Positions 1-55,698 of a stretch of 55,698 bases of DNA are shown in pieces. The stretch is taken from NCBI GenBank assembly GCA_026394765.1, contig JAPKXQ010000081.1, positions 1 through 55,698 on the forward strand, given 5' to 3'. Both the position numbers and the translations under genes were made by a program. The notes below the pieces were generated by a model that saw only the letters and a program-made list of their open reading frames with translations, searched no databases and had not been told where the DNA came from. The stretch comes from Methanomicrobiales archaeon. Lineage in GTDB: Archaea; Halobacteriota; Methanomicrobia; Methanomicrobiales; Methanospirillaceae. How positions within the stretch are numbered: the stretch's first letter is position 1; every line of letters starts with the position of its first letter.

Positions 1-1308
1 GCATATCCTGAGTATCTCCTCTGGCGCCCCCTTAGATATCAGGATATGCTCAGTTCCCTGACTGACGGCAATGGAAAGACGTCGTCTAACAAAATCAAAT
101 GGGATCTCATCGATCTTTTGGAAATCTCCCGGTTCCATCTGGTGGTGGGCAATGACCGCTTCATCAAGAGGGTTTTTGATCCCTGAATGAAAGTAGCTGT
201 TCAGGTAGGCATAGTACAGGACCTTGTCGCTGACTTTGCCGTCAGGGCCCAGGTATTCGATGAGGGCGATCCGATTTTCAGTCAGGGTCCCGGTCTTGTC
301 GGTACAGAGCACGTCCATGCTCCCGAAATTCTGGACCGACTCAGGGTGCTTGACGATCGCCCCCTTCTCTGATATGGCAATCGCTCCTTTAGATAGGTTT
401 AAGGAGAGGATCATCGGCAGGAGTTCCGGGGTCATCCCGACAGCAAGGGCAACTGAGAAGAGCAGCGACTCCAGGGCACCATGCCGGAACAATGCATTGA
501 CAAAGAATACAAAGATCACCAGGACGAAGATGAACCGGGACATCAGGTAGCTGAACTGCTTCAGGCCCTTCTCAAATTCTGTCTCCTCTGGTCGTTCCAC
601 CAGGGTCCTGGCAATCCTGCCAAACTCTGTCGCCATACCGGTCCGGGTGACGACCGCGGTGGCCATGCCGCTCACCACCGATGTACCCATAAAGACATAA
701 TTTCCTGCTTCGGTGACCGGTGTTTCCGGTGGATCTGGTTTTGCGTGTTTTTCGATGGGAAAAGGTTCACCTGTCAGGGCTGATTGGTTGAGGTACAAAT
801 CCCGTTCTGACAGCACCCGGGCGTCGGCAGGAACAATATCCCCCGCAGAGAGCGAGATGATATCTCCGGGAACCAGGTCACGAAGGGGGAGGTCGTGTGA
901 TTTGCCTCCCCGGGTCACCGTTGCATGAGTGATAATTTTCTGCCTGAGCAGATCAGCAGCATCTTCAGCCAGATGTTCCTGGTAGAAATCCAGGGTTACG
1001 CTGGCAACTATGATGATAATGATGATGGTCGCAGATGAGATATCCCCTACGAATATAGATATTATCGCCGCAAAAAGGAGGATGAGCACGAGAATATTTT
1101 TGAAATGGGCTAGAAATTGGATTATGACTGACTTTTTCCTCGCACTGGAGATATCATTAGGGCCGTAGCGTTCCAGGCGTTTCTGTGCCTCTTCCGGGGT
1201 CAGCCCTTCTGTGGAAGTCTGCAGGACAGAGAAGATCTCTTCAGTAGAAAGGCTTGAGAAGTTTATTTTGCTCTGCTCTTCATGAGTATTGGTATCCCTC
1301 ACTCCCAT
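1..1308 (-). CDS. mgtA: Magnesium-translocating P-type ATPase (MgtA type), C-terminus beyond the window
   Basis: Integral-membrane P-type ATPase that would move Mg2+ at the cost of ATP. The first 436 codons are visible and the frame is still open at base 1. An N-terminal cation-ATPase segment is followed by hydrophobic helices, then the actuator loop with ALTGEPFPIEK (the usual TGES reads TGEP). Next comes the helix motif GMTPELLPMI, characteristic of the MgtA/MgtB (P3B) group, and the phosphorylation motif DKTGTLT with Asp at about residue 337. The ATG at 1306-1308 fits the family N-terminus; no ATG lies upstream in frame for some 70 bases. Substrate is inferred from the P3B-like motif; other divalent cations cannot be excluded. 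It is separated from the next intact gene by a decayed region. Confidence 0.85.
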   Translation of the reverse strand, partial: MGVRDTNTHEEQSKINFSSLSTEEIFSVLQTSTEGLTPEEAQKRLERYGPNDISSARKKSVIIQFLAHFKNILVLILLFAAIISIFVGDISSATIIIIIIVASVTLDFYQEHLAEDAADLLRQKIITHATVTRGGKSHDLPLRDLVPGDIISLSAGDIVPADARVLSERDLYLNQSALTGEPFPIEKHAKPDPPETPVTEAGNYVFMGTSVVSGMATAVVTRTGMATEFGRIARTLVERPEETEFEKGLKQFSYLMSRFIFVLVIFVFFVNALFRHGALESLLFSVALAVGMTPELLPMILSLNLSKGAIAISEKGAIVKHPESVQNFGSMDVLCTDKTGTLTENRIALIEYLGPDGKVSDKVLYYAYLNSYFHSGIKNPLDEAVIAHHQMEPGDFQKIDEIPFDFVRRRLSIAVSQGTEHILISKGAPEEILRIC

Positions 1309-1840
1309 AACCTGTCCTGGCGTCTTGTATGAGTGGTTGTTGGTGCAGATGATTATGGTTTGCAGGCCTACCGGAAACGAAAAAGTCAAGGAGCATGGTG
1401 TAAGGAGCGGGGTGAGGTTTAGCCGTCGGCAGGTGTGAACAAGGAAGACAGGAGGGTCATCTTGCCGCAGACAACCGCAAAAAACAGGCCCGAAATATAC
1501 ACGGATCCTGTTGGAGGAGAAACTGATGAATAGATCAGGAGAGTATGTGGAGAGTCGGTTTTTGCTCTATTATGGTGGGGTCTACAAAAAAATCCGATAA
1601 CAATCCCATTAATTACAAATATAATGGTGCACTGGATTGCGGAGAAAAGAATGGTGCTTCTCGCTATGAGACGAATGGGCCTGATCCTGCCGAATGGAAA
1701 AATCAGCATAGGTATCCTGGGTATAACCCAGGGACCAGGTCTTTAGATGAGCGCCGCCCCAGTCCCAGGAGAACATCATTATGGTTCCCTGTCTCATTGG
1801 AGAAGAACTATCAGGGGGATGCCGGGAACTATTCTAGTAT
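1309..1840. other. Intergenic stretch without a convincing gene
   Basis: About 530 bases between the ATPase start and the broken pentapeptide gene. A minus-strand open frame at 1419-1709 (96 codons) encodes two hydrophobic stretches (around residues 17-42 and 62-85) and could be a remnant of a small membrane protein. It has no recognisable family, no clear ribosome binding site, and neighbouring frames look equally plausible. I treat the stretch as degraded accessory DNA. Confidence 0.4.
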
Positions 1841-2384
1841 ATGGACAGTGCAGCATCCAGGGCCCTGATCGAGCAGGGTGTCGAGGCTTGGAACACCTGG
1901 AGAGAGAAGAACCCGCAGGAGGATCTGGACCTGACTGGGGCGGTCCTCATACAAAGGGACCTTCGTAGGATCAACCTTGATCGCGTCTATGCGATAAGCC
2001 CGATATTTGTGGGGTGCATCATGGCAAAGGCGAGTTTTAATGGCGCATATTTTCGTGATGGGGACTTTAATGGTGCAGACCTCGGCGGACTGGACTTCCT
2101 GAACAACTACACTGGTAGATGTGGACTTCCGGTATGCAAACCTTCTCGGATCCAATTTTTAGGGGGCGAAGCTAACCTGTGTGGATTTCCAGTCATCAGT
2201 CCTAATTGGAGCAGACTTCTCATTGGCTGTCTTTACAGGGTGCAACCTAGCTGGGGCGAATATCCGGGGTGCAAATTTCAGGAAGGCAAAACTTCATGCA
2301 GACATGAGCTTTCTTGACCTCTCTGTCGCATTTTTTGATGGAGCAGACCTTTCTGGTGCGATTATGTTCCAGACTCGGCGGTGA
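1841..2384 (+). pseudogene. Pentapeptide-repeat protein, disrupted by a frameshift and an in-frame TAG
   Basis: The protein was a stack of A(D/N)LXX-type pentapeptide repeats, which fold into a right-handed quadrilateral beta-helix. The first frame starts at ATG 1841 and gives repeats such as ASFNGAYFRDGDFNGADLGG. Around 2105-2116 the repeat pattern jumps to another frame (VDVDFRYANLLGSNF), which meets TAG at 2160-2162. It then continues in the same frame with GAKLTCVDF, IGADFSLAVF, NLAGANIRGANF and GADLSGAIMF, and ends at TGA 2384. Beyond the stop a third frame still reads like protein (HGIYWIGFLGTDGRAIARPY), followed by a run of seven C that breaks the frame again near 2470. At least two, probably three or four, lesions make this a pseudogene. 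Target or partner unknown. Confidence 0.75.
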
Positions 2385-2599
2385 GACCGAGTACATGCAT
2401 CTTCATGGAATTTACTGGATCGGCTTTCTCGGGACTGATGGCAGGGCGATTGCCCGGCCCTATCATCCCCCCCTTTGTAAAGGAGACCTATAAGCGACCG
2501 GTCTATGATGCGACGGCACCCGCCAAATAGGCTCAACACTTCATCCGGGGGGAGAGGTGATGAGGTCTGCTACGGTCTTGCCCATGGGGTCTTTTGAGA

Positions 2600-2737
2600 T
2601 CAAGCTGAATATCCCCGGTTCTTCTTCGGCACCTTGGTGTTATACCCGTTGTCGATCATCCAGTGGAGGAACAGCTTGAGGGCCCGAATATAATCAGAAA
2701 ACTGTACTATGCTTGAATTGTTTCCCCCTCTTATGAT
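2600..2737 (-). pseudogene. Tyrosine recombinase/integrase remnant (N-terminal core-binding segment)
   Basis: A 46-codon open stretch on the minus strand, bounded by stops, contains VQFSDYIRALKLFLHWMIDN followed by GYNTKVPKKN. This pattern (a helix, then a Y..ALK.FL.W...NGY segment) is typical of the SAM-like N-terminal DNA-binding domain of phage-type/Xer tyrosine recombinases. There is no start codon, catalytic domain or active-site Arg/His/Tyr nearby, so it is only a fragment. It supports the view that 1309-2750 was once mobile-element-associated. Recognition rests on a short pattern, so the family call is tentative. Confidence 0.4.
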
Positions 2738-2901
2738 TCACATTGTAATTAATGCACGTCATTTCCTGGTACACAACCGGGACACCAGGGATCCGCAGAG
2801 GGTTCAATACAACGCCGCACTATTCGAAAGTAGATGAAAATCTGAATCTTTCGTCTCTCTCGCGGCGATATGATTATAAAGTATTCTGGAGAGTTTACAT
2901 C

Positions 2902-3315
2902 ATGGCATTAAAAGAGAATATCCTGAAGGTGATCGGTGGGCCTCACGTGGCAGCCGTCGCTACGATTGCGGGAGGACTGCCTGCAGTGCGGTTCATGGTG
3001 CTTGCTGGATTCGACGACATGACACTTGTTGGTGGGACGATGAAGATCTCACGAAAAGTGGACCAGCTGAAAAAAAATCCAGACGCGGCCATCTCCATCT
3101 GGTCAGGAAAAGAATTTTCAGACCCCTATGTTGTGATCCAGGCCAAAGGAAAAGTTCACGAAGATATTCCGACAAAGAAGAAGTACTGGAACCCTATGTT
3201 TGAGAAGTACTTCCAATCAGTTGATAACCCCGATTTCGTGGTCCTGGTATTCTCTGCAGAGGAGATCCTCTATATCGACCCCCCGACAATGGGCCAGGAG
3301 GTCTGGAAGAGATAA
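2902..3315 (+). CDS. Pyridoxamine 5'-phosphate oxidase-like, flavin-binding family protein
   Basis: A 137-residue cytosolic protein of the split-barrel flavin-binding fold (general stress protein 26 / PPOX-like). Features include an N-terminal helix with GGPHVAAVATIAGGLPAVRF, the strand-turn MVLAGFDDMTLVGGTMKISR, DAAISIW, and a C-terminal strand ending in EEILYIDPP. The frame is open from 2752, but the ATG at 2902 is preferred: it follows GGAGAG (2888-2893) by eight bases and gives the family's typical length. The upstream 50 residues look random. Substrate unknown; relatives reduce or bind flavins or F420. It stands alone next to the decayed region, with T-runs downstream. Confidence 0.75.
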   Translation: MALKENILKVIGGPHVAAVATIAGGLPAVRFMVLAGFDDMTLVGGTMKISRKVDQLKKNPDAAISIWSGKEFSDPYVVIQAKGKVHEDIPTKKKYWNPMFEKYFQSVDNPDFVVLVFSAEEILYIDPPTMGQEVWKR

Positions 3316-3389
3316 CCAATATCATGGTTTTTTCATCCCGGCTGCTCACGTCATGGGACGTAAGTAGTACTTAAATGAGACTTTGCCCC

Positions 3390-3396
3390 TTTTTTT
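3390..3396 (+). terminator. T-run terminator candidate
   Basis: Seven T after CCCC lie about 75 bases downstream of the flavin-binding protein's stop; a T6 run at 3328-3333 is a second candidate. Archaeal transcription commonly ends at such T-runs. No stem is evident. Confidence 0.35.
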
Positions 3397-3462
3397 GAGG
3401 AGAATTGACGACACAGTTTGCGAAGTGGCCTTGCTTTTATCTGTCCCCCGGGGGACGCTAAT

Positions 3463-4086
3463 CTATCTCCGCTCCACCCTGACACGCCCCTTATCAGAGG
3501 TGAGGACAAAACCATTCCTGGTGAGAAACGCACTGCTCTCCCCGGCCCCATGGATCAGCAGCTCGACCAGGTCATCATCCTCATCAATATCGGTGTGGAG
3601 GCGGAATGAATCGAGAACCTCGCATGAGAGCCCGAACTCTCTTGCGATCGCGAGGTGCTTTAAGAAACTCGCTCCATAATAGTCAGTTCGAAATTTCCTG
3701 CAGTCTTTTAAGAAAATAACGTTCGTCCCGCCTCCACGCCCAGGGCAGATTGCGATATCCGCATGGGTCTGGGTCGCCAGAAGGACTGCCTCGCGAGTTG
3801 CAAGAGGGAGGTCAGCCATGATAATAAGGAGTGGCCCCGAATGGAGGGCGAGATAATGGTTCAGCGCCTCGGACAAGCCCTCTGTGCAGGTGATAACCGG
3901 CATTGGACCAAAGGAGAACTGGTGGGTTGAGAGGACAGAAGGAGTGCACCCCGCGGCAGTAACTGCAGCCACCACATCGGTGAGCATGCCGCAGGCCAGA
4001 TCTTCCCGCTCCTGTTGTGAGAGCAGGCCGGAAAGACGCGTCTTAGGGTTTTTCGGCTTAAAAGGGATTATGGCCCTGACCTTCAT
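3463..4086 (-). CDS. cofC: 2-phospho-L-lactate guanylyltransferase (F420 biosynthesis)
   Basis: Activates 2-phospho-L-lactate (or phosphoenolpyruvate) with GTP to the dinucleotide that is joined to Fo to build coenzyme F420. About 207 residues. The N-terminal nucleotidyltransferase signature is IPFKPKNPKTRLSGLLSQQE, followed by PLLIIMADLPL, the family's metal/substrate loop, and ICPGRGGGTNVIFL and FRTDYYGASFLKHL. ATG at 4086 is chosen because it places IPFKP six residues in, as usual for CofC; ATGs at 4095 and 4116 are in frame. It is transcribed divergently from cofG only about 75 bases away, so two F420 genes share an intergenic region. Confidence 0.9.
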   Translation of the reverse strand: MKVRAIIPFKPKNPKTRLSGLLSQQEREDLACGMLTDVVAAVTAAGCTPSVLSTHQFSFGPMPVITCTEGLSEALNHYLALHSGPLLIIMADLPLATREAVLLATQTHADIAICPGRGGGTNVIFLKDCRKFRTDYYGASFLKHLAIAREFGLSCEVLDSFRLHTDIDEDDDLVELLIHGAGESSAFLTRNGFVLTSDKGRVRVERR

Positions 4087-4161
4087 CGACTTCATCTGTT
4101 GCACGGAGTATCTCAATAAATAGATCTATTCCCGGGTGTGTGACTTGGGTTTTCCTGTGGC

Positions 4162-5916
4162 ATGGTGAGGATTCATCTTCCAGTTAAGAGTACAGTACCT
4201 TTTGATACAATGCCGCGGGCCCTCACCTTCTCCAGGAACGTATTTTTACCCCTCACCACTGTCTGCCGGAACCGCTGCCACTACTGCGGGTACAAGACCC
4301 CGGTTTTTGAGGGGTGTCTCATGGTTCCTGACCAGGTGAGAGAGATCCTCAGAGCGGGTGCAGCGACAGGGTGCACCGAGGCACTCTTCACCTTCGGAGA
4401 ACGACCAGGTCTTGTAGAAGGCTTTACTGACCACCTTGCGCGGATTGGTTATAGTGACCTCCTCACCTACACGTATGACCTCTGCCGGGAAGCAATAGAC
4501 CTTGGCCTTCTCCCCCACCTCAATGCCGGTGTACTGACGTACGACGAGATGGCGTGGCTCGCGGAAGTGAACGCAAGCATGGGCCTGATGCTTGAGACGA
4601 CTGCTCTCGTGAGGGCCCACGAGGGGTCACCCGGAAAGGACCCCGGGGTGCGGGTCGCGATGATCGAGGATGCCGGGCGGTTGCAGATCCCTTTTACGAC
4701 CGGCATCCTACTTGGGATCGGTGAGACCATGGAAGATCGGGTCGCATCCCTTCACACCATCCGGGACCTCCACGCCCGGTTCGGCCATATCCAGGAGGTG
4801 ATCATCCAGAACTTCTGCCCCAAACCCGGGACACTGATGGCAGACATTCCGGGAGTGAGCAATGAGGAGATCTGTCTTACAGTCAGATGCGCCCGTGAGA
4901 TCCTTCCCAGGGAGGTCGCAGTCCAGGTCCCCCCCAACCTCCTCGATGCTGCCAGGGTGATAGCCTGTGGTGCCGACGACTTAGGGGGCATCTCGCCTGT
5001 CACTGACGACTACATCAACCCTGAGCACCCATGGCCCTCTTTCGATCAGATCCGCGCTATCAGGGGGGACGCTACCCTCGTCGAGCGCCTCTGCATATAC
5101 CCCAGGTTCATTGCCATGCGGTGGTACCACCCCGCGCTGGAACCCCTTATTACGCGGCTGGACCAAGATCTCATGGTGAGGAACCGGATGCCGGTGAGTG
5201 GGCCAGCACGCTACTGCGGAAAGGCGAAGTCGCTCTTTCCCTCTGAACGCCATGGAGAACTCCTCGTTCTCTTCCGAGATGAGATCACGGCATTCGACGG
5301 GGGAAAGTCTGACACTTTAAAGGGTAAGGGGTCCTGGAACGCCAAAGTATCGGCGTTCTTCTTCCGACTACTGGAGGAGCGTGGGATCCGCACTCATTTC
5401 ATCGGTATGGAGGACGACGTGACGATGCGGGTCCGCGAACTGGCAATGATCCCCCTCGAGGTGATAGTCAGGAATATCGCAGCGGGATCGATGGTAAGGA
5501 ACTATCCGATCGCCGAGGGGACGCCCCTTGACCCTCCTGTAATTGTTATCGACTATAAGGACGATTCCCGCCATGACCCTATGATCAATGACGAGTTGAT
5601 CATCGCGCTTCGTATCTTGAATCCTGCTGAACTGGCGACTGTCAAATCTTATGCCCTCGCAGTGAATGAGGTACTGCGGGACTACCTCCTCTCAAGGGGA
5701 ATCGACCTCGTTGACTTTAAGCTTGAGTTCGGGAGAGCAGACGGGCAGGTCCTGGTGGGAGATGAGATAAGTATGGACTCTATGCGGTTGTGGGACCGCA
5801 CGACCCGGGAATCCCTTGACAAGGATGTGTACCGGTTCTCCAAGGGGGACGTAATGGAAGTATACGCTTCAGTTGCGGCGAGGATCCTTGGATGTGGGGG
5901 GGCGCATGAGATTTAA
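4162..5916 (+). CDS. cofG-purC: Fused FO synthase subunit 1 (CofG) and SAICAR synthetase (PurC)
   Basis: A single uninterrupted 584-codon frame. Residues 1 to about 340 are CofG, the radical-SAM subunit that helps form the deazaflavin Fo: cluster motif CRNRCHYCGY (Cys 35, 39, 42), FTFGERPG, LHTIRDLHARFGHIQEVIIQ and DDLGGISPVTDDYINPEHPW. Residues 343-584 are a complete PurC, which condenses CAIR with aspartate: YCGKAKSLF, ITAFDGGKSDTLKGKGSWN, IPLEVIVRNIAAGSM, LVDFKLEFG and DEISMDSMRLWD. The internal ATG at 5188 is preceded by GGTGAGG (5175-5181) at six bases, so a separate PurC may also be made. An in-frame ATG at 4210 is an alternative upstream start. It leads a purC-purS-purQ operon. The fusion is unusual; a lost stop codon or a real fused enzyme are both possible. 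Confidence 0.9.
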   Translation: MVRIHLPVKSTVPFDTMPRALTFSRNVFLPLTTVCRNRCHYCGYKTPVFEGCLMVPDQVREILRAGAATGCTEALFTFGERPGLVEGFTDHLARIGYSDLLTYTYDLCREAIDLGLLPHLNAGVLTYDEMAWLAEVNASMGLMLETTALVRAHEGSPGKDPGVRVAMIEDAGRLQIPFTTGILLGIGETMEDRVASLHTIRDLHARFGHIQEVIIQNFCPKPGTLMADIPGVSNEEICLTVRCAREILPREVAVQVPPNLLDAARVIACGADDLGGISPVTDDYINPEHPWPSFDQIRAIRGDATLVERLCIYPRFIAMRWYHPALEPLITRLDQDLMVRNRMPVSGPARYCGKAKSLFPSERHGELLVLFRDEITAFDGGKSDTLKGKGSWNAKVSAFFFRLLEERGIRTHFIGMEDDVTMRVRELAMIPLEVIVRNIAAGSMVRNYPIAEGTPLDPPVIVIDYKDDSRHDPMINDELIIALRILNPAELATVKSYALAVNEVLRDYLLSRGIDLVDFKLEFGRADGQVLVGDEISMDSMRLWDRTTRESLDKDVYRFSKGDVMEVYASVAARILGCGGAHEI

Positions 5917-6151
5917 TATCAGGATCACGGTCTCTCTCAAAGAGGGGATGCTCGACCCTGAGGCCCGTGCCATCCAGGGAGCGCTCAAGAACCTGGGATT
6001 TGAGACCACTGCCCTTTCAACCTCCCGACTCTTTCATATCTCTTTGGAAGCTTTGGACCGTGAGCAGGCCGAGACCCTCGGGCTTCAGATGTGCGAACGG
6101 CTTTTAGCAAACCCCATCATTCACCGGTACTCAGTCGAGGTACTGCAATGA
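5906..6151 (+). CDS. purS: Phosphoribosylformylglycinamidine synthase subunit PurS
   Basis: Small 81-residue subunit that holds PurQ and PurL together in FGAM synthase, step four of purine synthesis. It shows the family start MRFNIRITVSLKEGMLDPEA, then IQGALKNLGF and the closing IIHRYSVEVL. ATG 5906 is chosen over the longer open frame from 5873 because PurS proteins begin at this strand. It overlaps the end of the CofG-PurC frame by 11 bases and its stop overlaps the purQ start (ATGA), indicating translational coupling. A run of seven G (5896-5902) lies just before the start. Confidence 0.93.
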   Translation: MRFNIRITVSLKEGMLDPEARAIQGALKNLGFETTALSTSRLFHISLEALDREQAETLGLQMCERLLANPIIHRYSVEVLQ

Positions 6152-6840
6152 GGTTTGCAGTAGTCCAGTTCGGTGGGAGCAACTGTGACCGGGACGTCGC
6201 CCATGTGATTGCAGATATCTGTGGTGTAGATTGCGACCTCGTGTGGTACAAGGACCGGCTGCAGAGGAAGTACGACGCCATCGTCCTGCCTGGGGGCTTT
6301 TCATATGGTGATTACCTCAGGGCAGGCGCGATTGCCGCAAGGACTCCGGTGATGGACGAGGTGGTACGGCATGCTCAGGAGGGTGGCCTTGTCCTTGGCA
6401 TATGCAATGGTGCCCAGATCTGTGCTGAGCGGGGGCTCGTCCCCGGGACGTTCACCATGAACGCCTATCCCAAGTTCATCTGTAGATGGGTCTATATCCG
6501 TATAGAGAACGCGATGACTCCTTTTACGAACCGCTTTAAGAATGGGGAGGTTATCCGGATCCCTATTGCCCACCGTGAGGGACGGTATGTTCCAGATCAG
6601 GCCGCGGGGGGAGTTAGTGACAACCAGGTGGTCTTTCGCTTCTGCAGCAGGGACGGAGCGGTCATTGATGAGTACAACCCAAACGGCTCGTTCCAAAATA
6701 TCACGGGTGTGCTCGGTGGTCATAGAAACGTCCTTGCGATGATGCCCCATCCTGAACGGGCATCAGATGAGGTGCTGGGGTCAGTGGACGGGAGGAGGAT
6801 CTTCTCTTCTATGGTCCAAGCCATCGGGGAGAGGGCCTGA
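6148..6840 (+). CDS. purQ: Phosphoribosylformylglycinamidine synthase subunit PurQ (glutaminase)
   Basis: Class I glutamine amidotransferase that supplies ammonia to PurL for FGAM formation; cytosolic. About 230 residues starting MRFAVVQFGGSNCDRD. It contains LPGGFSYGDYLRAGAIAA, the nucleophile elbow GICNGAQ with Cys86, NPNGSFQNITGV, and the MPHPERA segment with the catalytic His near the C-terminus. ATG 6148 overlaps the purS stop. PurL is not in the window. The next gene follows 24 bases downstream and may be co-transcribed. Confidence 0.95.
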   Translation: MRFAVVQFGGSNCDRDVAHVIADICGVDCDLVWYKDRLQRKYDAIVLPGGFSYGDYLRAGAIAARTPVMDEVVRHAQEGGLVLGICNGAQICAERGLVPGTFTMNAYPKFICRWVYIRIENAMTPFTNRFKNGEVIRIPIAHREGRYVPDQAAGGVSDNQVVFRFCSRDGAVIDEYNPNGSFQNITGVLGGHRNVLAMMPHPERASDEVLGSVDGRRIFSSMVQAIGERA

Positions 6841-6864
6841 CCTCTATTTTCCAGGGGAGTTACA

Positions 6865-7188
6865 ATGGTAAAAGATAGTGCAAAAACCAGTTCAGTTGAA
6901 GAGGACGGGATCTTTGATGAGATCCTGACATGGGCTGAGGCCTATGCCAGGGAGAACGGGTGGCGTCTGAACCCTGAACTTAAAAAACTCGAGGTCGTGA
7001 TCCGGGGACTCGCACGGAACCAGAGGAGGTACGGCCTTAGGTACTGTCCCTGCCGGCTCAGGTCCGGGGACGCAGTGGCAGACCGCGAGATCGTCTGCCC
7101 TTGCATCTTTCACGAAGGAGAGATCGCCCGCGACGGGTCCTGCCACTGTAACCTCTTTTTCAGCCTAAAGACCCCTGAATCGGTCTGA
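6865..7188 (+). CDS. Ferredoxin:thioredoxin reductase catalytic (beta) subunit-like protein
   Basis: Iron-sulfur/disulfide protein expected to pass electrons from ferredoxin to a thioredoxin-like partner. 107 residues with the family's three Cys-x-Cys motifs: CPC at 61-63, CPC at 78-80 and CHC at 93-95, in the context YCPCR, IVCPC.FHEGEI and CHCNLF. In the plant enzyme these residues ligate a [4Fe-4S] cluster beside a redox disulfide; the spacing here is longer between the second and third motif. No variable (alpha) subunit is seen nearby, as is common in archaea. It lies behind purQ on the same strand and converges on gltX. The physiological partner is not shown by context. Confidence 0.85.
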   Translation: MVKDSAKTSSVEEDGIFDEILTWAEAYARENGWRLNPELKKLEVVIRGLARNQRRYGLRYCPCRLRSGDAVADREIVCPCIFHEGEIARDGSCHCNLFFSLKTPESV

Positions 7189-7215
7189 AGAGGTGCCAGA
7201 GAAAATAGGGTGGTC

Positions 7216-8907
7216 TTACCGGTGGGTGAAGTACGCCTTGACCGACCCGGTATCTGCACGGTCCACCCTGGCAAACCCAACCCTCTCAAACTGGACAACC
7301 CTGCCAAGTTCCTGCGCAACAACTGCTTCACAGAGCCCCTCCTGGTCACCTTCCGGTGTGTGCAGGGTGCAGTGGACAGCCGCGTCCCCGTCCGGGAGCC
7401 ACTGGACGATGGGGGCCTTTACTGCCCGCGCTTCTGCGAGGGACTCCCCTGCGTATTTTGCGCATATGGTACCTCCCACATCTTCAATACAGATATTGAA
7501 GAGGTCCTTGCAGCGCAGGAACCGACCTGGGACCGCCTCTGCCCCGGGGATGATGACATTCCCATTGAAGGGAAGAGTCCGGGTCCCAAGTGCGGGACTC
7601 CCTGGATGGAGGAGGGGATGAGCTACCTGGCAGGGGGCGTGAGCGACTGGTAAGCAGACCGGGTCGCGAACAAAGAAGTAACGGTTCGCTACAGGGTCCA
7701 CTATATCCCGGTTCTTTGCAAAGAGGTTCTCCCAGGAGAACTGGATATCCGTCTCACCGGTCCCTATCTCAAGGACTGCTGCCCGCACCGCATCCGGGGA
7801 GATCCCTCTTCGTGCGAGGGCTCGCAGTGTCCCAAGACGTATGTCGTCCCACCCTGCATAGGTGCCTTCCCTGATACCCTGCCTCATCTGGGACGTGGAT
7901 AGGATCACCCCTTCAATTCCCATCCTCCCATAGTGGACATAGACTGGGACTTCCCACCCGAAGTATGCAAAGATATATTGCTGGCGCCGTGTGTTTGCGA
8001 TATGGTCCTTACCCCTGATGACATGGGTTACACCGAGAAGGTGGTCGTCGATGGTGACTGAATAGTTCATCAGGGGGTAGACCTCGGCGTCCACTCTCGG
8101 ATGAATTGGGGACTTTAAGATCCTGAATGCCGGAAAATCGCGCATCGCAGGGTCAGGATGGTCGAGGTCGGTCTTCACACGGACTGTTGCCTCTCCCTCG
8201 TAGTAAGACCCGGCGAGCATATCTTCGAACCGGGCGAGGTTACTGTCCACGTCCCCTTTCCTACAGGGACACGCGGCCATCTTGTGCCGCAGTTCCTTAA
8301 AATGTTCGTTCTCGCACGTGCAGACATAAGCCCCGCCCAGGGCTATCAGGCGCCTGCAGTGATCGTAGTAGATGTCCAGCCTGTCGGACTGGTACACGAT
8401 ATCCGTGACATTTACCCCGAGCCAGCGGATGTCGTCCTGTACCATGCCATAGGCATCAGGGTCTACCCTTTTGGGGTCAGTGTCCTCGATCCTGAGGATG
8501 TACTTCCCCCCGTACTTCCTGACATAGGCATCATTTAAGAGTGCAGCCCTCGCATGGCCGAGGTGGAGGGGACCGCTCGGATTGGGGGCAAATCGCATCA
8601 CAACCCCAGTTGGTCCTACCTCTTCAAGAGGTGGCAGGGTCCGTTCTCGTGCACAAGACTCGCCCTCATCCAAATGGAGCCCTGGTGCAAGCTCGGCAAG
8701 GCGGATCTTTCGTGCATCGGGTGAGAGATCTGCGACCTCGGCGATCACCCCGGGAAGTGCGCCGGAAAGTTCTTTTGCCCTGGCACGCAGTCCGGGATGC
8801 TTCCCAAGGACCATTGCAAGGACCGCACCTGGCTGTGGGACATTCTCATGCCGCACGGCGTTTGCGAGAGCATGGACCAGGAGAGTCTCCCTTGTCGCAT
8901 CATCCAT
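7216..8907 (-). CDS. gltX: Glutamyl-tRNA synthetase (archaeal type)
   Basis: Charges tRNA-Glu, and in archaea also tRNA-Gln, with glutamate. 563 residues: an archaeal N-terminal helical extension (about 1-95), then the Rossmann core with NPSGPLHLGHARAALLND (HIGH-type motif, residues 115-118), RIEDTDPKRVDPDAY, a cysteine-bearing insertion (VCTCENEHF to CPCRKG), and LSTSQMRQGI as the KMSKS equivalent (a Gln sits where a Lys is frequent). The eukaryal/archaeal beta-barrel anticodon domain follows, ending in RVDRADTGSVKAYF. It is the last gene of the long minus-strand string, five bases after idsA. Confidence 0.95.
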   Translation of the reverse strand: MDDATRETLLVHALANAVRHENVPQPGAVLAMVLGKHPGLRARAKELSGALPGVIAEVADLSPDARKIRLAELAPGLHLDEGESCARERTLPPLEEVGPTGVVMRFAPNPSGPLHLGHARAALLNDAYVRKYGGKYILRIEDTDPKRVDPDAYGMVQDDIRWLGVNVTDIVYQSDRLDIYYDHCRRLIALGGAYVCTCENEHFKELRHKMAACPCRKGDVDSNLARFEDMLAGSYYEGEATVRVKTDLDHPDPAMRDFPAFRILKSPIHPRVDAEVYPLMNYSVTIDDHLLGVTHVIRGKDHIANTRRQQYIFAYFGWEVPVYVHYGRMGIEGVILSTSQMRQGIREGTYAGWDDIRLGTLRALARRGISPDAVRAAVLEIGTGETDIQFSWENLFAKNRDIVDPVANRYFFVRDPVCLPVAHAPCQVAHPLLHPGSPALGTRTLPFNGNVIIPGAEAVPGRFLRCKDLFNICIEDVGGTICAKYAGESLAEARAVKAPIVQWLPDGDAAVHCTLHTPEGDQEGLCEAVVAQELGRVVQFERVGFARVDRADTGSVKAYFTHR

Positions 8908-8911
8908 GTGG

Positions 8912-9874
8912 TCAGGCGCCCCTGGAGATGAAGAACTCCCCTATTGCTTTGAGCAGCTCCCGCTCCTCACTCATTGGAAGAGTGTTGAGCCTCCGGTTCC
9001 CATTGGCAACAAGATCAGATGCAGTTGCCAGTACAGAATTTATAACCCCAGATTTTTTTAGGGTCGTAAGCAGGGCGTCCATCTCCTTTGGATCAGAACA
9101 GTTACGGTATGGTGCGAGGTCGATCCCCGCCTCTTTTGCCCGGATAGAGATCAGCGTCTGTTTTCCCTCTCTAATGTCTGATCCTCTGTCTTTTCCACTC
9201 TCTCCTGCATCAGCGATGATGTCTATCAAGTCGTCCTGGATCTGAAATGCCATTCCCGTATAGATCCCGTAGTTGGTGAGGGCATCCACAACCCTGGAGG
9301 AACCCCCGGCAAGGGTGCCCCCTATTGCGGCTGCAGCTGCATAGAGGACTCCTGTCTTTTTCCTCACCATCTCGAGGTACTCCCCATCTGTCACATCGTC
9401 CCGTGTCTCAAAGGACATATCGAGGAACTGCCCCTGACAGATCTCCACGCTTGCCTTGGCAAGAATCGAAATTGCACGGACCTTTGATTCAGGGCTTGCG
9501 TCAGCGAGGCAGAGAAACTCAAAAGCACTCGCAAAGAGTACATCTCCGGCGAGGATCGCAGTGGGATTTCCCCACTTGGTATGGACTGTGGGCACCCCCC
9601 GGCGGAGTGTGTCCCCGTCCATGATGTCGTCATGGATCAGGGTGAAGGTATGCGTCAGTTCCAGGGCAAGGGCGGCAGGGAGGACGTCTGCTCCTGCGCC
9701 TTTCTTTATTGCACCTGCTGCGAGCGTGAGAACTGCAGGACGCAGCCGCTTGCCACCTGCCACAAGGAGGTGGGCACTTGCCAGAGAGAGACCTCCTGTT
9801 GCAGACCCAAAGTGGCGGTGGATGAACTTATCGATCTGCTCTTCATTCTCCTGCAGGTACTGGTCAAGGTCCAT
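8912..9874 (-). CDS. idsA: Geranylgeranyl/farnesyl diphosphate synthase (trans-polyprenyl synthase)
   Basis: Condenses IPP with allylic diphosphates to make the C20 chains of archaeal membrane lipids. 320 residues with GGKRLRP (substrate Lys/Arg), the first aspartate-rich motif HDDIMD (Asp 82, 83, 86), GDTLRRGVPT, and the second motif QDDLID. The residue five before the first motif is Phe77, a pattern that in archaeal enzymes limits products to about C20. It sits between RNase J and gltX, downstream of the mevalonate-pathway genes, in the usual euryarchaeal order. Product length is inferred. Confidence 0.92.
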   Translation of the reverse strand: MDLDQYLQENEEQIDKFIHRHFGSATGGLSLASAHLLVAGGKRLRPAVLTLAAGAIKKGAGADVLPAALALELTHTFTLIHDDIMDGDTLRRGVPTVHTKWGNPTAILAGDVLFASAFEFLCLADASPESKVRAISILAKASVEICQGQFLDMSFETRDDVTDGEYLEMVRKKTGVLYAAAAAIGGTLAGGSSRVVDALTNYGIYTGMAFQIQDDLIDIIADAGESGKDRGSDIREGKQTLISIRAKEAGIDLAPYRNCSDPKEMDALLTTLKKSGVINSVLATASDLVANGNRRLNTLPMSEERELLKAIGEFFISRGA

Positions 9875-9891
9875 CTTCTACCCTCCTCCTG

Positions 9892-11229
9892 TCACGCGAT
9901 CTTCACCCGCTGGCCATTTGACATGATATGGATGTCGTTGTGAAGGGTATATCCAAGGTCCTCTGAGAACTCCGCATATGCGGAAGCCATCCTGATATGA
10001 CCATGGGCCGGGACAATGTGTTGTGGGGTTAAGAGGTTGATGAACTCATAATGGTCCTCCCGGTAGCCATGCCCTGATACGTGGAGGTCAGGAAAGATTC
10101 GAGCTCCCGCCATATTGAGGTGGGCCTCCACGTAGTAGCGCTGGCCATAGTTCATCGGATTCGGGATGACTTTGGCACTGAATATCACTTTGTCACCCTT
10201 ATCTATCTTGTACGGGGTGTCGCCCTGCACGAGTCGTGTCAGGATGGACCCGGGTTCCCCCTGGTGTCCGGTGACGATGGGTAAAAACTTCTCCTTGCCT
10301 GCTTTCATCATACGACGCATCGTCCTGTCTACGGTGCGTCGGTTTCCAAACATGCTGGTTGTCTCGGGAAATGCCACGAGCTTCATCTGTTCGGCAGCGC
10401 TGCTGTAGCGCTCCATTGAACGACCTAGTAAGACTGGTTTTCGACCTATCTCGTGGGCACACTCTGCGATAGTCTTCACTCTCGCAATATGGGAGGAGAA
10501 GGTGGAGACTAGGATGGCGTTCTTGTCGTCCTCATAACTCGTGATAGTGTCCCTGACAAGATCCCGGGCGATCCGCTCGCTTGGAGCGCGGCCCCGTTGT
10601 TCCACATAGGTGGCTTCTACAATGAGGGCAATGACCCCTTCTTTACCGATCTGGCGGAGGCGTCCGAAGTCTGGGGGGTCCCCGATAACTGGGGTACGGT
10701 CCAGTTTATAGTCGCAAGCATAGACTATCGCCCCGCTTGGAGTATGGAGCACCGCAGTCACCGTATCGATGATGCTGTGCTGCATCCTCACAAACTCAAG
10801 GGTGAGGTTCTGGGACAGGGTGTAACGTTGCCCTGACTTTAAGGCAAAAAGTTTGTTATTCACTCCGAACTTCTGTTCCCCTGCGATCTGTTGCCTGATC
10901 AGCTCGGTGGTATAGGGGGTACTGATGATTGGGGCATTGTACCGGTGTGCGAGTTTAGGGACCGCCCCTATGTGGTCCAGGTGGCCGTGGGTACAGACGA
11001 TCGCCTTCACTGTACCTTCCACGGTGTTCATCATCGTATCGTCGGGGATCGCCTTCATCTGGATGAGGTCCAGAGAGTGCATATTCTCGACCTCTGCGTC
11101 CTCATGGATCATCACCTGGTCCAGACGAAGCCCCATGTCAAATATGACAATCTCTTTCCCGCAGCGGACGGCGGTCATATTCCTCCCGACCTCGTTGTAG
11201 CCGCCAACTGCAATGATCTCAATATCCAT
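9892..11229 (-). CDS. rnj: Ribonuclease J (metallo-beta-lactamase/beta-CASP RNase)
   Basis: Predicted 5'-3' exo/endoribonuclease acting in RNA turnover in the cytosol. 445 residues from ATG 11229, beginning MDIEIIAVGGYNEVGRNMTA. The Zn-binding motif HGHLDHIGA lies at residues 81-86 and on. Further motifs are the ACDYKLD strand, the beta-CASP segment STFSSHIARVKTI, VTGHQGEPGSILTRL, and the C-terminal VSGHGYREDHYEFI and VPAHGHIRM. A longer frame to 11262 exists, but ATG 11229 matches the family and overlaps the 3' end of fni by 11 bases. It is part of the isoprenoid-RNase J-idsA gene string common in Euryarchaeota. Confidence 0.93.
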   Translation of the reverse strand: MDIEIIAVGGYNEVGRNMTAVRCGKEIVIFDMGLRLDQVMIHEDAEVENMHSLDLIQMKAIPDDTMMNTVEGTVKAIVCTHGHLDHIGAVPKLAHRYNAPIISTPYTTELIRQQIAGEQKFGVNNKLFALKSGQRYTLSQNLTLEFVRMQHSIIDTVTAVLHTPSGAIVYACDYKLDRTPVIGDPPDFGRLRQIGKEGVIALIVEATYVEQRGRAPSERIARDLVRDTITSYEDDKNAILVSTFSSHIARVKTIAECAHEIGRKPVLLGRSMERYSSAAEQMKLVAFPETTSMFGNRRTVDRTMRRMMKAGKEKFLPIVTGHQGEPGSILTRLVQGDTPYKIDKGDKVIFSAKVIPNPMNYGQRYYVEAHLNMAGARIFPDLHVSGHGYREDHYEFINLLTPQHIVPAHGHIRMASAYAEFSEDLGYTLHNDIHIMSNGQRVKIA

Positions 11230-12327
11230 TATCAACCTCTGCGAAACGCCCGACCATGTCACCGGTCTTTCCGGTGATTGTGGCCGGCACTGATCTCAAG
11301 TCTGAAATATTCTGTGCTCCGGTCAAGAACATCGCGACACGGAGCTGCCGCAGGTATCCATTCATCGTCCTGCAGACCTCTTCTTCCCCTTCCAGGGCCG
11401 GTTGGACCAGAGGGCGTGCCGCACCACAGACCCCTGCCCCAAGCGCGATAGCCTTTGCAATGTCAAGCCCGCTCCTGATCCCGCCAGTGGCGATGACCGG
11501 CCCTCCCAGTCTGGCCACTTCGATCAGGCTCACCACGGTGGGGATCCCCCAGCTGTCAAAGACACGCCCAAGTGCTGAGCGCTCCATATCACCCGATGAG
11601 CCCCACATGGAAATGAGCCCCACATGGAAGCCCTCCTCCCCTCCACTGCTGCCCAGGATGTACCCCCAAACCCGCCGATATCAACCGCGGCGGCTCCTGC
11701 ATCAAAGCAGGCAGCAGCGACGGTAGATGATAGGCCATTTCCTGTCTCTTTCACGATAACCGGGGTGGACGTGGCCTCACAGAGCTCGTGGAGGACGGCG
11801 AGGCACCCCCTTGCATCACATTCCCCTTCGGGTTGGATGGCCTCCTGGAGGAAGTTAAGATGGATAGCAATTGCATCGGCATCGATCATTGATACCGCGT
11901 GTTCGGCCCAGGCAATGCCATGGTCTCGTAACTGCACGATACCAAGGTTTGCGATGAGAAATGCTTGAGGTGCCGCATCCCGGACGACTGAAAATGTATC
12001 CGCGAGTGAGGGGTCTTCGAGTGCGGCCCGTTGTGAACCGACCCCCATCCCGACGCCCAGTTTCTCGGCAGCTGCTGCGAGCCTTCTGTTGACTTCTCTG
12101 GTCTCCGGGTGCCCCCCGGTCATTGCTGATATCAGGAAGGGGGCCTGGAGGGTATGACCAAGGAAAGTGACCTGGAGGTCGATTTCATCCATACTGCACT
12201 CAGGGAGTGCATTATGGAGGAGCAGTACATCATCGAACCCCGGAGACCCGCGTTCGACATCGTCTCCAGCACACATCATGAGGTGGTCGAGTTTGCGGGG
12301 CGAGGTATGGTTTTCTCTGTTCGTCAT
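11219..12327 (-). pseudogene. fni: Type 2 isopentenyl-diphosphate delta-isomerase, frameshifted by a 17-bp duplication
   Basis: FMN-dependent isomerase of IPP and DMAPP. ATG at 12327 follows GGGGGATGAG closely. The frame reads RKLDHLMMC, GFDDVLLLHNALPE, ISAMTGGHPETREVNRRLA, GMGVGSQRAAL, VKETGNGLSSTVAAACFDAG and DIGGFGGTSWAAVEGRRASM. It then leaves frame at about 11600-11629. The C-terminal part continues in the next frame: SSGDMERSALGRVFDSWGIP, VIATGGIRSGLDIAKAIALGA and ending FAEVDNGY. The switch coincides exactly with a tandem 17-bp repeat; removing one copy restores a 363-residue protein of normal length. Because the isomerase should be needed for lipid synthesis, a sequencing or assembly error is as likely as real inactivation. 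Both halves are otherwise well conserved. Neighbours are ipk and rnj. Confidence 0.9.
11596..11629. repeat. 17-bp perfect tandem duplication inside fni
   Basis: The unit ATGAGCCCCACATGGAA occurs twice back to back (11596-11612 and 11613-11629). 17 is not a multiple of three, so the second copy shifts the reading frame of fni. Deleting either copy rejoins the two frames at SMWG-SSGD with no other change. Confidence 0.95.
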
Positions 12328-12328
12328 C

Positions 12329-13087
12329 TCATCCCCCGTGGATATGGGTCCCCCCATGGGGAGAACCGTCGAGGAAATCACCGATGCGGGAGACGTGAAA
12401 GATCTCAGATGGGACCCCTTCACGTGCGAGGACTACAAGTTCGCTCAGTTTTCCTGCCATTCCACCCGTCACGTCGGTAAAGGTTGACCCTTTTATGGTG
12501 GTGGAAGGGAGATCCCCTGGGGTCAGATTCGGGATGACCTCTCCATCTCTCGAGAGTACCCCTGCCACGTCGGTGGCAAGCCCAACCCTCTGAATGCCAA
12601 GTGCGGGGGCGAGGGTCCGAACGAGGCGGTCTCCTGATAGGATACTGGCACCACGGGTGCGGTCCATCACCACATCGCCATGGAGTACAGGGACAATGCC
12701 GAGATCGATCATCACACCGAGCTGCTCGGTAGTTGCGGCAACTATGTCTCCATCCTCTATGAAATACGCGCCAAGTGGCGAGATCCCTATAGCATCCACG
12801 TCATGTTCACGGAGTCCTGTCACAACCGCGTCATTCAAGCGGCGAACTGCCCGGTGGGTCTCTCCGACACCCCTGCGATTATTGGCATTGATACCACCCG
12901 TTATCCCATACCGTGCGGCCTCGGGGTGACCACAGGACCCTGCCCCATGGACCAGGAGCAGTGGTACATCAGGGCGGCGTGCAACCTCTCCTGCTATCGC
13001 ATCGATGGTCCTGGTATCGATCGCCCCCGAAAGTCCCTTACTGGTAACGACACTCCCTCCCAGCTTCAGGATCACCCTAGGTGACAT
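12329..13087 (-). CDS. ipk: Isopentenyl phosphate kinase
   Basis: Phosphorylates isopentenyl phosphate to IPP in the archaeal mevalonate pathway. 252 residues of the amino-acid-kinase fold: MSPRVILKLGGSVVT at the N-terminus, the HGAGSCGH segment with the family's catalytic/substrate His (His54), ILSGDRLVRTLA, and DVTGGMAGKLSEL, the ATP-site lysine motif. It overlaps the mvk end by 11 bases and stops one base before fni begins, so mvk-ipk-fni form a tightly coupled isoprenoid operon. Confidence 0.95.
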   Translation of the reverse strand: MSPRVILKLGGSVVTSKGLSGAIDTRTIDAIAGEVARRPDVPLLLVHGAGSCGHPEAARYGITGGINANNRRGVGETHRAVRRLNDAVVTGLREHDVDAIGISPLGAYFIEDGDIVAATTEQLGVMIDLGIVPVLHGDVVMDRTRGASILSGDRLVRTLAPALGIQRVGLATDVAGVLSRDGEVIPNLTPGDLPSTTIKGSTFTDVTGGMAGKLSELVVLAREGVPSEIFHVSRIGDFLDGSPHGGTHIHGG

Positions 13088-13949
13088 CTCTCTCCTTTCT
13101 AACTCCTTCGGGGTCCATGGTGGTGATGATAGCCCGCCCTTCTGCAGTTTCTATAGCCTTTGCAACTCGGTTCTTGACAGTTCTGGGGCAGATCGCAATC
13201 ATGCAACCGCCCCCGCCAGCGCCTGTTGTCTTGGCCCCAAGCGCCCCGGCACTCCTCGCGGCGAGGACAAGGCGGGTGAGTGAGGGGTGGCCCACACCGA
13301 GCACATCAAGGAGCGCGTGGTTCATGTTCATGTACCTCCCAAGCTGGCTCTGGTCCTGAAGGTACCTGAGCGCACCCATAGTGACACCCTCAATAGCGTC
13401 CATCACCGGGTTGCAGATATCAGGCTGTCGTTTCCTGAGTTCTGCGACCATCTCGACCATCTTGCCGGTGCTATGAGAGACCATTGTGTTTCCTATCACC
13501 ATGTTGAAGTTCTGGGGCGGGAGGCGCCTCCTTTGGGTGCCCAGGATCAGGATAAGGCCTCCAAATGTGGCCACAGAGGTGTCAGTGGGACTTGCTTTCC
13601 CGCCCTGGACCCGTTTTTCGATAAGAAATGCGGAATTTGCGACCTCTTCTTGAGAAAATCCAAGCGAGAACTCATCATTTATCGCCGAGACTGTCGCAAC
13701 AGTCACTGCAGCCGAAGACCCCAGTCCAGAAGAGCTGGGGATCTGGGAGTTCACATAGACACTTCCCTTCACCCCCATCTCCTCGAAGCACCCGTCGATA
13801 TAGGGGGACCGTGCATGGTGCATCACTTTGCTCTTTCTGACCGTCACATAGACCCGTGGCCTGATTGCCATTGCAATCCCTGGCTTGCCATACACTACGG
13901 CATGCTCCCCAAAGAGGAACACCTTGCCAGGTGCACTCCAGGTCGCCAC
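13077..13949 (-). CDS. mvk: Mevalonate kinase
   Basis: GHMP-family kinase that phosphorylates mevalonate. 290 residues: SAPGKVFLFGEHAVVYGKPG (substrate-binding N-terminus), the ATP loop QIPSSSGLGSSAAVTVA, KASPTDTSVATFGG (catalytic Asp region) and the C-terminal GAKTTGAGGGGCMIAICP. The start codon is GTG at 13949, overlapping the TAG of the MEMO gene by one base; no ATG occurs nearby in frame and the protein begins at the family's usual position. Downstream it overlaps ipk. Confidence 0.95.
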   Translation of the reverse strand: MATWSAPGKVFLFGEHAVVYGKPGIAMAIRPRVYVTVRKSKVMHHARSPYIDGCFEEMGVKGSVYVNSQIPSSSGLGSSAAVTVATVSAINDEFSLGFSQEEVANSAFLIEKRVQGGKASPTDTSVATFGGLILILGTQRRRLPPQNFNMVIGNTMVSHSTGKMVEMVAELRKRQPDICNPVMDAIEGVTMGALRYLQDQSQLGRYMNMNHALLDVLGVGHPSLTRLVLAARSAGALGAKTTGAGGGGCMIAICPRTVKNRVAKAIETAEGRAIITTMDPEGVRKERDVT

Positions 13950-14752
13950 TACACCACCGCGAGTGCTGCGTACCCCACAACCTCACTGGTGTCTCCTGTA
14001 ACATCGCCGCTGGTCGCGTACTGAACCAGATGCCCGGTCTTTGCACCGAGCCCAATGCAGATACGGCACATCGCTGCGACGGGCCCAAACCCACAGGCAC
14101 TCACCGAGAGTCCCTCAATCCTCCGGTAGAACTCTTCAATGTCAAGGTTACTGAGTGCCTCAATCACGTAAAGGTCATTTTGCCGTGCAATTGCGGCAGG
14201 AATATAGTGAGAGAAGTCACTCGATGCGATAACCCGGATGTCCCGGTGGGGGTTGGCCACCACGCTGCGGATCCCAGCAAGAATGCGCTCTGCAAGGTCT
14301 TTTGCACTCTCTATGTCCTGCCTGCCCATGAGCACTGGCAAGATCCGTGCACGGGGGAAACGGTACTTGATAAATGGCATCTGAACTTCGAGTGAGTTCT
14401 CAGGGGCCTGGTGCGACAGTTCATCGACCATAACATCACAGGCCTCACCAAGAACTGTATCAGAGTCCAGGATACCGATCGGGGTCTCCCAGGGAACTAG
14501 GGAGATCGAAGTGGTAAACCCCCGGTGGCTTGGGCCGATTACCAGAAATGTCCCTTCAAACAAGGGATCGATCTGGGCAAATGCCCTTCCTGCAACCGCT
14601 CCTGAGTAGGGATACCCGGCATGAGGGGATATGATGCCGGTTGCATTCAGACCTGCTGCCCTTCCTGCAAAGAATTTTTCGAGGAGCTGCTCCAGGTGAC
14701 TCGGTTCCCTAGGGTAGAACATCCCCGCCATGGTGCTTGTCCGGACTTTCAT
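13949..14752 (-). CDS. MEMO1 family protein (AmmeMemoRadiSam system protein B)
   Basis: Member of the MEMO/extradiol-dioxygenase-like family found in archaea beside isoprenoid genes; the biochemical role is not established. About 267 residues with MAGMFYP, ISPHAGYPYSG, VIGPSHRGF, PENSLEVQMPF, IASSDFSHY and SACGFGPVAA. The conserved His of PHAG and PSH and the Cys of SACG match positions proposed to bind metal in MEMO1. ATG 14752 is taken rather than the GTG at 14770. It lies between rps2 and mvk, its conserved archaeal context, and its TAG overlaps the mvk GTG. Confidence 0.9.
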   Translation of the reverse strand: MKVRTSTMAGMFYPREPSHLEQLLEKFFAGRAAGLNATGIISPHAGYPYSGAVAGRAFAQIDPLFEGTFLVIGPSHRGFTTSISLVPWETPIGILDSDTVLGEACDVMVDELSHQAPENSLEVQMPFIKYRFPRARILPVLMGRQDIESAKDLAERILAGIRSVVANPHRDIRVIASSDFSHYIPAAIARQNDLYVIEALSNLDIEEFYRRIEGLSVSACGFGPVAAMCRICIGLGAKTGHLVQYATSGDVTGDTSEVVGYAALAVV

Positions 14753-14781
14753 GGGACTTGTTTCCACCACGCAATTAGGTT

Positions 14782-15390
14782 TTAATAATCTGTCTCGAAG
14801 TCTTCCAGCGTGAGTGAGGTGGTGAAACCTCGGAGTCTGAGGACCTCGCGGGCAAGGAGGTAGTACACCATCGAGAGTGCTTTACGCCCCTTGTTGTTGG
14901 TAGGGATGACGAGGTCGACGAAACTCGTCATGTTGTTCGTATCTGCGAGGGCGACAACCGTGATACCTGCTTGCACCGCCTCTTTGATCACCTGAGCATC
15001 ACCCATCGGGTCGGTGACGATGACTACGCCAGGCTCGATGTACCCATCCAGGTGCTGGTTGGTGAGCATCCCGGGGATATACCTCCCAGTGGCTGAAATG
15101 CCACCGATCACATCAGCAAACTTCTTTGCAGGGAACTGCCCGTACTGTCGGGAAGTGACCACCAGGACATGGGGTGCATCATATTGGTTGATGAACCGTG
15201 CTGCGGTCTTTATCCTCTCGTCAGTAGCCCTGATGTCGAGGATATAGAGGCCATCTCCCCTCACGCGGTAGATGAACCTCTTCATGTCTTTGCTCTTCTG
15301 CTGCGTCCCGATGTGAACCCCTGCCGCGAGGTACTCCTCCACCGGGACGAGTGGCTCCTTGAGTTCTATCTCCATCTCATTCTCTGTCAT
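14782..15390 (-). CDS. rps2: 30S ribosomal protein S2
   Basis: Small-subunit ribosomal protein (uS2). 202 residues with the archaeal hallmarks [75 protein letters not shown] and [19 protein letters not shown]. Its ATG overlaps the enolase stop by four bases, the usual eno-rps2 coupling in Euryarchaeota. Confidence 0.96.
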
Positions 15391-16583
15391 GCGATTATCT
15401 CCTCGATTCGGATGAGTTCATTCAGTTTCGCAGCCCTTTCTCCACCCACCGCCCCGGTCTTTAAGAATATACAGTGGAACGCGGTAGCAAGGTGGGAGAT
15501 GGTGGCATCAGTCGTCTCCCCTGACCGATGACTCATCACAGTGTCCATCCCGTGCGTATGCGCGAGATGAACTGCCCCGTAGGTATCGGTGAGAGTCCCG
15601 ATCTGGTTTGGTTTGATAAGGACACAGTTGGCGGAATCCATGTCGATCCCCTCCTGTATCCGGGAAGGGTTGGTCACAAAGATGTCGTCGCCGCATATGA
15701 GGCAGTGGTCTCCCACCAGGGAGGTCAAGTCCGCAAAGCCCTCGAAGTCATCCTCATGAAGCGGGTCTTCGACATATATGAGGTCGAATTTGTCGATGAG
15801 ACCTGCAATGTACTCAATCTGCTCTTCTGTCGAACGAGTCCCGGAACGGTAGCGGTATACATCCGATTCAGGATCCCAGAACTGGCTTGCAGCCACATCG
15901 AGCCCTATCTCGACCTTGATCCCCCGTTCATCAGAGACCAGTCCTGCCGCCTCAGTCACGATCTCGAATGCTTCAAGGTCTGATATTGCAGGTGCCCATG
16001 CACCTTCATCTCCCTTGCCGCAGTTCTTCCCCCTCTTCCTGAGGATGTCACGCACTGCCTTGTGAACTGCAGCATTGGAAAAGACAGCCTCCCGCGTATC
16101 TGCCGCACCACCTGGGACCACGAGGAACTCCTGGATCTCAGTAGATCCCTCTGCGTGTGCCCCACCACCGATCACGTTCCCGAGCGGAAGAGGGAGCGTG
16201 GTGGCGTAGATGCCACCGAGGTACGAGAAGAGTTCCAGCCCTAATGCCGATGCAGCAGCATTTGCATTCGCAAGAGAGAGTGCCACCGCGATGTTCCCGC
16301 CTATCGTCTGGAAGTTCCCGGTCCCATCGATCTCGCGTAGTCTGGCATCGAATGAGACCTGGTCTCTTGCATCCTCGCCAATGAGGCTGGGAATTACCCG
16401 GGCGTTTGCATCATCTATTGCATCGCCTGGTGGTCGCACCACTGCCTCAAGCCGGCCTGTACTGGCCCCGCTTGGCGCGCAAGCCCTGCCGAACCCGTGG
16501 GTGGTGTGGATGTCTGCCTCAATGGTTGGGTTTCCCCGGCTGTCAAGAATTGTCCGCAGCCGGATATCTGTAATAGTGGTCGT
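15387..16583 (-). CDS. eno: Enolase (phosphopyruvate hydratase) with apparent ACG start codon
   Basis: Interconverts 2-phosphoglycerate and phosphoenolpyruvate. About 398 residues: [20 protein letters not shown] at the N-terminus, PSGASTG, a GGGAHAEG loop, [31 protein letters not shown] (catalytic Lys) and [10 protein letters not shown]. The frame upstream of this N-terminus is closed by TGA 15 bases before a GGAGG sequence. Between that stop and the conserved LDSRGNP there is no ATG, GTG or TTG. ACG at 16581-16583 falls ten bases after GGAGG, exactly where family members have ATG. The start is therefore ACG, or the base is an error or mutation. The Shine-Dalgarno lies inside the end of rpoK; the stop overlaps rps2. 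Confidence 0.93.
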
Positions 16584-16590
16584 AGCGCTC

Positions 16591-16758
16591 CTACCTCCTC
16601 TTCACCGTGATGGGAATGACGTCGTGCTGGAACTCCTCAATTGCGATCTCTAGAGGGTCTATTTTATCGGTCCTGATAAGGAGCGGGGCACCCATAGATA
16701 TCTGTAGAGCCCTTGCTCCAATGATCCGGGCTCGTTCATACCGGGTGAATGACTGCAT
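16591..16758 (-). CDS. rpoK: DNA-directed RNA polymerase subunit K (Rpb6/omega homologue)
   Basis: Small RNA polymerase subunit that aids assembly of the core enzyme. 55 residues starting [20 protein letters not shown], with the conserved SMGAPLLI and IAIEEF and a basic end. The short length is normal for archaeal RpoK. It lies between tRNA-Pro and eno; its 3' end carries the ribosome binding site of eno. Confidence 0.93.
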
Positions 16759-16795
16759 CGTCAATCCTCAAAACACAACAATCCAATCTTATGAA

Positions 16796-16870
16796 TGGGG
16801 TCGCTGAGATTCGAACTCAGGTCACAGCGTCCCGAACGCCATAGGATAGACCAGGCTACCCCACGACCCC
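16796..16870 (-). tRNA. tRNA-Pro (CGG anticodon)
   Basis: The minus strand folds as a tRNA. The acceptor stem GGGGTCG pairs with CGACCCC, the D-stem is GGGT/ATCC and the T-arm is CTGAG-TTCGAAT-CTCAG. The anticodon stem TGGCG/CGCTG encloses the loop TTCGGGA, giving anticodon CGG (Pro codon CCG). The discriminator is A and CCA is not encoded. Two bases separate the D-stem from the anticodon stem, and the latter has two wobble pairs. It sits directly against the rpoN stop. Confidence 0.9.
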
Positions 16871-17059
16871 TCACTGGTATGGATTGAGATCATCAATTAT
16901 CTCTTTGTGTGTTAATAACATTCTCCTGCAACAATAACGTTCCAAGCCGAGATTGTCGAGGATCTCGCCTGGATCCTCGCCAGTATCCCTTCTTTTCTTG
17001 AACTCTTCGTATGCGGTTGAGACGGCCTTACCGCAAGTAAAGCACCGAACTGGGATCAT
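16871..17059 (-). CDS. rpoN: DNA-directed RNA polymerase subunit N (Rpb10 homologue)
   Basis: Zinc-binding RNA polymerase subunit of 62 residues: [11 protein letters not shown] followed by [11 protein letters not shown], which supply the four zinc cysteines (CxxC and CC). ATG at 17059 is preferred over the one at 17065 because it lies about seven bases after GAGGG and begins at the invariant [10 protein letters not shown]. It is the end of the ribosomal/RNA polymerase part of the string before tRNA-Pro. Confidence 0.95.
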
Positions 17060-17092
17060 CACCATCCCTCAATTTCAGGATAACTGCTGATC

Positions 17093-17494
17093 TCACCGGT
17101 ATGACTTCTGGAACTTCGCCCTCGCACCACGGCCATGAGGTTTCTTCGCCTCTTTCTGTCGTGAATCGTTCACGAGGAGTGTCCTGTCAAAGGTGATGTA
17201 GAGGTCCTTGATCTGGGGGTCATTGTGCCATTTCAGGATCCCCCGCGCAAGGGCGGTTCGTATCGCCTCGGCCTGCCCTAACATTCCACCACCATGGACG
17301 TCTATTGTGACGTTCACACCGGTGAGTGCATGAGGCATAAGGATGAGTGGCTCGGAGATCTTCATCCTCGACAGCTCGTTCCCGAATATCTCAAGAGGAA
17401 CAGAGTTGATACGCACCACTCCTTTTCCGGTCGAAAAGGTCGCCCGCGCAACCGCAGTCTTCCGTTTTCCACTGGTATTGATGATCTTTCGCAT
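17093..17494 (-). CDS. rps9: 30S ribosomal protein S9
   Basis: uS9 of 133 residues: SGKRKTAVARATFSTGKG, VDVHGGGMLGQAEAIRTALA-like core and the conserved C-terminal tail RGARAKFQKSYR that reaches into the decoding centre. It lies between rpl13 and rpoN, the standard archaeal order, with 11 bases to rpl13. Confidence 0.96.
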   Translation of the reverse strand: MRKIINTSGKRKTAVARATFSTGKGVVRINSVPLEIFGNELSRMKISEPLILMPHALTGVNVTIDVHGGGMLGQAEAIRTALARGILKWHNDPQIKDLYITFDRTLLVNDSRQKEAKKPHGRGARAKFQKSYR

Positions 17495-17505
17495 TCCACC
17501 ACCCG

Positions 17506-17928
17506 TTAAAACTTCGCTCCCAGATTCGAACTCACTGCGTCCAGCGTGACATACCTGGCGCTGTTCAGCCTGCTCGAGTGGGCTTCCTCGGGAGATTCCA
17601 TCTCGAGTGCGATAAACTCTACCGGTACTCCTACGTAGACTCTTACCCGCTTCAGCGCACCTGCACCACGCTCCCTCTTATAGGGGAGCATACCACGTAT
17701 CGTCCTCTTCACGATATGGTCAGGACGGCGGGGGTAAAACGGGCCTCCTTCTGTTGAGCCCCGCATACGCTTGGTGCGGTACTGGGCAAGAACACGTGCC
17801 CGTGTCCCGGAGATTACCGCTTTTTCTGCATTCACAATCGCGATCCGCTCTCCATTCAATGCCCGCTTTGCCACGAGGCTCGCCATCCTCCCAAGGATGA
17901 GCCCTTCACCATTGATCACTGAAACCAT
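17506..17928 (-). CDS. rpl13: 50S ribosomal protein L13
   Basis: uL13 of 140 residues with [34 protein letters not shown], the [20 protein letters not shown] hallmark and [11 protein letters not shown] 17928 is chosen over GTG 17940 because a GAGAGGA sequence precedes it at four to five bases and it matches the family start. Confidence 0.95.
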
Positions 17929-17936
17929 CAGTCCTC

Positions 17937-18302
17937 TCACCTCAGAATTCTCACACGGCTTCCTTTCGGGTTATTCCGGATGAGCTCCTCGATAGTCATA
18001 CAATGCCCTTCAGCACCGAGGATCTTCTGGTGCGCAGATGCACTGAAGTTGAGTGCTGCCACATGGACTGCGACATCAAGTACCCCGCTCCCAAGGACCT
18101 TTCCTGGGACCAGGATGGTCTCTCCTGCCGAGGCGTACCGGCAGATCTTACTCACATTCACCTCGGCATACCGGCAGGATGAACCTTCCAGTCGTTCTGC
18201 GATATCCCGCCAGATCTTCACCTCATTCTCCCTGGACGTGTCCTTGAGGAGCGAGATGAGGGTATTCAGGCGCGGGTTTGTTTTATTCTCTCTCTTTGCC
18301 AT
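17937..18302 (-). CDS. rpl18e: 50S ribosomal protein L18e
   Basis: Archaeal/eukaryal large-subunit protein (eL18) of 121 residues: [41 protein letters not shown]-like core ([14 protein letters not shown]) and [17 protein letters not shown] at the end. ATG 18302 follows GGAGG at a normal distance; the longer frame to 18347 is not supported. It overlaps the 5' region of rpl13's open frame but not its chosen start. Confidence 0.95.
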
Positions 18303-18303
18303 C

Positions 18304-19128
18304 TCACAAGCCTCCTGAAATGTCGGCGATCGCTCGAGCCAGATCATCAGACCGGTTCTTAAGGAAGTTCAACCCCTGAATGGTTATCTCCTTGACTGGG
18401 AGTGACCCGTCCCCCTCCAAAACGAAGATGAAACAGGACCTGTCAGTAGAGATTCCGATTGCAGGCTCATCCCCGATACCGCTGGTGAGGCATGCCTTCT
18501 CGCAGAGCTTGCAGAGTGAGCATACCTCAATGCGCCCATCAAGGACATGCGCGTGCCCGTCCTTGACCTCCAGGATCCGTTTAGGGCACTCCTCTACACA
18601 TATCCCACACCCGTCGCATGACGGCTTGATGGAGATGACCGGGTAGTTCTTGTAGCCGCACACGGTGGTTGCCTGCCATTTTGCGTGCTCTTTCCCGGTT
18701 GAGAGGACTGCGCGTGCCTCGACCACGAGTTTCTGCCCCTCGATGAGCTTCACAATGGGGATGTCTTCTAGTGCCGGCACTGCAGATGGGTCCTGGGGGA
18801 TGAGGTCTCGCGAGTATACCATCGTCGGCCCTTCAACACTCATCGTGTACGTCACCGTGCACAGTGGGCATCCAACGCCGCCACAGGAACACTTCTCCCT
18901 CTCCTGATACAGGGTGAGGTCGGTCTTGATGGGGATGAGACCCAGCCGGTGGGCGAGCATCTCATCAAAGAGGGCGCTGGTGTTGTCATAGATCCGGACG
19001 TCCTCAATAGCGAGGGTCGGGACTTCGCTGACCATAGCCCTCCTGAGTGAGTTTGCAAAACCGGGGCTGGAATCGCGAAGGATGAACCTCCCAGTCTGAT
19101 CGTTCAGGCTCGAATAGACGATCTCCAT
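18304..19128 (-). CDS. rpoD: DNA-directed RNA polymerase subunit D (Rpb3 homologue) with two [4Fe-4S] motifs
   Basis: Assembly-platform subunit of RNA polymerase. About 274 residues. The alpha-type dimerisation motifs are SLRRAMVSEVPTLAIEDV and LAHRLGLIPI. A zinc-type cluster CSCGGVGCPLC lies around residues 80-90. A ferredoxin-like insertion carries CDGCGICVEEC and CSLCKLCEKAC, each a full CxxCxxCxxxC ligand set, so two [4Fe-4S] clusters are expected, as in other methanogens. ATG 19128 sits six bases after GGAGA; GTG 19131 is the alternative. The start overlaps the end of rps11. Confidence 0.95.
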   Translation of the reverse strand: MEIVYSSLNDQTGRFILRDSSPGFANSLRRAMVSEVPTLAIEDVRIYDNTSALFDEMLAHRLGLIPIKTDLTLYQEREKCSCGGVGCPLCTVTYTMSVEGPTMVYSRDLIPQDPSAVPALEDIPIVKLIEGQKLVVEARAVLSTGKEHAKWQATTVCGYKNYPVISIKPSCDGCGICVEECPKRILEVKDGHAHVLDGRIEVCSLCKLCEKACLTSGIGDEPAIGISTDRSCFIFVLEGDGSLPVKEITIQGLNFLKNRSDDLARAIADISGGL

Positions 19129-19523
19129 CACACTCTCCTGCCGCGCCTCCCCCCTTTTGCGCGGATGGAGTCATGGGGGACTGGAGTGACGTCTTCTATC
19201 CTCCCTATCCTCATGCCTGCGCGGGCAAGCGCCCTGATCGCGGCCTGGGCACCGGGCCCGGGACTCCGTTGTTTTCCCCGCCCAGGTGCCCTTACCTTGA
19301 CGTGGACCCCCACGATCCCTTTCTCACGTGCGGCCTGAGCGACATTGGATGCCATCTGCATCGCGGCATAGGGTGAGCTCTCATTCCTGTCCTGCTTCAC
19401 CACCATCCCGCCACTGCTCTTAGTCACTGTCTCAGCACCTGAAAGGTCGGTGATCGTGATGATGGTGTTGTTGAAAGAGGCAAATATATGGGCAATTCCC
19501 CACTTCTCCCGTTCTGAAGACAT
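19128..19523 (-). CDS. rps11: 30S ribosomal protein S11
   Basis: uS11 of 131 residues: [60 protein letters not shown] and the basic C-terminus [16 protein letters not shown]. It lies between rps4 and rpoD in the usual order. Confidence 0.97.
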
Positions 19524-19527
19524 CTAT

Positions 19528-20076
19528 TTACCTCCTCCCTGTCTTTGTGACCCTGGTCCTCTCTGCATGGGCACCATCTGTGAGGGGAGAGCCCTGATAG
19601 TAGGAGATCTCTGCCTCGTTGCTCCGTGTCACCCGGTAACTGGGTGCTGTCACGCGCCGCCCTGAAATGGCGATATGACCATGAGTGATGAACTGTCGTG
19701 CCTGCTTTGGCGAACGGGCAAGTCCCTTGCGATAGACGATGGTCTGGAGACGCCGCTCGAGATCCTGCTGCACCTTGAGTGCAAGGACGTTGTCGATGTC
19801 GGCGTCAGCGCCAAGGAGCCCCATCCGCTGGAGGTGGTTGATCAGCTCACTCTTCTTCATATCGAGTCTCGCCCTGTCGGTCCCGGCCGACAGGAGTGCG
19901 AGAATATCCCTCGCCGCCCGCCGATACCTCCGCAGGTGGCTCGCCGCCTTCCAGACTTCACGCTTGTTCCGCAGGCCGTACTCTATTACAAGGCGGGTCT
20001 CTTCTTCGATCCTGGCCTTTTCGAACGGACGCTTCGGGGTCTGGTACGATTTATGGTTCTTTCCTGGGTACCCCAT
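19528..20076 (-). CDS. rps4: 30S ribosomal protein S4
   Basis: uS4 of 182 residues: [40 protein letters not shown] and the S4 RNA-binding domain [20 protein letters not shown]. The C-terminal tail is lysine/arginine-rich. It is placed between rps13 and rps11. Confidence 0.97.
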
Positions 20077-20087
20077 TATCGGCTCAC

Positions 20088-20540
20088 CTACTCCTTCTTC
20101 CTCTTCACACCAACCGTCGCACCGGTCCGTCCAGTCGATTTGGTCCGCTGTCCTCTGACTTTTTGGCCAGTCTCATGGCGGATACCACGGTAGCAGCGGA
20201 TCTTCCGCAGGAGGTTCACGTCCTCCTCGCGCGTGGTACTGACGTCGGTACCGAAGATGTGCCGGCTCTCTCCGGTGTAGATGTCCTTTGGGCGGTTCAA
20301 TGACCATGGGGGGACGAGGCTTGAGTAGTTGTCTACGACCTCACGTATCCGCACGACCTCCTCTTCACCCAGCTTCCCCATAGTCGCGTGGGTGTCGACT
20401 TTTGCAAGTCGTGCGATGATCTGGGCAGTATGCCTCCCCACCCCATCGATCCCCGTCAGTGCGATCTGGACGGATTTTGTACCGTCCAGGTCTGTGTTAC
20501 TGATCCTGACGAAATACTTGATCTCTTCTTCCTGAGCCAT
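20088..20540 (-). CDS. rps13: 30S ribosomal protein S13
   Basis: uS13 of 150 residues with [37 protein letters not shown], the [20 protein letters not shown] motif and a lysine-rich tail. It is the first protein gene of the long string, directly after tRNA-Ser. Confidence 0.97.
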
Positions 20541-20571
20541 CCAATCCCTCTGGAATGAGATATCCCTTCAG

Positions 20572-20656
20572 CGCTGAGGGAGGGATTTGAACCCTCGAGT
20601 CCCGTGGGGACACAGGTTTAGCAAACCTGCGCCATACCAAGCTTGGCTACCTCAAC
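20572..20656 (-). tRNA. tRNA-Ser (GCT anticodon)
   Basis: Class II tRNA on the minus strand. The acceptor stem GTTGAGG pairs with CCTCAGC and the anticodon arm is CAGGT-TTGCTAA-ACCTG (anticodon GCT, Ser codons AGC/AGT). There is a long variable arm, GTCCC-CAC-GGGAC, and the T-arm GAGGG-TTCAAAT-CCCTC. The discriminator is G, as typical of Ser. CCA is not encoded. It lies upstream of rps13, a position common in Euryarchaeota. Confidence 0.95.
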
Positions 20657-20784
20657 AGAGAATCTCGCATCTTTACGATACTCGCAGCACACCAACTGAT
20701 GCTGCTCCATGAATGGTGCGCAATTAATTGGGCAATACTATCTTATTACTCTTTCTGGGGTGGGGGGCCGGACTACTGCAAGAG

Positions 20785-21762
20785 TCAGAGGGCGCGACCT
20801 CCTCGCTTTCGTGCCCGGGTCACTCCAAGGCTCAAAAGGCCAGACGTGACGAGTGGTAGTGCGATGGTCGCGTCGCAGAAGCACTGGACTCTCGGGGAAG
20901 TCACCTGCTCCTTGCCCCAGCTGATCGCCTCTTCAAAGGTACACCCCGAGAGTCCGCCCCAGTGGGGTGCATCGGTAGTGAACTGGATCGCATAGTCGTG
21001 CCCTTTTGCGTCTGGGTTGTAGATATTGGCGATCACCTCGGTCTGCTGGATGAAGTTCTTCGGGACACCCCCGCCTATGTAAATGACCCCGGTCTTCTTC
21101 GCCCCCTCCACGACCCTCGCGATCTCGTCCGTGTCAGCGAGCTGGTCGATATCCACCTGGACCCCTCTCCGCCGAGCGATCAAAAGCCCGATCCCAATTG
21201 ACGAGTCACAGAGTGCTGGGACAAAGACTGGTACTTCCTCCTCTGCGCAGGTGGAGAGGACTGATCTCCTGTCCGGAGCTTCACTGATGAGCCATTTTCC
21301 CACCATCATGAGGAAACGGGCAGATGAACCCTTAAATGGCGCGATCCCTTCACTGAAATCTGCAAACTTCCGGTCAACTGATCGAAACTCCTCTTCGTAT
21401 GCAAATACGTCGTAGATCCTGTCGATCCGTTCCTTATAGAGGGCTTCGTCATCGACGTGGTGGTGGCCAAGATAATGATGGATACCGAGCTGCTCGCAGC
21501 AGTCGTGAAAGATGTTGGCACCGGTAGAGACAATCACGTCCACATAGTGGTGCTGAATGAGATCAACGATGCAGCGCTGCATCCCGGCGGGGATCATCGC
21601 ACCTGAAAGGCCCAGCAGGATAGTACAGTCAGAGTCCTCGATCATCTGCCGCCAGACCATGAGCGACTCTCCGAGTTTTCTCCCCTGAAACCCGGTTCGG
21701 CTCATTCCTTCGAGGAGTTCCCCGACATGGTCACATGGTTTTACCGGAACCGTAGGCCTCAT
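20785..21762 (-). CDS. dys: Deoxyhypusine synthase
   Basis: Transfers the aminobutyl group of spermidine (or an archaeal equivalent donor) to a lysine of translation factor aIF5A. 325 residues: TILLGLSGAMIPAGM, DVIVSTGANIFHD, VPVFVPALCDSSIG, the catalytic-lysine segment YIGGGVPKNFIQQ, and FTTDAPHWGGLSGCTFEEAI. It lies between tRNA-Ser and the CBS-domain cluster on the same strand. aIF5A itself is not in the window. Confidence 0.94.
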   Translation of the reverse strand: MRPTVPVKPCDHVGELLEGMSRTGFQGRKLGESLMVWRQMIEDSDCTILLGLSGAMIPAGMQRCIVDLIQHHYVDVIVSTGANIFHDCCEQLGIHHYLGHHHVDDEALYKERIDRIYDVFAYEEEFRSVDRKFADFSEGIAPFKGSSARFLMMVGKWLISEAPDRRSVLSTCAEEEVPVFVPALCDSSIGIGLLIARRRGVQVDIDQLADTDEIARVVEGAKKTGVIYIGGGVPKNFIQQTEVIANIYNPDAKGHDYAIQFTTDAPHWGGLSGCTFEEAISWGKEQVTSPRVQCFCDATIALPLVTSGLLSLGVTRARKRGGRAL

Positions 21763-21865
21763 AAAGAATCACTACCCCGTTTTCATACCAGAGTAATAAT
21801 CATTCCTTTGCAGACGCATGGAGTCCTGTATGCATTTGCATCAGGTCCACTGAAAAAGAGGGATT

Positions 21866-22642
21866 TTATAGAGCTTGTATCAGGGAAGCCCGAGTCACAA
21901 TGCCGATGAGGCGTCCCTGCTCGGTGATAGGAATAGCGCAGATGTTCTTTGAGACCATCTGTTCCACAGCCTGGTCTATGGTCCCGGTCACGTCGATGGT
22001 GACGAGCGGGGCGCTCATAATGTCTCTGACAAGGAGGTTTCGGATCCTGTGGTCCTGGTGCCTGTCCTCCACGATCTCACGGAATTTCCTCATCGCCACT
22101 GCTACATCGGTCTCTGTAACGATTCCTATTGGCTGGTCCTTTTCAGTCACCACGAACCGCTGGATCCCATCATCTAGCATCCGGCGTCTCAGATGGACCA
22201 CCCTGTCCTCAGAATCTATGGTGTATACCTTCTCACTATGGTCAAGGAGGGTACCGGCCGGCCTCATCTTTCTGAGCATATCTCCCGCAGTGACCTGACC
22301 TATCAGGTGGTGTTCGCTGTCAAAGACCACGACGAGCTTGTACCGCTGAAGAAGAGGCACGAGGACATCGAGGTCCTGGTCAGGGTACACTGTGGTGAAG
22401 TCCTCTTCGACAGAGTTCGCCACATGGATAGCATTAGGGGATATCGTCGAGTTCTTCTTGCTACCGAGTTTGTCTGCAATCGTCATACGTGAGACTGTTC
22501 CCACGACGGTGTTGTGGTTCACTACAATGAGGGGATCTATTCCGATATCGATCATCCGGTCCAGTGCCTCAGTTATTGCTGAAGACTTTGCAATGGTCAC
22601 TGGCTTAGACATCACGTCTCGTACAAGAAGTTCCTCGGTCAT
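21866..22642 (-). CDS. Protein of four CBS domains (CBS cluster gene 5, last of the operon)
   Basis: 258 residues made almost only of four CBS motifs, forming two predicted Bateman modules: about residues 8-60 (VRDVMSKPVTIAKSSAITEA), 80-130 (degenerate, VVVFDSEHHLIGQVTAGD), 140-190 (IGIVTETDVAVAM) and 205-258 (RDIMSAPLVTIDVTGTIDQA). Such modules usually bind adenosine nucleotides or S-adenosylmethionine. There is no enzymatic or DNA-binding domain, so the effector is unknown. Its ATG overlaps the stop of the upstream CBS gene by four bases. It is the last of five consecutive CBS genes. Confidence 0.85.
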   Translation of the reverse strand: MTEELLVRDVMSKPVTIAKSSAITEALDRMIDIGIDPLIVVNHNTVVGTVSRMTIADKLGSKKNSTISPNAIHVANSVEEDFTTVYPDQDLDVLVPLLQRYKLVVVFDSEHHLIGQVTAGDMLRKMRPAGTLLDHSEKVYTIDSEDRVVHLRRRMLDDGIQRFVVTEKDQPIGIVTETDVAVAMRKFREIVEDRHQDHRIRNLLVRDIMSAPLVTIDVTGTIDQAVEQMVSKNICAIPITEQGRLIGIVTRASLIQAL

Positions 22643-23478
22643 TTTGCCACTTCCCTTAAGATATCATCTCTCTTAACAATTCCTCTGATCTTGCCTTCAT
22701 CCATGACAACAATGCTGTTCACATGGGAATCCCGCATCAGGTTAATGACGGACAGCACAGGCTCATCAGGCGTAATGGAGATAACTGGGCCGCTCATCAG
22801 GTCCTCTGCAACTGCTGACAGGGATACAACATGGCGCAGTGACTTCCTGCCAGCGGGTTCCTCCTTTCTCAACCGTTTCACACCGTGCTCGGGGACACCA
22901 CCACTCCCTTCAGGGAACGAATAGAAGGCGAGGTTGGTCTCGGTGATGATCCCTGCAAGGGTCCCATCGGCATTGGTCACGATGATCTTGTCATTGCGCT
23001 CAGCCATGAGGTCTATGACATGGTCAAGGGAGTGGTACCTGGAAACCGTGACCGCGTCTTCCATGATCTCACCTGCCGTCACTGTAAGGCTCCCCAGGAG
23101 CGCAGAGTTAAGGAGGTCGCTCTTAGTCACTATACCCACAAGCCTCCTCTCCTCCAGCACTGGGATACCACTAAAACCCCGATCAACCATGATTGCTGCG
23201 ACACTGCGTATTCCTGTGCCAGGCTGCACCGTGACTGGGTCCGGGGTCATGAGCATATTCACCGGGATCCGGTCGATTGGCCGGCGGCGCCACACGGGCT
23301 CGGCCTGGCGAAGGCGGTACCCGATGTCCTTCTTCGTGATGATACCTGCAAGGGACTCGCCATCCATCACCGGTAGGCGTGAGATCCGATGCTTCAGCAT
23401 CAGGTTCCTTGCATGAGCGGTGTTCTCGTCAGGTCCAACTATATAGACTGGGCTTGCCATGAGATCTGATGCGATCAT
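22639..23478 (-). CDS. Protein of four CBS domains (CBS cluster gene 4)
   Basis: 279 residues with four CBS motifs: SDLMASPVYIVGPDENTAHA, NMLMTPDPVTVQPGTGIRSV, GEIMEDAVTVSRYHSLDHVI and EDLMSGPVISITPDEPVLSV, each followed by a G(I/L)(I/V)T.(S/K)D-type helix. A charged linker of about 40 residues (FPEGSGGVPEHGVKRLRKEE) separates the third and fourth. No other domain. It overlaps both neighbours by four bases, so translation is probably coupled. Ligand and target unknown. Confidence 0.85.
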   Translation of the reverse strand: MIASDLMASPVYIVGPDENTAHARNLMLKHRISRLPVMDGESLAGIITKKDIGYRLRQAEPVWRRRPIDRIPVNMLMTPDPVTVQPGTGIRSVAAIMVDRGFSGIPVLEERRLVGIVTKSDLLNSALLGSLTVTAGEIMEDAVTVSRYHSLDHVIDLMAERNDKIIVTNADGTLAGIITETNLAFYSFPEGSGGVPEHGVKRLRKEEPAGRKSLRHVVSLSAVAEDLMSGPVISITPDEPVLSVINLMRDSHVNSIVVMDEGKIRGIVKRDDILREVAK

Positions 23479-24425
23479 CGTGCATTTCCTCCTTGGAACA
23501 CTTTGATGAGGTCGAATTCGGTGACAAGACCGATGAGGCGGTCATCCTCGATCACAGGGAGTGCCCCGATGTTCTTTCCAAGCATCTCCCTTGCAGCCCC
23601 TGCAATCGTGCGGGAGGGCGGGGTGGTATGGAGTGTCCCGCACAGGATCTCCCGCACTGGAAGTGCCATCATCTCGGCCACGTCGCCGGTGACAAGTCTG
23701 GAGAATACCTCCCCATTTCCAAGGTATGCCATGATGTCAGTTGTCGTGACGATTCCAAAGAGGAGGTCGTCGCTCACAACCGGGAGCCTCCGGAACCGAT
23801 GTGTCGTCATTGCCCGTGTGACCTCGCCGATCAGGCTGTCAGGTCCTGTGACCCGCAGCGAGGTGCTCATGATCTCCTCAACCTTTGTGGTGGCCCTTTC
23901 ATGGGTTATTGCCCTGAGAACGTCGCGTTCTGTCACAATCCCTGATAGGACGTTCCCCTCTCTGAGGAGTGGAATACCCCCGACCTTTTTTGCAACAATT
24001 ATCTCGATTGCGTCTTTAATGGACGCGGTGGTGGGGAGGGTGGTGGTGGTGGTGGTCATTATCTCCCGCACACTCTCGTTGACGGCGGCGAGGAGATTTC
24101 CTCCATGTTTCACCTGGACAAGGTTGAACTTGTCACCTCCTCCAAGAAAGTCGATCACATCACCAGAGGTGATGATCCCCTTCAGGCGCCTCGTCCCAGG
24201 GTCGACGACCGGAAGTCGCCGAAACCCCCATCGGGTCATAGTTTCCACTGCGCCCAGAATACTCATCGACTGGGGGATTGCGACGACATTGCGGGTCGCA
24301 ATCGCCATCACTTCGCCCTCCTGCACCACTGCATGGGACTGGAATTCGACCGGGCCCCGATCGAATTTTCCGGGCATTTTGAGGAGCCTGTCTCCCTGTT
24401 TTATAGTTCGATCAATCTGGCTCAT
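23475..24425 (-). CDS. Protein of four CBS domains (CBS cluster gene 3)
   Basis: 316 residues. An N-terminal extension of about 40 residues precedes four CBS motifs: IPQSMSILGAVETMTRWGF, a second starting REIMTTTTTTLPTTASIKDA, a third EEIMSTSLRVTGPDSLIGEV and a fourth REILCGTLHTTPPSRTIAGA. The second contains six consecutive threonines coded by a near-perfect ACC repeat (about 24037-24058), a possible slippage site. It resembles the M. jannaschii-type stand-alone CBS proteins that bind AMP/ATP or SAM; the real ligand cannot be told. 78 bases separate it from the upstream CBS gene. Confidence 0.85.
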   Translation of the reverse strand: MSQIDRTIKQGDRLLKMPGKFDRGPVEFQSHAVVQEGEVMAIATRNVVAIPQSMSILGAVETMTRWGFRRLPVVDPGTRRLKGIITSGDVIDFLGGGDKFNLVQVKHGGNLLAAVNESVREIMTTTTTTLPTTASIKDAIEIIVAKKVGGIPLLREGNVLSGIVTERDVLRAITHERATTKVEEIMSTSLRVTGPDSLIGEVTRAMTTHRFRRLPVVSDDLLFGIVTTTDIMAYLGNGEVFSRLVTGDVAEMMALPVREILCGTLHTTPPSRTIAGAAREMLGKNIGALPVIEDDRLIGLVTEFDLIKVFQGGNAR

Positions 24426-24503
24426 TCAACACCTCACTACATCCTGAAAGCCTTCAGTCGCCTGGTTCTCCCCAAAAGGCGTGCTCAACTCTGCCAGGGG
24501 GTA

Positions 24504-25253
24504 CTATCTGAGGCCTTTTAAGACGTCATGGCGGTCGAGGATCCCCACAAGCGCCCCTCCGGTAATGACCGGGAGGCAACTCACCTCATGGTGTGCCATA
24601 ATCTCTGCAGCTGCGCTGATGGTAGCTTCAGGGCTTATGGTATGGACCGGGGATGTCATGACCTCTCGCACCGGTATGGTGGGCCCTTCACCTAGGGTAT
24701 GACGGAACCTTCCTCCCTTCAGGATGTCCCGCCTGGACACGATACCTACGAGTCGTCTCTTATCAGTCACCGGAAAGACCGTAAAGGAGCTCTCCACGAT
24801 AAGACTGTAGATCTTTTTTATACTCTCGGTCACTTCGCAGGAGACAATGTCCCGCGACATATGGTCATGTACGGTTCCATGGAGCCTGTTCCGGGTGATG
24901 ATAACAGGGAAGAGGTCAGAGAGGAGTATCCCGCCCAGAATTGTCTGCTGACTGTCCACCACCGCAGCGCTGTCAGTCCGGAACTGCCTGATCCGGATGG
25001 TTGCATCTTCAATGCGCTCGTCCCGAAGCACGGCTGGGGCATCCCGCATGAACCCCTCCACAGTCACGTTCGATCGTGTCTGGGGGACTTTGAGGACGTC
25101 AGTGATATCGATGACGCCTGCGAGGTGGTTTTTGCTGTCCTGTATATATATCTCACGGAACGAGTCGTCCCTGAGGATCTGCCGAGCCTTAGTGACATTG
25201 TCTCCCTGGGCCAGCACTGGGACTTCGCGGAGGAAGGCGGAGACGTCCTTCAT
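24504..25253 (-). CDS. Protein of four CBS domains (CBS cluster gene 2)
   Basis: 249 residues from ATG 25253 (an in-frame start at 25286 would overlap the neighbour further). Four CBS motifs: VPVLAQGDNVTKARQILRDD, EGFMRDAPAVLRDERIEDAT, HDHMSRDIVSCEVTESIKKI and REVMTSPVHTISPEATISAA. The first two are more divergent than the last two. Start overlaps the stop of the first gene of the cluster by four bases (ATGA). No catalytic domain. Confidence 0.85.
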   Translation of the reverse strand: MKDVSAFLREVPVLAQGDNVTKARQILRDDSFREIYIQDSKNHLAGVIDITDVLKVPQTRSNVTVEGFMRDAPAVLRDERIEDATIRIRQFRTDSAAVVDSQQTILGGILLSDLFPVIITRNRLHGTVHDHMSRDIVSCEVTESIKKIYSLIVESSFTVFPVTDKRRLVGIVSRRDILKGGRFRHTLGEGPTIPVREVMTSPVHTISPEATISAAAEIMAHHEVSCLPVITGGALVGILDRHDVLKGLR

Positions 25254-25864
25254 TGGAGGAGTTCCTCCTCCCTGCAATTGTGGCAAAGCATCATGTTATC
25301 AATCCGGCGGAGGTCTTCGGACATCTTCTCACAGCGGGTGCAGACTCCCACCTCGATCTCGTACTCCCTGTTTATCTCGATCAAATTGGTCATCAGATCA
25401 TTGATCTCGGTCGAGATGGTGAGAATGTCCCGGACCGTCACGATCCCTATCACTTTTTGTTCCTCATCGACCACAGGGAGCCGTCTGACCCGGTGGTTGA
25501 TCATAAGGTGAGCCGCATCGTGGATGCTCCTCTCTGCACCGATGGTGATCAAGGGGGTGCTCATGATCTCGTGCACAATCACTGTTCCGGGCTTTCTGTC
25601 CCTGGCTACGACCTTACAGTTGATGTCCTCCTCAGTCACGATACCTGCAGGGAGGTTGTCTTTTAAAACAATGCAACTCCCTACTTCATCCCTGCACATG
25701 GCCATGGCCGCTTTCGCTACTGATTCGCTGTACCCAATGGTCGTAGGATCAGGCTGCATCACCTCTTTTAGGGGGACGCTGGTCTCAAAGTGAATAGAGT
25801 CTGCTGTCTTTCTCAAGGGAACACCCCCAAATCCTGTATCGACTATCGATTTGACTACAATCAC
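25250..25864 (-). CDS. Two CBS domains with C-terminal zinc ribbon (CBS cluster gene 1)
   Basis: 204 residues. After about 30 residues come two CBS motifs (KEVMQPDPTTIGYSESVAKA; HEIMSTPLITIGAERSIHDA), then a helical linker and a C-terminal zinc ribbon with CTRCEKM and LCHNCRE (two CxxC pairs). The zinc ribbon is the only feature in the five-gene cluster that could contact nucleic acid or a partner protein, so this may be the output component; that is inference. The start is GTG at 25864, with a strong TATA-like box 20-27 bases upstream, suggesting a leaderless transcript and that this gene leads the operon. Confidence 0.82.
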   Translation of the reverse strand: MIVVKSIVDTGFGGVPLRKTADSIHFETSVPLKEVMQPDPTTIGYSESVAKAAMAMCRDEVGSCIVLKDNLPAGIVTEEDINCKVVARDRKPGTVIVHEIMSTPLITIGAERSIHDAAHLMINHRVRRLPVVDEEQKVIGIVTVRDILTISTEINDLMTNLIEINREYEIEVGVCTRCEKMSEDLRRIDNMMLCHNCREEELLQ

Positions 25865-25882
25865 ACATTACGTACAGAGATC

Positions 25883-25891
25883 GATATAAAG
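25883..25891 (-). promoter_or_regulatory. TATA-like promoter element of the CBS operon
   Basis: The minus strand reads CTTTATATC, a good match to the archaeal TATA box. It is centred some 23 bases before the GTG of the first CBS gene, which would put the transcript start at or very near that codon. Confidence 0.55.
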
Positions 25892-26073
25892 CAATTGGTC
25901 TTCCCACTGGTTTTTAAAAAAATCCATGGGATCTGGTCCGTTTCCCTGACTAAGGATAACAACACTAATAGTATCCGCTCTCTAAAGGTGAGGTACTGAA
26001 TGTCTTGCAGGGCAACCACGTGCGAGATGTAGCGCATGGGCTTATGCAGGGCACTATGGCGGTATGACCTCAC

Positions 26074-26715
26074 ATGGACATCATCACGCAGACAAAGGCC
26101 AGGTTCTCCAGGTTCCTCGCAGCATTCTTCAGAAAAAGAAGGGCGAGGATTGGTATCTATGGCCCTCCGAATGCGGGGAAGACCACACTTGCGAACCGGA
26201 TCGTGAGAGACTGGGTGGGTGAGACTATCGGGGTGGTGAGTGAGATCCCTCATGAGACTAGGCGGGCTTCCCGAAAGACCGATATCAGGATCATGGACGC
26301 ATCAGGTGACAGTATAACCATTGACATCGTCGACACCCCTGGCGTGACGACCAAGATCGATTACAAGGATTTTTTAGAGTATGGCCTGGAGAGGGAGGAA
26401 GCGGTCCAGCGGGCGAGGGAAGCGACTGAAGGGGTAGCTGAAGCGATGCACTGGCTCCGTGAGGACATCGACGGGGTTATCTACATGCTCGACAGCACTG
26501 AAGACCCTTTTGCCCAGGTCAATATCATGATGGTCGGTATCATCGAGAGCCGCCACCTTCCGGTGCTGATCGCGGCGAATAAGATCGACCTCCCGGATGC
26601 GATGCCGCAGCGGATACGCATGGCATTTCCCCAGCACCCGGTGGTCCCCATCTCCTGTGTCGGGGGTCAGTCGGTCGAAGACCTCTATACAAAGATGGTC
26701 CAGCATTTCGGGTGA
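26074..26715 (+). CDS. Era-like GTPase
   Basis: 213-residue GTP-binding protein. A basic N-terminal helix (ARFSRFLAAFFRKRRAR) precedes G1 GPPNAGKTT, G3 DTPG in IVDTPGVTTK, G4 NKID in LIAANKIDLPDA and a G5-like ISCVGG. It resembles bacterial Era/EngA-type translational GTPases but lacks the C-terminal KH domain. It forms a tight plus-strand trio with the DUF2073 gene (5 bases on) and a zinc-ribbon gene, a grouping widely kept in Euryarchaeota. A role in ribosome assembly or RNA handling is plausible but inferred from family and context only. Confidence 0.85.
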   Translation: MDIITQTKARFSRFLAAFFRKRRARIGIYGPPNAGKTTLANRIVRDWVGETIGVVSEIPHETRRASRKTDIRIMDASGDSITIDIVDTPGVTTKIDYKDFLEYGLEREEAVQRAREATEGVAEAMHWLREDIDGVIYMLDSTEDPFAQVNIMMVGIIESRHLPVLIAANKIDLPDAMPQRIRMAFPQHPVVPISCVGGQSVEDLYTKMVQHFG

Positions 26716-26720
26716 TCTTC

Positions 26721-27086
26721 ATGGTTAAGGGAATACAGATTGACCTTATCTCTGCTGAACGACTCTCGAAGATGACCACTATGGAGAAGATCCATCTCAT
26801 CCTGGACAATGTGCGATCAGGGACGATTGTGGTGCTTGAAAAGGGGCTCAGCCCTGAAGAGCAGAGCGCGCTCATCGAGATGACCATGAACGAGATACTC
26901 CCCGACGGGTTCAATGGGATCGAGATCGAGACCTATCCTTCGCGTGAGGAGAGCCCTGGATTCATCGCCAGGCTCATGGGAAGGACAGGGCCTGAATCCA
27001 GGCTGACTGTGATCGGCCCGGCAAACCAGCTTAGGATGATCCGGAAAGACCGCGACCTCATCAGTGCGTGGATCTCCACGCGGTGA
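26721..27086 (+). CDS. DUF2073 family protein
   Basis: 121 residues; ATG 26721 begins MVKGIQIDLISAERLSKM. Features: MEKIHLILDNVRSGTIVVLE, SPEEQSALIEMTMNEI, FNGIEIETYP and a C-terminal segment TVIGPANQLRMIRKDRDLIS. I recognise it as the archaeal DUF2073 family, usually encoded between an Era-like GTPase and a zinc-ribbon protein; function unknown. Its fixed position suggests a GTPase partner, possibly taking the place of the missing KH domain. Confidence 0.75.
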   Translation: MVKGIQIDLISAERLSKMTTMEKIHLILDNVRSGTIVVLEKGLSPEEQSALIEMTMNEILPDGFNGIEIETYPSREESPGFIARLMGRTGPESRLTVIGPANQLRMIRKDRDLISAWISTR

Positions 27087-27092
27087 GCGAGG

Positions 27093-27530
27093 ATGCCCCA
27101 CCGCTGTATTGCGTGCGGGAAAGAAGTCCCAAGCAGCTCTTCCGAGATCCTGGAAGGCTGCAGTGGGTGTAGGGGGAAGAAGTTCCTCTTTTTTAAGGAA
27201 GGGACGGTTCCTGGGCAGGTTCTAGACCCTCCTACCCTGCATGAACCAGAAACTACCGGTAGCAGGGATGGGTCATCAGTACTTCCCGTGGACCGAAAAG
27301 TGGGAGATGCCACCCCGCTAAACCGCGATGAAGAGGGGACCTGTGCTTTGCGACAAGGCGAGGAGGGTGCCATGGTAGAGAGTGTGAGGATCCTTGCCCC
27401 CGGGTCATACGAGCTGAACCTCCAAAAGATGGCCGAATCAGATGAGAATATCGTGGGGATAGGGGAGGGAGGGAGTTATATCCTGGACCTCATCTCGATG
27501 GTGCGGTCTTCAAAGAGAAAGCAGCGATAA
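27093..27530 (+). CDS. Zinc-ribbon protein, DUF2072-like
   Basis: 145 residues. N-terminal zinc ribbon with CIACGKE and GCSGCRGKKFLFF (two CxxC pairs), then about 45 low-complexity residues (46-90), then a compact C-terminal domain VRILAPGSYELNLQKMAESD and IVGIGEGGSYILDLISMV. This arrangement matches the archaeal zinc-ribbon, possibly RNA-binding family found with DUF2073 and an Era-like GTPase. An internal ATG at 27372 could give the C-terminal domain alone. Function unknown. Confidence 0.75.
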   Translation: MPHRCIACGKEVPSSSSEILEGCSGCRGKKFLFFKEGTVPGQVLDPPTLHEPETTGSRDGSSVLPVDRKVGDATPLNRDEEGTCALRQGEEGAMVESVRILAPGSYELNLQKMAESDENIVGIGEGGSYILDLISMVRSSKRKQR

Positions 27531-27738
27531 ATCTAGGGCTAGCGGGTGCCTTTTCCCAAAAAAAGCTTTTCTTTGCAATGCAAATTTGTTGAGGGACAAA
27601 ATTTCAGATATTTTCTGCTAAGCTATCGCTTAGGAGTACCTGGATCGCTCACAGAACCAGGGGACTCTGACCACCCACATTCAGTCTATTCCAGCAGTGC
27701 TGAAAAAACCTGACACGCCCGGGGGGGGACTAAAATCC

Positions 27739-28047
27739 TTATGTGATGTTCTCCACGCTATAGCCCTTAGAGGCGAGGAGGTTTATCACACGCTCGCGGT
27801 GATTTCCCTGGAGTTCGATCGAGTTCCCCTTCACCGTTCCGCCGCATGCGAGTTTCCCTTTCATATATTTTGAGAGGTCGTCCAGATCGATATCAGTGGG
27901 GTCGAGACCATCGATGACGGTCACCTCTTTCCCATACCTCCTTTTATTGACCTTGACATTGATCCTCTGCTGCTCCTTTGCAACTTCCTCACAGATGCAC
28001 AGTTCTTTTGGCAGTCCACATGTGGGACAGATACCACCATCCATCAT
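27739..28047 (-). CDS. Translation initiation factor aIF1 (SUI1 family)
   Basis: Promotes correct start-codon selection on the 30S subunit. 102 residues: an N-terminal zinc-type motif [13 protein letters not shown], then the SUI1 domain with [15 protein letters not shown], the [18 protein letters not shown] signature and a closing [12 protein letters not shown]. Two adjacent ATGs (28047 and 28044) are possible starts; there is no Shine-Dalgarno, and the TATA-like box upstream implies a leaderless mRNA. Confidence 0.93.
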
Positions 28048-28064
28048 CTAGACTTGCAAGTTCT

Positions 28065-28076
28065 CCTTATATATTT
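28065..28076 (-). promoter_or_regulatory. TATA box of the aIF1 gene
   Basis: The minus strand reads AAATATATAAGG. The TATA core lies 22-28 bases before the first ATG, the usual archaeal distance from TATA to transcription start, so the message is probably leaderless. Confidence 0.65.
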
Positions 28077-28316
28077 GTTGGCATCGCTATCGAGATATCT
28101 CGTGATAAATCGCAGCATCACCAAATTCAATCATGATTTAAAGCGGGACTGTAAGATTATGGCATCCTTGTCTGCAGACCCATTCCCTGCCAGATGTGGG
28201 CGCTGCCGGGTTTAGTCCTCACATCAATGTCAGATGGCCACAATTTCTATTCCCCTATTTGGGTCGGACGCACGGAGGAGAGCCTCCAATACCCTGGGTA
28301 GAGATACGTACATCTG

Positions 28317-29765
28317 ATGTCAGTGATGGTGCTTGGTACTGCGTCCCATGTCGGGAAGAGTACCGTTGTCGCCGCACTCTGCCGTGCTCTCGTCAACAGG
28401 GGATATACTGTCGCACCCTTCAAATCGCAGAACATGAGCCTCAATTCCTTTGTGACGAGAGATGGCGGCGAGATCGGAATAGCCCAGGCAGTCCAGGCGT
28501 TTGCAGCCCGGGTTGAGCCCATGGTGGACATGAACCCGGTCCTACTCAAGCCTAAGGGGGACAGGGTCTCCCAAGTAGTCCTTCTAGGCCGCCCGTACAA
28601 AGACGTCCCAATCACCGAGTACTACCAGGAGACTGATTACCTGCTCAGAGAAGCTGTTTGTGCTGCAGACCGGCTCATCGCACGCTTCGGTCATATTGTG
28701 GTAGAGGGGGCGGGGGGCGCCGCCGAAGTGAACCTCTACACCCGCGATATCGCAAACACCCTCCTTGCCAGTGCGCTCAAAATCCCAATCGTCCTCATCG
28801 CAGATATCGAGCGGGGTGGTGTCTTTGCCCAGACCTATGGGACGATTGCGCTACTGCCGCCTGGGGTGAGGGCGCAAGTCTGTGGGATCATCATCAACAA
28901 GTTTCGCGGTGACCCTGCCGTCTTCCAGGGGGGTGTTGAGGAGATAGAGCGCCTCACCGGGGTCCCGGTCCTGGGGGTCCTCCCGTATATGGAGACAGCA
29001 CTCCCCAGTGAAGACTCACTCTCGATCCATGACAAGGTGCCACGGTCCTGCGATGTGAGAGTCGCCGTTATTCGTCTCCCCCGGATATCGAACTTCACTG
29101 ACTTTGAGATCCTCGAGCGGTACTCCTCCCTCCACTACTGCGCACCTGGGGCCTCCCTCTCCAACTTTGACTGTATCATCATCCCTGGGACCAAGAACAC
29201 TATCGAAGACCTCAAAGTATTGCAAAAGACCGGTACTGACCTGGAGATCCAGATGGCCCGGTGTCGTGGCATTCCAGTAATTGGCATATGCGGCGGCTAC
29301 CAGATGCTGGGGGAGACAATAGTGGATGTCGGTATCGAGTCTGATGCAGGTGAGTACCAGGGGCTTGGTCTGCTCCCGGTGACTACGTCCTTCCGCGCCT
29401 ATGAAAAGACCACTTGTCAGGTAAATCGGCGCGCCCATGACGTGCCGCCCATATTATCGGCCATGGGCGAGGTACGTGGCTATGAGATACATATGGGGGA
29501 GACGGTCAGGATGGGGGCTAGAGAAGCATTTACCGGTGATGGTGCGGTATCAGAGGATGGGCTCGTGATCGGTACCTACCTGCACGGTCTCTTCCAGAAC
29601 CCTGCAGCAGCAAGCGCACTCCTCTCTCTCCTGGCGGCTCGCAAAGGCCTCCCTTTCATACCGGTTCCTGCAGAAGATGATGGTGTTGACCCATATGACC
29701 TCCTTGCAGCCAAATTTGAGGCGCATGTCCGTATGGGGCCCCTTCTCTCCCACTTCACCAAATAA
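28317..29765 (+). CDS. cobQ: Cobyric acid synthase
   Basis: Amidates four side chains of adenosylcobyrinate a,c-diamide in cobamide synthesis (also called CbiP). 482 residues. The N-terminal dethiobiotin-synthetase-like domain has [49 protein letters not shown] and [12 protein letters not shown]. The C-terminal glutamine amidotransferase domain has [12 protein letters not shown], the nucleophile [10 protein letters not shown] and YEIHMGET, with [13 protein letters not shown] supplying the catalytic His. ATG 28317 and ATG 28326 are both possible; neither has a clear ribosome binding site. No other cobamide gene is adjacent. Confidence 0.95.
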
Positions 29766-30197
29766 GAGACAGGTCTTCCATCAGGGCCCAAGGGTTATCG
29801 AGTCAGTGCCAGGGTTCAGCTGATGATGCTCATAATGCTCCTGAACCCCTCCATTCGGGTATCTGCGCATCGGACTGATGAAACGGCGGTGATATCCAAC
29901 ACCCCACTGGCCTGGTGGGTGGGGCAGTACGCGAGAGCTGGGGAGGTGACCCACTCCCCGCGTACTAGGAATGCCCGGGAGTGTGCACAGAACCTGCAAT
30001 GAGTGACGGGCTCGTCCTTGTCAGGGACACACCCGACCATGCCCCGCGTGGCGGGGAGTATACGGTGATCGCCAGGGGCCATTTTTTTATATTCCCTCGT
30101 CACCGGGATATGGCCCCTGCCCGGATAAAGCTCCCGCAGGAGGATCATAGGGGAGTGTGTGGACTAATCATCCCTGTCGACCAACTATTTCGGTGCG
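29766..30197. other. Intergenic stretch, no gene called
   Basis: About 430 bases hold two competing open frames. A minus-strand frame at 29816-30148 (110 codons) has a CRFC...YCPTH cysteine/histidine pattern. A plus-strand frame at 29981-30214 has fair codon use. Neither has a recognised family or convincing start. One of them could be real, but I cannot decide. Confidence 0.35.
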
Positions 30198-31016
30198 ATG
30201 GTCACCACGCATAAGATCCGGGTCCCCCTCATCTTCATCCTGCTCGTTCCGGTAATCCTGGTCAGCCCCGGAGTCTGCGTAGGGGTCACGGTCATACCCT
30301 CATGCGCGCCTGCAGGAAATGCTTCGTACCCTGCCTCGCTGGTCCTTGACGAAGCGCCGTCCGGTCTCTCGGGGTACAGCGCCACGCTTACCGCAGAGCC
30401 CGGGGTAGAAGTCGTTGCAGTACAGTTCCCTGCATGGGCCCTACTCTCTTCTCACTCGCCCCTTCCTTCTGGCGCAGTGGACCTCACCGTCGTTGATCTC
30501 AATAATCAGGTCACTGCGGGTGCCAGGGGCGTCGTCCTCGCAGAGATTACCCTATCAGGAGGTGAGGGGTCGTGTGCTGGGATCAATGGTACGAAGTTCA
30601 GTATGGATGATGACCAGGGGATGCCAGGTACTATGCCTGTCCCTGTCCCGTCCCCCATAGCAGACAGTGGAGATGGAGAGATATCTGTACCTTCAGCAGG
30701 TGCCCTGAGTGGCTTCCCATCATATGTTAGTGCCCAGGAGGACGTATCCCCCACCTTTCCGGTCACACCATCCGGAACCGGACTCACCACTCTTCTGCCG
30801 CCCTCTCCGAGAGGTAGTAGCAGGGATCATCCCGGCGTTAATGTATCTACCACGAAGTATCCCGACTTTGTCACTTCGTCATCCACAACGCCCATCACGA
30901 CTGTAGAGGGGACCAGGGAATCTCCCGGGACCAGTCCTGCACCAGGGCCCTGTTCAGCACTGATAATCGCGGGTGTCATACTGGCGGGGTCACTGATCGC
31001 CTGGAAGAGCAGGTAA
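30198..31016 (+). CDS. Secreted, membrane-anchored protein of unknown function
   Basis: 272 residues. An N-terminal signal peptide (basic start, then VPLIFILLVPVILVSPGVC) precedes a beta-rich domain of about 100 residues (CAPAGNASYPASLVLDEAP; VDLTVVDLNNQVTAGARGVV) that looks like a cohesin-type or similar surface domain. A long Ser/Thr/Pro-rich, probably glycosylated linker follows (about residues 150-245). The protein ends in a transmembrane anchor (SALIIAGVILAGSLIAW) and a basic stop-transfer end. It should face the outside of the cell. No family name can be given with confidence; it stands between an intergenic gap and a converging gene. Confidence 0.7.
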   Translation: MVTTHKIRVPLIFILLVPVILVSPGVCVGVTVIPSCAPAGNASYPASLVLDEAPSGLSGYSATLTAEPGVEVVAVQFPAWALLSSHSPLPSGAVDLTVVDLNNQVTAGARGVVLAEITLSGGEGSCAGINGTKFSMDDDQGMPGTMPVPVPSPIADSGDGEISVPSAGALSGFPSYVSAQEDVSPTFPVTPSGTGLTTLLPPSPRGSSRDHPGVNVSTTKYPDFVTSSSTTPITTVEGTRESPGTSPAPGPCSALIIAGVILAGSLIAWKSR

Positions 31017-31024
31017 GGGATCTG

Positions 31025-32335
31025 TTATGAGACGCCCGGGTCTTTTTGGGCCTCACCATCCACGACGAGAGTGATGCCCCACACCTCTTCCAGTCGTTTC
31101 CTGATCTCCCCAAACTCCCGGGTATACGCCTCCTGGGAAGACGCAGCGTCGTTCAAGTGCCTCTTCATGGTGGCCCTGTTCCGCTCTATCTCGTCGTTTA
31201 AGCGCGAGATCTCATCAAGGAGGGCGGCTTCACGTCGTCCTTCCGGGCTCTCCCTGACCTTTGATAAGAGATCTGCATGGCGTTCCTGCGCATCAGAACA
31301 CTCTTTTGCGAGGGCATCAAGGGCTGGCAGGGCCCGGTCCGGGGACGAAAAATATAACCGTTCTTCACGGTTTTTCAGCGTGATAACCCCAGTCTCGATC
31401 ATTCCCAAAATTATGGGGAGGACCGCTGAGAGGGCACTTCCAATGTCTGGTGAGAGAGGTATGGCATCAGACCCCAGGAGGCCGGCGGCCCGGTGAATGG
31501 ATCTCTGCTCTTCCTGTTTTCCCGTCCTCTTCACCACCTTATCGGCGCGGGCTACGACTCCGAAGAGGACGTGGACGCAGTTTAACAAGTCCCGCTCACG
31601 AACGTCAAGATCTTTTTGTGCGCGTGCAGAGAGGTCTCTGACTGACTGGCAGTCCCGGTAGCCTGCGCTCTCACGGAGGGTCTGCAGTTCACCCTCGCGC
31701 TGGCTGAGCAGAGCACTCTTTTGAGCAGTTCGCTGCTCGTAATCGAGTCCTGCAGCGTTTCGTTCCCGCTCATCCCGCTGTATTTCGGCGAGGCGGTGGA
31801 GTGCCGATGAGATCTCTTTGATATGAGCCTTCTTCTCGCGGGCCTCTTTTATCGCAGGTGTCATCGCATTCACGCCGCGCCCTATCACGTCCACGAGACC
31901 TCTTATCTCACGGACCGTGTCGGGAAATGCACTCATGAGGTACCGCCCAGGCCCCTGAAGGGCCCGGACACACCCTTTGAGGCATTCGGCAGCCCCGTCA
32001 TAGAATGCTTCAGAGCCTGGAGGGAATCGGTGCGAGAGGGCAGTTTTCATTGACTTCTCGAACTCAGGCAGTGAACTCTTCAAAACGTTTCGGATTTTTG
32101 GGTGGAGCCCTGCTTCATCCCTTTTTTTCTCCCGTATGGCCTCCATGGCCAAACGAATGGCTTCTGCGGCTTCACAGACTGTTTCCCTGTGCGGTGCAAC
32201 GGCGTCTTCGAGTGCCTTTGCTTCGGCCTCGTCCTGCAACGAGAGCCAGGCAGGAAGGTCATGGAATGCGACCTGGGGAGGCGGTGCTGATGGTGCCTCC
32301 CTCTTCTCACCAAAGAGTGATTTGAATAATTTCAT
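31025..32335 (-). CDS. Conserved-looking coiled-coil protein of unknown function
   Basis: 436 residues, cytosolic, highly charged. The start MKLFKSLFGEKREAPSAPPP is followed by mostly helical sequence with coiled-coil character around residues 170-240 (KKAHIKEISSALHRLAEIQR; QREGELQTLRESAG) and 350-415 (LLDEISRLNDEIERNRATMK). A less charged central part (HRAAGLLGSDAIPLSPDIGS and IPLSP/VLPIILGMIETGVITL) may be a folded domain. No motif tells the function. It converges on the secreted protein gene and lies downstream of nadM-larB with a 48-base gap, so it might be co-transcribed with them. Confidence 0.7.
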   Translation of the reverse strand: MKLFKSLFGEKREAPSAPPPQVAFHDLPAWLSLQDEAEAKALEDAVAPHRETVCEAAEAIRLAMEAIREKKRDEAGLHPKIRNVLKSSLPEFEKSMKTALSHRFPPGSEAFYDGAAECLKGCVRALQGPGRYLMSAFPDTVREIRGLVDVIGRGVNAMTPAIKEAREKKAHIKEISSALHRLAEIQRDERERNAAGLDYEQRTAQKSALLSQREGELQTLRESAGYRDCQSVRDLSARAQKDLDVRERDLLNCVHVLFGVVARADKVVKRTGKQEEQRSIHRAAGLLGSDAIPLSPDIGSALSAVLPIILGMIETGVITLKNREERLYFSSPDRALPALDALAKECSDAQERHADLLSKVRESPEGRREAALLDEISRLNDEIERNRATMKRHLNDAASSQEAYTREFGEIRKRLEEVWGITLVVDGEAQKDPGVS

Positions 32336-32383
32336 GGGTTATGTCCTGGTAATCTTCCGGGCTTCTGCAGAAGTCTTGCGCGA

Positions 32384-32890
32384 TCAGTCACTCAGGGCTA
32401 CGCTCCTGATGCGTGCGACCCCCTCTATCTCTTCCATCACCCGGGTGACCGAGGGTGGCACGAGGTGCTCCCATGGCTCTCCTGCAAGCATCCTGCGCCT
32501 GATCTCAGTCCCGCTGAGTGTATCGCGCTCGTACATCGAGGGAGAGAAAACCCTGGTCCCTGCCTCGGCAAAGAGCCTCATGACGAGGGGATTACTGGAG
32601 TAGACCGTATCGAAGGGCGGGGTCATCGCGATGACGTGGGAGACCCAGAGCGCATTTCTCCGTAGGTCTTCGATCGGTATGGCGTAGAATGGGCACTTTA
32701 AGTTGCAAAGAGACTGGGTGATCATGAGTACCCGCTCCCCGGCGGTGAATGGATTTCCGGGCTCGTGGCTGAGCTGGGCACTCCCGACTCCTATCACAAT
32801 CTCGTCTGCTGACCTTGCAATCTCTTCGAGAACCACCTGGTGGCCGTTATGGTACGGCTGGAACCTCCCGATATAGAACGCCCGGGTCAT
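32384..32890 (-). CDS. nadM: Nicotinamide-nucleotide adenylyltransferase (archaeal NadM)
   Basis: Joins NMN or nicotinate mononucleotide with ATP to give NAD or its deamido form. 168 residues: [19 protein letters not shown] (nucleotidyltransferase HxGH), [32 protein letters not shown] and the C-terminal [18 protein letters not shown] (ISSTxxR-like motif). ATG 32890 overlaps the larB stop by four bases; the longer open frame to 32977 runs into larB and is rejected. The larB pairing is discussed as a finding. Confidence 0.93.
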
Positions 32891-33663
32891 TGCTGTACCA
32901 TTAAGTTCGCAACCTGGGCTGCAAATGCCCCGGCTGTAAATCCTGCATCGATATTCACCACGACAAGTACTGAACATGACTGCAGCATACTCGCGAGAGC
33001 TGCCTGTCCCCTGCCCATGTAGCCATACCCGGTCCCAACCGGCACCCCGATCACAGGCCGGTTCACAAGCCCTGCCACCACGGCGGGAAGTGTCCCCTCC
33101 CTCCCTGCCGCGACAACGAATATATGAACGTCTTTAAGGTCACTGAGGACAGGAAAGAGGCGATGTATACCGGCTGCCCCAACATCGTAGGCGGTCTTTA
33201 CCACGCACCCCATCTCCCTGGCTACCACTGCAGCTTCTTCGGCCACGCTGATGTCTGATGTCCCGGCGGTGATTATCCCAATCACGCCACCCGTCAGGGC
33301 AGGTGGGGGGCTGCTACTCACGACGAGGGCCCGCCCTGCGGGGTAGTCCTGCACCGTATAACCTCGCTCTCCTGCAAGCTGCTGCACAGTCGCATGATGG
33401 GCAGGGCCCACCCGTGTCACGATGCAGCGGCCTGACTCCTGGAGATATCGCCCGACTATGAGGGCGAGGTGAGCTGGTTCTTTTCCCTCGGCAAGGACCA
33501 CTTCAGGGACCCCGCACCTGACCGTCCGTCCAAGGTCGAGGCGTGCGAGTTCATCGACAGCACCCAGGTGGAGCCCTGTTATCCGTTCTGCTACCCCGTC
33601 CTCGTCGAGTCTGCCCTCCCGGTACAGCCTGAGCAGATCTCGCAACGTGTCTCCGCGGTTCAT
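32887..33663 (-). CDS. larB: LarB family pyridinium-3,5-biscarboxylate mononucleotide synthase
   Basis: LarB carboxylates and hydrolyses nicotinic acid adenine dinucleotide to start synthesis of the nickel-pincer cofactor of lactate racemase. About 258 residues: [18 protein letters not shown], a PurE-like core [59 protein letters not shown] and [23 protein letters not shown] 33663 is preferred to upstream GTG/TTG codons. It overlaps nadM. LarC and LarE are not in the window, so whether this cell makes the full cofactor is unknown. Confidence 0.9.
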
Positions 33664-33713
33664 CACTGACAAATAAGATATGGAGGGATCTTCTAATAAT
33701 ATGGTGCAACGCG

Positions 33714-34049
33714 ATGACGTATCTTCTCTATATTGCTATTTTCGGGGCAGCGGCCGTTTTTTTCCTTTGGATTCGGGATGCCAGGATCTTTGCCAGGACC
33801 CGTCTCCCAGGCTATCGCCGTGCCGCCTACTACGGGACCATCTATGCCGCCGCAACCCTCTTTGGTGTCTTTTTCTGTTCTTCTGGCCTGGAACTCCTCG
33901 GCCTGGGGATCATCCTGGGTGCAGTGTACCTCCAGGGTGCCGTGAAGAAGGAGCGGGTCTGGAAGAATGAGAGTACAACTGACCGGCTCCTGGGAAAGGC
34001 TCCTCCAGATGCAGGTGAGAAGGCCAAGGCTGACATTGGGGGCTTATGA
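33714..34049 (+). CDS. Small integral membrane protein of unknown function
   Basis: 111 residues with three hydrophobic segments (TYLLYIAIFGAAAVFFLWI; around YYGTIYAAATLFGVFFC; LELLGLGIILGAVYLQGAV) and a charged cytosolic tail. Its stop overlaps the hisS start (ATGA), so the two are translationally coupled, but nothing in the sequence shows a functional link. No family recognised. Confidence 0.7.
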   Translation: MTYLLYIAIFGAAAVFFLWIRDARIFARTRLPGYRRAAYYGTIYAAATLFGVFFCSSGLELLGLGIILGAVYLQGAVKKERVWKNESTTDRLLGKAPPDAGEKAKADIGGL

Positions 34050-35281
34050 CGCTCCAGCGCCCCAGGGGAACGAGGGACTTTCTCCCAGACGAGATGGAGG
34101 AGCGGCGTGCCCTTGAGGGTGGCCTTCGGAGAATCGCGGGTCAGTGGGGATATCGCGAGATCGGGACGCCGGCATTTGAGGACGCAGAGCTCTTCACCAT
34201 CCGGTCGGGTGAAGGGATCATCCATGAGATGTATGCATTCGAGGACAAGGGCGGGAGGCTCATGGCACTCCGTCCTGAGCTCACCGCGCCTGTCATCAGA
34301 TTGTACCTCAACGAGGCACGGGTCTCTAAAAAGCCGATACGCTGGTTCTACTTTGGGAACTGTTTCAGGTACGAACGGCCCCAGAAGGGGAGGTACCGTG
34401 AGTTCTGGCAGTTCGGTGCCGAGCTTATCGGGATGGACTGCGCAGGGACAGATGCAGAGGTGGTGATGCTTGCACAAGCACTGCTGTGTGCCACAGGGAT
34501 CACCTTCTCACTCCAGATCGGCCATCTGGCATTTATGCAAAAGACTCTGTCAGGTCTCGACCCAGAGACGAGAAGGAGAGTCCGTGCCTTGATCGACAAG
34601 CGGGACAAGGACTCACTTGAAGCCCTCCTTGATGGGAGGGAGGATGACGTCCTCTCCCGGATCACCGCGCTGGCATCGTGCACTGACCTTGAGGACGCAT
34701 TCGCTATTTCGGGTGTTACTGATGAGCGTGACAGGATCCTGGAGGTCTTTTCGCTGCTGGACGCAGGTGAAGTCTCCTACACGTTAAATCCCGGGATTGC
34801 AAGGGGGCTCGACTACTACACCGGGATGGTCTTTGAGGCATTTGCTCAGAATCTCGGAGCAGAGAACCAGGTGATGGGTGGGGGAGCCTACCGGCTCGCG
34901 CACCTATTTGGGGGGGAGGACACCCCTTCCTGCGGCTTTGGGATAGGATTTGACCGCGTGATGGCTTCGCGCGGTGTGCGGGAACCTTCCCCATCCCTCA
35001 AAGTGGCAGTAATCGCGACTCCTGAAGGCAGGACCTGGGCAGTTAAAGTCGCAGCGGCGATGCGATCATCAGGGCTCACGGTCATCAGTGACCATTCAGA
35101 CCGGAGTATTGGGTCCAGGATCGGGGGTGCGGTCGGTGAAGCGGCCATTGTTGCGATCATCGGGGGGAGGGAAGCAGCGGATCTCAGCGTGACTTTAAAA
35201 GACCTTGCGAGCGGAGTGCAAACCACGCTCCCCCTAAGTGAGGCGGTCACCATGGTGGTGTCGCGTGGCCCTTGCGGATGA
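34046..35281 (+). CDS. hisS: Histidyl-tRNA synthetase
   Basis: Class II synthetase charging tRNA-His. 411 residues: RPRGTRDFLPDEMEERRALE at the start, motif 2 region FRYERPQKGRYREFWQFGAE, the histidine-specific ARGLDYYTGMVFEAF, motif 3 CGFGIGFDRVMAS and the C-terminal anticodon-binding fold (VAVIATPEG...VAAIMRSSG-like). It overlaps the upstream membrane protein by four bases and top6B by 17 bases. Confidence 0.96.
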   Translation: MTLQRPRGTRDFLPDEMEERRALEGGLRRIAGQWGYREIGTPAFEDAELFTIRSGEGIIHEMYAFEDKGGRLMALRPELTAPVIRLYLNEARVSKKPIRWFYFGNCFRYERPQKGRYREFWQFGAELIGMDCAGTDAEVVMLAQALLCATGITFSLQIGHLAFMQKTLSGLDPETRRRVRALIDKRDKDSLEALLDGREDDVLSRITALASCTDLEDAFAISGVTDERDRILEVFSLLDAGEVSYTLNPGIARGLDYYTGMVFEAFAQNLGAENQVMGGGAYRLAHLFGGEDTPSCGFGIGFDRVMASRGVREPSPSLKVAVIATPEGRTWAVKVAAAMRSSGLTVISDHSDRSIGSRIGGAVGEAAIVAIIGGREAADLSVTLKDLASGVQTTLPLSEAVTMVVSRGPCG

Positions 35282-37073
35282 GCTCGCCCGCCAGCAGCGG
35301 AGCATCAGTGTCGCAGAGTTCTTTGAGCGTAACAAGCACCTATTAGGTTTTGATTCCCCGACCCGGGGGGTAATTACCACGGTGAAGGAGGCTGTGGACA
35401 ATGCCCTCGATGCCTGTGAAGAAGCCTGTATCCTCCCTGACCTCTTCATCGCCATCAGCCGGGTCAGAGACGACATCTTCAGGATCACTGTCGAGGACAA
35501 TGGCCCAGGCATTGTCCCCGCGCAGGTCCCGTATGTCTTTGGCAAGCTCCTCTATGGCTCGAGGTTCCACCAGATACGGCAGAGCCGGGGACAGCAGGGG
35601 ATAGGGATCAGCGCCGCTGTCCTTTATGCCCAGCTCACCACCGGTACTCCAACGGTGGTCGTCTCCCGTACCAGCCCTGACACCCCTGCACACCGGTTCC
35701 AGATCCAGATCGCAATCATGGCAAACGAGCCAGAGGTCGTCGGCCACGAGGAGGTCCCCTGGGACAGGACCCATGGGACCCGGATCGAGATCCAGTTTCG
35801 GAGCAGCCTCACTGCCCGGAAACGGCTCCTGGAGTACCTGAAATATACCTCTGTGGTCAACCCCCATGCGAGGATATCCCTTGTAATCGAGGACGAACCA
35901 TTCCTCTTTGAGCGGGTGAGTGACGAGGTGATCGAGCCGCCCAAAGCGATCCAGCCACATCCCCATGGGATAGAACTGGGACAATTGAAGAGGATGGCGG
36001 CATCTGTCCCCCTCCCGCTTGATGAGTTCCTTGTTCAGGGCTTCTCACGGGTCGGGAAGAAGACCGCTACAGATATCTGTGAGCGTGCCGGCCTCTCCCC
36101 CTCCAACCCAGCGAGCGGCATTATCGGAGACGATCTGACCCGGCTCCTCGCCGCGATGCAGGCAGTAAAGGTCCCTGCTCCCCCAGCAGGCCTGTGCCTC
36201 TCTCCGATCGGAGAGGCCCTCATTGTCCAGGGCCTGGAGAAAGAGTTTCAGATGGACTTTGTCAGGGCAAGGACGCGACCAGGCTCGGTCAGTAACGGCC
36301 ACCCCTTCATGGTCGAGGCGGCGATCGGGTATGGGGGTAGACTCAACCCAGAGGGGAACGCGGTCCTCATCAGGTTTGCAAACCGGGTTCCCCTGATGTA
36401 CCAGCAGGGTGCCTGCGCGATAACCCAGGCGGTCACATCAATGAACTGGAGGAGTTATGGAATCTCCCAGCAGGGCCTTCCCATTGGGCCACTCCTCGTC
36501 CTGGTCCATGTTGCCTCGACAAGTGTACCCTTCACAAGCGAGAGCAAGGATGCGATCGCAGATATCCCTGAGATCGCGCGGGAAGTCACCCTCGCCCTCC
36601 AGGACCTTGGCCGGGACTTAAAGACCTTCCTCTCCCGCAGAGACAGGACCAGGCTCCAGGATGACCGTGCCCGGGCAGTCTGTGCCATTCTCCCTGAGAT
36701 TGCGACAAAAGTTGCCGAGATAACCGAGCGGCCTGTGCCTGACATCACCCCAATTGAGGGGAGGATCATGAAGTACCTCATCCTGAAGCGGAAGAGACTG
36801 GGGGGCAAGGTACTGATCGAGGCTGCCAACCATATGGGCCAGTCTGGGACCTTCATGATCTACCTCATCTCTGCAGACTCTGCAGGGGATGCGAGCACGC
36901 CCCCGGTCCTTGTAACCGGGAGCGGAGGCGAGTATACTGTCGTCTGGCAGGTCGCACTCGAGCCCGGGATGCGCTGGGAGACGAGATTTTCAGGATCAGG
37001 TTGCGGCGGCCTTGAGATCCGGGGTGTGGACCCTGGTAAAGTGATGGTGGTGGACGAGGGTGGCGAAGGCTGA
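35265..37073 (+). CDS. top6B: DNA topoisomerase VI subunit B
   Basis: ATPase subunit of the archaeal type IIB topoisomerase. About 602 residues: SISVAEFFERNKHLLGFDSP, the GHL ATP-binding motifs EAVDNALDACEEA, DNGPGIVPAQVPYVFGKLLY and SRGQQGIGISAAVLY, an H2TH segment (FSRVGKKTATDICERAGLS) and the transducer domain with FANRVPLMYQQGACAI. The C-terminus has an extra beta-rich extension after about residue 530. GTG at 35265 is chosen as start since it gives MALADELARQQ directly before the conserved region; the ORF is open further upstream inside hisS. Overlaps top6A by 14 bases. Confidence 0.95.
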   Translation: MALADELARQQRSISVAEFFERNKHLLGFDSPTRGVITTVKEAVDNALDACEEACILPDLFIAISRVRDDIFRITVEDNGPGIVPAQVPYVFGKLLYGSRFHQIRQSRGQQGIGISAAVLYAQLTTGTPTVVVSRTSPDTPAHRFQIQIAIMANEPEVVGHEEVPWDRTHGTRIEIQFRSSLTARKRLLEYLKYTSVVNPHARISLVIEDEPFLFERVSDEVIEPPKAIQPHPHGIELGQLKRMAASVPLPLDEFLVQGFSRVGKKTATDICERAGLSPSNPASGIIGDDLTRLLAAMQAVKVPAPPAGLCLSPIGEALIVQGLEKEFQMDFVRARTRPGSVSNGHPFMVEAAIGYGGRLNPEGNAVLIRFANRVPLMYQQGACAITQAVTSMNWRSYGISQQGLPIGPLLVLVHVASTSVPFTSESKDAIADIPEIAREVTLALQDLGRDLKTFLSRRDRTRLQDDRARAVCAILPEIATKVAEITERPVPDITPIEGRIMKYLILKRKRLGGKVLIEAANHMGQSGTFMIYLISADSAGDASTPPVLVTGSGGEYTVVWQVALEPGMRWETRFSGSGCGGLEIRGVDPGKVMVVDEGGEG

Positions 37074-38148
37074 TTTGGACGCTTCTGCGTTGACACGGCT
37101 TCTCGGAATTGCGGGGAAGTGGTACGACCAGATCGTAGCAGGGGAGGTACCCTCGATCGTGCTGCCCACCAGGACCAAACGCAACATCGAGTACGACGAT
37201 ACGACCGAAGTATGGAAGTATGGGGACAGGGAGAGTATCCGAACTGCAGGGACTGCAAAGAGTGCTCTCCACCTCCTCAGGATGGCCTTTGTTATCGGAT
37301 TTTTAAAGCAGCAGATCAATGAGAACCGGTCATCGACCTTGAGAGAGCTCTACTACATATCAGAAGGATGGCGAAGGGCCAAGTTCGGTGCCCAGGACGA
37401 GAGTAACTTACTGATCGAGGACCTCGAGATCCTTACCGACCTGCAGCGTGAGGCATTCCACTTAAGGCCAGAAGAGGACGGTGCCACCATCTTTGGACCG
37501 ATCAGGATCAGGGAGTCTACCCGGCGGGGCGTGCGTGAGATTCACTGCCGTGACGACGTAGGTGAGGCCGGGTACCAGATCCCGACGAATACTGAGAACC
37601 TCGACCTCCTGGACCACGATGCCCGCATGGTCGTAGCAGTAGAGACCGGCGGTATGTACGCCCGCCTTATTGAGAACGGGTTCGATGAGGAGTATAGCGC
37701 CGTGCTCGTGCACCTCAAGGGGCAGCCGGCACGCTCCACACGAAGGCTCCTCCACAGGATCAACGACCAGTTTCAGGTCCCAATTGTGGTCTTTACAGAT
37801 GGCGACCCCTGGTCTTACCGCATCTTTGCAAGCGTGGCGTACGGTGCCATCAAGAGTGCCCACATATCTGAGATCCTTGCAACACCCCGGGCCCAGTTCG
37901 TAGGAGTGCAGCCCAGTGATATAAGGGACTACGACCTCCCATCAGATCACCTGACTGAACGTGACGTCGCGGCCCTCAATGCCGAGCTTGCCGACCCCAG
38001 GTTCGCATCAGAGTACTGGCATGACCAGATAAAGCTCCAGCTCCAGATGAACCTCAAGTCTGAACAGCAGGCCTTTGCAGCTAGGGGGCTTGACTTCGTC
38101 ACCAGGGAGTACCTACCGGCACGGCTCTCAGCTATGGGAGTCATCTGA
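37060..38148 (+). CDS. top6A: DNA topoisomerase VI subunit A (Spo11 homologue)
   Basis: DNA-cleaving subunit. 362 residues from a GTG start: winged-helix 5Y-CAP domain with the catalytic tyrosine in LRELYYISE (Tyr98/99), then the Toprim domain with [12 protein letters not shown] (metal-binding Glu) and [11 protein letters not shown] (DxD), and a typical end with [19 protein letters not shown]. The order top6B-top6A and the 14-base overlap suggest stoichiometric expression. Confidence 0.96.
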
Positions 38149-38159
38149 TCGTAGATGCG

Positions 38160-38166
38160 TTTTTTT
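38160..38166 (+). terminator. T-run terminator candidate after top6A
   Basis: Seven T begin 12 bases after the top6A stop, a likely end of the hisS-top6B-top6A transcript. No stem is evident. Confidence 0.4.
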
Positions 38167-38238
38167 GACAATGTGAATACTCTCACAAAATCCCTTTTGC
38201 TTCCCTTCGGTCCCCTCTAATTCTTATCATGTCCTGGT

Positions 38239-39282
38239 TCAGACAAAGAACCTGAACATGACCCAAGCGATAGCGAGCATAATAATTGAGTACTTTAACC
38301 CCGAGACTGCGCTGCTCTCTCCCATCTGACCGGCCACCAGGCCGGAACAGAACCCCTGGATCATTGCGGCATGGGAAAAAATCCTTGTATAAAGGCTGAT
38401 ATCGAGAGATTTTCCGAACTGGCCCGATGCACCGGCAGCAGCTGCTGCTGCGCCAGCAGTCGCCATGGTGGTGAGAAATGTCGAGACAAGGACGAATATC
38501 ACGAAGAGGAAGACAAAGAACGAGATGAGGACGATGATGACGTAGATTATCATGTTGTTCCGCCGCTCCGATTTCATGTTCATCGTCTCATAGGTGTCCA
38601 CCGCTGCCGCACGCAGCACCTCACTCGCGTCACCTCCTGCCTTACTTGCCTTGGCGACGAGGTCAACACTCCGCAGCGCGAGCGGTGTCCCGAGGTTCTG
38701 GCCGAACCGCAGGATGGCGTCGACAAAGGGGACGTTCCAGGACATCTCGTTGTCCATCTTCTTAATGTGAGGTGTGAGTGTACTGTAGTCACCTAATGCT
38801 ACGAGGTGGACCGCGTTTGGAAGTGTCATCCCGCTGTCGTTCATCCCGGCGAGGTCCCTGAAGAAGTTAGGGAGTGCTTCTTCCAGGAGACGGACCCGCC
38901 GAGTCTCAATCAGGTCGGTGATCGTTAAGGGGACCACCATGATCAGGATAGTAAAGACTATGATATCATCAAGAGCAGTTGAGGTGAGAATGACGTAGAT
39001 TCCGTAGCTCTGCACCATCATTCCAGCCCCTAATATGAAGAATAATACTGCAATTGGGGCCGAGACGAGGAGGATGTTTATGGGACTTGCGAAGATGACT
39101 TTCAGAGGATGCCTTGTGACGCGGCCCAGTCCAGTCTCATGGGCCCGGAAGTCCTCGATACGGCGTTCAATCTCTTGTTCTGTGCGATCGACCGGGGTTG
39201 GCGCGGCGCGGTCTGATGCTGGGCCTGTCTCTGTAGCACTGTCACTATTCCCAAACAAGGACTTGAGCCTCTTTACAACCAC
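38239..39282 (-). CDS. Type II/IV secretion F-domain membrane protein, TadC/FlaJ-like (second half)
   Basis: 347 residues: about 85 cytosolic residues, then two transmembrane segments (INILLVSAPIAVLFFILGAG and VFTILIMVVPLTI region), a T2SSF cytosolic domain (LLEEALPNFFRDLAGMNDSG; VDLVAKASKAGGDASEVLRA) and three C-terminal membrane segments including an alanine-rich stretch (TAGAAAAAAGASG). It corresponds to one of the two F-domain units of FlaJ-type platform proteins, here as a separate protein. Genes for the other half and the ATPase lie directly upstream on the same strand. Expected to anchor a pilus or archaellum-like filament in the membrane. Confidence 0.85.
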   Translation of the reverse strand: MVVKRLKSLFGNSDSATETGPASDRAAPTPVDRTEQEIERRIEDFRAHETGLGRVTRHPLKVIFASPINILLVSAPIAVLFFILGAGMMVQSYGIYVILTSTALDDIIVFTILIMVVPLTITDLIETRRVRLLEEALPNFFRDLAGMNDSGMTLPNAVHLVALGDYSTLTPHIKKMDNEMSWNVPFVDAILRFGQNLGTPLALRSVDLVAKASKAGGDASEVLRAAAVDTYETMNMKSERRNNMIIYVIIVLISFFVFLFVIFVLVSTFLTTMATAGAAAAAAGASGQFGKSLDISLYTRIFSHAAMIQGFCSGLVAGQMGESSAVSGLKYSIIMLAIAWVMFRFFV

Positions 39283-39288
39283 GGGTCT

Positions 39289-40212
39289 TCAGCCCTCCGG
39301 TGTCATGGAACTGATGAGGATAACAAACATGATACTCCCAAACGGGATCATGAAGTAGATGATGGCATAGAGGAAGACCGGCTGCGTCTGCCCCCCGATG
39401 ACTGACATAATAGACTGGAGAATGATAAGGAAGAGGGGGCCTGCGACCATTGCAGTGACGTACGACTCAGAGATAAGTCCGAGGGTATCGAGGAACATCT
39501 TCTGCCCCTGGCGGTTCTCAAGTGCGTACTGCTCAGCCTTGGTCCGAAAGTAGACCGTGAGGTTACTCCCACTCGAGATGCTCCCCATCGCACCCTGGAT
39601 GAACTCTTTCATCCGCATACTCGGGGTGGTCATCGAGACGAGCCTGAGGGCCTCTATCAAGTCTCGTCCAAAGAGGTCGATCTCCCGTGTCACATAACGG
39701 GCTTCAACCGCACTCTCCCCGTACATGGGGCTATTTCCAAGCTGGCGAAATATCTCGGCAGGTGCGATCCCGGCAGTTGACATCGCCGTGATATAGTTGA
39801 TGGCATAGGGCAGGGTCGAGTCAATGTTCCTACGCCGGGTCCCTGCGACGACTGAAGGGTAGATGTTAAAGACAAGGAATGTCAGGCCTCCAAAGACTGC
39901 AAAGGAGATGAGTATCGCAAGAAGGGTCCCGATGATGAGTGAGTAGGTTGAGAGTGCCGCGACTGACTCAGGGACTTCCCCGCGGTAGGTGATCATCTCA
40001 GGGATACGAAGGAGGTACGTGAATATCCCAATCATTATTGCAGAAAGGATGGCGACGATTGCAGAGCTCACCAGCGTCGTTGCGAGGTAGACCTCGAAAG
40101 GCGTCATGATCCGTGCAGAAACAAGGTCTTTTCTGAGATTTGCAAACTGTTGCCGGCGTCCCTTTAAGCGGTTTCCAAGGAGGTTGAAGCAGAACCGCTC
40201 GTAACTATTCAT
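39289..40212 (-). CDS. Type II/IV secretion F-domain membrane protein, TadB/FlaJ-like (first half)
   Basis: 307 residues: a basic N-terminus (NLLGNRLKGRRQQFANLRKD), two transmembrane segments (VSSAIVAILSAIMIGIFTYL; LIIGTLLAILISFAVFGGLT), a T2SSF domain (STLPYAINYITAMSTAGIAP; EIDLFGRDLIEALRLVSMTT) and C-terminal membrane helices. It pairs with the downstream half-size protein to make a full platform. It ends seven bases before that gene, and its start overlaps the ATPase stop, as in pilus/secretion operons. Confidence 0.85.
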   Translation of the reverse strand: MNSYERFCFNLLGNRLKGRRQQFANLRKDLVSARIMTPFEVYLATTLVSSAIVAILSAIMIGIFTYLLRIPEMITYRGEVPESVAALSTYSLIIGTLLAILISFAVFGGLTFLVFNIYPSVVAGTRRRNIDSTLPYAINYITAMSTAGIAPAEIFRQLGNSPMYGESAVEARYVTREIDLFGRDLIEALRLVSMTTPSMRMKEFIQGAMGSISSGSNLTVYFRTKAEQYALENRQGQKMFLDTLGLISESYVTAMVAGPLFLIILQSIMSVIGGQTQPVFLYAIIYFMIPFGSIMFVILISSMTPEG

Positions 40213-42508
40213 AGATCTCAGCCCGGACTTTCCGGATGACTACTTCAGGGTCACGATGATAGGATATGAGCATGTGGCTGACATCTTTAAAGTTCCGTAT
40301 CTTTCGGATCCTCATCCACTCTAAAACCTCCTGGCGTCGTTTCAGTTCCTCACGCATCCTCTCCTCGTCCCATCCTTTCATCTCCATGATAGACTCAAGC
40401 ACATAGGACTTTCCTGAGTAAGAGATTGTGTCGGTAGCCTGGTGCCACCGAAAGACCTCGTTTGTGATGAGCTCGTTCGTTCTGGGATCGATATCGAGGA
40501 TCTCAATGATCTGCTTGTTTCTTCGGATCCGCTGGCCAGCAACTCTTGCCTGGATCTGGACACAGACGATATCAAGAGCAGAGAGCATGTTCCTTGGGAC
40601 ATCTAGTGGGGGATTTTCAAGACGGTGGACTGCGCTTGCGACCGAATCGGCGTGCATGGTCGAGTAGGTGACGTGGCCTGTGCTCATCGCCTGGAAGAGA
40701 GTCTGTGCCTCGCGCCCACGGCACTCACCAACGATGATGTACTCAGGGCGCTGCCGCAGTGCTGCCCTCAGCAGCTCGTACATATCTATCTCGCCCTTTC
40801 CTTCCTTATCGAATGATGAGCGGGTAATGCTCGGGATCCAGTTGGGGTGAGGGAGTTTGAGTTCCCTGGTGTCCTCCAGAGTGACGATCTTGGCCAGTGG
40901 TGGGATGAAGAGGGATATTGCATTGAGCGATGTGGTCTTTCCAGAAGCGGTCCCGCCAGCAAAGATGCACGACTTCCCACCCTCTACTGCAAGCCAGAGG
41001 TACGCAACCGCAAGTGGTGTGAAGGTGGCCCACTCGATGAGATCGGTGGGGGTGATAGGTTCGTCCTTGAACTTCCTGATAGTAAATGTAGATCCATGCG
41101 CCGTAACCTCCTGGCCAAGCGTCATCTGGATACGCGAACCATCAGACATGGTGGCATCCAGCATCGGCTCGGCTATGGAGATGTATTTTCCAGACCTCTG
41201 TGCGAGCTTTGTCACATAGGAGTCGAGCTCCTCGGCTCTGGTGAATACCATGGTGGTCTTCATCGACTCATACCGGGAATGGTAGATAAAGATGCTGACA
41301 TTCACCCCGTCGCAGGAGATGTCCTCAATGTACTTGTCGTGCATGATAGGGTCGATAAGGCCGTGACCGAGGAACTCCTTCTCCATGTTATAGCGGATCT
41401 TCGCCCTTTGGGGTGGGGAGAGGACGATGCCAAAGTCTGCGACGATATCATCCGTGGTAGTGCGCAGGGTGGCTTGTGCTATCTCGTTGGTCACCTCTTT
41501 CGTGTTGATCTCGAGCCGCTCGAAGATCCGGGTCTTGAGCTCCTGGAACATGTCGGCTTCAGCTGGGGTGAGGACCGGTTCGAGGACCTCGTATGTGTAC
41601 TCGTGGGTACTGTGGTCATAGATGATCCTGATGTATGCAAAGGGTGGGTTCACCGGGTAGAGGTCGATCTGCTCGATCCCAGTGCGTGGAGGAAAAACAA
41701 GGTTTACGAGGGGGCCATGGAGCGTGGGGTTGTACTCCTCTACCCTGTGTCGTATGACGTTTTTGAGGCTGAACCGTCCAAAAACCCCTCCCTTAGCCCC
41801 ACCTGCATCTCCGATTGACGCAACATCGCTACTGATGGTCTGGATGACAGAGTCTGGGATGCCTTTACGCCAGATAGCATCGATCTCAGGGGGGAGGTCT
41901 GATGCGATGGCACCGGCAAAGGCATCCCTGACCTGGTGGATGTGGATCTCATCTATCTTAAATGTCGCACCTTTTGGCAGGATCACCCCTGATAGGTCGT
42001 TGAGATCGTCTATCAAGACGATCTTCTCCTCTGCCATGGCGTTTCCCTCTGACCACTGGGTCTTAGCTCCCCATTCTTCCTGGTTGGGTGTGGTTGAATG
42101 ATCCATTGGGCCGGGTCCAGGCTTATCCCTGCCACTTGGTGCACCTGTGCGCAGGTCTGTTGTCGATGGCCCGGTGGCTGCCTTGGCCGGGGTTTCCTCA
42201 TGCACGTTAATTTTGGCAGGTCGCCCTTCAGAAGCTCTGTTCTGCTCTGCAAGTTCAGATTCAGGACTGCGAGGCAGGGGATCTTTTCTGACTGGGGGGG
42301 TAGTAGCCCCTGGCGCGGGTGGTGAAAGATCCACCTTTGAGGGTCCATTCGAGATAGTGCCGATGCGGGCCATCAGGTCCTTGAGCTCTTTTCCCGCCTG
42401 CGTGTTCTCTTCTTTAGTCTGGGCTCTCTTTATTACCTCTTTCTGTTTCAGGCCCCGGATAAGGTTGCTGAGGGCCTCTTCCCCCCCGGGTTCCGGTTCT
42501 TCTGTCAT
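40205..42508 (-). CDS. Type II/IV secretion system ATPase (GspE/FlaI family)
   Basis: 767 residues, long for the family. About 200 N-terminal residues are polar and probably disordered, with proline-rich pieces. Then come an N-terminal ATPase subdomain, Walker A GGTASGKTTSLNAISLF (about residues 514-522), the Asp-box VTLEDTRELKLPHPNWIP, Walker B YIIVGECRGREAQTL and the His box AMSTGHVTYSTMHADS. A C-terminal tail of about 100 residues (EMKGWDEERMREELKRRQEV) ends in a helix. It drives filament assembly with the two F-domain proteins encoded downstream. A TATA-like sequence lies at about 42611-42624. The filament is unknown because no pilin gene is nearby. Confidence 0.9.
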   Translation of the reverse strand: MTEEPEPGGEEALSNLIRGLKQKEVIKRAQTKEENTQAGKELKDLMARIGTISNGPSKVDLSPPAPGATTPPVRKDPLPRSPESELAEQNRASEGRPAKINVHEETPAKAATGPSTTDLRTGAPSGRDKPGPGPMDHSTTPNQEEWGAKTQWSEGNAMAEEKIVLIDDLNDLSGVILPKGATFKIDEIHIHQVRDAFAGAIASDLPPEIDAIWRKGIPDSVIQTISSDVASIGDAGGAKGGVFGRFSLKNVIRHRVEEYNPTLHGPLVNLVFPPRTGIEQIDLYPVNPPFAYIRIIYDHSTHEYTYEVLEPVLTPAEADMFQELKTRIFERLEINTKEVTNEIAQATLRTTTDDIVADFGIVLSPPQRAKIRYNMEKEFLGHGLIDPIMHDKYIEDISCDGVNVSIFIYHSRYESMKTTMVFTRAEELDSYVTKLAQRSGKYISIAEPMLDATMSDGSRIQMTLGQEVTAHGSTFTIRKFKDEPITPTDLIEWATFTPLAVAYLWLAVEGGKSCIFAGGTASGKTTSLNAISLFIPPLAKIVTLEDTRELKLPHPNWIPSITRSSFDKEGKGEIDMYELLRAALRQRPEYIIVGECRGREAQTLFQAMSTGHVTYSTMHADSVASAVHRLENPPLDVPRNMLSALDIVCVQIQARVAGQRIRRNKQIIEILDIDPRTNELITNEVFRWHQATDTISYSGKSYVLESIMEMKGWDEERMREELKRRQEVLEWMRIRKIRNFKDVSHMLISYHRDPEVVIRKVRAEIYE

Positions 42509-42649
42509 GGTGCCCCCATCTCCTCGTGTCTCAACCGTATCTCTCCAATCGCTTCAGATCTGCCACCACACCATTGCACCAGAGCGGTGTAGGAGTGGTT
42601 GGGGGATGCGTATAATAAGTATTTGGAGGGGGCAGTATGCACCCGCTTG

Positions 42650-43345
42650 CTATACAGAGGCGCAGTCATCGCTGATGCTTTTGAGTGCAATCCGCACAAG
42701 ACCGAGGTTGGCGTCATTACTTGCGATTACGCACACACAGAGGTCCCCGGCACGAACAACTATCAATTTCCGCTCACCCGTCTCCAGGGTTATCTGGTCG
42801 AGTGTGCCGATCTCCATTTCCAACACTGTTTTCATACCGGCTCTGAACAGTTCCTCTGCGAGGGCCGCGATCTGTTCAAAGTCCCCCTCCCCGACAGACT
42901 TCACGATGTAACCTTCATAGCAGGCCGAGACTGCGATCACCCCGGGCTGGTCTGCGATCCGATTCAGGTGTGCCTCGCTGAGTGCTTTTGGTTCAGATCC
43001 TTCCCGGCTCGAAGAGATGCCAAGCCCCTGTCTTTTGGAGATATCCAATGCAGTGTTGAATTCTTCCTCGGAGTACCGCATGAGTGTGCACTCCGCACCG
43101 CCTGCCACAGACTCCAGTGCTGAGGCATCAGCACGTGCCACCGCCATATCACCCACAAAGACCAAGTCTCTCTCACGATAGAAGGCTCCGTGGATGCACC
43201 CACGGTCTATTAAGAATGCTCCCTCCCCTTGGCCAGTACTGATTCTGAACACCCCTCGAAAGAGGCGGAGTAGTTGGATGAAGACGCTCGGCTGCTGGTT
43301 CCGGATGGTTATGACATAGGTCCCATTAGGCAGTTCAATGAGCAT
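42650..43345 (-). CDS. DUF2226-like plus roadblock/LC7 domain protein
   Basis: 231 residues in two parts. Residues 1-110 look like the archaeal DUF2226 type (IELPNGTYVITIRNQQ; a hydrophobic-GxGE strand FLIDRGCIHGAFYRER; ALESVAGGAECTLMRYSE). Residues 125-231 are a roadblock/LC7-like domain (GVIAVSACYEGYIVKSVGEG; ERKLIVVRAGDLCVCVIASN). Roadblock proteins bind and regulate small GTPases or motor ATPases in bacteria and archaea. ATG 43345 follows a GAGAGAG-rich sequence. It lies upstream of the secretion ATPase on the same strand, 141 bases away. Confidence 0.7.
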   Translation of the reverse strand: MLIELPNGTYVITIRNQQPSVFIQLLRLFRGVFRISTGQGEGAFLIDRGCIHGAFYRERDLVFVGDMAVARADASALESVAGGAECTLMRYSEEEFNTALDISKRQGLGISSSREGSEPKALSEAHLNRIADQPGVIAVSACYEGYIVKSVGEGDFEQIAALAEELFRAGMKTVLEMEIGTLDQITLETGERKLIVVRAGDLCVCVIASNDANLGLVRIALKSISDDCASV

Positions 43346-43470
43346 GCGATTCTCTCTCTTTCCTGCGCTTTTATCGGATGTAACCGCTCTGTCCTATCCT
43401 CGTATGCAGTCTTGAGGAGCAGTGGACTGGGAATATGTCAAAACGACAGATCCGGCAGTATTAAAGGTGA

Positions 43471-43818
43471 TCAGAGTGCTGCAATAAGCCGCTCTCTGTT
43501 CTTCTTCACCTCGTAGCGTATCCTTCCGACAATTGTGTCAGTATCGGTCACAATCGCGAAGAGCTCCTCGTCGGTGAGCGGTAACAGGATGATGGATCCA
43601 TGCTCGAGTTCCACGAGCATCTGGCGGAGCTGACCTTTTCCCAGGGAAGACCCCATCGCCTCTGATGTCCCAAGCCCGGTGGATGCCATGGCACCCAGGG
43701 CATCAATGTCGATCTTTCCTGATATCGCACTCTCAATGACAAATCCATCCCTCCCCACGATGACCGCTGCGGAGAGCCCCTCGATCTTTAAGAATTCCTC
43801 GAGTATCTGCTTGAGCAT
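43471..43818 (-). CDS. Roadblock/LC7 domain protein
   Basis: 115 residues, a complete roadblock/LC7 fold: MLKQILEEFLKIEGLSAAVI, VGRDGFVIESAISGKIDIDA, MVELEHGSIILLPLTDEELF and IVTDTDTIVGRIRYEVKKN. ATG 43818 is chosen over the longer open frame to 43887 because a TATA-like box at 43861-43870 would start transcription near 43840, and GAGGTG precedes this ATG. Related MglB-like proteins regulate Ras-like GTPases and cell polarity; no such GTPase is adjacent, but a MinD-type ATPase is close. Confidence 0.82.
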   Translation of the reverse strand: MLKQILEEFLKIEGLSAAVIVGRDGFVIESAISGKIDIDALGAMASTGLGTSEAMGSSLGKGQLRQMLVELEHGSIILLPLTDEELFAIVTDTDTIVGRIRYEVKKNRERLIAAL

Positions 43819-43860
43819 AGTGGGGCGCACCTCTGTCAGTAGAGTTCCTCTCCCTGGGTG

Positions 43861-43870
43861 AATATAAAGG
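43861..43870 (-). promoter_or_regulatory. TATA-like promoter element of the roadblock gene
   Basis: The minus strand reads CCTTTATATT, 43-52 bases before the chosen ATG. A start site about 25 bases downstream would leave a leader of roughly 20 bases containing GAGGTG. Confidence 0.5.
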
Positions 43871-44095
43871 AGTATGATACGATCCAATGCAATGAGGGGA
43901 TATCTACTAATCTCCTTCTCCCGCTGTCAGATGTCCCGGAATATGTCTGGTAAAGTGGACATTATTTAAGTAAACTTCGCATTCTTTTAACAATATACCT
44001 TTATTTTGAACGAGCCGGGGACTCCCTCAGATGGGAGGTGAAACTGGTGTGGCATATGGATAGGATTATCTGTGCGAGGACCAATCACCTCTTCG

Positions 44096-44740
44096 ATGCA
44101 GGTCCCTCGGGGCACGTTCCTCAGTCTTCGAAAAAACGTTCTCCTCTCGTCAATTTTGGAGGAGACCGCTGCAACAAAGTTTTCCGGGTACTGTGTGGCA
44201 TCGACAGGCGATGAGAGCTTCTCATTTGTGATAAAGGCCGGAAGTATCGTTCTTGCCTCGCATAGGAACCTATCAGGTGATGCCGCAGTTGAGGCAGCAA
44301 TACGGGCACATGGGGCCCTGGTGAATGCGATCTTCTCGGAACTGACGCCATCACAGATCACCCTTGCGATCGAGTTCAATAAACACGCGACTGTCAAGAA
44401 GAGTGACGGTATCTTCTCCCCAGGGAAGGGAACACCTGTTAGCCTGGCGGAGCGGGGTGGGTACAATGTCCCCCTCTCGCGAACTGAACCATTAAACCAG
44501 AAGATACCACTCGCAGGAAGTGGGCAGGGCAGTCTGCAGGGTTCCCCCAGGCACTTGCCGGTCTCTCAAGCAGTGTCAGGTCCCGAAGAGGAAATACCCG
44601 ATGATGCTCTGTATATCCGGGACTTCGAGAACCTGGACCGGCTGGACCTCGATACACTTGCGATGAAGATACGGACCAGTTGCCGGTTGACCGTGGAGAG
44701 CCTGGACCTTGGTCACCTTATCGCTGAGTCTGATAGGTGA
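44096..44740 (+). CDS. DUF2226-like protein
   Basis: 214 residues from ATG 44096 (GTG 44072 is an alternative). Residues 1-105 show the same pattern as the neighbouring DUF2226-like proteins: VPRGTFLSLRKNVLLSSILE, FSGYCVASTGDESFSFVIKA, SIVLASHRNLSGDAAVEAAI. A Gly/Ser-rich variable linker follows and then a short helical end (LDRLDLDTLAMKIRTSCRLT). No enzymatic motif. It overlaps the next gene's open frame and starts a plus-strand run that leads into minD, divergent from the roadblock gene. Confidence 0.65.
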   Translation: MQVPRGTFLSLRKNVLLSSILEETAATKFSGYCVASTGDESFSFVIKAGSIVLASHRNLSGDAAVEAAIRAHGALVNAIFSELTPSQITLAIEFNKHATVKKSDGIFSPGKGTPVSLAERGGYNVPLSRTEPLNQKIPLAGSGQGSLQGSPRHLPVSQAVSGPEEEIPDDALYIRDFENLDRLDLDTLAMKIRTSCRLTVESLDLGHLIAESDR

Positions 44741-44748
44741 GGGCAATA

Positions 44749-45330
44749 ATGGCTGAGAGTAATCTGACTCTGTTATCAGAACCAATCATTCTGATCCTCT
44801 TTGTCGCGTGGGTCCTAGTCCTTATCTGGCTTGCGGGACTCACCCTCTTCCTCATCGAGATCTACCGTAAGATCATAACACTGAGTCGGAAGGATATGAA
44901 GGTGAAAGGGGGAAGAAAAGATACCAGGCGGGAACCCAGGGTGGCAAGCGTTAAAGCAGAGGTTAAAACCCCAGTGGAGGTTACAACCTCGTCTGAACAG
45001 AGTCCGAACGACATCCCGGGTATGGTGGGGAGGGTGAAAGCAAAGTATAACTTAAATGGCCTCACCCTTGCAACCGGGGACGGTCTGGTGATTGCTACTA
45101 CTGAAGATGACGGAGAGAAGATTGCTGCCCGCTACAGCCACCTGTTCCGTCTTGGCAAGATTCCGAATGAGGAGGGAGTCGAGGTATTTGGGACGAATCT
45201 TATGGGGTTGGAAATTATTGGGATCGCTAGGATGACAGGGGAGACCCAATCTTCGTCACTTCATAATATAAAGGGCGATATCGATTCAGCACTTGGATCG
45301 CTGGTTTCTGACAAGGTCACACATATTTAA
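44749..45330 (+). CDS. Membrane-anchored roadblock/LC7-like protein
   Basis: 193 residues. A single N-terminal transmembrane segment (IILILFVAWVLVLIWLAGLT) is followed by a basic linker (residues 45-85). The C-terminal domain of about 100 residues has LNGLTLATGDGLVIATTEDD, YSHLFRLGKIPNEEG and SSLHNIKGDIDSALGSLVSD, resembling a roadblock/LC7 fold. ATG 44749 is preceded by GGTGAGG at six bases. It would place a roadblock domain at the inner membrane face, next to the minD gene. Confidence 0.65.
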   Translation: MAESNLTLLSEPIILILFVAWVLVLIWLAGLTLFLIEIYRKIITLSRKDMKVKGGRKDTRREPRVASVKAEVKTPVEVTTSSEQSPNDIPGMVGRVKAKYNLNGLTLATGDGLVIATTEDDGEKIAARYSHLFRLGKIPNEEGVEVFGTNLMGLEIIGIARMTGETQSSSLHNIKGDIDSALGSLVSDKVTHI

Positions 45331-45371
45331 ATGATTCTGGAGCCAGAGTAATCAGTGCAATTGGGTGGTTG

Positions 45372-46157
45372 ATGGTCCACGTTATCACAGTGGCATCGGG
45401 CAAAGGTGGGACCGGAAAGACCACGGTCACCATTAACCTCGGCACGGTGCTCGCCAGTTACGGGAAAAAGACATTCATAATGGATGCCGATATCGGCATG
45501 GCGAACATTGGCCTAATGATTGGCCTCGAAAACGTACCTGTCACACTTCACGAAGTGCTCGCAGGAACTGCTGGGATCAACGAAGCTATCTATGACGGGC
45601 CCGGGGGGGTCAAAGTCATACCGAGCGGGATCTCACTCCAGGGGTTCCAACAGGCAAATCCCGAGCGATTGAAGGACGTATTAAAGGACCTCGTTGACCG
45701 CTGCGACTTCCTCCTTATAGATGCCCCTGCTGGGATAAGCAGGGATGGGGTTATTCCGCTATCTGTGGCAGACGGGGTTATCCTAGTCGTGAACCCTGAG
45801 CTCTCCTCGATCGTAGATGCCTTAAAGACCAAGATCTTGACCGAGGTGGTCGGAGGCAAGGTGATTGGGGTGATAGTCAATCGGATAGTTGCTGAGCACG
45901 CTGAGCACCTTGCTGAGAAGATGGAGAAGGCACTCGGTGTGGGAGTGATCGGAGTCATCCCCGAGGACCCCTTGGTGAAGAAGGCTGCAGCGTTCAAGGT
46001 ACCTGTGGTGACCAAGTTTCCACTATCAGATTCTTCCAAAGCGATCAAAAGAATTGCTGCCAAGATAGCAGGGAAGACTGTGGAAGAGACTGAAGTTGCA
46101 GAGAAGGACAAGTTCATCGACAAGTTTGCCAAGGCACTCTTCCGGGGCAGGAAATGA
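45372..46157 (+). CDS. MinD/ParA-type P-loop ATPase
   Basis: 261 residues: the deviant Walker A ASGKGGTGKTTVTINLGTVL, FIMDADIGMANIGLMIGLEN, the Walker B LLIDAPAGISRDGVIPLSVA and IGVIPEDPLVKKAAAFKVPV. The C-terminus ends in a positively charged amphipathic-looking helix (FIDKFAKALFRGRK), like the membrane-targeting sequence of MinD. It may position a membrane complex, plausibly the filament machinery encoded nearby; that link is inference. Its stop overlaps a tiny membrane-protein gene. An upstream TTG at 45369 is possible but ATG 45372 is preferred. Confidence 0.9.
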   Translation: MVHVITVASGKGGTGKTTVTINLGTVLASYGKKTFIMDADIGMANIGLMIGLENVPVTLHEVLAGTAGINEAIYDGPGGVKVIPSGISLQGFQQANPERLKDVLKDLVDRCDFLLIDAPAGISRDGVIPLSVADGVILVVNPELSSIVDALKTKILTEVVGGKVIGVIVNRIVAEHAEHLAEKMEKALGVGVIGVIPEDPLVKKAAAFKVPVVTKFPLSDSSKAIKRIAAKIAGKTVEETEVAEKDKFIDKFAKALFRGRK

Positions 46158-46336
46158 CTTTAGAGGTCCTGCTGATCCTGTTTGGGGTAGTCATAGGCAT
46201 CCAGTGTTTCGTCATGTACGTGATGTACGTCCGTATCAGGCAACTCTTAAGTGAGGATTTCGGGGGGCTGGGTGAAGAAGAGGTCGATGCGCTCATAAGG
46301 AGTATCGACCTTTTCAGGGAGCAGAACTTGAAGTAG
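46154..46336 (+). CDS. 60-residue single-pass membrane protein
   Basis: One N-terminal transmembrane segment (VLLILFGVVIGIQCFVMYVM) and a short acidic cytosolic part (EEEVDALIRSIDLFREQ). It overlaps minD by four bases (ATGA), so it is likely translated together with MinD and could be its membrane partner. No family recognised. Confidence 0.6.
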   Translation: MTLEVLLILFGVVIGIQCFVMYVMYVRIRQLLSEDFGGLGEEEVDALIRSIDLFREQNLK

Positions 46337-46878
46337 AAGGGACACTGCTCTCAATCCGATAGTTCATCAGTTCTCTCCTCGGTCTTTGATCTGGAATCAA
46401 ATGGGGTGTCTCACCAGGAACAGCACCGCACCTCATGGCCCTGAACATTACCTTTGTTATGCAGATGAGACGATCCCAGCAAGGAGCCCTGTAGTGCAGT
46501 GGCATGAGACCTTTCCGGTCTGAATACAAGAGGCAGACACTATGGTCTTGTCCAGGAAACCCACATGAGGTAAAGCCTCATCAGTGTTTCCTTCCGTTTT
46601 ATGGGTTGTCTCCTGCGTTACGGACCTGCAAAGGCTTCATATCCTCCATATATGTATAGGGGGATATGTCATAAGGGAAAAACCCTTTCCGGTGTATGCA
46701 GAACCGTTTACCTGGGAATATTTATTTTGGAAATAGGCCTGGTGGGATAGACTGGGGCCTCCAGGTGAGGAGTGAACCTATGGGCAGATCTAGTTTTTGA
46801 TGCATACAGAGCTTATTGTGACTCATGGTCCTGTCTTTGATCTGAACTCTCACTTTATTATAATTAAAATTTTATAAC
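46337..46878. other. 540-base intergenic region with a long hairpin
   Basis: No convincing coding sequence in either direction. It contains a 39-base imperfect inverted repeat at 46554-46592 and a 12-base direct repeat GTCTTTGATCTG at 46382 and 46833. The end next to 46878 is very A+T-rich (46855-46876), which would suit a terminator for the facing gene. Confidence 0.5.
46554..46592. repeat. Inverted repeat (39 bases) able to form a two-part hairpin
   Basis: AGGAAAC pairs with GTTTCCT, and inside it TGAGG pairs with CCTCA around a TAAAG loop. The two five-base joins (CCACA and TCAGT) are mostly unpaired. It may be a structured RNA element or a protein-binding site. No T-run follows, so it is not an obvious terminator. 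Confidence 0.55.
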
Positions 46879-47517
46879 TCATTCCTTGTCCAGTTCGATC
46901 GTCTCATGGTGGTCCCCACCCTGGAAAGTCACAGGGAAATGCCGGATCACCCCTGATGCATCAAGGACCGCGCACTGGTAAGTGCCGAAGAAAAGGCGGA
47001 AAGAGGCTCTTCCGTTTTCAGTTGTGACCCCACTCCCCAGGACACGACCCTCTCTCCTGATAGAGATGTGAATGCCCTGGGCCGGAGTTCCCCTCCTCAT
47101 CACCTCTATGGTGAGGACTGCCATTCCAGGGGTCTGGATCGTACGGGTCGGGATGATGAGCGAAGGGTCGTCTGCCATAAGAGTGGGGACGATCAGGTTT
47201 TTGTCGAGCACCCTGCAGCTCATCGCGACCCGGTCCATTGCAGAAGAGTCAGCGGAGTGAAGCGAGAACGCATCAGCGCCTCGCATAAGTAGGGCTGCCT
47301 TGTTCCCATAGAGTGGGCCCGAAACGTCTGAATAGACTGCCCCTTCAGGTATACCATTCACAAAGATGATGAATGAACTTGAGGAATGCCCACGGGAGAC
47401 TGCAATACCGCTCAGCCGGGACTCCTCACACTTCCTAAGGAGTACATCAAGAGGATCAACCCCTCCTCCGTCCGGAGTGAGTCTGAGGTATTCTTCCAGG
47501 GCATCAGTGAGGCTCAT
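46879..47517 (-). CDS. DUF2226-like N-terminal domain with a beta-sandwich C-terminal domain
   Basis: 212 residues. The N-terminal 115 residues resemble the DUF2226-like proteins encoded nearby: SGIAVSRGHSSSSFIIFVNG, EGAVYSDVSGPLYGNKAALL, ADAFSLHSADSSAMDRVAMS. The C-terminal 80 residues (VLTIEVMRRGTPAQGIHISI; GVTTENGRASFRLFFGTYQC) look like a carboxypeptidase-regulatory/peptidase-associated beta-sandwich. The protein lacks a signal peptide and is probably cytosolic. It lies between minD and the prepilin peptidase, on the opposite strand. Function unknown. Confidence 0.6.
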   Translation of the reverse strand: MSLTDALEEYLRLTPDGGGVDPLDVLLRKCEESRLSGIAVSRGHSSSSFIIFVNGIPEGAVYSDVSGPLYGNKAALLMRGADAFSLHSADSSAMDRVAMSCRVLDKNLIVPTLMADDPSLIIPTRTIQTPGMAVLTIEVMRRGTPAQGIHISIRREGRVLGSGVTTENGRASFRLFFGTYQCAVLDASGVIRHFPVTFQGGDHHETIELDKE

Positions 47518-47980
47518 GGCGAAACGGCCAGCGTGGGTTTTTTTTATCTGGTATATCTCTCCTTCCCCTCTACATAAGAATATTTATTCAAAATGTCCCT
47601 GGTCTGTGATTGGTCCTCTACCGTATGGGAGGAAAAGAGCGTCGCTACACTCCGACATGGTATCTTTCAGATGCATGCATGAGATATTGATAGAGTTCTA
47701 CCAGGGCCTATGATCCATGAACCAATCCACCGCAACTTCATCACGCTTTTTACCTCTATCAGACCTCTGGATCTTTTATGGGCTAATATTTCGCACTGGT
47801 TCCATGAACGGGCTCGCTGAAGAGACCGCATAGGTCTCTTCTCCATCACTGTGGCCTCAATTATTTTGCAATATCTTTTTACCTGGTTGGTATGCAGATC
47901 AGTTGGCCAGTTCCAGAGAGTCAAAGTGCGAAGCCAGATGTTTCGAAGAGTAAAAACCCTCACCCTGGTAACAGTACAAT
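47518..47980. other. Intergenic region upstream of the prepilin peptidase
   Basis: About 460 bases without a supported gene. It holds a perfect 9-bp inverted repeat at 47819-47841 and A+T-rich stretches (47566-47590 and 47863-47880) that may contain promoters for the flanking divergent genes. Confidence 0.45.
47819..47841. repeat. Perfect 9-bp stem hairpin
   Basis: GAAGAGACC, a five-base loop GCATA, and GGTCTCTTC. It lies about 140 bases upstream of the prepilin peptidase GTG. No T-run follows; it could be an RNA hairpin or a symmetric binding site. Confidence 0.6.
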
Positions 47981-48778
47981 GTGCAAATTCCCCTGCTCAT
48001 CTCTACTCTGGCAGTCATAATCACCCTCCTCTATGCGTCCTACCTCGATATACTGGACCGGAGGGTGCCCTTTCGGACCTGGTACCCTATGCTGGTCGTA
48101 GGGGTCCCCTGCGTGGCGGTATGGTATGGGGTCCTCTTCCTGACCGGGTATTATCTCCAGGTAACGGTATTTCTCGCCCTTACCCTCATCTTCTCCTGCC
48201 TCTTTTATGGGATGGCGGCAGCCCGCCTCTTTGGGGGGGCCGATGCATGGGCACTCATATTTTTAAGTGCCTGTATCCCGGCCTATCCGTTCCTTCCGCT
48301 ACTTTGGGCTGATGGTGTGTCACCGCTCGGATTCTTCCCCTTTTCCGTATTGGTAAATGCAGTCCTTATTAACCTCATTGCACCAGTGGGAATCTTTCTA
48401 AAAAACATCATTGAGAAGAACCAGGCACCCATCCCGTACCTCTTCCTGGGATTTCCGGTACAGGGGGACCGGATAGAAAAGTCGTTTGGGTTTGTCATTG
48501 AAGAGGTTATAGACGTTGATGGTGCGCTCACCCGACGGTTCCCGCCCTTTCATGAACTGTTAATCGGGCTGATTCGTGGGAAGCGGAGGATCTATACCAG
48601 GGACTTGCGTGAGAACCCTGAAGAGTATGCCGAGGAGATCTCGCTCTTTCGGAGGGCAGGGACGGTCTGGATCTCATATGGTGTTCCTTTCATTGTGCCC
48701 ATCACTGCCGGGCTCCTTACTGCCCTGATGGTGGGAGATGTATTATACCTGGTAATGCGTAGCATAGCAGGGTTCTGA
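47981..48778 (+). CDS. Archaeal prepilin peptidase (A24, FlaK/EppA type)
   Basis: Membrane aspartyl protease that removes class III signal peptides from archaeal pilins or archaellins. 265 residues with about six transmembrane segments. The first catalytic Asp lies in [16 protein letters not shown] and the second in the GxHyD-type motif [13 protein letters not shown] soluble insertion of roughly 110 residues ([20 protein letters not shown] to [20 protein letters not shown]) precedes the last helix pair, as in FlaK/EppA. The start is GTG 47981. It follows the secretion genes at a distance and would process their pilins. HisI starts three bases after its stop. Confidence 0.85.
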
Positions 48779-48780
48779 CC

Positions 48781-49149
48781 ATGATAGACCTGCACTTTGA
48801 ACTTGGGATAATCCCTGTAGTCGTTCAGGAACAGGGAACAGGAACTGTGCTGATGGTTGCGTACGCCAGTCGAGAGGCAGTGGACCTAACCAGGACAACA
48901 GGGTTTGCCCATTATTACAGCCGGAGCAGGCAGAAACTCTGGAAGAAAGGCGAGGAGAGCGGACACCTTCAGCGTGTCCACCGGGTCCTTGTAGACTGCG
49001 ATTCTGACTGCCTCCTATATGAGGTGGACCAGGTTGGGGCGGCGTGCCACATGGGCTACCATAGCTGCTTCTTCAGAACACTGCATGGAGAGGAGATAAT
49101 GGAAAAATCATTCGATCCTGGAAGGGTATATGCTAATAAAGATCAATGA
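48781..49149 (+). CDS. hisI: Phosphoribosyl-AMP cyclohydrolase
   Basis: Third step of histidine synthesis. 122 residues: [39 protein letters not shown], the Mg-binding [14 protein letters not shown] and the Zn-binding [15 protein letters not shown] stand-alone HisI without the HisE domain. It begins three bases after the prepilin peptidase stop. Confidence 0.96.
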
Positions 49150-49173
49150 CGAGTAAGTAGGCGGTGATATTTT

Positions 49174-51075
49174 TTGCAACTGGTCCCAGATACAAGTGTC
49201 GTAATAGATGGCCGTATCACCTCTTTGATACAATCCGGCGAATATCGGGGGGCAACCATAATCATACCGGAAGCGGTTGTGGCGGAATTGGAGTCACAGG
49301 CAAACCAGGGGAGGGAGATCGGTTTTAGTGGCCTCACTGAACTCCAGAACCTCTGCAGGCTTGCCGAAGAAGGTGCCATAGAGATCAAGTTCGTAGGTTC
49401 TAGACCGAGCCTGGAGCAGGTGAAGCTTGCGAGCGGGGGAGAGATCGATGCTCTCATCCGGCAGGCGGCAATCGAACACGGGGCGATATTCATCACAAGC
49501 GATGTCGTCCAGGCTGAGGTTGGACGGGCAAAGGGCCTCGATGTGACGTACCTTAGGCCTCAGATTGATGAGTTCACTCCTCTTGGTATAGACCAGTTCT
49601 TTGACGAGCACACCATCGCGGTGTATCTCAAGGAGCGGGTTCCACCCTTTGCAAAGAAAGGGTCTGTTAAGGAGATGCAGCTGGTCCAGATACGCGACCA
49701 GCTGCTGACTGACCAGGAGATCAGGAGCCTAGCCCAGGAGATCCTTGAACGTGCGAAGCGTGATCCTGATGGGTTTATCGAGGTCGAGCGGCGTGGCGTT
49801 ACCATTGTCCAGATAGGGTCGATGCGTATAGCGATCACAAGGAGGCCGTTCTCAGACGGGATGGAGATCACAGCGATCCGCCCGATCGTGCATATCACAC
49901 TTGAGGACTACACGAGGGCGAATGTCATCAAGACGAGGATCTCGGGTGAGAAGCGCGGCCTCCTTATTGCCGGGCCACCTGGTTCTGGAAAGACAACACT
50001 TGCTCAGAGCATCGCGATCTATCTCGCCGATAGTGGTTTTGTGGTAAAGACCATGGAGACACCACGGGGTCTGCAGGTCCCTGACCACATCACCCAGTAC
50101 ACCTCCCTTGACGGGAGTATGCGCAACACCGCCGATGTCCTGATGCTTGTCAGGCCCGATTTTGTCATCTTTGATGAACTACGCAAGAACGAGGACTTCT
50201 CGGTATTCTCAGACATGCGCCTCGCCGGTATTGGAATGGTAGGAGTCGTACATGCGATAGGTCCCCACGATGCCCTCCAGCGGTTCTCTGACCGGGTGGA
50301 CCTTGGGGTCCTTCCCCAGGTCATCACAACGATAATCTTTGTGGAGCGAGGCGAGATCATCCGCATCTATGATGTCTCATTCACGATCAAGGTTCCGGAA
50401 GTGATGTCCGGGGACCTCCACCCTCGCCCAGTTACCGTGGTGAAGGATTACGAGTCAGGGGAGACCTTATTTGAACTGTTCAAGTTTGAAGGTGAGACGA
50501 TTGTGATGCCGATGATCTCTCACGATGCCCATCCCGTACCTCTCACCCCTCCTCCTCTCACATCACCCCTCCCACCCCTTCAGAGTATGCGACCCGAAGA
50601 ACCCCCCTCCCCGTGGAAAGTGAGCGAACGGGAGATCCAGATGGAACTTGGGCGCTATACGCAGGGGCCTGTCGACGTGAAAGTAATTTCTGACGCAAAA
50701 GCAGTGGTATATATCGAGGATCGGGATGTGCCGGCCGCTATCGGGAAAGGTGGTAAGAACATTGCCGCCATCGTCAACCGCGTCGGGATCGGGATCGATA
50801 TACGGCCCAGAAGTGAGATGGAGAGAGCAGCAACAGTTACGGAAGAGGAGCAGGTACCTGGCACAGTGAAGATCAGGACTGATAAGAAGCAGCTCTCCCT
50901 CTACTGTCCCGAACTCGCGGGCAAGATCGTGGATGTCTTTGCAGGAAAAGAGTACCTCTTCACAGCGACGGTGAGTGATGGGGGAGAGATCGCTCTTGCG
51001 AAGAACAGTACGATCGCACAGGAGATGATCAAGCGGACCAACCAGGGCGAGGCTGTCCGCATGCGACCGGTCTGA
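49174..51075 (+). CDS. PIN-domain/AAA-type ATPase with KH domain
   Basis: 633 residues with three parts. An N-terminal PIN domain (VPDTSVVIDGRITSLI with the first acidic residue; GGEIDALIRQAAIEHGAIFI; TSD) is expected to bind metal and cleave RNA. A central PilT-type P-loop ATPase follows (LLIAGPPGSGKTTLAQSIAI; FVIFDELRKNEDFSVFSDMR). A KH-type RNA-binding domain comes near residues 515-560 (AAIGKGGKNIAAIVNRVGIG), then a C-terminal extension. The family is widespread in Archaea; the exact substrate is unknown. TTG at 49174 is the start that fits the PIN N-terminus, preceded by GGCGGTGAT; no ATG is available. It lies 24 bases after hisI. Confidence 0.88.
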   Translation: MQLVPDTSVVIDGRITSLIQSGEYRGATIIIPEAVVAELESQANQGREIGFSGLTELQNLCRLAEEGAIEIKFVGSRPSLEQVKLASGGEIDALIRQAAIEHGAIFITSDVVQAEVGRAKGLDVTYLRPQIDEFTPLGIDQFFDEHTIAVYLKERVPPFAKKGSVKEMQLVQIRDQLLTDQEIRSLAQEILERAKRDPDGFIEVERRGVTIVQIGSMRIAITRRPFSDGMEITAIRPIVHITLEDYTRANVIKTRISGEKRGLLIAGPPGSGKTTLAQSIAIYLADSGFVVKTMETPRGLQVPDHITQYTSLDGSMRNTADVLMLVRPDFVIFDELRKNEDFSVFSDMRLAGIGMVGVVHAIGPHDALQRFSDRVDLGVLPQVITTIIFVERGEIIRIYDVSFTIKVPEVMSGDLHPRPVTVVKDYESGETLFELFKFEGETIVMPMISHDAHPVPLTPPPLTSPLPPLQSMRPEEPPSPWKVSEREIQMELGRYTQGPVDVKVISDAKAVVYIEDRDVPAAIGKGGKNIAAIVNRVGIGIDIRPRSEMERAATVTEEEQVPGTVKIRTDKKQLSLYCPELAGKIVDVFAGKEYLFTATVSDGGEIALAKNSTIAQEMIKRTNQGEAVRMRPV

Positions 51076-51109
51076 CCGGTCAAAGATTTTTATAGGAGGT
51101 CAGATCCTG

Positions 51110-53881
51110 ATGGAGGCCGATTTGTTCGAGCAGAGTGTATCTTCCCGCTGGGAAGGCAGGTTCTATCCCGATCCGTCAGTGCAGGAGAAGTTTTATTTAA
51201 CTGTTGCATATCCATACCCCAGCGGAGCGATGCACGTAGGTCATGGACGGACCTACATCGCCCCTGACGTGATCGCGCGGTTCCATCGCATGCTGGGGAG
51301 AAATGTCCTCTACCCTATGGCCTTTCACGTGACCGGGGCACCAGTGATCGGGATCTCAAAGCGTATCGCAAAGGGGGATGAAAAGACCATCCGGCTCTAC
51401 CGCGACCTCTACAAGGTCCCAGAAAACGTCCTTTCAACCTTCTCTGACCCCCTTGCCATCGTCCGTCACTTCAGTGACGAGTACGAGCGGGTGATGCGGA
51501 TGTGTGGCCTCTCGATCGACTGGCGGCGGCGTTTCACCACAGTTGACCCGACATACGTCGCATTCATCGAGTGGCAATGGAAGCACTTACATGATGCCGG
51601 GTACGTAGTCCGGGGCGCACACCCGGTCAGGTACTGCCCCCAGTGCGATAACCCGGTGGGTGATCATGACCTGCTGGAAGGCGAAAAAACTGAGATCCTG
51701 AAGTTTACCGTGGTGGCCTTCACATGGGAAGGTACCGTTATCCCCACTGCCACGCTGAGGCCCGAGACTATCTATGGCGTGACGAATCTCTGGGTCAACC
51801 CTGACACTACCTATGTGGAGATCCAGCTTGATGGGAGGTCATGGCTTGTCAGTCGTGAGGCTGCAACAAAGCTCGCCCTTCAGGACCACACCATAATGGT
51901 CGGGCGAGAAGTACCCGGTAGATCCCTCGTTGGGCAGCATGCACACCACCCCCTCTGTGGTGAGGTCCCTATCCTCCCCGCATCCTTTGTCGACCCCGAC
52001 ATGGCAACAGGGATCGTGATGAGTGTTCCAGCCCATGCTCCCTTCGACTATATCGCTCTTCGAGACCTCCAGGAAGTGGGGCGTTACCCTGGGATCAAGC
52101 CAGTCCCCCTCATTACCGTCCCTGGGTATGGCAGTGTACCGGCAAAAGAGATCGTGGAGCGGGCGGGTGTTAAAGACCAGAATGACCCCAGGATGGAGAC
52201 CTTGACCCAGGACCTCTACAGCGCCGAGTTTGCAAAGGGTCGCCTCTATGATCATTACGGCGGAAAAACAGTCAGGGAAGCGAGAGATGAGGTTGCTGCC
52301 CTGATGGTCGATCAGTACCGTTCATTAGTGATGTACGAGTTCGATACCCGCCCCGTGGTCTGCAGGTGCGGGTCAAGGGTCTTTGTCAAGATCCTTCACG
52401 ACCAGTGGTTCCTAGCTTACAGCGACCAGTCCTGGAAGGAGTCGGTGCGGGATCAGCTGGCCAGGATGGACCTTGTCCCCCCTGAAGTGCGGACAGAGTT
52501 CGAGAGAACTGTTGACTGGCTGAAGGACTGGGCCTGCACGCGACGGGTTGGACTGGGTACCCACCTTCCCTGGGACCCGACGTGGCTTATCGAGCCCCTC
52601 TCTGACTCGACGGTGTACATGGCCTACTACACCATCGCTCACAAAATAAAGGACTTACCACCAGAGATCCTCACACCAGAGGTATTTGACTTTCTCTTCC
52701 TCGGCATTGAGACCGAAAACCTCCCAGAAAGGGAACGGATTGAGGAGATGCGGCGTGAGTTCCTCTACTGGTACCCTTATGACTTCCGGTTCTCTGCAAA
52801 AGACCTCATCTCGAACCACCTCACATTCCAGATCTTTCACCATGTCGCTATCTTCCCCCAGGACCTCCTCCCGCTGGGAATGGTGGTCTTTGGGATGGGG
52901 CTCCTTAATGGTGCAAAGATGTCCTCGAGCAAGGGGAATGTCATTCTCCTTGAGGATGCGATTGAGGAGTTCGGGGCAGACGCGGTGAGGATGTTTCTGG
53001 TCGGCAGTGCAGAGCCCTGGCAGGACTTTGACTGGAGAAACGAACTCGTTTCGTCAACCAGGCGCCAGATCGAGCGTTTTTCTGTGGCAGTCAGAGAATG
53101 TGGGCGTGCCGGAGGTGACGCTGGTTACATCGACCGCTGGCTCCTCTCACGGCTCCAGCACCATATTGCCAGAAGTACTGAATCTCTCTTGAAATTCCAG
53201 ACTCGCCAGGCGCTCCAGGGGGCATTTAACGCAATAGAAGCCGATCTGAAGTGGTACCGGCGCAGGCTTACGCCTGGTGCAACTGGTGGCGATGCTGTCA
53301 GGGCCCTTGGTTCGGTCTGGGTCAGGCTCCTCTCCCCCTTTGTACCCTTCACATGCGAAGAGCTCTGGCGGGAGATGGGGCAGGATGGGCTCGTCTCCTT
53401 CGCGCCCTGGCCCCAGGTGAACCCTGTATGTATCGACTATGAGGTCGAGATCGCAGAAGAACTCCTCTCCCGGACTATTGAGGACGTCGAGTCTATCAGA
53501 AAGATCCTCCCTCTCACCCCCAGTACCATAACCCTAGTGGTTGCACAGGACTGGAAATGGGCGGTCTTTTCGATGATCGGGAATGCAACCGGTGGAGAAG
53601 ACCCAATGAAGGATATCATGCGCAATGGTGAACTGAGAATGCGGGGGAAGGAGACGGTTGAAGCAGTGCGGCAGTGCAGGAACCTCATACACCGCCTTCC
53701 ACCCCATATCACTGAGTTTATCCTTAAAAACCGCCCGGATGAGCTGGGTATCTTCTCCAGATCTGCCGGGTTCCTCACGCAGGAGTTCGGTATCCCTGTA
53801 ATGGTGGTCAGGGCATCGGACGGCAGTCTAGGAAAGGCAGCATCAGCACTCCCATACAAACCAGCTATAATCATCGAGTGA
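51110..53881 (+). CDS. leuS: Leucyl-tRNA synthetase (archaeal type)
   Basis: Class Ia synthetase, 923 residues: AYPYPSGAMHVGHGRTYIAP (HIGH motif), archaeal connective polypeptide with editing domain (TLRPETIYGVTNLWVNPDTT; GIVMSVPAHAPFDYIALRD), zinc-type CPQCDNPVGDHD and CRCGSRVFVK, KMSSSKGN in GAKMSSSKGNVILLEDAIEE and a C-terminal archaeal tail. ATG 51110 is preceded by GGAGG and, before that, the TATA-like TTTTTATAG. Confidence 0.96.
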   Translation: MEADLFEQSVSSRWEGRFYPDPSVQEKFYLTVAYPYPSGAMHVGHGRTYIAPDVIARFHRMLGRNVLYPMAFHVTGAPVIGISKRIAKGDEKTIRLYRDLYKVPENVLSTFSDPLAIVRHFSDEYERVMRMCGLSIDWRRRFTTVDPTYVAFIEWQWKHLHDAGYVVRGAHPVRYCPQCDNPVGDHDLLEGEKTEILKFTVVAFTWEGTVIPTATLRPETIYGVTNLWVNPDTTYVEIQLDGRSWLVSREAATKLALQDHTIMVGREVPGRSLVGQHAHHPLCGEVPILPASFVDPDMATGIVMSVPAHAPFDYIALRDLQEVGRYPGIKPVPLITVPGYGSVPAKEIVERAGVKDQNDPRMETLTQDLYSAEFAKGRLYDHYGGKTVREARDEVAALMVDQYRSLVMYEFDTRPVVCRCGSRVFVKILHDQWFLAYSDQSWKESVRDQLARMDLVPPEVRTEFERTVDWLKDWACTRRVGLGTHLPWDPTWLIEPLSDSTVYMAYYTIAHKIKDLPPEILTPEVFDFLFLGIETENLPERERIEEMRREFLYWYPYDFRFSAKDLISNHLTFQIFHHVAIFPQDLLPLGMVVFGMGLLNGAKMSSSKGNVILLEDAIEEFGADAVRMFLVGSAEPWQDFDWRNELVSSTRRQIERFSVAVRECGRAGGDAGYIDRWLLSRLQHHIARSTESLLKFQTRQALQGAFNAIEADLKWYRRRLTPGATGGDAVRALGSVWVRLLSPFVPFTCEELWREMGQDGLVSFAPWPQVNPVCIDYEVEIAEELLSRTIEDVESIRKILPLTPSTITLVVAQDWKWAVFSMIGNATGGEDPMKDIMRNGELRMRGKETVEAVRQCRNLIHRLPPHITEFILKNRPDELGIFSRSAGFLTQEFGIPVMVVRASDGSLGKAASALPYKPAIIIE

Positions 53882-53961
53882 GACGGGATATTGCGCATAA
53901 GAGTTGGGGGGATCTAAATCCTGCTAACTCCCATTCAGCCCTTTTCTGCTCTGCACGCCTT

Positions 53962-54282
53962 TCACGTTTTGGCACCAAGACTCTTTGCCTTCTTCACCCG
54001 TTCCTTGGTGGAATACCCCGTGACATTATCGAGGTAGCGGCGAAACCGCCTGTTGGTATCGAGAACGACCTCATCGCTCACATCACGGTCTGACTCGGTC
54101 ATGACGATGATGCTTTTTCCGTCTGGTCCGATGGTGACGTCCAGAAGCGAGAGGGCGCCAAAGCGGATGGTGTAATGGTCTCCTTGCTGGACAGGTTCGA
54201 CCTCAAAGGTCTCCCGAAGCTGACGTTCCAGGGAATCCTTGAGGTTCTTCACACATTCCTTCTTTACTGGGTATTCCTGCAT
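53962..54282 (-). CDS. DUF5611-like archaeal protein
   Basis: 106 residues from ATG 54282 (the open frame to 54423 overlaps the divergent PAC2 gene and is rejected). It begins MQEYPVKKECVKNLKDSLER and continues EVEPVQQGDHYTIRFGALSL, IGPDGKSIIVMTESDRDVSD and TNRRFRRYLDNVTGYSTKER. I take it for the small archaeal DUF5611 family; function unknown. Converges on leuS (80 bases between). Confidence 0.65.
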   Translation of the reverse strand: MQEYPVKKECVKNLKDSLERQLRETFEVEPVQQGDHYTIRFGALSLLDVTIGPDGKSIIVMTESDRDVSDEVVLDTNRRFRRYLDNVTGYSTKERVKKAKSLGAKT

Positions 54283-54316
54283 ACTTCTTTTTAGGTTCGC
54301 GGCATATGTTAACCTA

Positions 54317-55045
54317 ATGCCGCCTGATCCTCTCACAGATATCAGGATCATCTCTCGCCCTATCGAGGGCGAAGGGGTATCAGTTCTGATGGGTTTCCCT
54401 GGAAGCGGGCTTGTGGGGAGCATTGCGCTTCAGTATATGGTCGATCAGCTCCAGTTCACCCCTATTGGAAGCATGACCAGCAAGTACTTTCCCCCACTTG
54501 CGATGATGAACAAGGGTGTCATCAATGTCCCGGTGAGAATCTACCAAAAGGATGCGATCGCGGTGGTTGTCGCCGACATCCCCATTCACCCGATGATCTG
54601 TTACGAGGTCGCCAATGGCATCCTGGAATGGCTCGCGCCCTTCTCTATCAGGGAGATTGTCACCCTTGCTGGTATCGTGACAAATGAATCTGAAAAAAGA
54701 GTCTTTGGTGTCACGACTTCGGAAGAGAGCCTTTTGCGCATCCAGGACGTCACCATCATCCTCCCTGTAGGGAGTATATCAGGGATCGCGAGCAGCCTCC
54801 TCACCGAGTGCAAGTTAAGAAACATCCCGGCATATGGGCTTCTTGGAGAGACCGTGAATGCGCCGGACCCACGAGCCGCAGCTGCCACGATCGGCGTCCT
54901 CAATAAGATCTTCCCCCTCAACTTAGATGTCCAGCCGCTCCTTGACCAGGCCGAGGAGATTGAGGCGACCATGCAGAAGCTATCAGAGGAGGTTCAGACC
55001 AGTGATGTTGGTCCAAAGAAGGAACACCTCCCTATGTATGGGTGA
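54317..55045 (+). CDS. PAC2 family protein (proteasome assembly chaperone-like)
   Basis: 242 residues: VLMGFPGSGLVGSIALQYMV, the YFPPLAMMNKGVINVPVRIY core, IPIHPMICYEVANGILEWLA, LLPVGSISGIASSLL-like ILPVGSISGIASSLLTECKL and AAAATIGVLNKIFPLNLDVQ. The C-terminus is a helix (DQAEEIEATMQKLSEEV). Archaeal PAC2 proteins relate to eukaryotic proteasome assembly chaperones but their function is unproven. ATG 54317 lies 34 bases from the divergent DUF5611-like gene; the longer open frame would overlap it. Confidence 0.85.
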   Translation: MPPDPLTDIRIISRPIEGEGVSVLMGFPGSGLVGSIALQYMVDQLQFTPIGSMTSKYFPPLAMMNKGVINVPVRIYQKDAIAVVVADIPIHPMICYEVANGILEWLAPFSIREIVTLAGIVTNESEKRVFGVTTSEESLLRIQDVTIILPVGSISGIASSLLTECKLRNIPAYGLLGETVNAPDPRAAAATIGVLNKIFPLNLDVQPLLDQAEEIEATMQKLSEEVQTSDVGPKKEHLPMYG

Positions 55046-55050
55046 TTGTG

Positions 55051-55443
55051 ATGCTGTGTGCTGCATTGACAGGGATCACACCTGAAGTGATTCAGGACCT
55101 CAAAAGGGGTAAACCGAGGACCCTCGAACTCCAGAGTACCCATAATATTATTGCGCTTGCCGATGTGGACCTTGGTGCCCATATCTTCATCTCATCAGTG
55201 GACATCGAGGACTTAAGTGTCGGAGACGCGGGGATCGTTGTCGAGGTGCTCGGAATCAGTATCATGATGAAACGAATGATCGGGTTCAGTCACGGTCTCC
55301 ATTACGAGGAACGGGAACGAATGTCGGCACGGATCAAGGTCAAGTCATGCGGCGCATCCACGGTAAAGGCAATCTATAACGAGGGGTTTGTGAAGCCGAC
55401 CACTGTGGAAGTCCTGAGATGCGCGGGATACCACGCCGGATAG
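55051..55443 (+). CDS. DUF473 family protein
   Basis: 130 residues beginning MLCAALTGITPEVIQDLKRG, with TLELQSTHNIIALADVDLGA, IFISSVDIEDLSVGDAGIVV and a C-terminal RIKVKSCGASTVKAIYNEG. Recognised as archaeal DUF473, function unknown. ATG 55051 is chosen; a GTG at 55042 would overlap the PAC2 stop. The pair PAC2-DUF473 is likely co-transcribed. Confidence 0.8.
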   Translation: MLCAALTGITPEVIQDLKRGKPRTLELQSTHNIIALADVDLGAHIFISSVDIEDLSVGDAGIVVEVLGISIMMKRMIGFSHGLHYEERERMSARIKVKSCGASTVKAIYNEGFVKPTTVEVLRCAGYHAG

Positions 55444-55538
55444 TGAGGACCTCACAATACCGTTATTTTTAAAAATTCCCGCTCTGACCCACTATAATGG
55501 GGGAGAGTTCATCTTGTATACAGGAGAGTGATATGATA

Positions 55539-55613
55539 GGGCTTGTGGCTTAGCTTGGACATAGCGCCGGGCTTCTAACCCGGATGTCGGGGGTTCAAAT
55601 CCCCCCAGGCCCG
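55539..55613 (+). tRNA. tRNA-Arg (TCT anticodon)
   Basis: The acceptor stem GGGCTTG pairs with CAGGCCC and the anticodon stem CCGGG/CCCGG encloses the loop CTTCTAA, giving anticodon TCT (Arg codon AGA). The T-arm is GGGGG-TTCAAAT-CCCCC, and the discriminator is G. CCA is not encoded. It follows an A+T-rich stretch after the DUF473 gene (55462-55476). Confidence 0.95.
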
Positions 55614-55698
55614 TCTCTGATCTCTGAATCCGGGTTGCTGTATGCAGGCCTAATCACTCGTGACGGTCAGGATCTGAACATCAGCAATGTCGTGCTGG

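Follow-up and report, generated by a model that had tools for sequence, protein, structure and literature searches.

The isomerase step of isoprenoid synthesis is presumably essential for archaeal lipids, and a genome in which the gene for this step is broken calls for an explanation. In the window studied here (the whole 55,698-nucleotide stretch of DNA that was analysed, which is contig C101 of the draft genome of a methanogenic archaeon), the frame of the type 2 IPP isomerase gene, fni (also known as IDI2), is interrupted by a short tandem duplication. We asked whether this break belongs to the organism or to its draft sequence.

A tandem duplication within fni

The 17-bp unit ATGAGCCCCACATGGAA occurs as two adjacent direct copies with 0 mismatches at 11596-11629 (Table 1). 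The identity covers exactly 17 bases and continues on neither side, and the sense-strand bases that flank the copies are C and C. Chance alone would yield a perfect 17-bp tandem duplication approximately 1e-4 (0.0001) times per 1.8 Mb genome, and perfect tandem duplications with a period of at least 12 numbered 0 in simulated genomes (n = 20).

The frame of fni changes within these 34 bases, leaving two ORFs in different frames on the minus strand. The first runs from ATG 12327 to a TGA that ends at 11530. The second starts at GTG 11623 and ends with a stop at 11219; its first 4 residues are foreign and are followed by native residues 234-363. Jointly, the two ORFs cover all 363 native residues with a 5-residue overlap (1-238 and 234-363). 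When the duplication is reduced to one copy, fni becomes a continuous frame of 363 amino acids. An earlier note on this DNA had described both the perfect doubling of the unit and a frame shift that a single copy would repair to a 363-residue enzyme; the exact match between the copies, the frames and the one-copy translation all agree with that description. The purine-rich stretch GAGGAGGG lies 7 nt upstream of GTG 11623. To judge from its letters and position, it is a putative ribosome-binding site for this start; the same stretch is also part of the codons for VEGRRA.

The neighbours of fni, which we take from family knowledge to be a prenyl diphosphate synthase (idsA), an RNase J-like gene, ipk and mevalonate kinase, have open frames and normal lengths. 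The intactness of ipk and idsA, also put forward in the earlier note, is thereby borne out by the ORFs. Elsewhere in the window, a single 590-codon frame (4144-5913, plus strand) encodes both a Radical SAM domain (36-204) and, further on, a SAICAR synthetase domain (357-580), and is either a fusion or two genes merged through error.

Table 1 Features of the fni locus, in coordinates of the window.
Feature	Position	Strand	Basis
fni N-terminal part, 265 aa (238 native residues, then 27 out of frame to TGA)	11530..12327	-	TIGR02151 positions 2-228, 288.9 bits; frames
fni C-terminal part, 134-aa ORF from GTG, native from residue 234 on	11219..11623	-	TIGR02151 positions 232-336, 105.6 bits; ORF list
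17-bp unit, first copy (plus-strand coordinates)	11596..11612	.	exact match to 11613-11629
17-bp unit, second copy	11613..11629	.	exact match
Purine-rich stretch, 7 nt upstream of GTG 11623	11631..11638	-	sequence
ipk, isopentenyl phosphate kinase (presumed), intact, upstream neighbour of fni	12329..13087	-	ORF
Mevalonate kinase (presumed), intact	13077..13949	-	ORF
idsA, short-chain prenyl diphosphate synthase (presumed), intact	8912..9874	-	ORF

Enzyme identity and the loop at the break

The gene is predicted to be that of an ordinary archaeal type 2 IPP isomerase. The curated cut-off of TIGR02151 (281.3 bits) is exceeded by the N-terminal ORF alone, in addition to which the C-terminal ORF has its own match (scores in Table 1), and the one-copy protein aligns with the solved structures 2zru, 1vcf and 1p0k across almost its full length. 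Of 103 columns conserved in at least 97% of relatives, 98 are kept, and none of the 5 changes lies at the break. The setting, beside ipk, mevalonate kinase and idsA, is that of an archaeal mevalonate cluster. Unlike the known enzymes, however, the present gene has its frame broken by a 17-bp tandem duplication in a variable loop.

The duplicated segment sits in the loop directly after GGTSWAAVExxR, the length of which differs among relatives. In an alignment of 54 sequences, the loop segment ranges from 24 to 32 residues, with none longer than 32. The one-copy length of 32 residues is the commonest (29 of the 54 sequences, the present one included), and the one-copy enzyme has a loop as long as that of its same-family relatives. 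The longest variant seen in pairwise alignment has 2 residues more (L032), and in the Bacillus subtilis structure 1p0k the loop is 11 residues shorter.

Age of the break

An old frame break would mean a C-terminal half that has drifted. The ratio of mean identity to relatives between the C-terminal and N-terminal parts is 0.868, as compared with 0.871 ± 0.034 for 53 relatives. Decay of fni was thus rejected, the C-terminal half being as constrained as in relatives, and without drift the event is either very recent or absent from the organism.

fni in related genomes

Full-length fni is present in all 60 of the nearest genomes, and a match at 1e-15 was found in 219 of 232 genomes of the order Methanomicrobiales. 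The best match is clearly reduced in 8 of these 219, all of them drafts less than 90% complete (the present one, 78.8%; G073, 87%; G089, 84%; G127, 74%; G130, 82%; G133, 62%; G192, 83%; and G214, 59%), and several of the 8 reduced matches are contig ends. The only other fni with a frame change inside a contig is that of G214, which also has further insertions of single residues, such as occur in consensus sequence of low quality. In the draft G192 (L282, contig C174), fni is without 39 internal residues, in frame, possibly as a result of collapsed assembly. Among genomes at least 90% complete, fni is found in 131 of 135, with no reduced match among those that have the gene, and the match is of full strength in every single-contig genome in the table.

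Thirteen drafts of the order, four of them at least 90% complete, have neither an fni match at 1e-15 nor a type 1 gene (G072, G080, G081, G084, G099, G123, G124, G125, G132, G163, G182, G213 and G215); the absence of fni from these drafts is probably due to gaps. A search for the copy-junction sequence in 107 further genomes from the family, with up to 3 mismatches allowed, gave 0 hits, none of those searched being of the same genus. Likewise, no repeat array was found at this site among the relatives compared, which include no second strain of the species.

Quality of the draft genome

The draft comprises 1.83 Mb in 107 contigs and is 78.8% complete with 0% contamination; from its fragmentation and completeness, it is apparently a MAG. 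Its closest named relatives are Methanomicrobiales. Nearly the whole genome was read in stretches, eleven short contigs consisting of N throughout. Perfect tandem duplications with a period of at least 13 are few (13, 17, 18, 21 and 36 bp). Those of 18, 21 and 36 bp have periods that are multiples of three, and in this draft only the 17-bp duplication was observed to disrupt the frame of a conserved gene. In a control of 0.83 Mb of relatives' loci, perfect tandem duplications with a period of at least 11 numbered 0 in Methanomicrobiales and were few in haloarchaeal sequence.

A codon-bias scan of the draft for frame changes returned 55 loose candidates. Those with the clearest signatures were picked by eye and submitted to family searches, a selection that keeps the outcome from being read as an error rate. 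Two frame-broken genes were confirmed, fni and, on contig C27, a histone-deacetylase-fold gene (L160, 2447-3369, minus strand). The latter apparently has more than one frame break, close to runs of G and C, and is either a pseudogene or the site of local sequence errors. The sole run of N within the otherwise readable sequence of the draft comprises 3 N on contig C84 (L217, 5928-5930), and a check of its flanks found no repeat or duplication. Systematic duplication by the assembler was rejected as a cause, given one frame-breaking tandem duplication in the draft and none at the inner N run; the artefact at fni, if it is one, is isolated. On contig C88 (L221, 9600-11465, minus strand), a 622-codon frame contains PKD domains and a diadenylate-cyclase (DacZ-like) domain, and an S-layer-like piece follows this ORF in another frame.

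Search for other isomerases in the genome

In Archaea, the type 2 isomerase replaces the type 1 enzyme in the modified mevalonate pathway (PMC4244643; PMC3533463). A type 1 enzyme is present in 1 of the 60 relatives. The same-family genome G031, which is 99% complete, encodes, besides its fni, a type 1 IPP isomerase that scores above the family cut-off (L277, contig C1, 73717-74184). Neither a type 1 isomerase nor a second full fni was found in the 1.83 Mb of the present draft (78.8% complete). A weak third match to TIGR02151, on contig C69, was considered as a second fni and rejected, since it is limited to positions 247-288 and comparable weak matches recur across the relatives. Nor was a second allele of fni found within the MAG, where the site occurs at one place only. 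The proposal in the earlier note that another isomerase might cover the function thus finds no candidate in a genome that is, it must be said, only 79% complete.

Origin of the second copy

The second 17-bp copy is probably an artefact of assembly or consensus, a technical origin that we infer from several lines of evidence. In one mechanism that would fit, two contig ends or reads with a 17-base overlap were joined end to end without being merged, leaving a perfect duplicate with no N. The living population would carry one copy and make the normal 363-residue enzyme. For a single, undecayed, near-universal gene that is broken in one draft, sequence error is the simplest account. It is supported by the draft state of the genome, the intact fni of relatives, the lack of a visible substitute isomerase and the lack of decay, and also by the frameshifted gene on C27 and the 3-N spot in C84. 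Spurious pseudogenes with frameshifts have been documented to arise from assembly, in a study that did not extend to MAGs (PMC11017572). The present case resembles those pseudogenes in its isolated frame break, its conserved and undecayed gene and its draft genome; it differs in coming from an apparent MAG and in that the diagnosis is indirect, being made from assembled sequence. Against an artefact, 17 bp is far below read length, so good coverage should resolve the duplication; moreover, there is no N at the duplication, and no systematic duplicating fault is visible in the draft. Of the three options raised in the earlier note, assembly error is the best supported. Reversible slippage is less likely, with nothing in the sequence that favours it, and the option of another isomerase finds no support in the draft, 79% complete as it is.

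The main rival to an artefact is a real and recent 17-bp duplication, produced by replication slippage, that knocks out fni in some members of the sampled population or in the strain behind this contig. We consider such a variant unlikely, although well worth weighing, as is its expected fate of being removed by selection or reverting through the loss of one copy. The identical copies and the intact downstream codons mean that the event, if real, was very recent, and the tandem repeats of 18, 21 and 36 bp elsewhere in the genome indicate that such repeats arise there. However, synthesis of all archaeal lipids should require the enzyme; carriers of the broken gene would then be expected at low frequency and not as the majority in an assembly, and no second allele is found in the MAG. 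Reversible slippage would also have only two copies to act on, and no relative comes within 3 mismatches of the copy junction. It is very unlikely that the true sequence is an in-frame duplication of 18 bp, which would add 6 residues to the loop, with one base dropped from the consensus. The flanking bases would allow this, as an extra C between the copies gives a perfect 18-bp repeat coding SMWGSS twice, and the length of the loop does vary; but two events are required, the site is not a homopolymer, and the alignments contain no loop beyond the one-copy length other than the pairwise maximum of +2.

A fixed duplication that has created a split type 2 isomerase is highly improbable. Here, the archaeon would make its only IPP isomerase as polypeptides 1-238 and 234-363 that reassemble, the second being made from GTG 11623 behind GAGGAGGG, and one 17-bp duplication would both make the split and supply the start of the second half. 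Such an arrangement would suit two ORFs that encode all native residues with a short overlap, a break in a loop that varies among relatives (24 to 32 residues in the compared segment) and is 11 residues shorter in 1p0k, a purine-rich stretch at 7 nt from the GTG, and halves of which neither has decayed. Yet the first ORF continues for 27 foreign residues beyond the break, no relative is split at the same place, the purine-rich stretch may equally be just the codons of VEGRR, and every one of these signs is equally expected from an error or a recent mutation. We give little credence to a true loss of fni in which an unrecognised isomerase or an imported precursor takes over: the missing part of the genome might contain a second isomerase, and G031 does have a type 1 enzyme besides fni, but neither a type 1 nor a second type 2 gene is present in the 1.83 Mb, and a gene released from selection should decay, which the present fni has not done. 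The probability of programmed ribosomal frameshifting across the break is negligible. Both frames are open across approximately 150 bases, but the overlap contains no correctly phased X XXY YYZ heptamer, and the break, far from being a conserved shift site, is a duplication that none of the relatives has.

Implications

The simplest reading of the break in fni is a sequence error in the draft, not new biology, and the main import of the break is a warning about quality. Automated annotation of this draft would label fni as a pseudogene or as two fragments, and could list a step of lipid synthesis as missing. Should both copies instead prove to be fixed, the locus would offer a rare instance in which a single mutational step has split a presumably essential enzyme.

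Follow-up and report, generated by a model that had tools for sequence, protein, structure and literature searches.

A conserved MinD–roadblock–DUF4388 gene module linked to a type IV pilus core in Methanomicrobiales

To our knowledge, the way in which archaea choose the site of pilus assembly has been little studied. Bacterial Tad pili are thought to have descended from archaeal pili. In Makarova 2016 (PMC4858521), euryarchaeal type IV pilus (T4P) loci with two TadC-like platform genes are described without local pilins, the MinD family arCOG00589 is predicted for clade 2 T4P, the roadblock family arCOG02603 is noted in many T4P loci, and the PilB3-type loci of Haloferax are reported to make pili in the absence of local pilin genes. 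Denise 2019 (PMC6668835) ties TadZ, the polar hub for Tad pili, to the same arCOG00589. Two further systems are relevant, namely the PATAN-domain regulator PixE, reported to bind the motor ATPase PilB1 (PMC7690835), and MinD2, which influences archaellum positioning (PMC11588486). Ties of MinD and of roadblock proteins to archaeal T4P are already published; what is new here is a conserved module, its operonic form, its link to DUF4388 and its roaming habit.

Pilus core and adjoining genes

The window, namely the whole 55,698-nucleotide stretch analysed, belongs to a methane-producing archaeon of the Methanomicrobiales, in which a six-gene set of likely regulators adjoins a known type of pilus machine. 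The relevant features are as follows.

38239–39282, minus strand: F2, half-size platform protein with a single T2SSF domain (PF00482, 1e-13)
39289–40212, minus strand: F1, half-size platform protein with a single T2SSF domain (PF00482, 1.5e-10)
40205–42508, minus strand: T4P assembly ATPase of 767 aa whose N-terminal extension is variable (PF00437, 1e-33)
42650–43345, minus strand: RB1, N-terminal DUF4388-like domain and C-terminal roadblock/LC7 domain (Robl_LC7, 1.6e-5, 24.9 bits)
43471–43887, minus strand: RB2, stand-alone roadblock/LC7 protein (Robl_LC7, 7.6e-15, 54.9 bits)
44072–44740, plus strand: 44072 protein, DUF4388-like domain, linker and conserved C-terminal helices (PF14332 via family members, AF2 model, alignment A1)
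44737–45330, plus strand: RB3, one transmembrane segment and a C-terminal roadblock-like domain (Robl_LC7, sub-threshold)
45369–46157, plus strand: archaeal MinD of 262 aa with the deviant Walker A motif KGGTGKTT (TIGR01969, 7.9e-94, 313.5 bits)
46154–46336, plus strand: 60-residue protein, one transmembrane helix and a short cytoplasmic helix (from the sequence)
46879–47517, minus strand: 46879 protein, DUF4388-like N-terminal domain and transthyretin-like (TTR) beta-sandwich (PF14332 via family members, AF2 model, Foldseek)
47981–48778, plus strand: class III prepilin peptidase, A24 and Arc_PepC_II (PF06847, 1.9e-17; PF01478, 1.2e-7)

Pfam matches for the ATPase, F1, F2 and the class III prepilin peptidase establish a complete non-archaellum T4P core, as a sequence-only reading of the same DNA had proposed. 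F1 aligns with positions 35–249 of 555 of the ArlJ model NF004704 (E 1.7e-24), the N-terminal, TadC-like half, and F2 with positions 237–448 of 525 of the ArlJ model NF004703, the C-terminal, TadB-like half. The ATPase and both platform genes adjoin on the same strand, the operon arrangement expected of archaeal T4P, and the nearest solved structure of the ATPase is Archaeoglobus AfGspE (3e-131, 442 bits), followed by FlaI (290 bits) and CpaF (154 bits).

No archaellum genes lie in the window, nor did a signal-pattern scan that detects known archaellins and pilins find a class III pilin signal there, in agreement with the earlier reading. The genome-wide search that it had called for returned three archaellins and three pilin-like proteins outside the window, and Pilin_N (PF07790) scored above cut-off on contigs C37 and C28, placing class III signal pilins in the genome; pilins were likewise absent from about 1.7 Mb of related loci. 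Archaellum identity was rejected, as the archaellins are located on contig C81, ATPase and FlaJ-like genes accompany CheF, CheY and CheB on contig C79, and the window ATPase reached 415 bits against the FlaI model, under the cut-off of 550.

Judged by sequence relationships, the pilus appears to be of a type already described for euryarchaea, with pilins encoded elsewhere. The locus resembles the clade 2 PilB3/AfGspE-type T4P of Makarova 2016 in its AfGspE-near ATPase, two TadC-like genes, pilins supplied in trans and MinD and roadblock associations (PMC4858521), so that the "distinct filament" of the sequence-only reading is not upheld. It differs from the published clade 2 T4P by a conserved module, in or beside the motor genes, that unites MinD with two or three roadblock proteins, with DUF4388-like proteins and with the 60-residue protein; the passages of Makarova 2016 and Denise 2019 that were searched hold no unit of DUF4388 proteins, membrane roadblock-like protein and 60-residue protein.

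MinD, roadblock and DUF4388-like proteins

The MinD of the window clearly exceeds the curated TIGR01969 cut-off of 201.75 bits, is the sole close MinD detected in its own genome, and carries a C-terminal amphipathic helix (DKFIDKFAKALFRGRK) that is kept in relatives. The ATG of the 60-residue protein overlaps the MinD stop codon, and the two are predicted to be translationally coupled; both the MinD call and this coupling had been anticipated from the sequence. A counterpart of the small protein lies directly 3' of MinD in 37 of the 87 MinD genes checked. Haloferax MinD2/MinD4 are comparable as archaeal MinD proteins that affect the positioning of surface machines, MinD2 having a co-transcribed downstream gene (HVO_0596), but their reported effects concern the archaellum and chemotaxis, with no T4P operon link.

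The three roadblock proteins claimed earlier were recovered in part: RB1 and RB2 pass the Pfam cut-off for Robl_LC7 (23 bits), while RB3 stays below it at 19.2 bits. Because direct profile comparison of RB3 with RB1 was negative, its assignment as a roadblock protein is carried by this single sub-threshold match and by gene context. The RB3 gene adjoins the DUF4388-like gene and also, in 28 of 29 relatives, MinD, and by hand reading the membrane roadblock gene is no more than about 4 kb away from the ATPase in all 19 genomes of family f1 that have that gene. RB2 matched the MglB model at 1.1e-5, below cut-off. The trees of RB1 and RB2 have long branches and were relied on only loosely. True starts are likely at about 43818 for RB2 (MLKQILEEF), at 44749 for RB3 and at 44096 for the 44072 protein (MQVPRGTF).

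The "DUF2226-like" label given earlier to up to three proteins was dropped: the DUF2226 Pfam model had no match among the window proteins at E up to 10, and the families listed (E up to 1) for the 81 members of the 44072 and 46879 families did not include it. The domain appears to be DUF4388-like (PF14332), and we take DUF4388 to be equivalent to the PATAN domain. In the 44072 family, 20 of 41 members matched PF14332 (best 2e-4); in the 46879 family just 3 of 40 did so, at the N-terminus (best 0.015), and the window members themselves had no match. In the AF2 model of the 44072 protein the domain spans residues 1–100 (pLDDT about 97), and a fold search against the PDB gave nothing significant. 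The 46879 protein was modelled at pLDDT 86.6, with a C-terminal domain that is TTR-like by Foldseek (best E 1e-6), and CarboxypepD_reg was found in 14 of 40 members of its family. Profile–profile alignment joined the RB1 N-terminus to the DUF4388-like families (hhalign 9.6e-6 and 1.7e-6), and direct comparison of the 44072 and 46879 profiles was weak (27% probability). Like Synechocystis PixE, these proteins have PATAN/DUF4388-type domains that could contact a T4P motor ATPase, but in place of the receiver domains of PixE-type regulators they carry roadblock or transthyretin-like domains; the parallel, drawn from domain and sequence relationship, is at best a loose one.

Two bacterial systems share further traits with the locus. 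Tad/Epd-like pili (TadA, TadB, TadC, TadV, TadZ) similarly combine a platform split into N-half and C-half T2SSF proteins, a peptidase and a MinD-family partner. Tad membership was nevertheless rejected, in spite of the split TadB/TadC platform: the ATPase is closer to AfGspE than to CpaF and, as assigned by scores, reached 156.6 bits against the TadA/CpaF model TIGR03819 (cut-off 373.15), while MinD, unlike TadZ/CpaE, has no N-terminal receiver-like domain and passed the archaeal MinD model but not the CpaE one (CpaE_hom_Actino, 39.5 bits, cut-off 154.45). No secretin was found among the genes of the locus. In the MglA-MglB-RomR system of Myxococcus, roadblock proteins are likewise tied to T4P control, but the present locus has no Ras/MglA gene. 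PF00071 had no match in the host genome (79% complete) nor in the genomes of genus g16, which have the module; PF08477 gave one weak match in the host genome and none in those of g16. An MglAB-type system was ruled out on this absence of a cognate GTPase from the g16 genomes.

Linkage to pilus genes and occurrence elsewhere

Among 73 related loci spanning both peptidase and ATPase, the 46879 family lies between the two and adjoins the ATPase in every case, whereas 42 of the loci have MinD and the 44072 family in this interval and 48 have roadblock genes there. The genes run co-directionally as roadblock–roadblock–DUF4388–MinD–DUF4388/TTR–ATPase–F–F in f3 and f4, two other families of the Methanomicrobiales, and ten loci of this type have RB2, RB1, the DUF4388 protein, MinD and the 46879 protein co-directional into ATPase-F1-F2. 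The expected tie of regulatory to pilus genes thus extends beyond the host genome, and chance clustering was ruled out by the recurrence of the gene set across families. The operonic f3/f4 copies of MinD form one clade (100/99), whereas the f1 copies cluster with stand-alone cassettes; on the tree, the MinD copies of the divergent (f1) layout and those of the co-directional (f3/f4) layout thus fall on different branches.

The module also occurs away from the pilus. In Methanoculleus and part of family f2 it adjoins a [NiFe]-hydrogenase, apart from pilus genes, and in f3/f4 a second copy of the cassette is found near RNA polymerase genes. Separation in related genomes, which the sequence-only reading had taken as evidence against itself, is thus borne out in part: it is seen in Methanoculleus and part of f2, and linkage in f1 and f3/f4. 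A strictly dedicated T4P regulator, as that reading had it, was rejected because the module sits apart from pilus genes in Methanoculleus and others. Conversely, genera g13, g22 and others keep the ATPase and have no 44072 family, which indicates that the pilus can do without the module.

A possible role in placing or switching the pilus motor

We consider it somewhat probable that the locus is a euryarchaeal adhesion-type T4P motor whose placement or switching lies with a MinD–roadblock–DUF4388 module. This reading builds on established gene content, domain families, conserved linkage, co-directional form and the conserved MinD tail. ATP-bound MinD would dimerise and attach to the membrane by the amphipathic helix at its C-terminus, with help from the 60-residue membrane protein coupled to it. 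Around MinD, the soluble roadblocks may form a scaffold together with the membrane-anchored roadblock-like protein, and the DUF4388-like domains of RB1, the 44072 protein and the 46879 protein would connect this scaffold to the ATPase or platform through physical contacts. Pilus assembly, with pilins provided from elsewhere in the genome, would thereby be licensed at selected sites or under selected conditions. Control that is spatial rather than purely on/off is suggested by the homology of MinD and the roadblock proteins, and the pilus would be the main client.

The module could instead work on its own as a device for cell organisation or signalling that has several or other clients (hydrogenase, archaellum, chemosensory arrays), its adjacency to the pilus in some families being a genomic convenience. 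We regard this as rather unlikely, in view of T4P linkage with MinD or roadblocks in four of the six families, which takes three layouts and is co-directional with the motor in several of them, and of the ATPase orthologue found, by a hand count that ignores kinship, in 69 of about 70 genomes with the 44072 family (at least 90% complete, in both draws). It would nevertheless account for the six genes that, in f5 and part of f2, stand together beside the [NiFe]-hydrogenase, for the cassette that in f3/f4 and part of f2 is close to RNA polymerase genes and to a gene for a CheY-like receiver, for the window MinD being the only close one in its genome and for T4P cores that occur without the module. 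Also rather unlikely, and offered tentatively, is the idea of a client-swapping, GTPase-independent positioning module of MinD, roadblock and DUF4388 proteins: a transferable archaeal device whose client is the T4P motor in certain families, whereas elsewhere it serves a different membrane-associated machine, a hydrogenase being one example.

That MinD might be no more than the assembly factor of TadZ/FleN type expected for an archaeal T4P, with roadblock and DUF4388 proteins as minor accessories and nothing beyond the published pili, would suit the arCOG00589 and arCOG02603 associations (PMC4858521) and the TadZ tie (PMC6668835); it seems improbable given the conserved multi-gene unit of DUF4388 proteins, membrane roadblock-like protein and 60-residue protein, which was not found in the parts of the two papers that were searched. 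The lack of pilins in the window and in the related loci might even point to non-filament secretion, but a class III prepilin peptidase goes with the motor, Pilin_N proteins are encoded elsewhere in the genome and Haloferax PilB3-type loci are reported to build pili with no pilins nearby (PMC4858521), which leaves this explanation very improbable indeed.

If the module does place or switch the motor, the conserved set, in which a MinD ATPase comes together with roadblock scaffolds and with domains that may face the motor, provides named candidates for pilus placement, and the locus allows direct comparison with TadZ of bacterial Tad pili. It is also an apparent case of roadblock proteins acting without a Ras-like GTPase. 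Related archaea either merge this six-gene set of likely regulators of position or activity into the pilus operon or keep it elsewhere in the genome.

Organization and conservation of the pilus locus

In the window (contig C101; source genome 79% complete), the roadblock proteins RB2 and RB1, a secretion ATPase and the platform proteins F1 and F2 are encoded in this order of transcription on the minus strand, divergently from a plus-strand series of 44072 (proteins without a name are designated by start coordinate), RB3, MinD and a 60-residue membrane protein.

Genes of the pilus locus in the window
38239-39282, minus: F2, half-size T2SSF platform protein
39289-40212, minus: F1, half-size T2SSF platform protein
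40205-42508, minus: secretion ATPase
42650-43345, minus: RB1, roadblock protein, above Pfam roadblock cut-off
43471-43887, minus: RB2, roadblock protein, above Pfam roadblock cut-off
44072-44740, plus: 44072, putatively DUF4388-like
44737-45330, plus: RB3, membrane roadblock-like protein, sub-cut-off roadblock match
45369-46157, plus: MinD
46154-46336, plus: 60-residue membrane protein
46879-47517, minus: 46879, putatively DUF4388-like
47981-48778, plus: prepilin peptidase

An apparent PIN-domain ATPase (49174-51075; T2SSE model match, E 1.1e-7) lies two genes from the peptidase; many related loci also have it next to HisI and the peptidase.

Every named relative of the ATPase locus was a record from Methanomicrobiales or Euryarchaeota, in most cases Methanoregula, Methanolinea or Methanoculleus. 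Across 73 loci containing peptidase, ATPase and F1 (window counted; a non-random sample, many retrieved with the window ATPase), the 46879 family lay between peptidase and ATPase in all 73, RB2-type roadblocks in 48, MinD with the 44072 family in 42 and RB3 in 30. The gene set noticed in the sequence-only reading is real and recurs, and its conservation is greater than that reading could reveal. Three regulator-bearing layouts were found among the families (labelled f1, f2 and so on): a divergent cassette flanked by 46879 and RB2-RB1-ATPase (f1, including the window), a co-directional RB2-RB1-44072-MinD-46879-ATPase-F1-F2 series (f3/f4-type; nine loci and one with order swapped) and RB2-RB1-46879-ATPase (f2-type; seven loci, of which four also have an additional divergent roadblock pair). 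A further 24, including many from Methanoculleus, carried 46879-ATPase-F1-F2 alone. At the pilus loci L117, L134, L136 and L210 a second divergent RB2-RB1 pair stands opposite the first.

Roadblock and DUF4388-like proteins

While RB1 and RB2 stood as two of the three roadblock proteins initially proposed, RB3 scored 19.2 bits against a cut-off of 23 and was the only one of 29 scanned family members to match the model, so that its roadblock nature is tentative. The proposed DUF2226 likeness was abandoned, as none of the proteins matched DUF2226. Instead, DUF4388 (PF14332) was matched by 20 of 41 members of the 44072 family (best 2e-4) and weakly by three of the 46879 family, whose C-terminus is a carboxypeptidase-regulatory/transthyretin-like domain (Foldseek best E 1e-6). 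Profile comparison aligned the N-terminal part of RB1 with both families (E 9.6e-6 and 1.7e-6); direct comparison of 44072 with 46879 was weak, and in this domain their predicted structures share a helix-strand-strand-strand-helix-strand-helix order. With moderate confidence, all three appear DUF4388-like. The 44072 N-terminal domain is duplicated in tandem in some genomes, with two LPRG/VPRG-type starts per protein (L163:7838-8839, L170:9486-10652).

Nature of the pilus

Among solved structures, the ATPase was closest to AfGspE (442 bits), then FlaI (290) and CpaF (154), the first two from Archaeoglobus and Sulfolobus, respectively, and it fell under the FlaI family cut-off. F1 and F2 matched the N- and C-terminal halves of ArlJ, respectively, the same division as that of TadC and TadB in Denise et al. 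(PMC6668835). As the sequence-only reading held, archaellum genes are not nearby: archaellins are on contig C81, and C79 has CheF, CheY and CheB together with an ATPase and a platform gene. A ParA-like gene on C81 (L174:14403-15197) is a distant relative of the window MinD. C67 bears a third ATPase/platform pair: there, a type IV pilus ATPase with an unsplit 642-aa platform protein (L005:8018-11640) adjoins apparent A-type ATPase genes. The reported lack of pilins was also borne out: a scan detecting archaellins and pilin-like proteins elsewhere in this genome found none in the window, nor in ~1.7 Mb of related loci once hits overlapping F1, F2 or peptidase were set aside. Euryarchaeal type IV pili normally have their pilins in trans (PMC4858521); with the ATPase closest to AfGspE, the pilus belongs to a described kind, and the distinct filament suggested is not supported.

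The MinD-roadblock-DUF4388-like module

In RB3 loci from other genomes, the 44072 family adjoined RB3 in 29/29 and MinD lay in the same short stretch in 28/29. Read by hand, RB3 was within ~4 kb of the ATPase in all 19 RB3-bearing f1 genomes examined and never that close in f2-f5. In f5 and part of f2, away from the pilus genes, the genes after the cassette encode the large subunit of a [NiFe]-hydrogenase, an Oxidored_q6 subunit, a ferredoxin and RB2-RB1. At L168:7797-14809, and at L154-L158, L167 and L173, the hydrogenase cluster and the module are interleaved; besides the genes for its large subunit, Oxidored_q6 subunit and ferredoxin, the cluster has those for a maturation protease and for a 145-aa protein lacking any Pfam match. 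In f3/f4 and part of f2, RNA polymerase genes and the gene for a receiver-domain protein are found in the vicinity of a cassette; the f3/f4 genomes have 44072 and MinD a second time, inside the pilus operon. Operonic MinDs formed one clade (100/99) and f1 MinDs grouped with stand-alone cassettes, in a tree with limited support for the order of deeper branches, suggesting that MinD-pilus linkage probably arose more than once.

In the window MinD the Walker A motif is of the deviant type and the amphipathic tail is conserved; a small TM protein directly followed 37 of 87 MinD genes checked. In Haloferax, assembly and positioning of the archaellum are influenced by MinD2, whose co-transcribed downstream partner gave no phenotype when deleted (PMC11588486); the PATAN-domain protein PixE of Synechocystis reportedly binds PilB1 (PMC7690835). 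From these features and analogies we infer that a scaffold of roadblock and DUF4388-like proteins, anchored by MinD, may act on the pilus motor. The roadblocks seem independent of a Ras-type GTPase, because PF00071 had no match in the draft genome itself (79% complete) and neither PF00071 nor PF08477 in module-bearing genomes of genus g16 (96-98% complete), a search that a divergent GTPase could escape.

The pilus and its association with MinD and with roadblocks are of kinds already described; the new elements, as far as the open-access literature was searched, are the module itself together with its operonic form, DUF4388-like content and alternative setting beside a hydrogenase. The module is a candidate for spatial control of the pilus.
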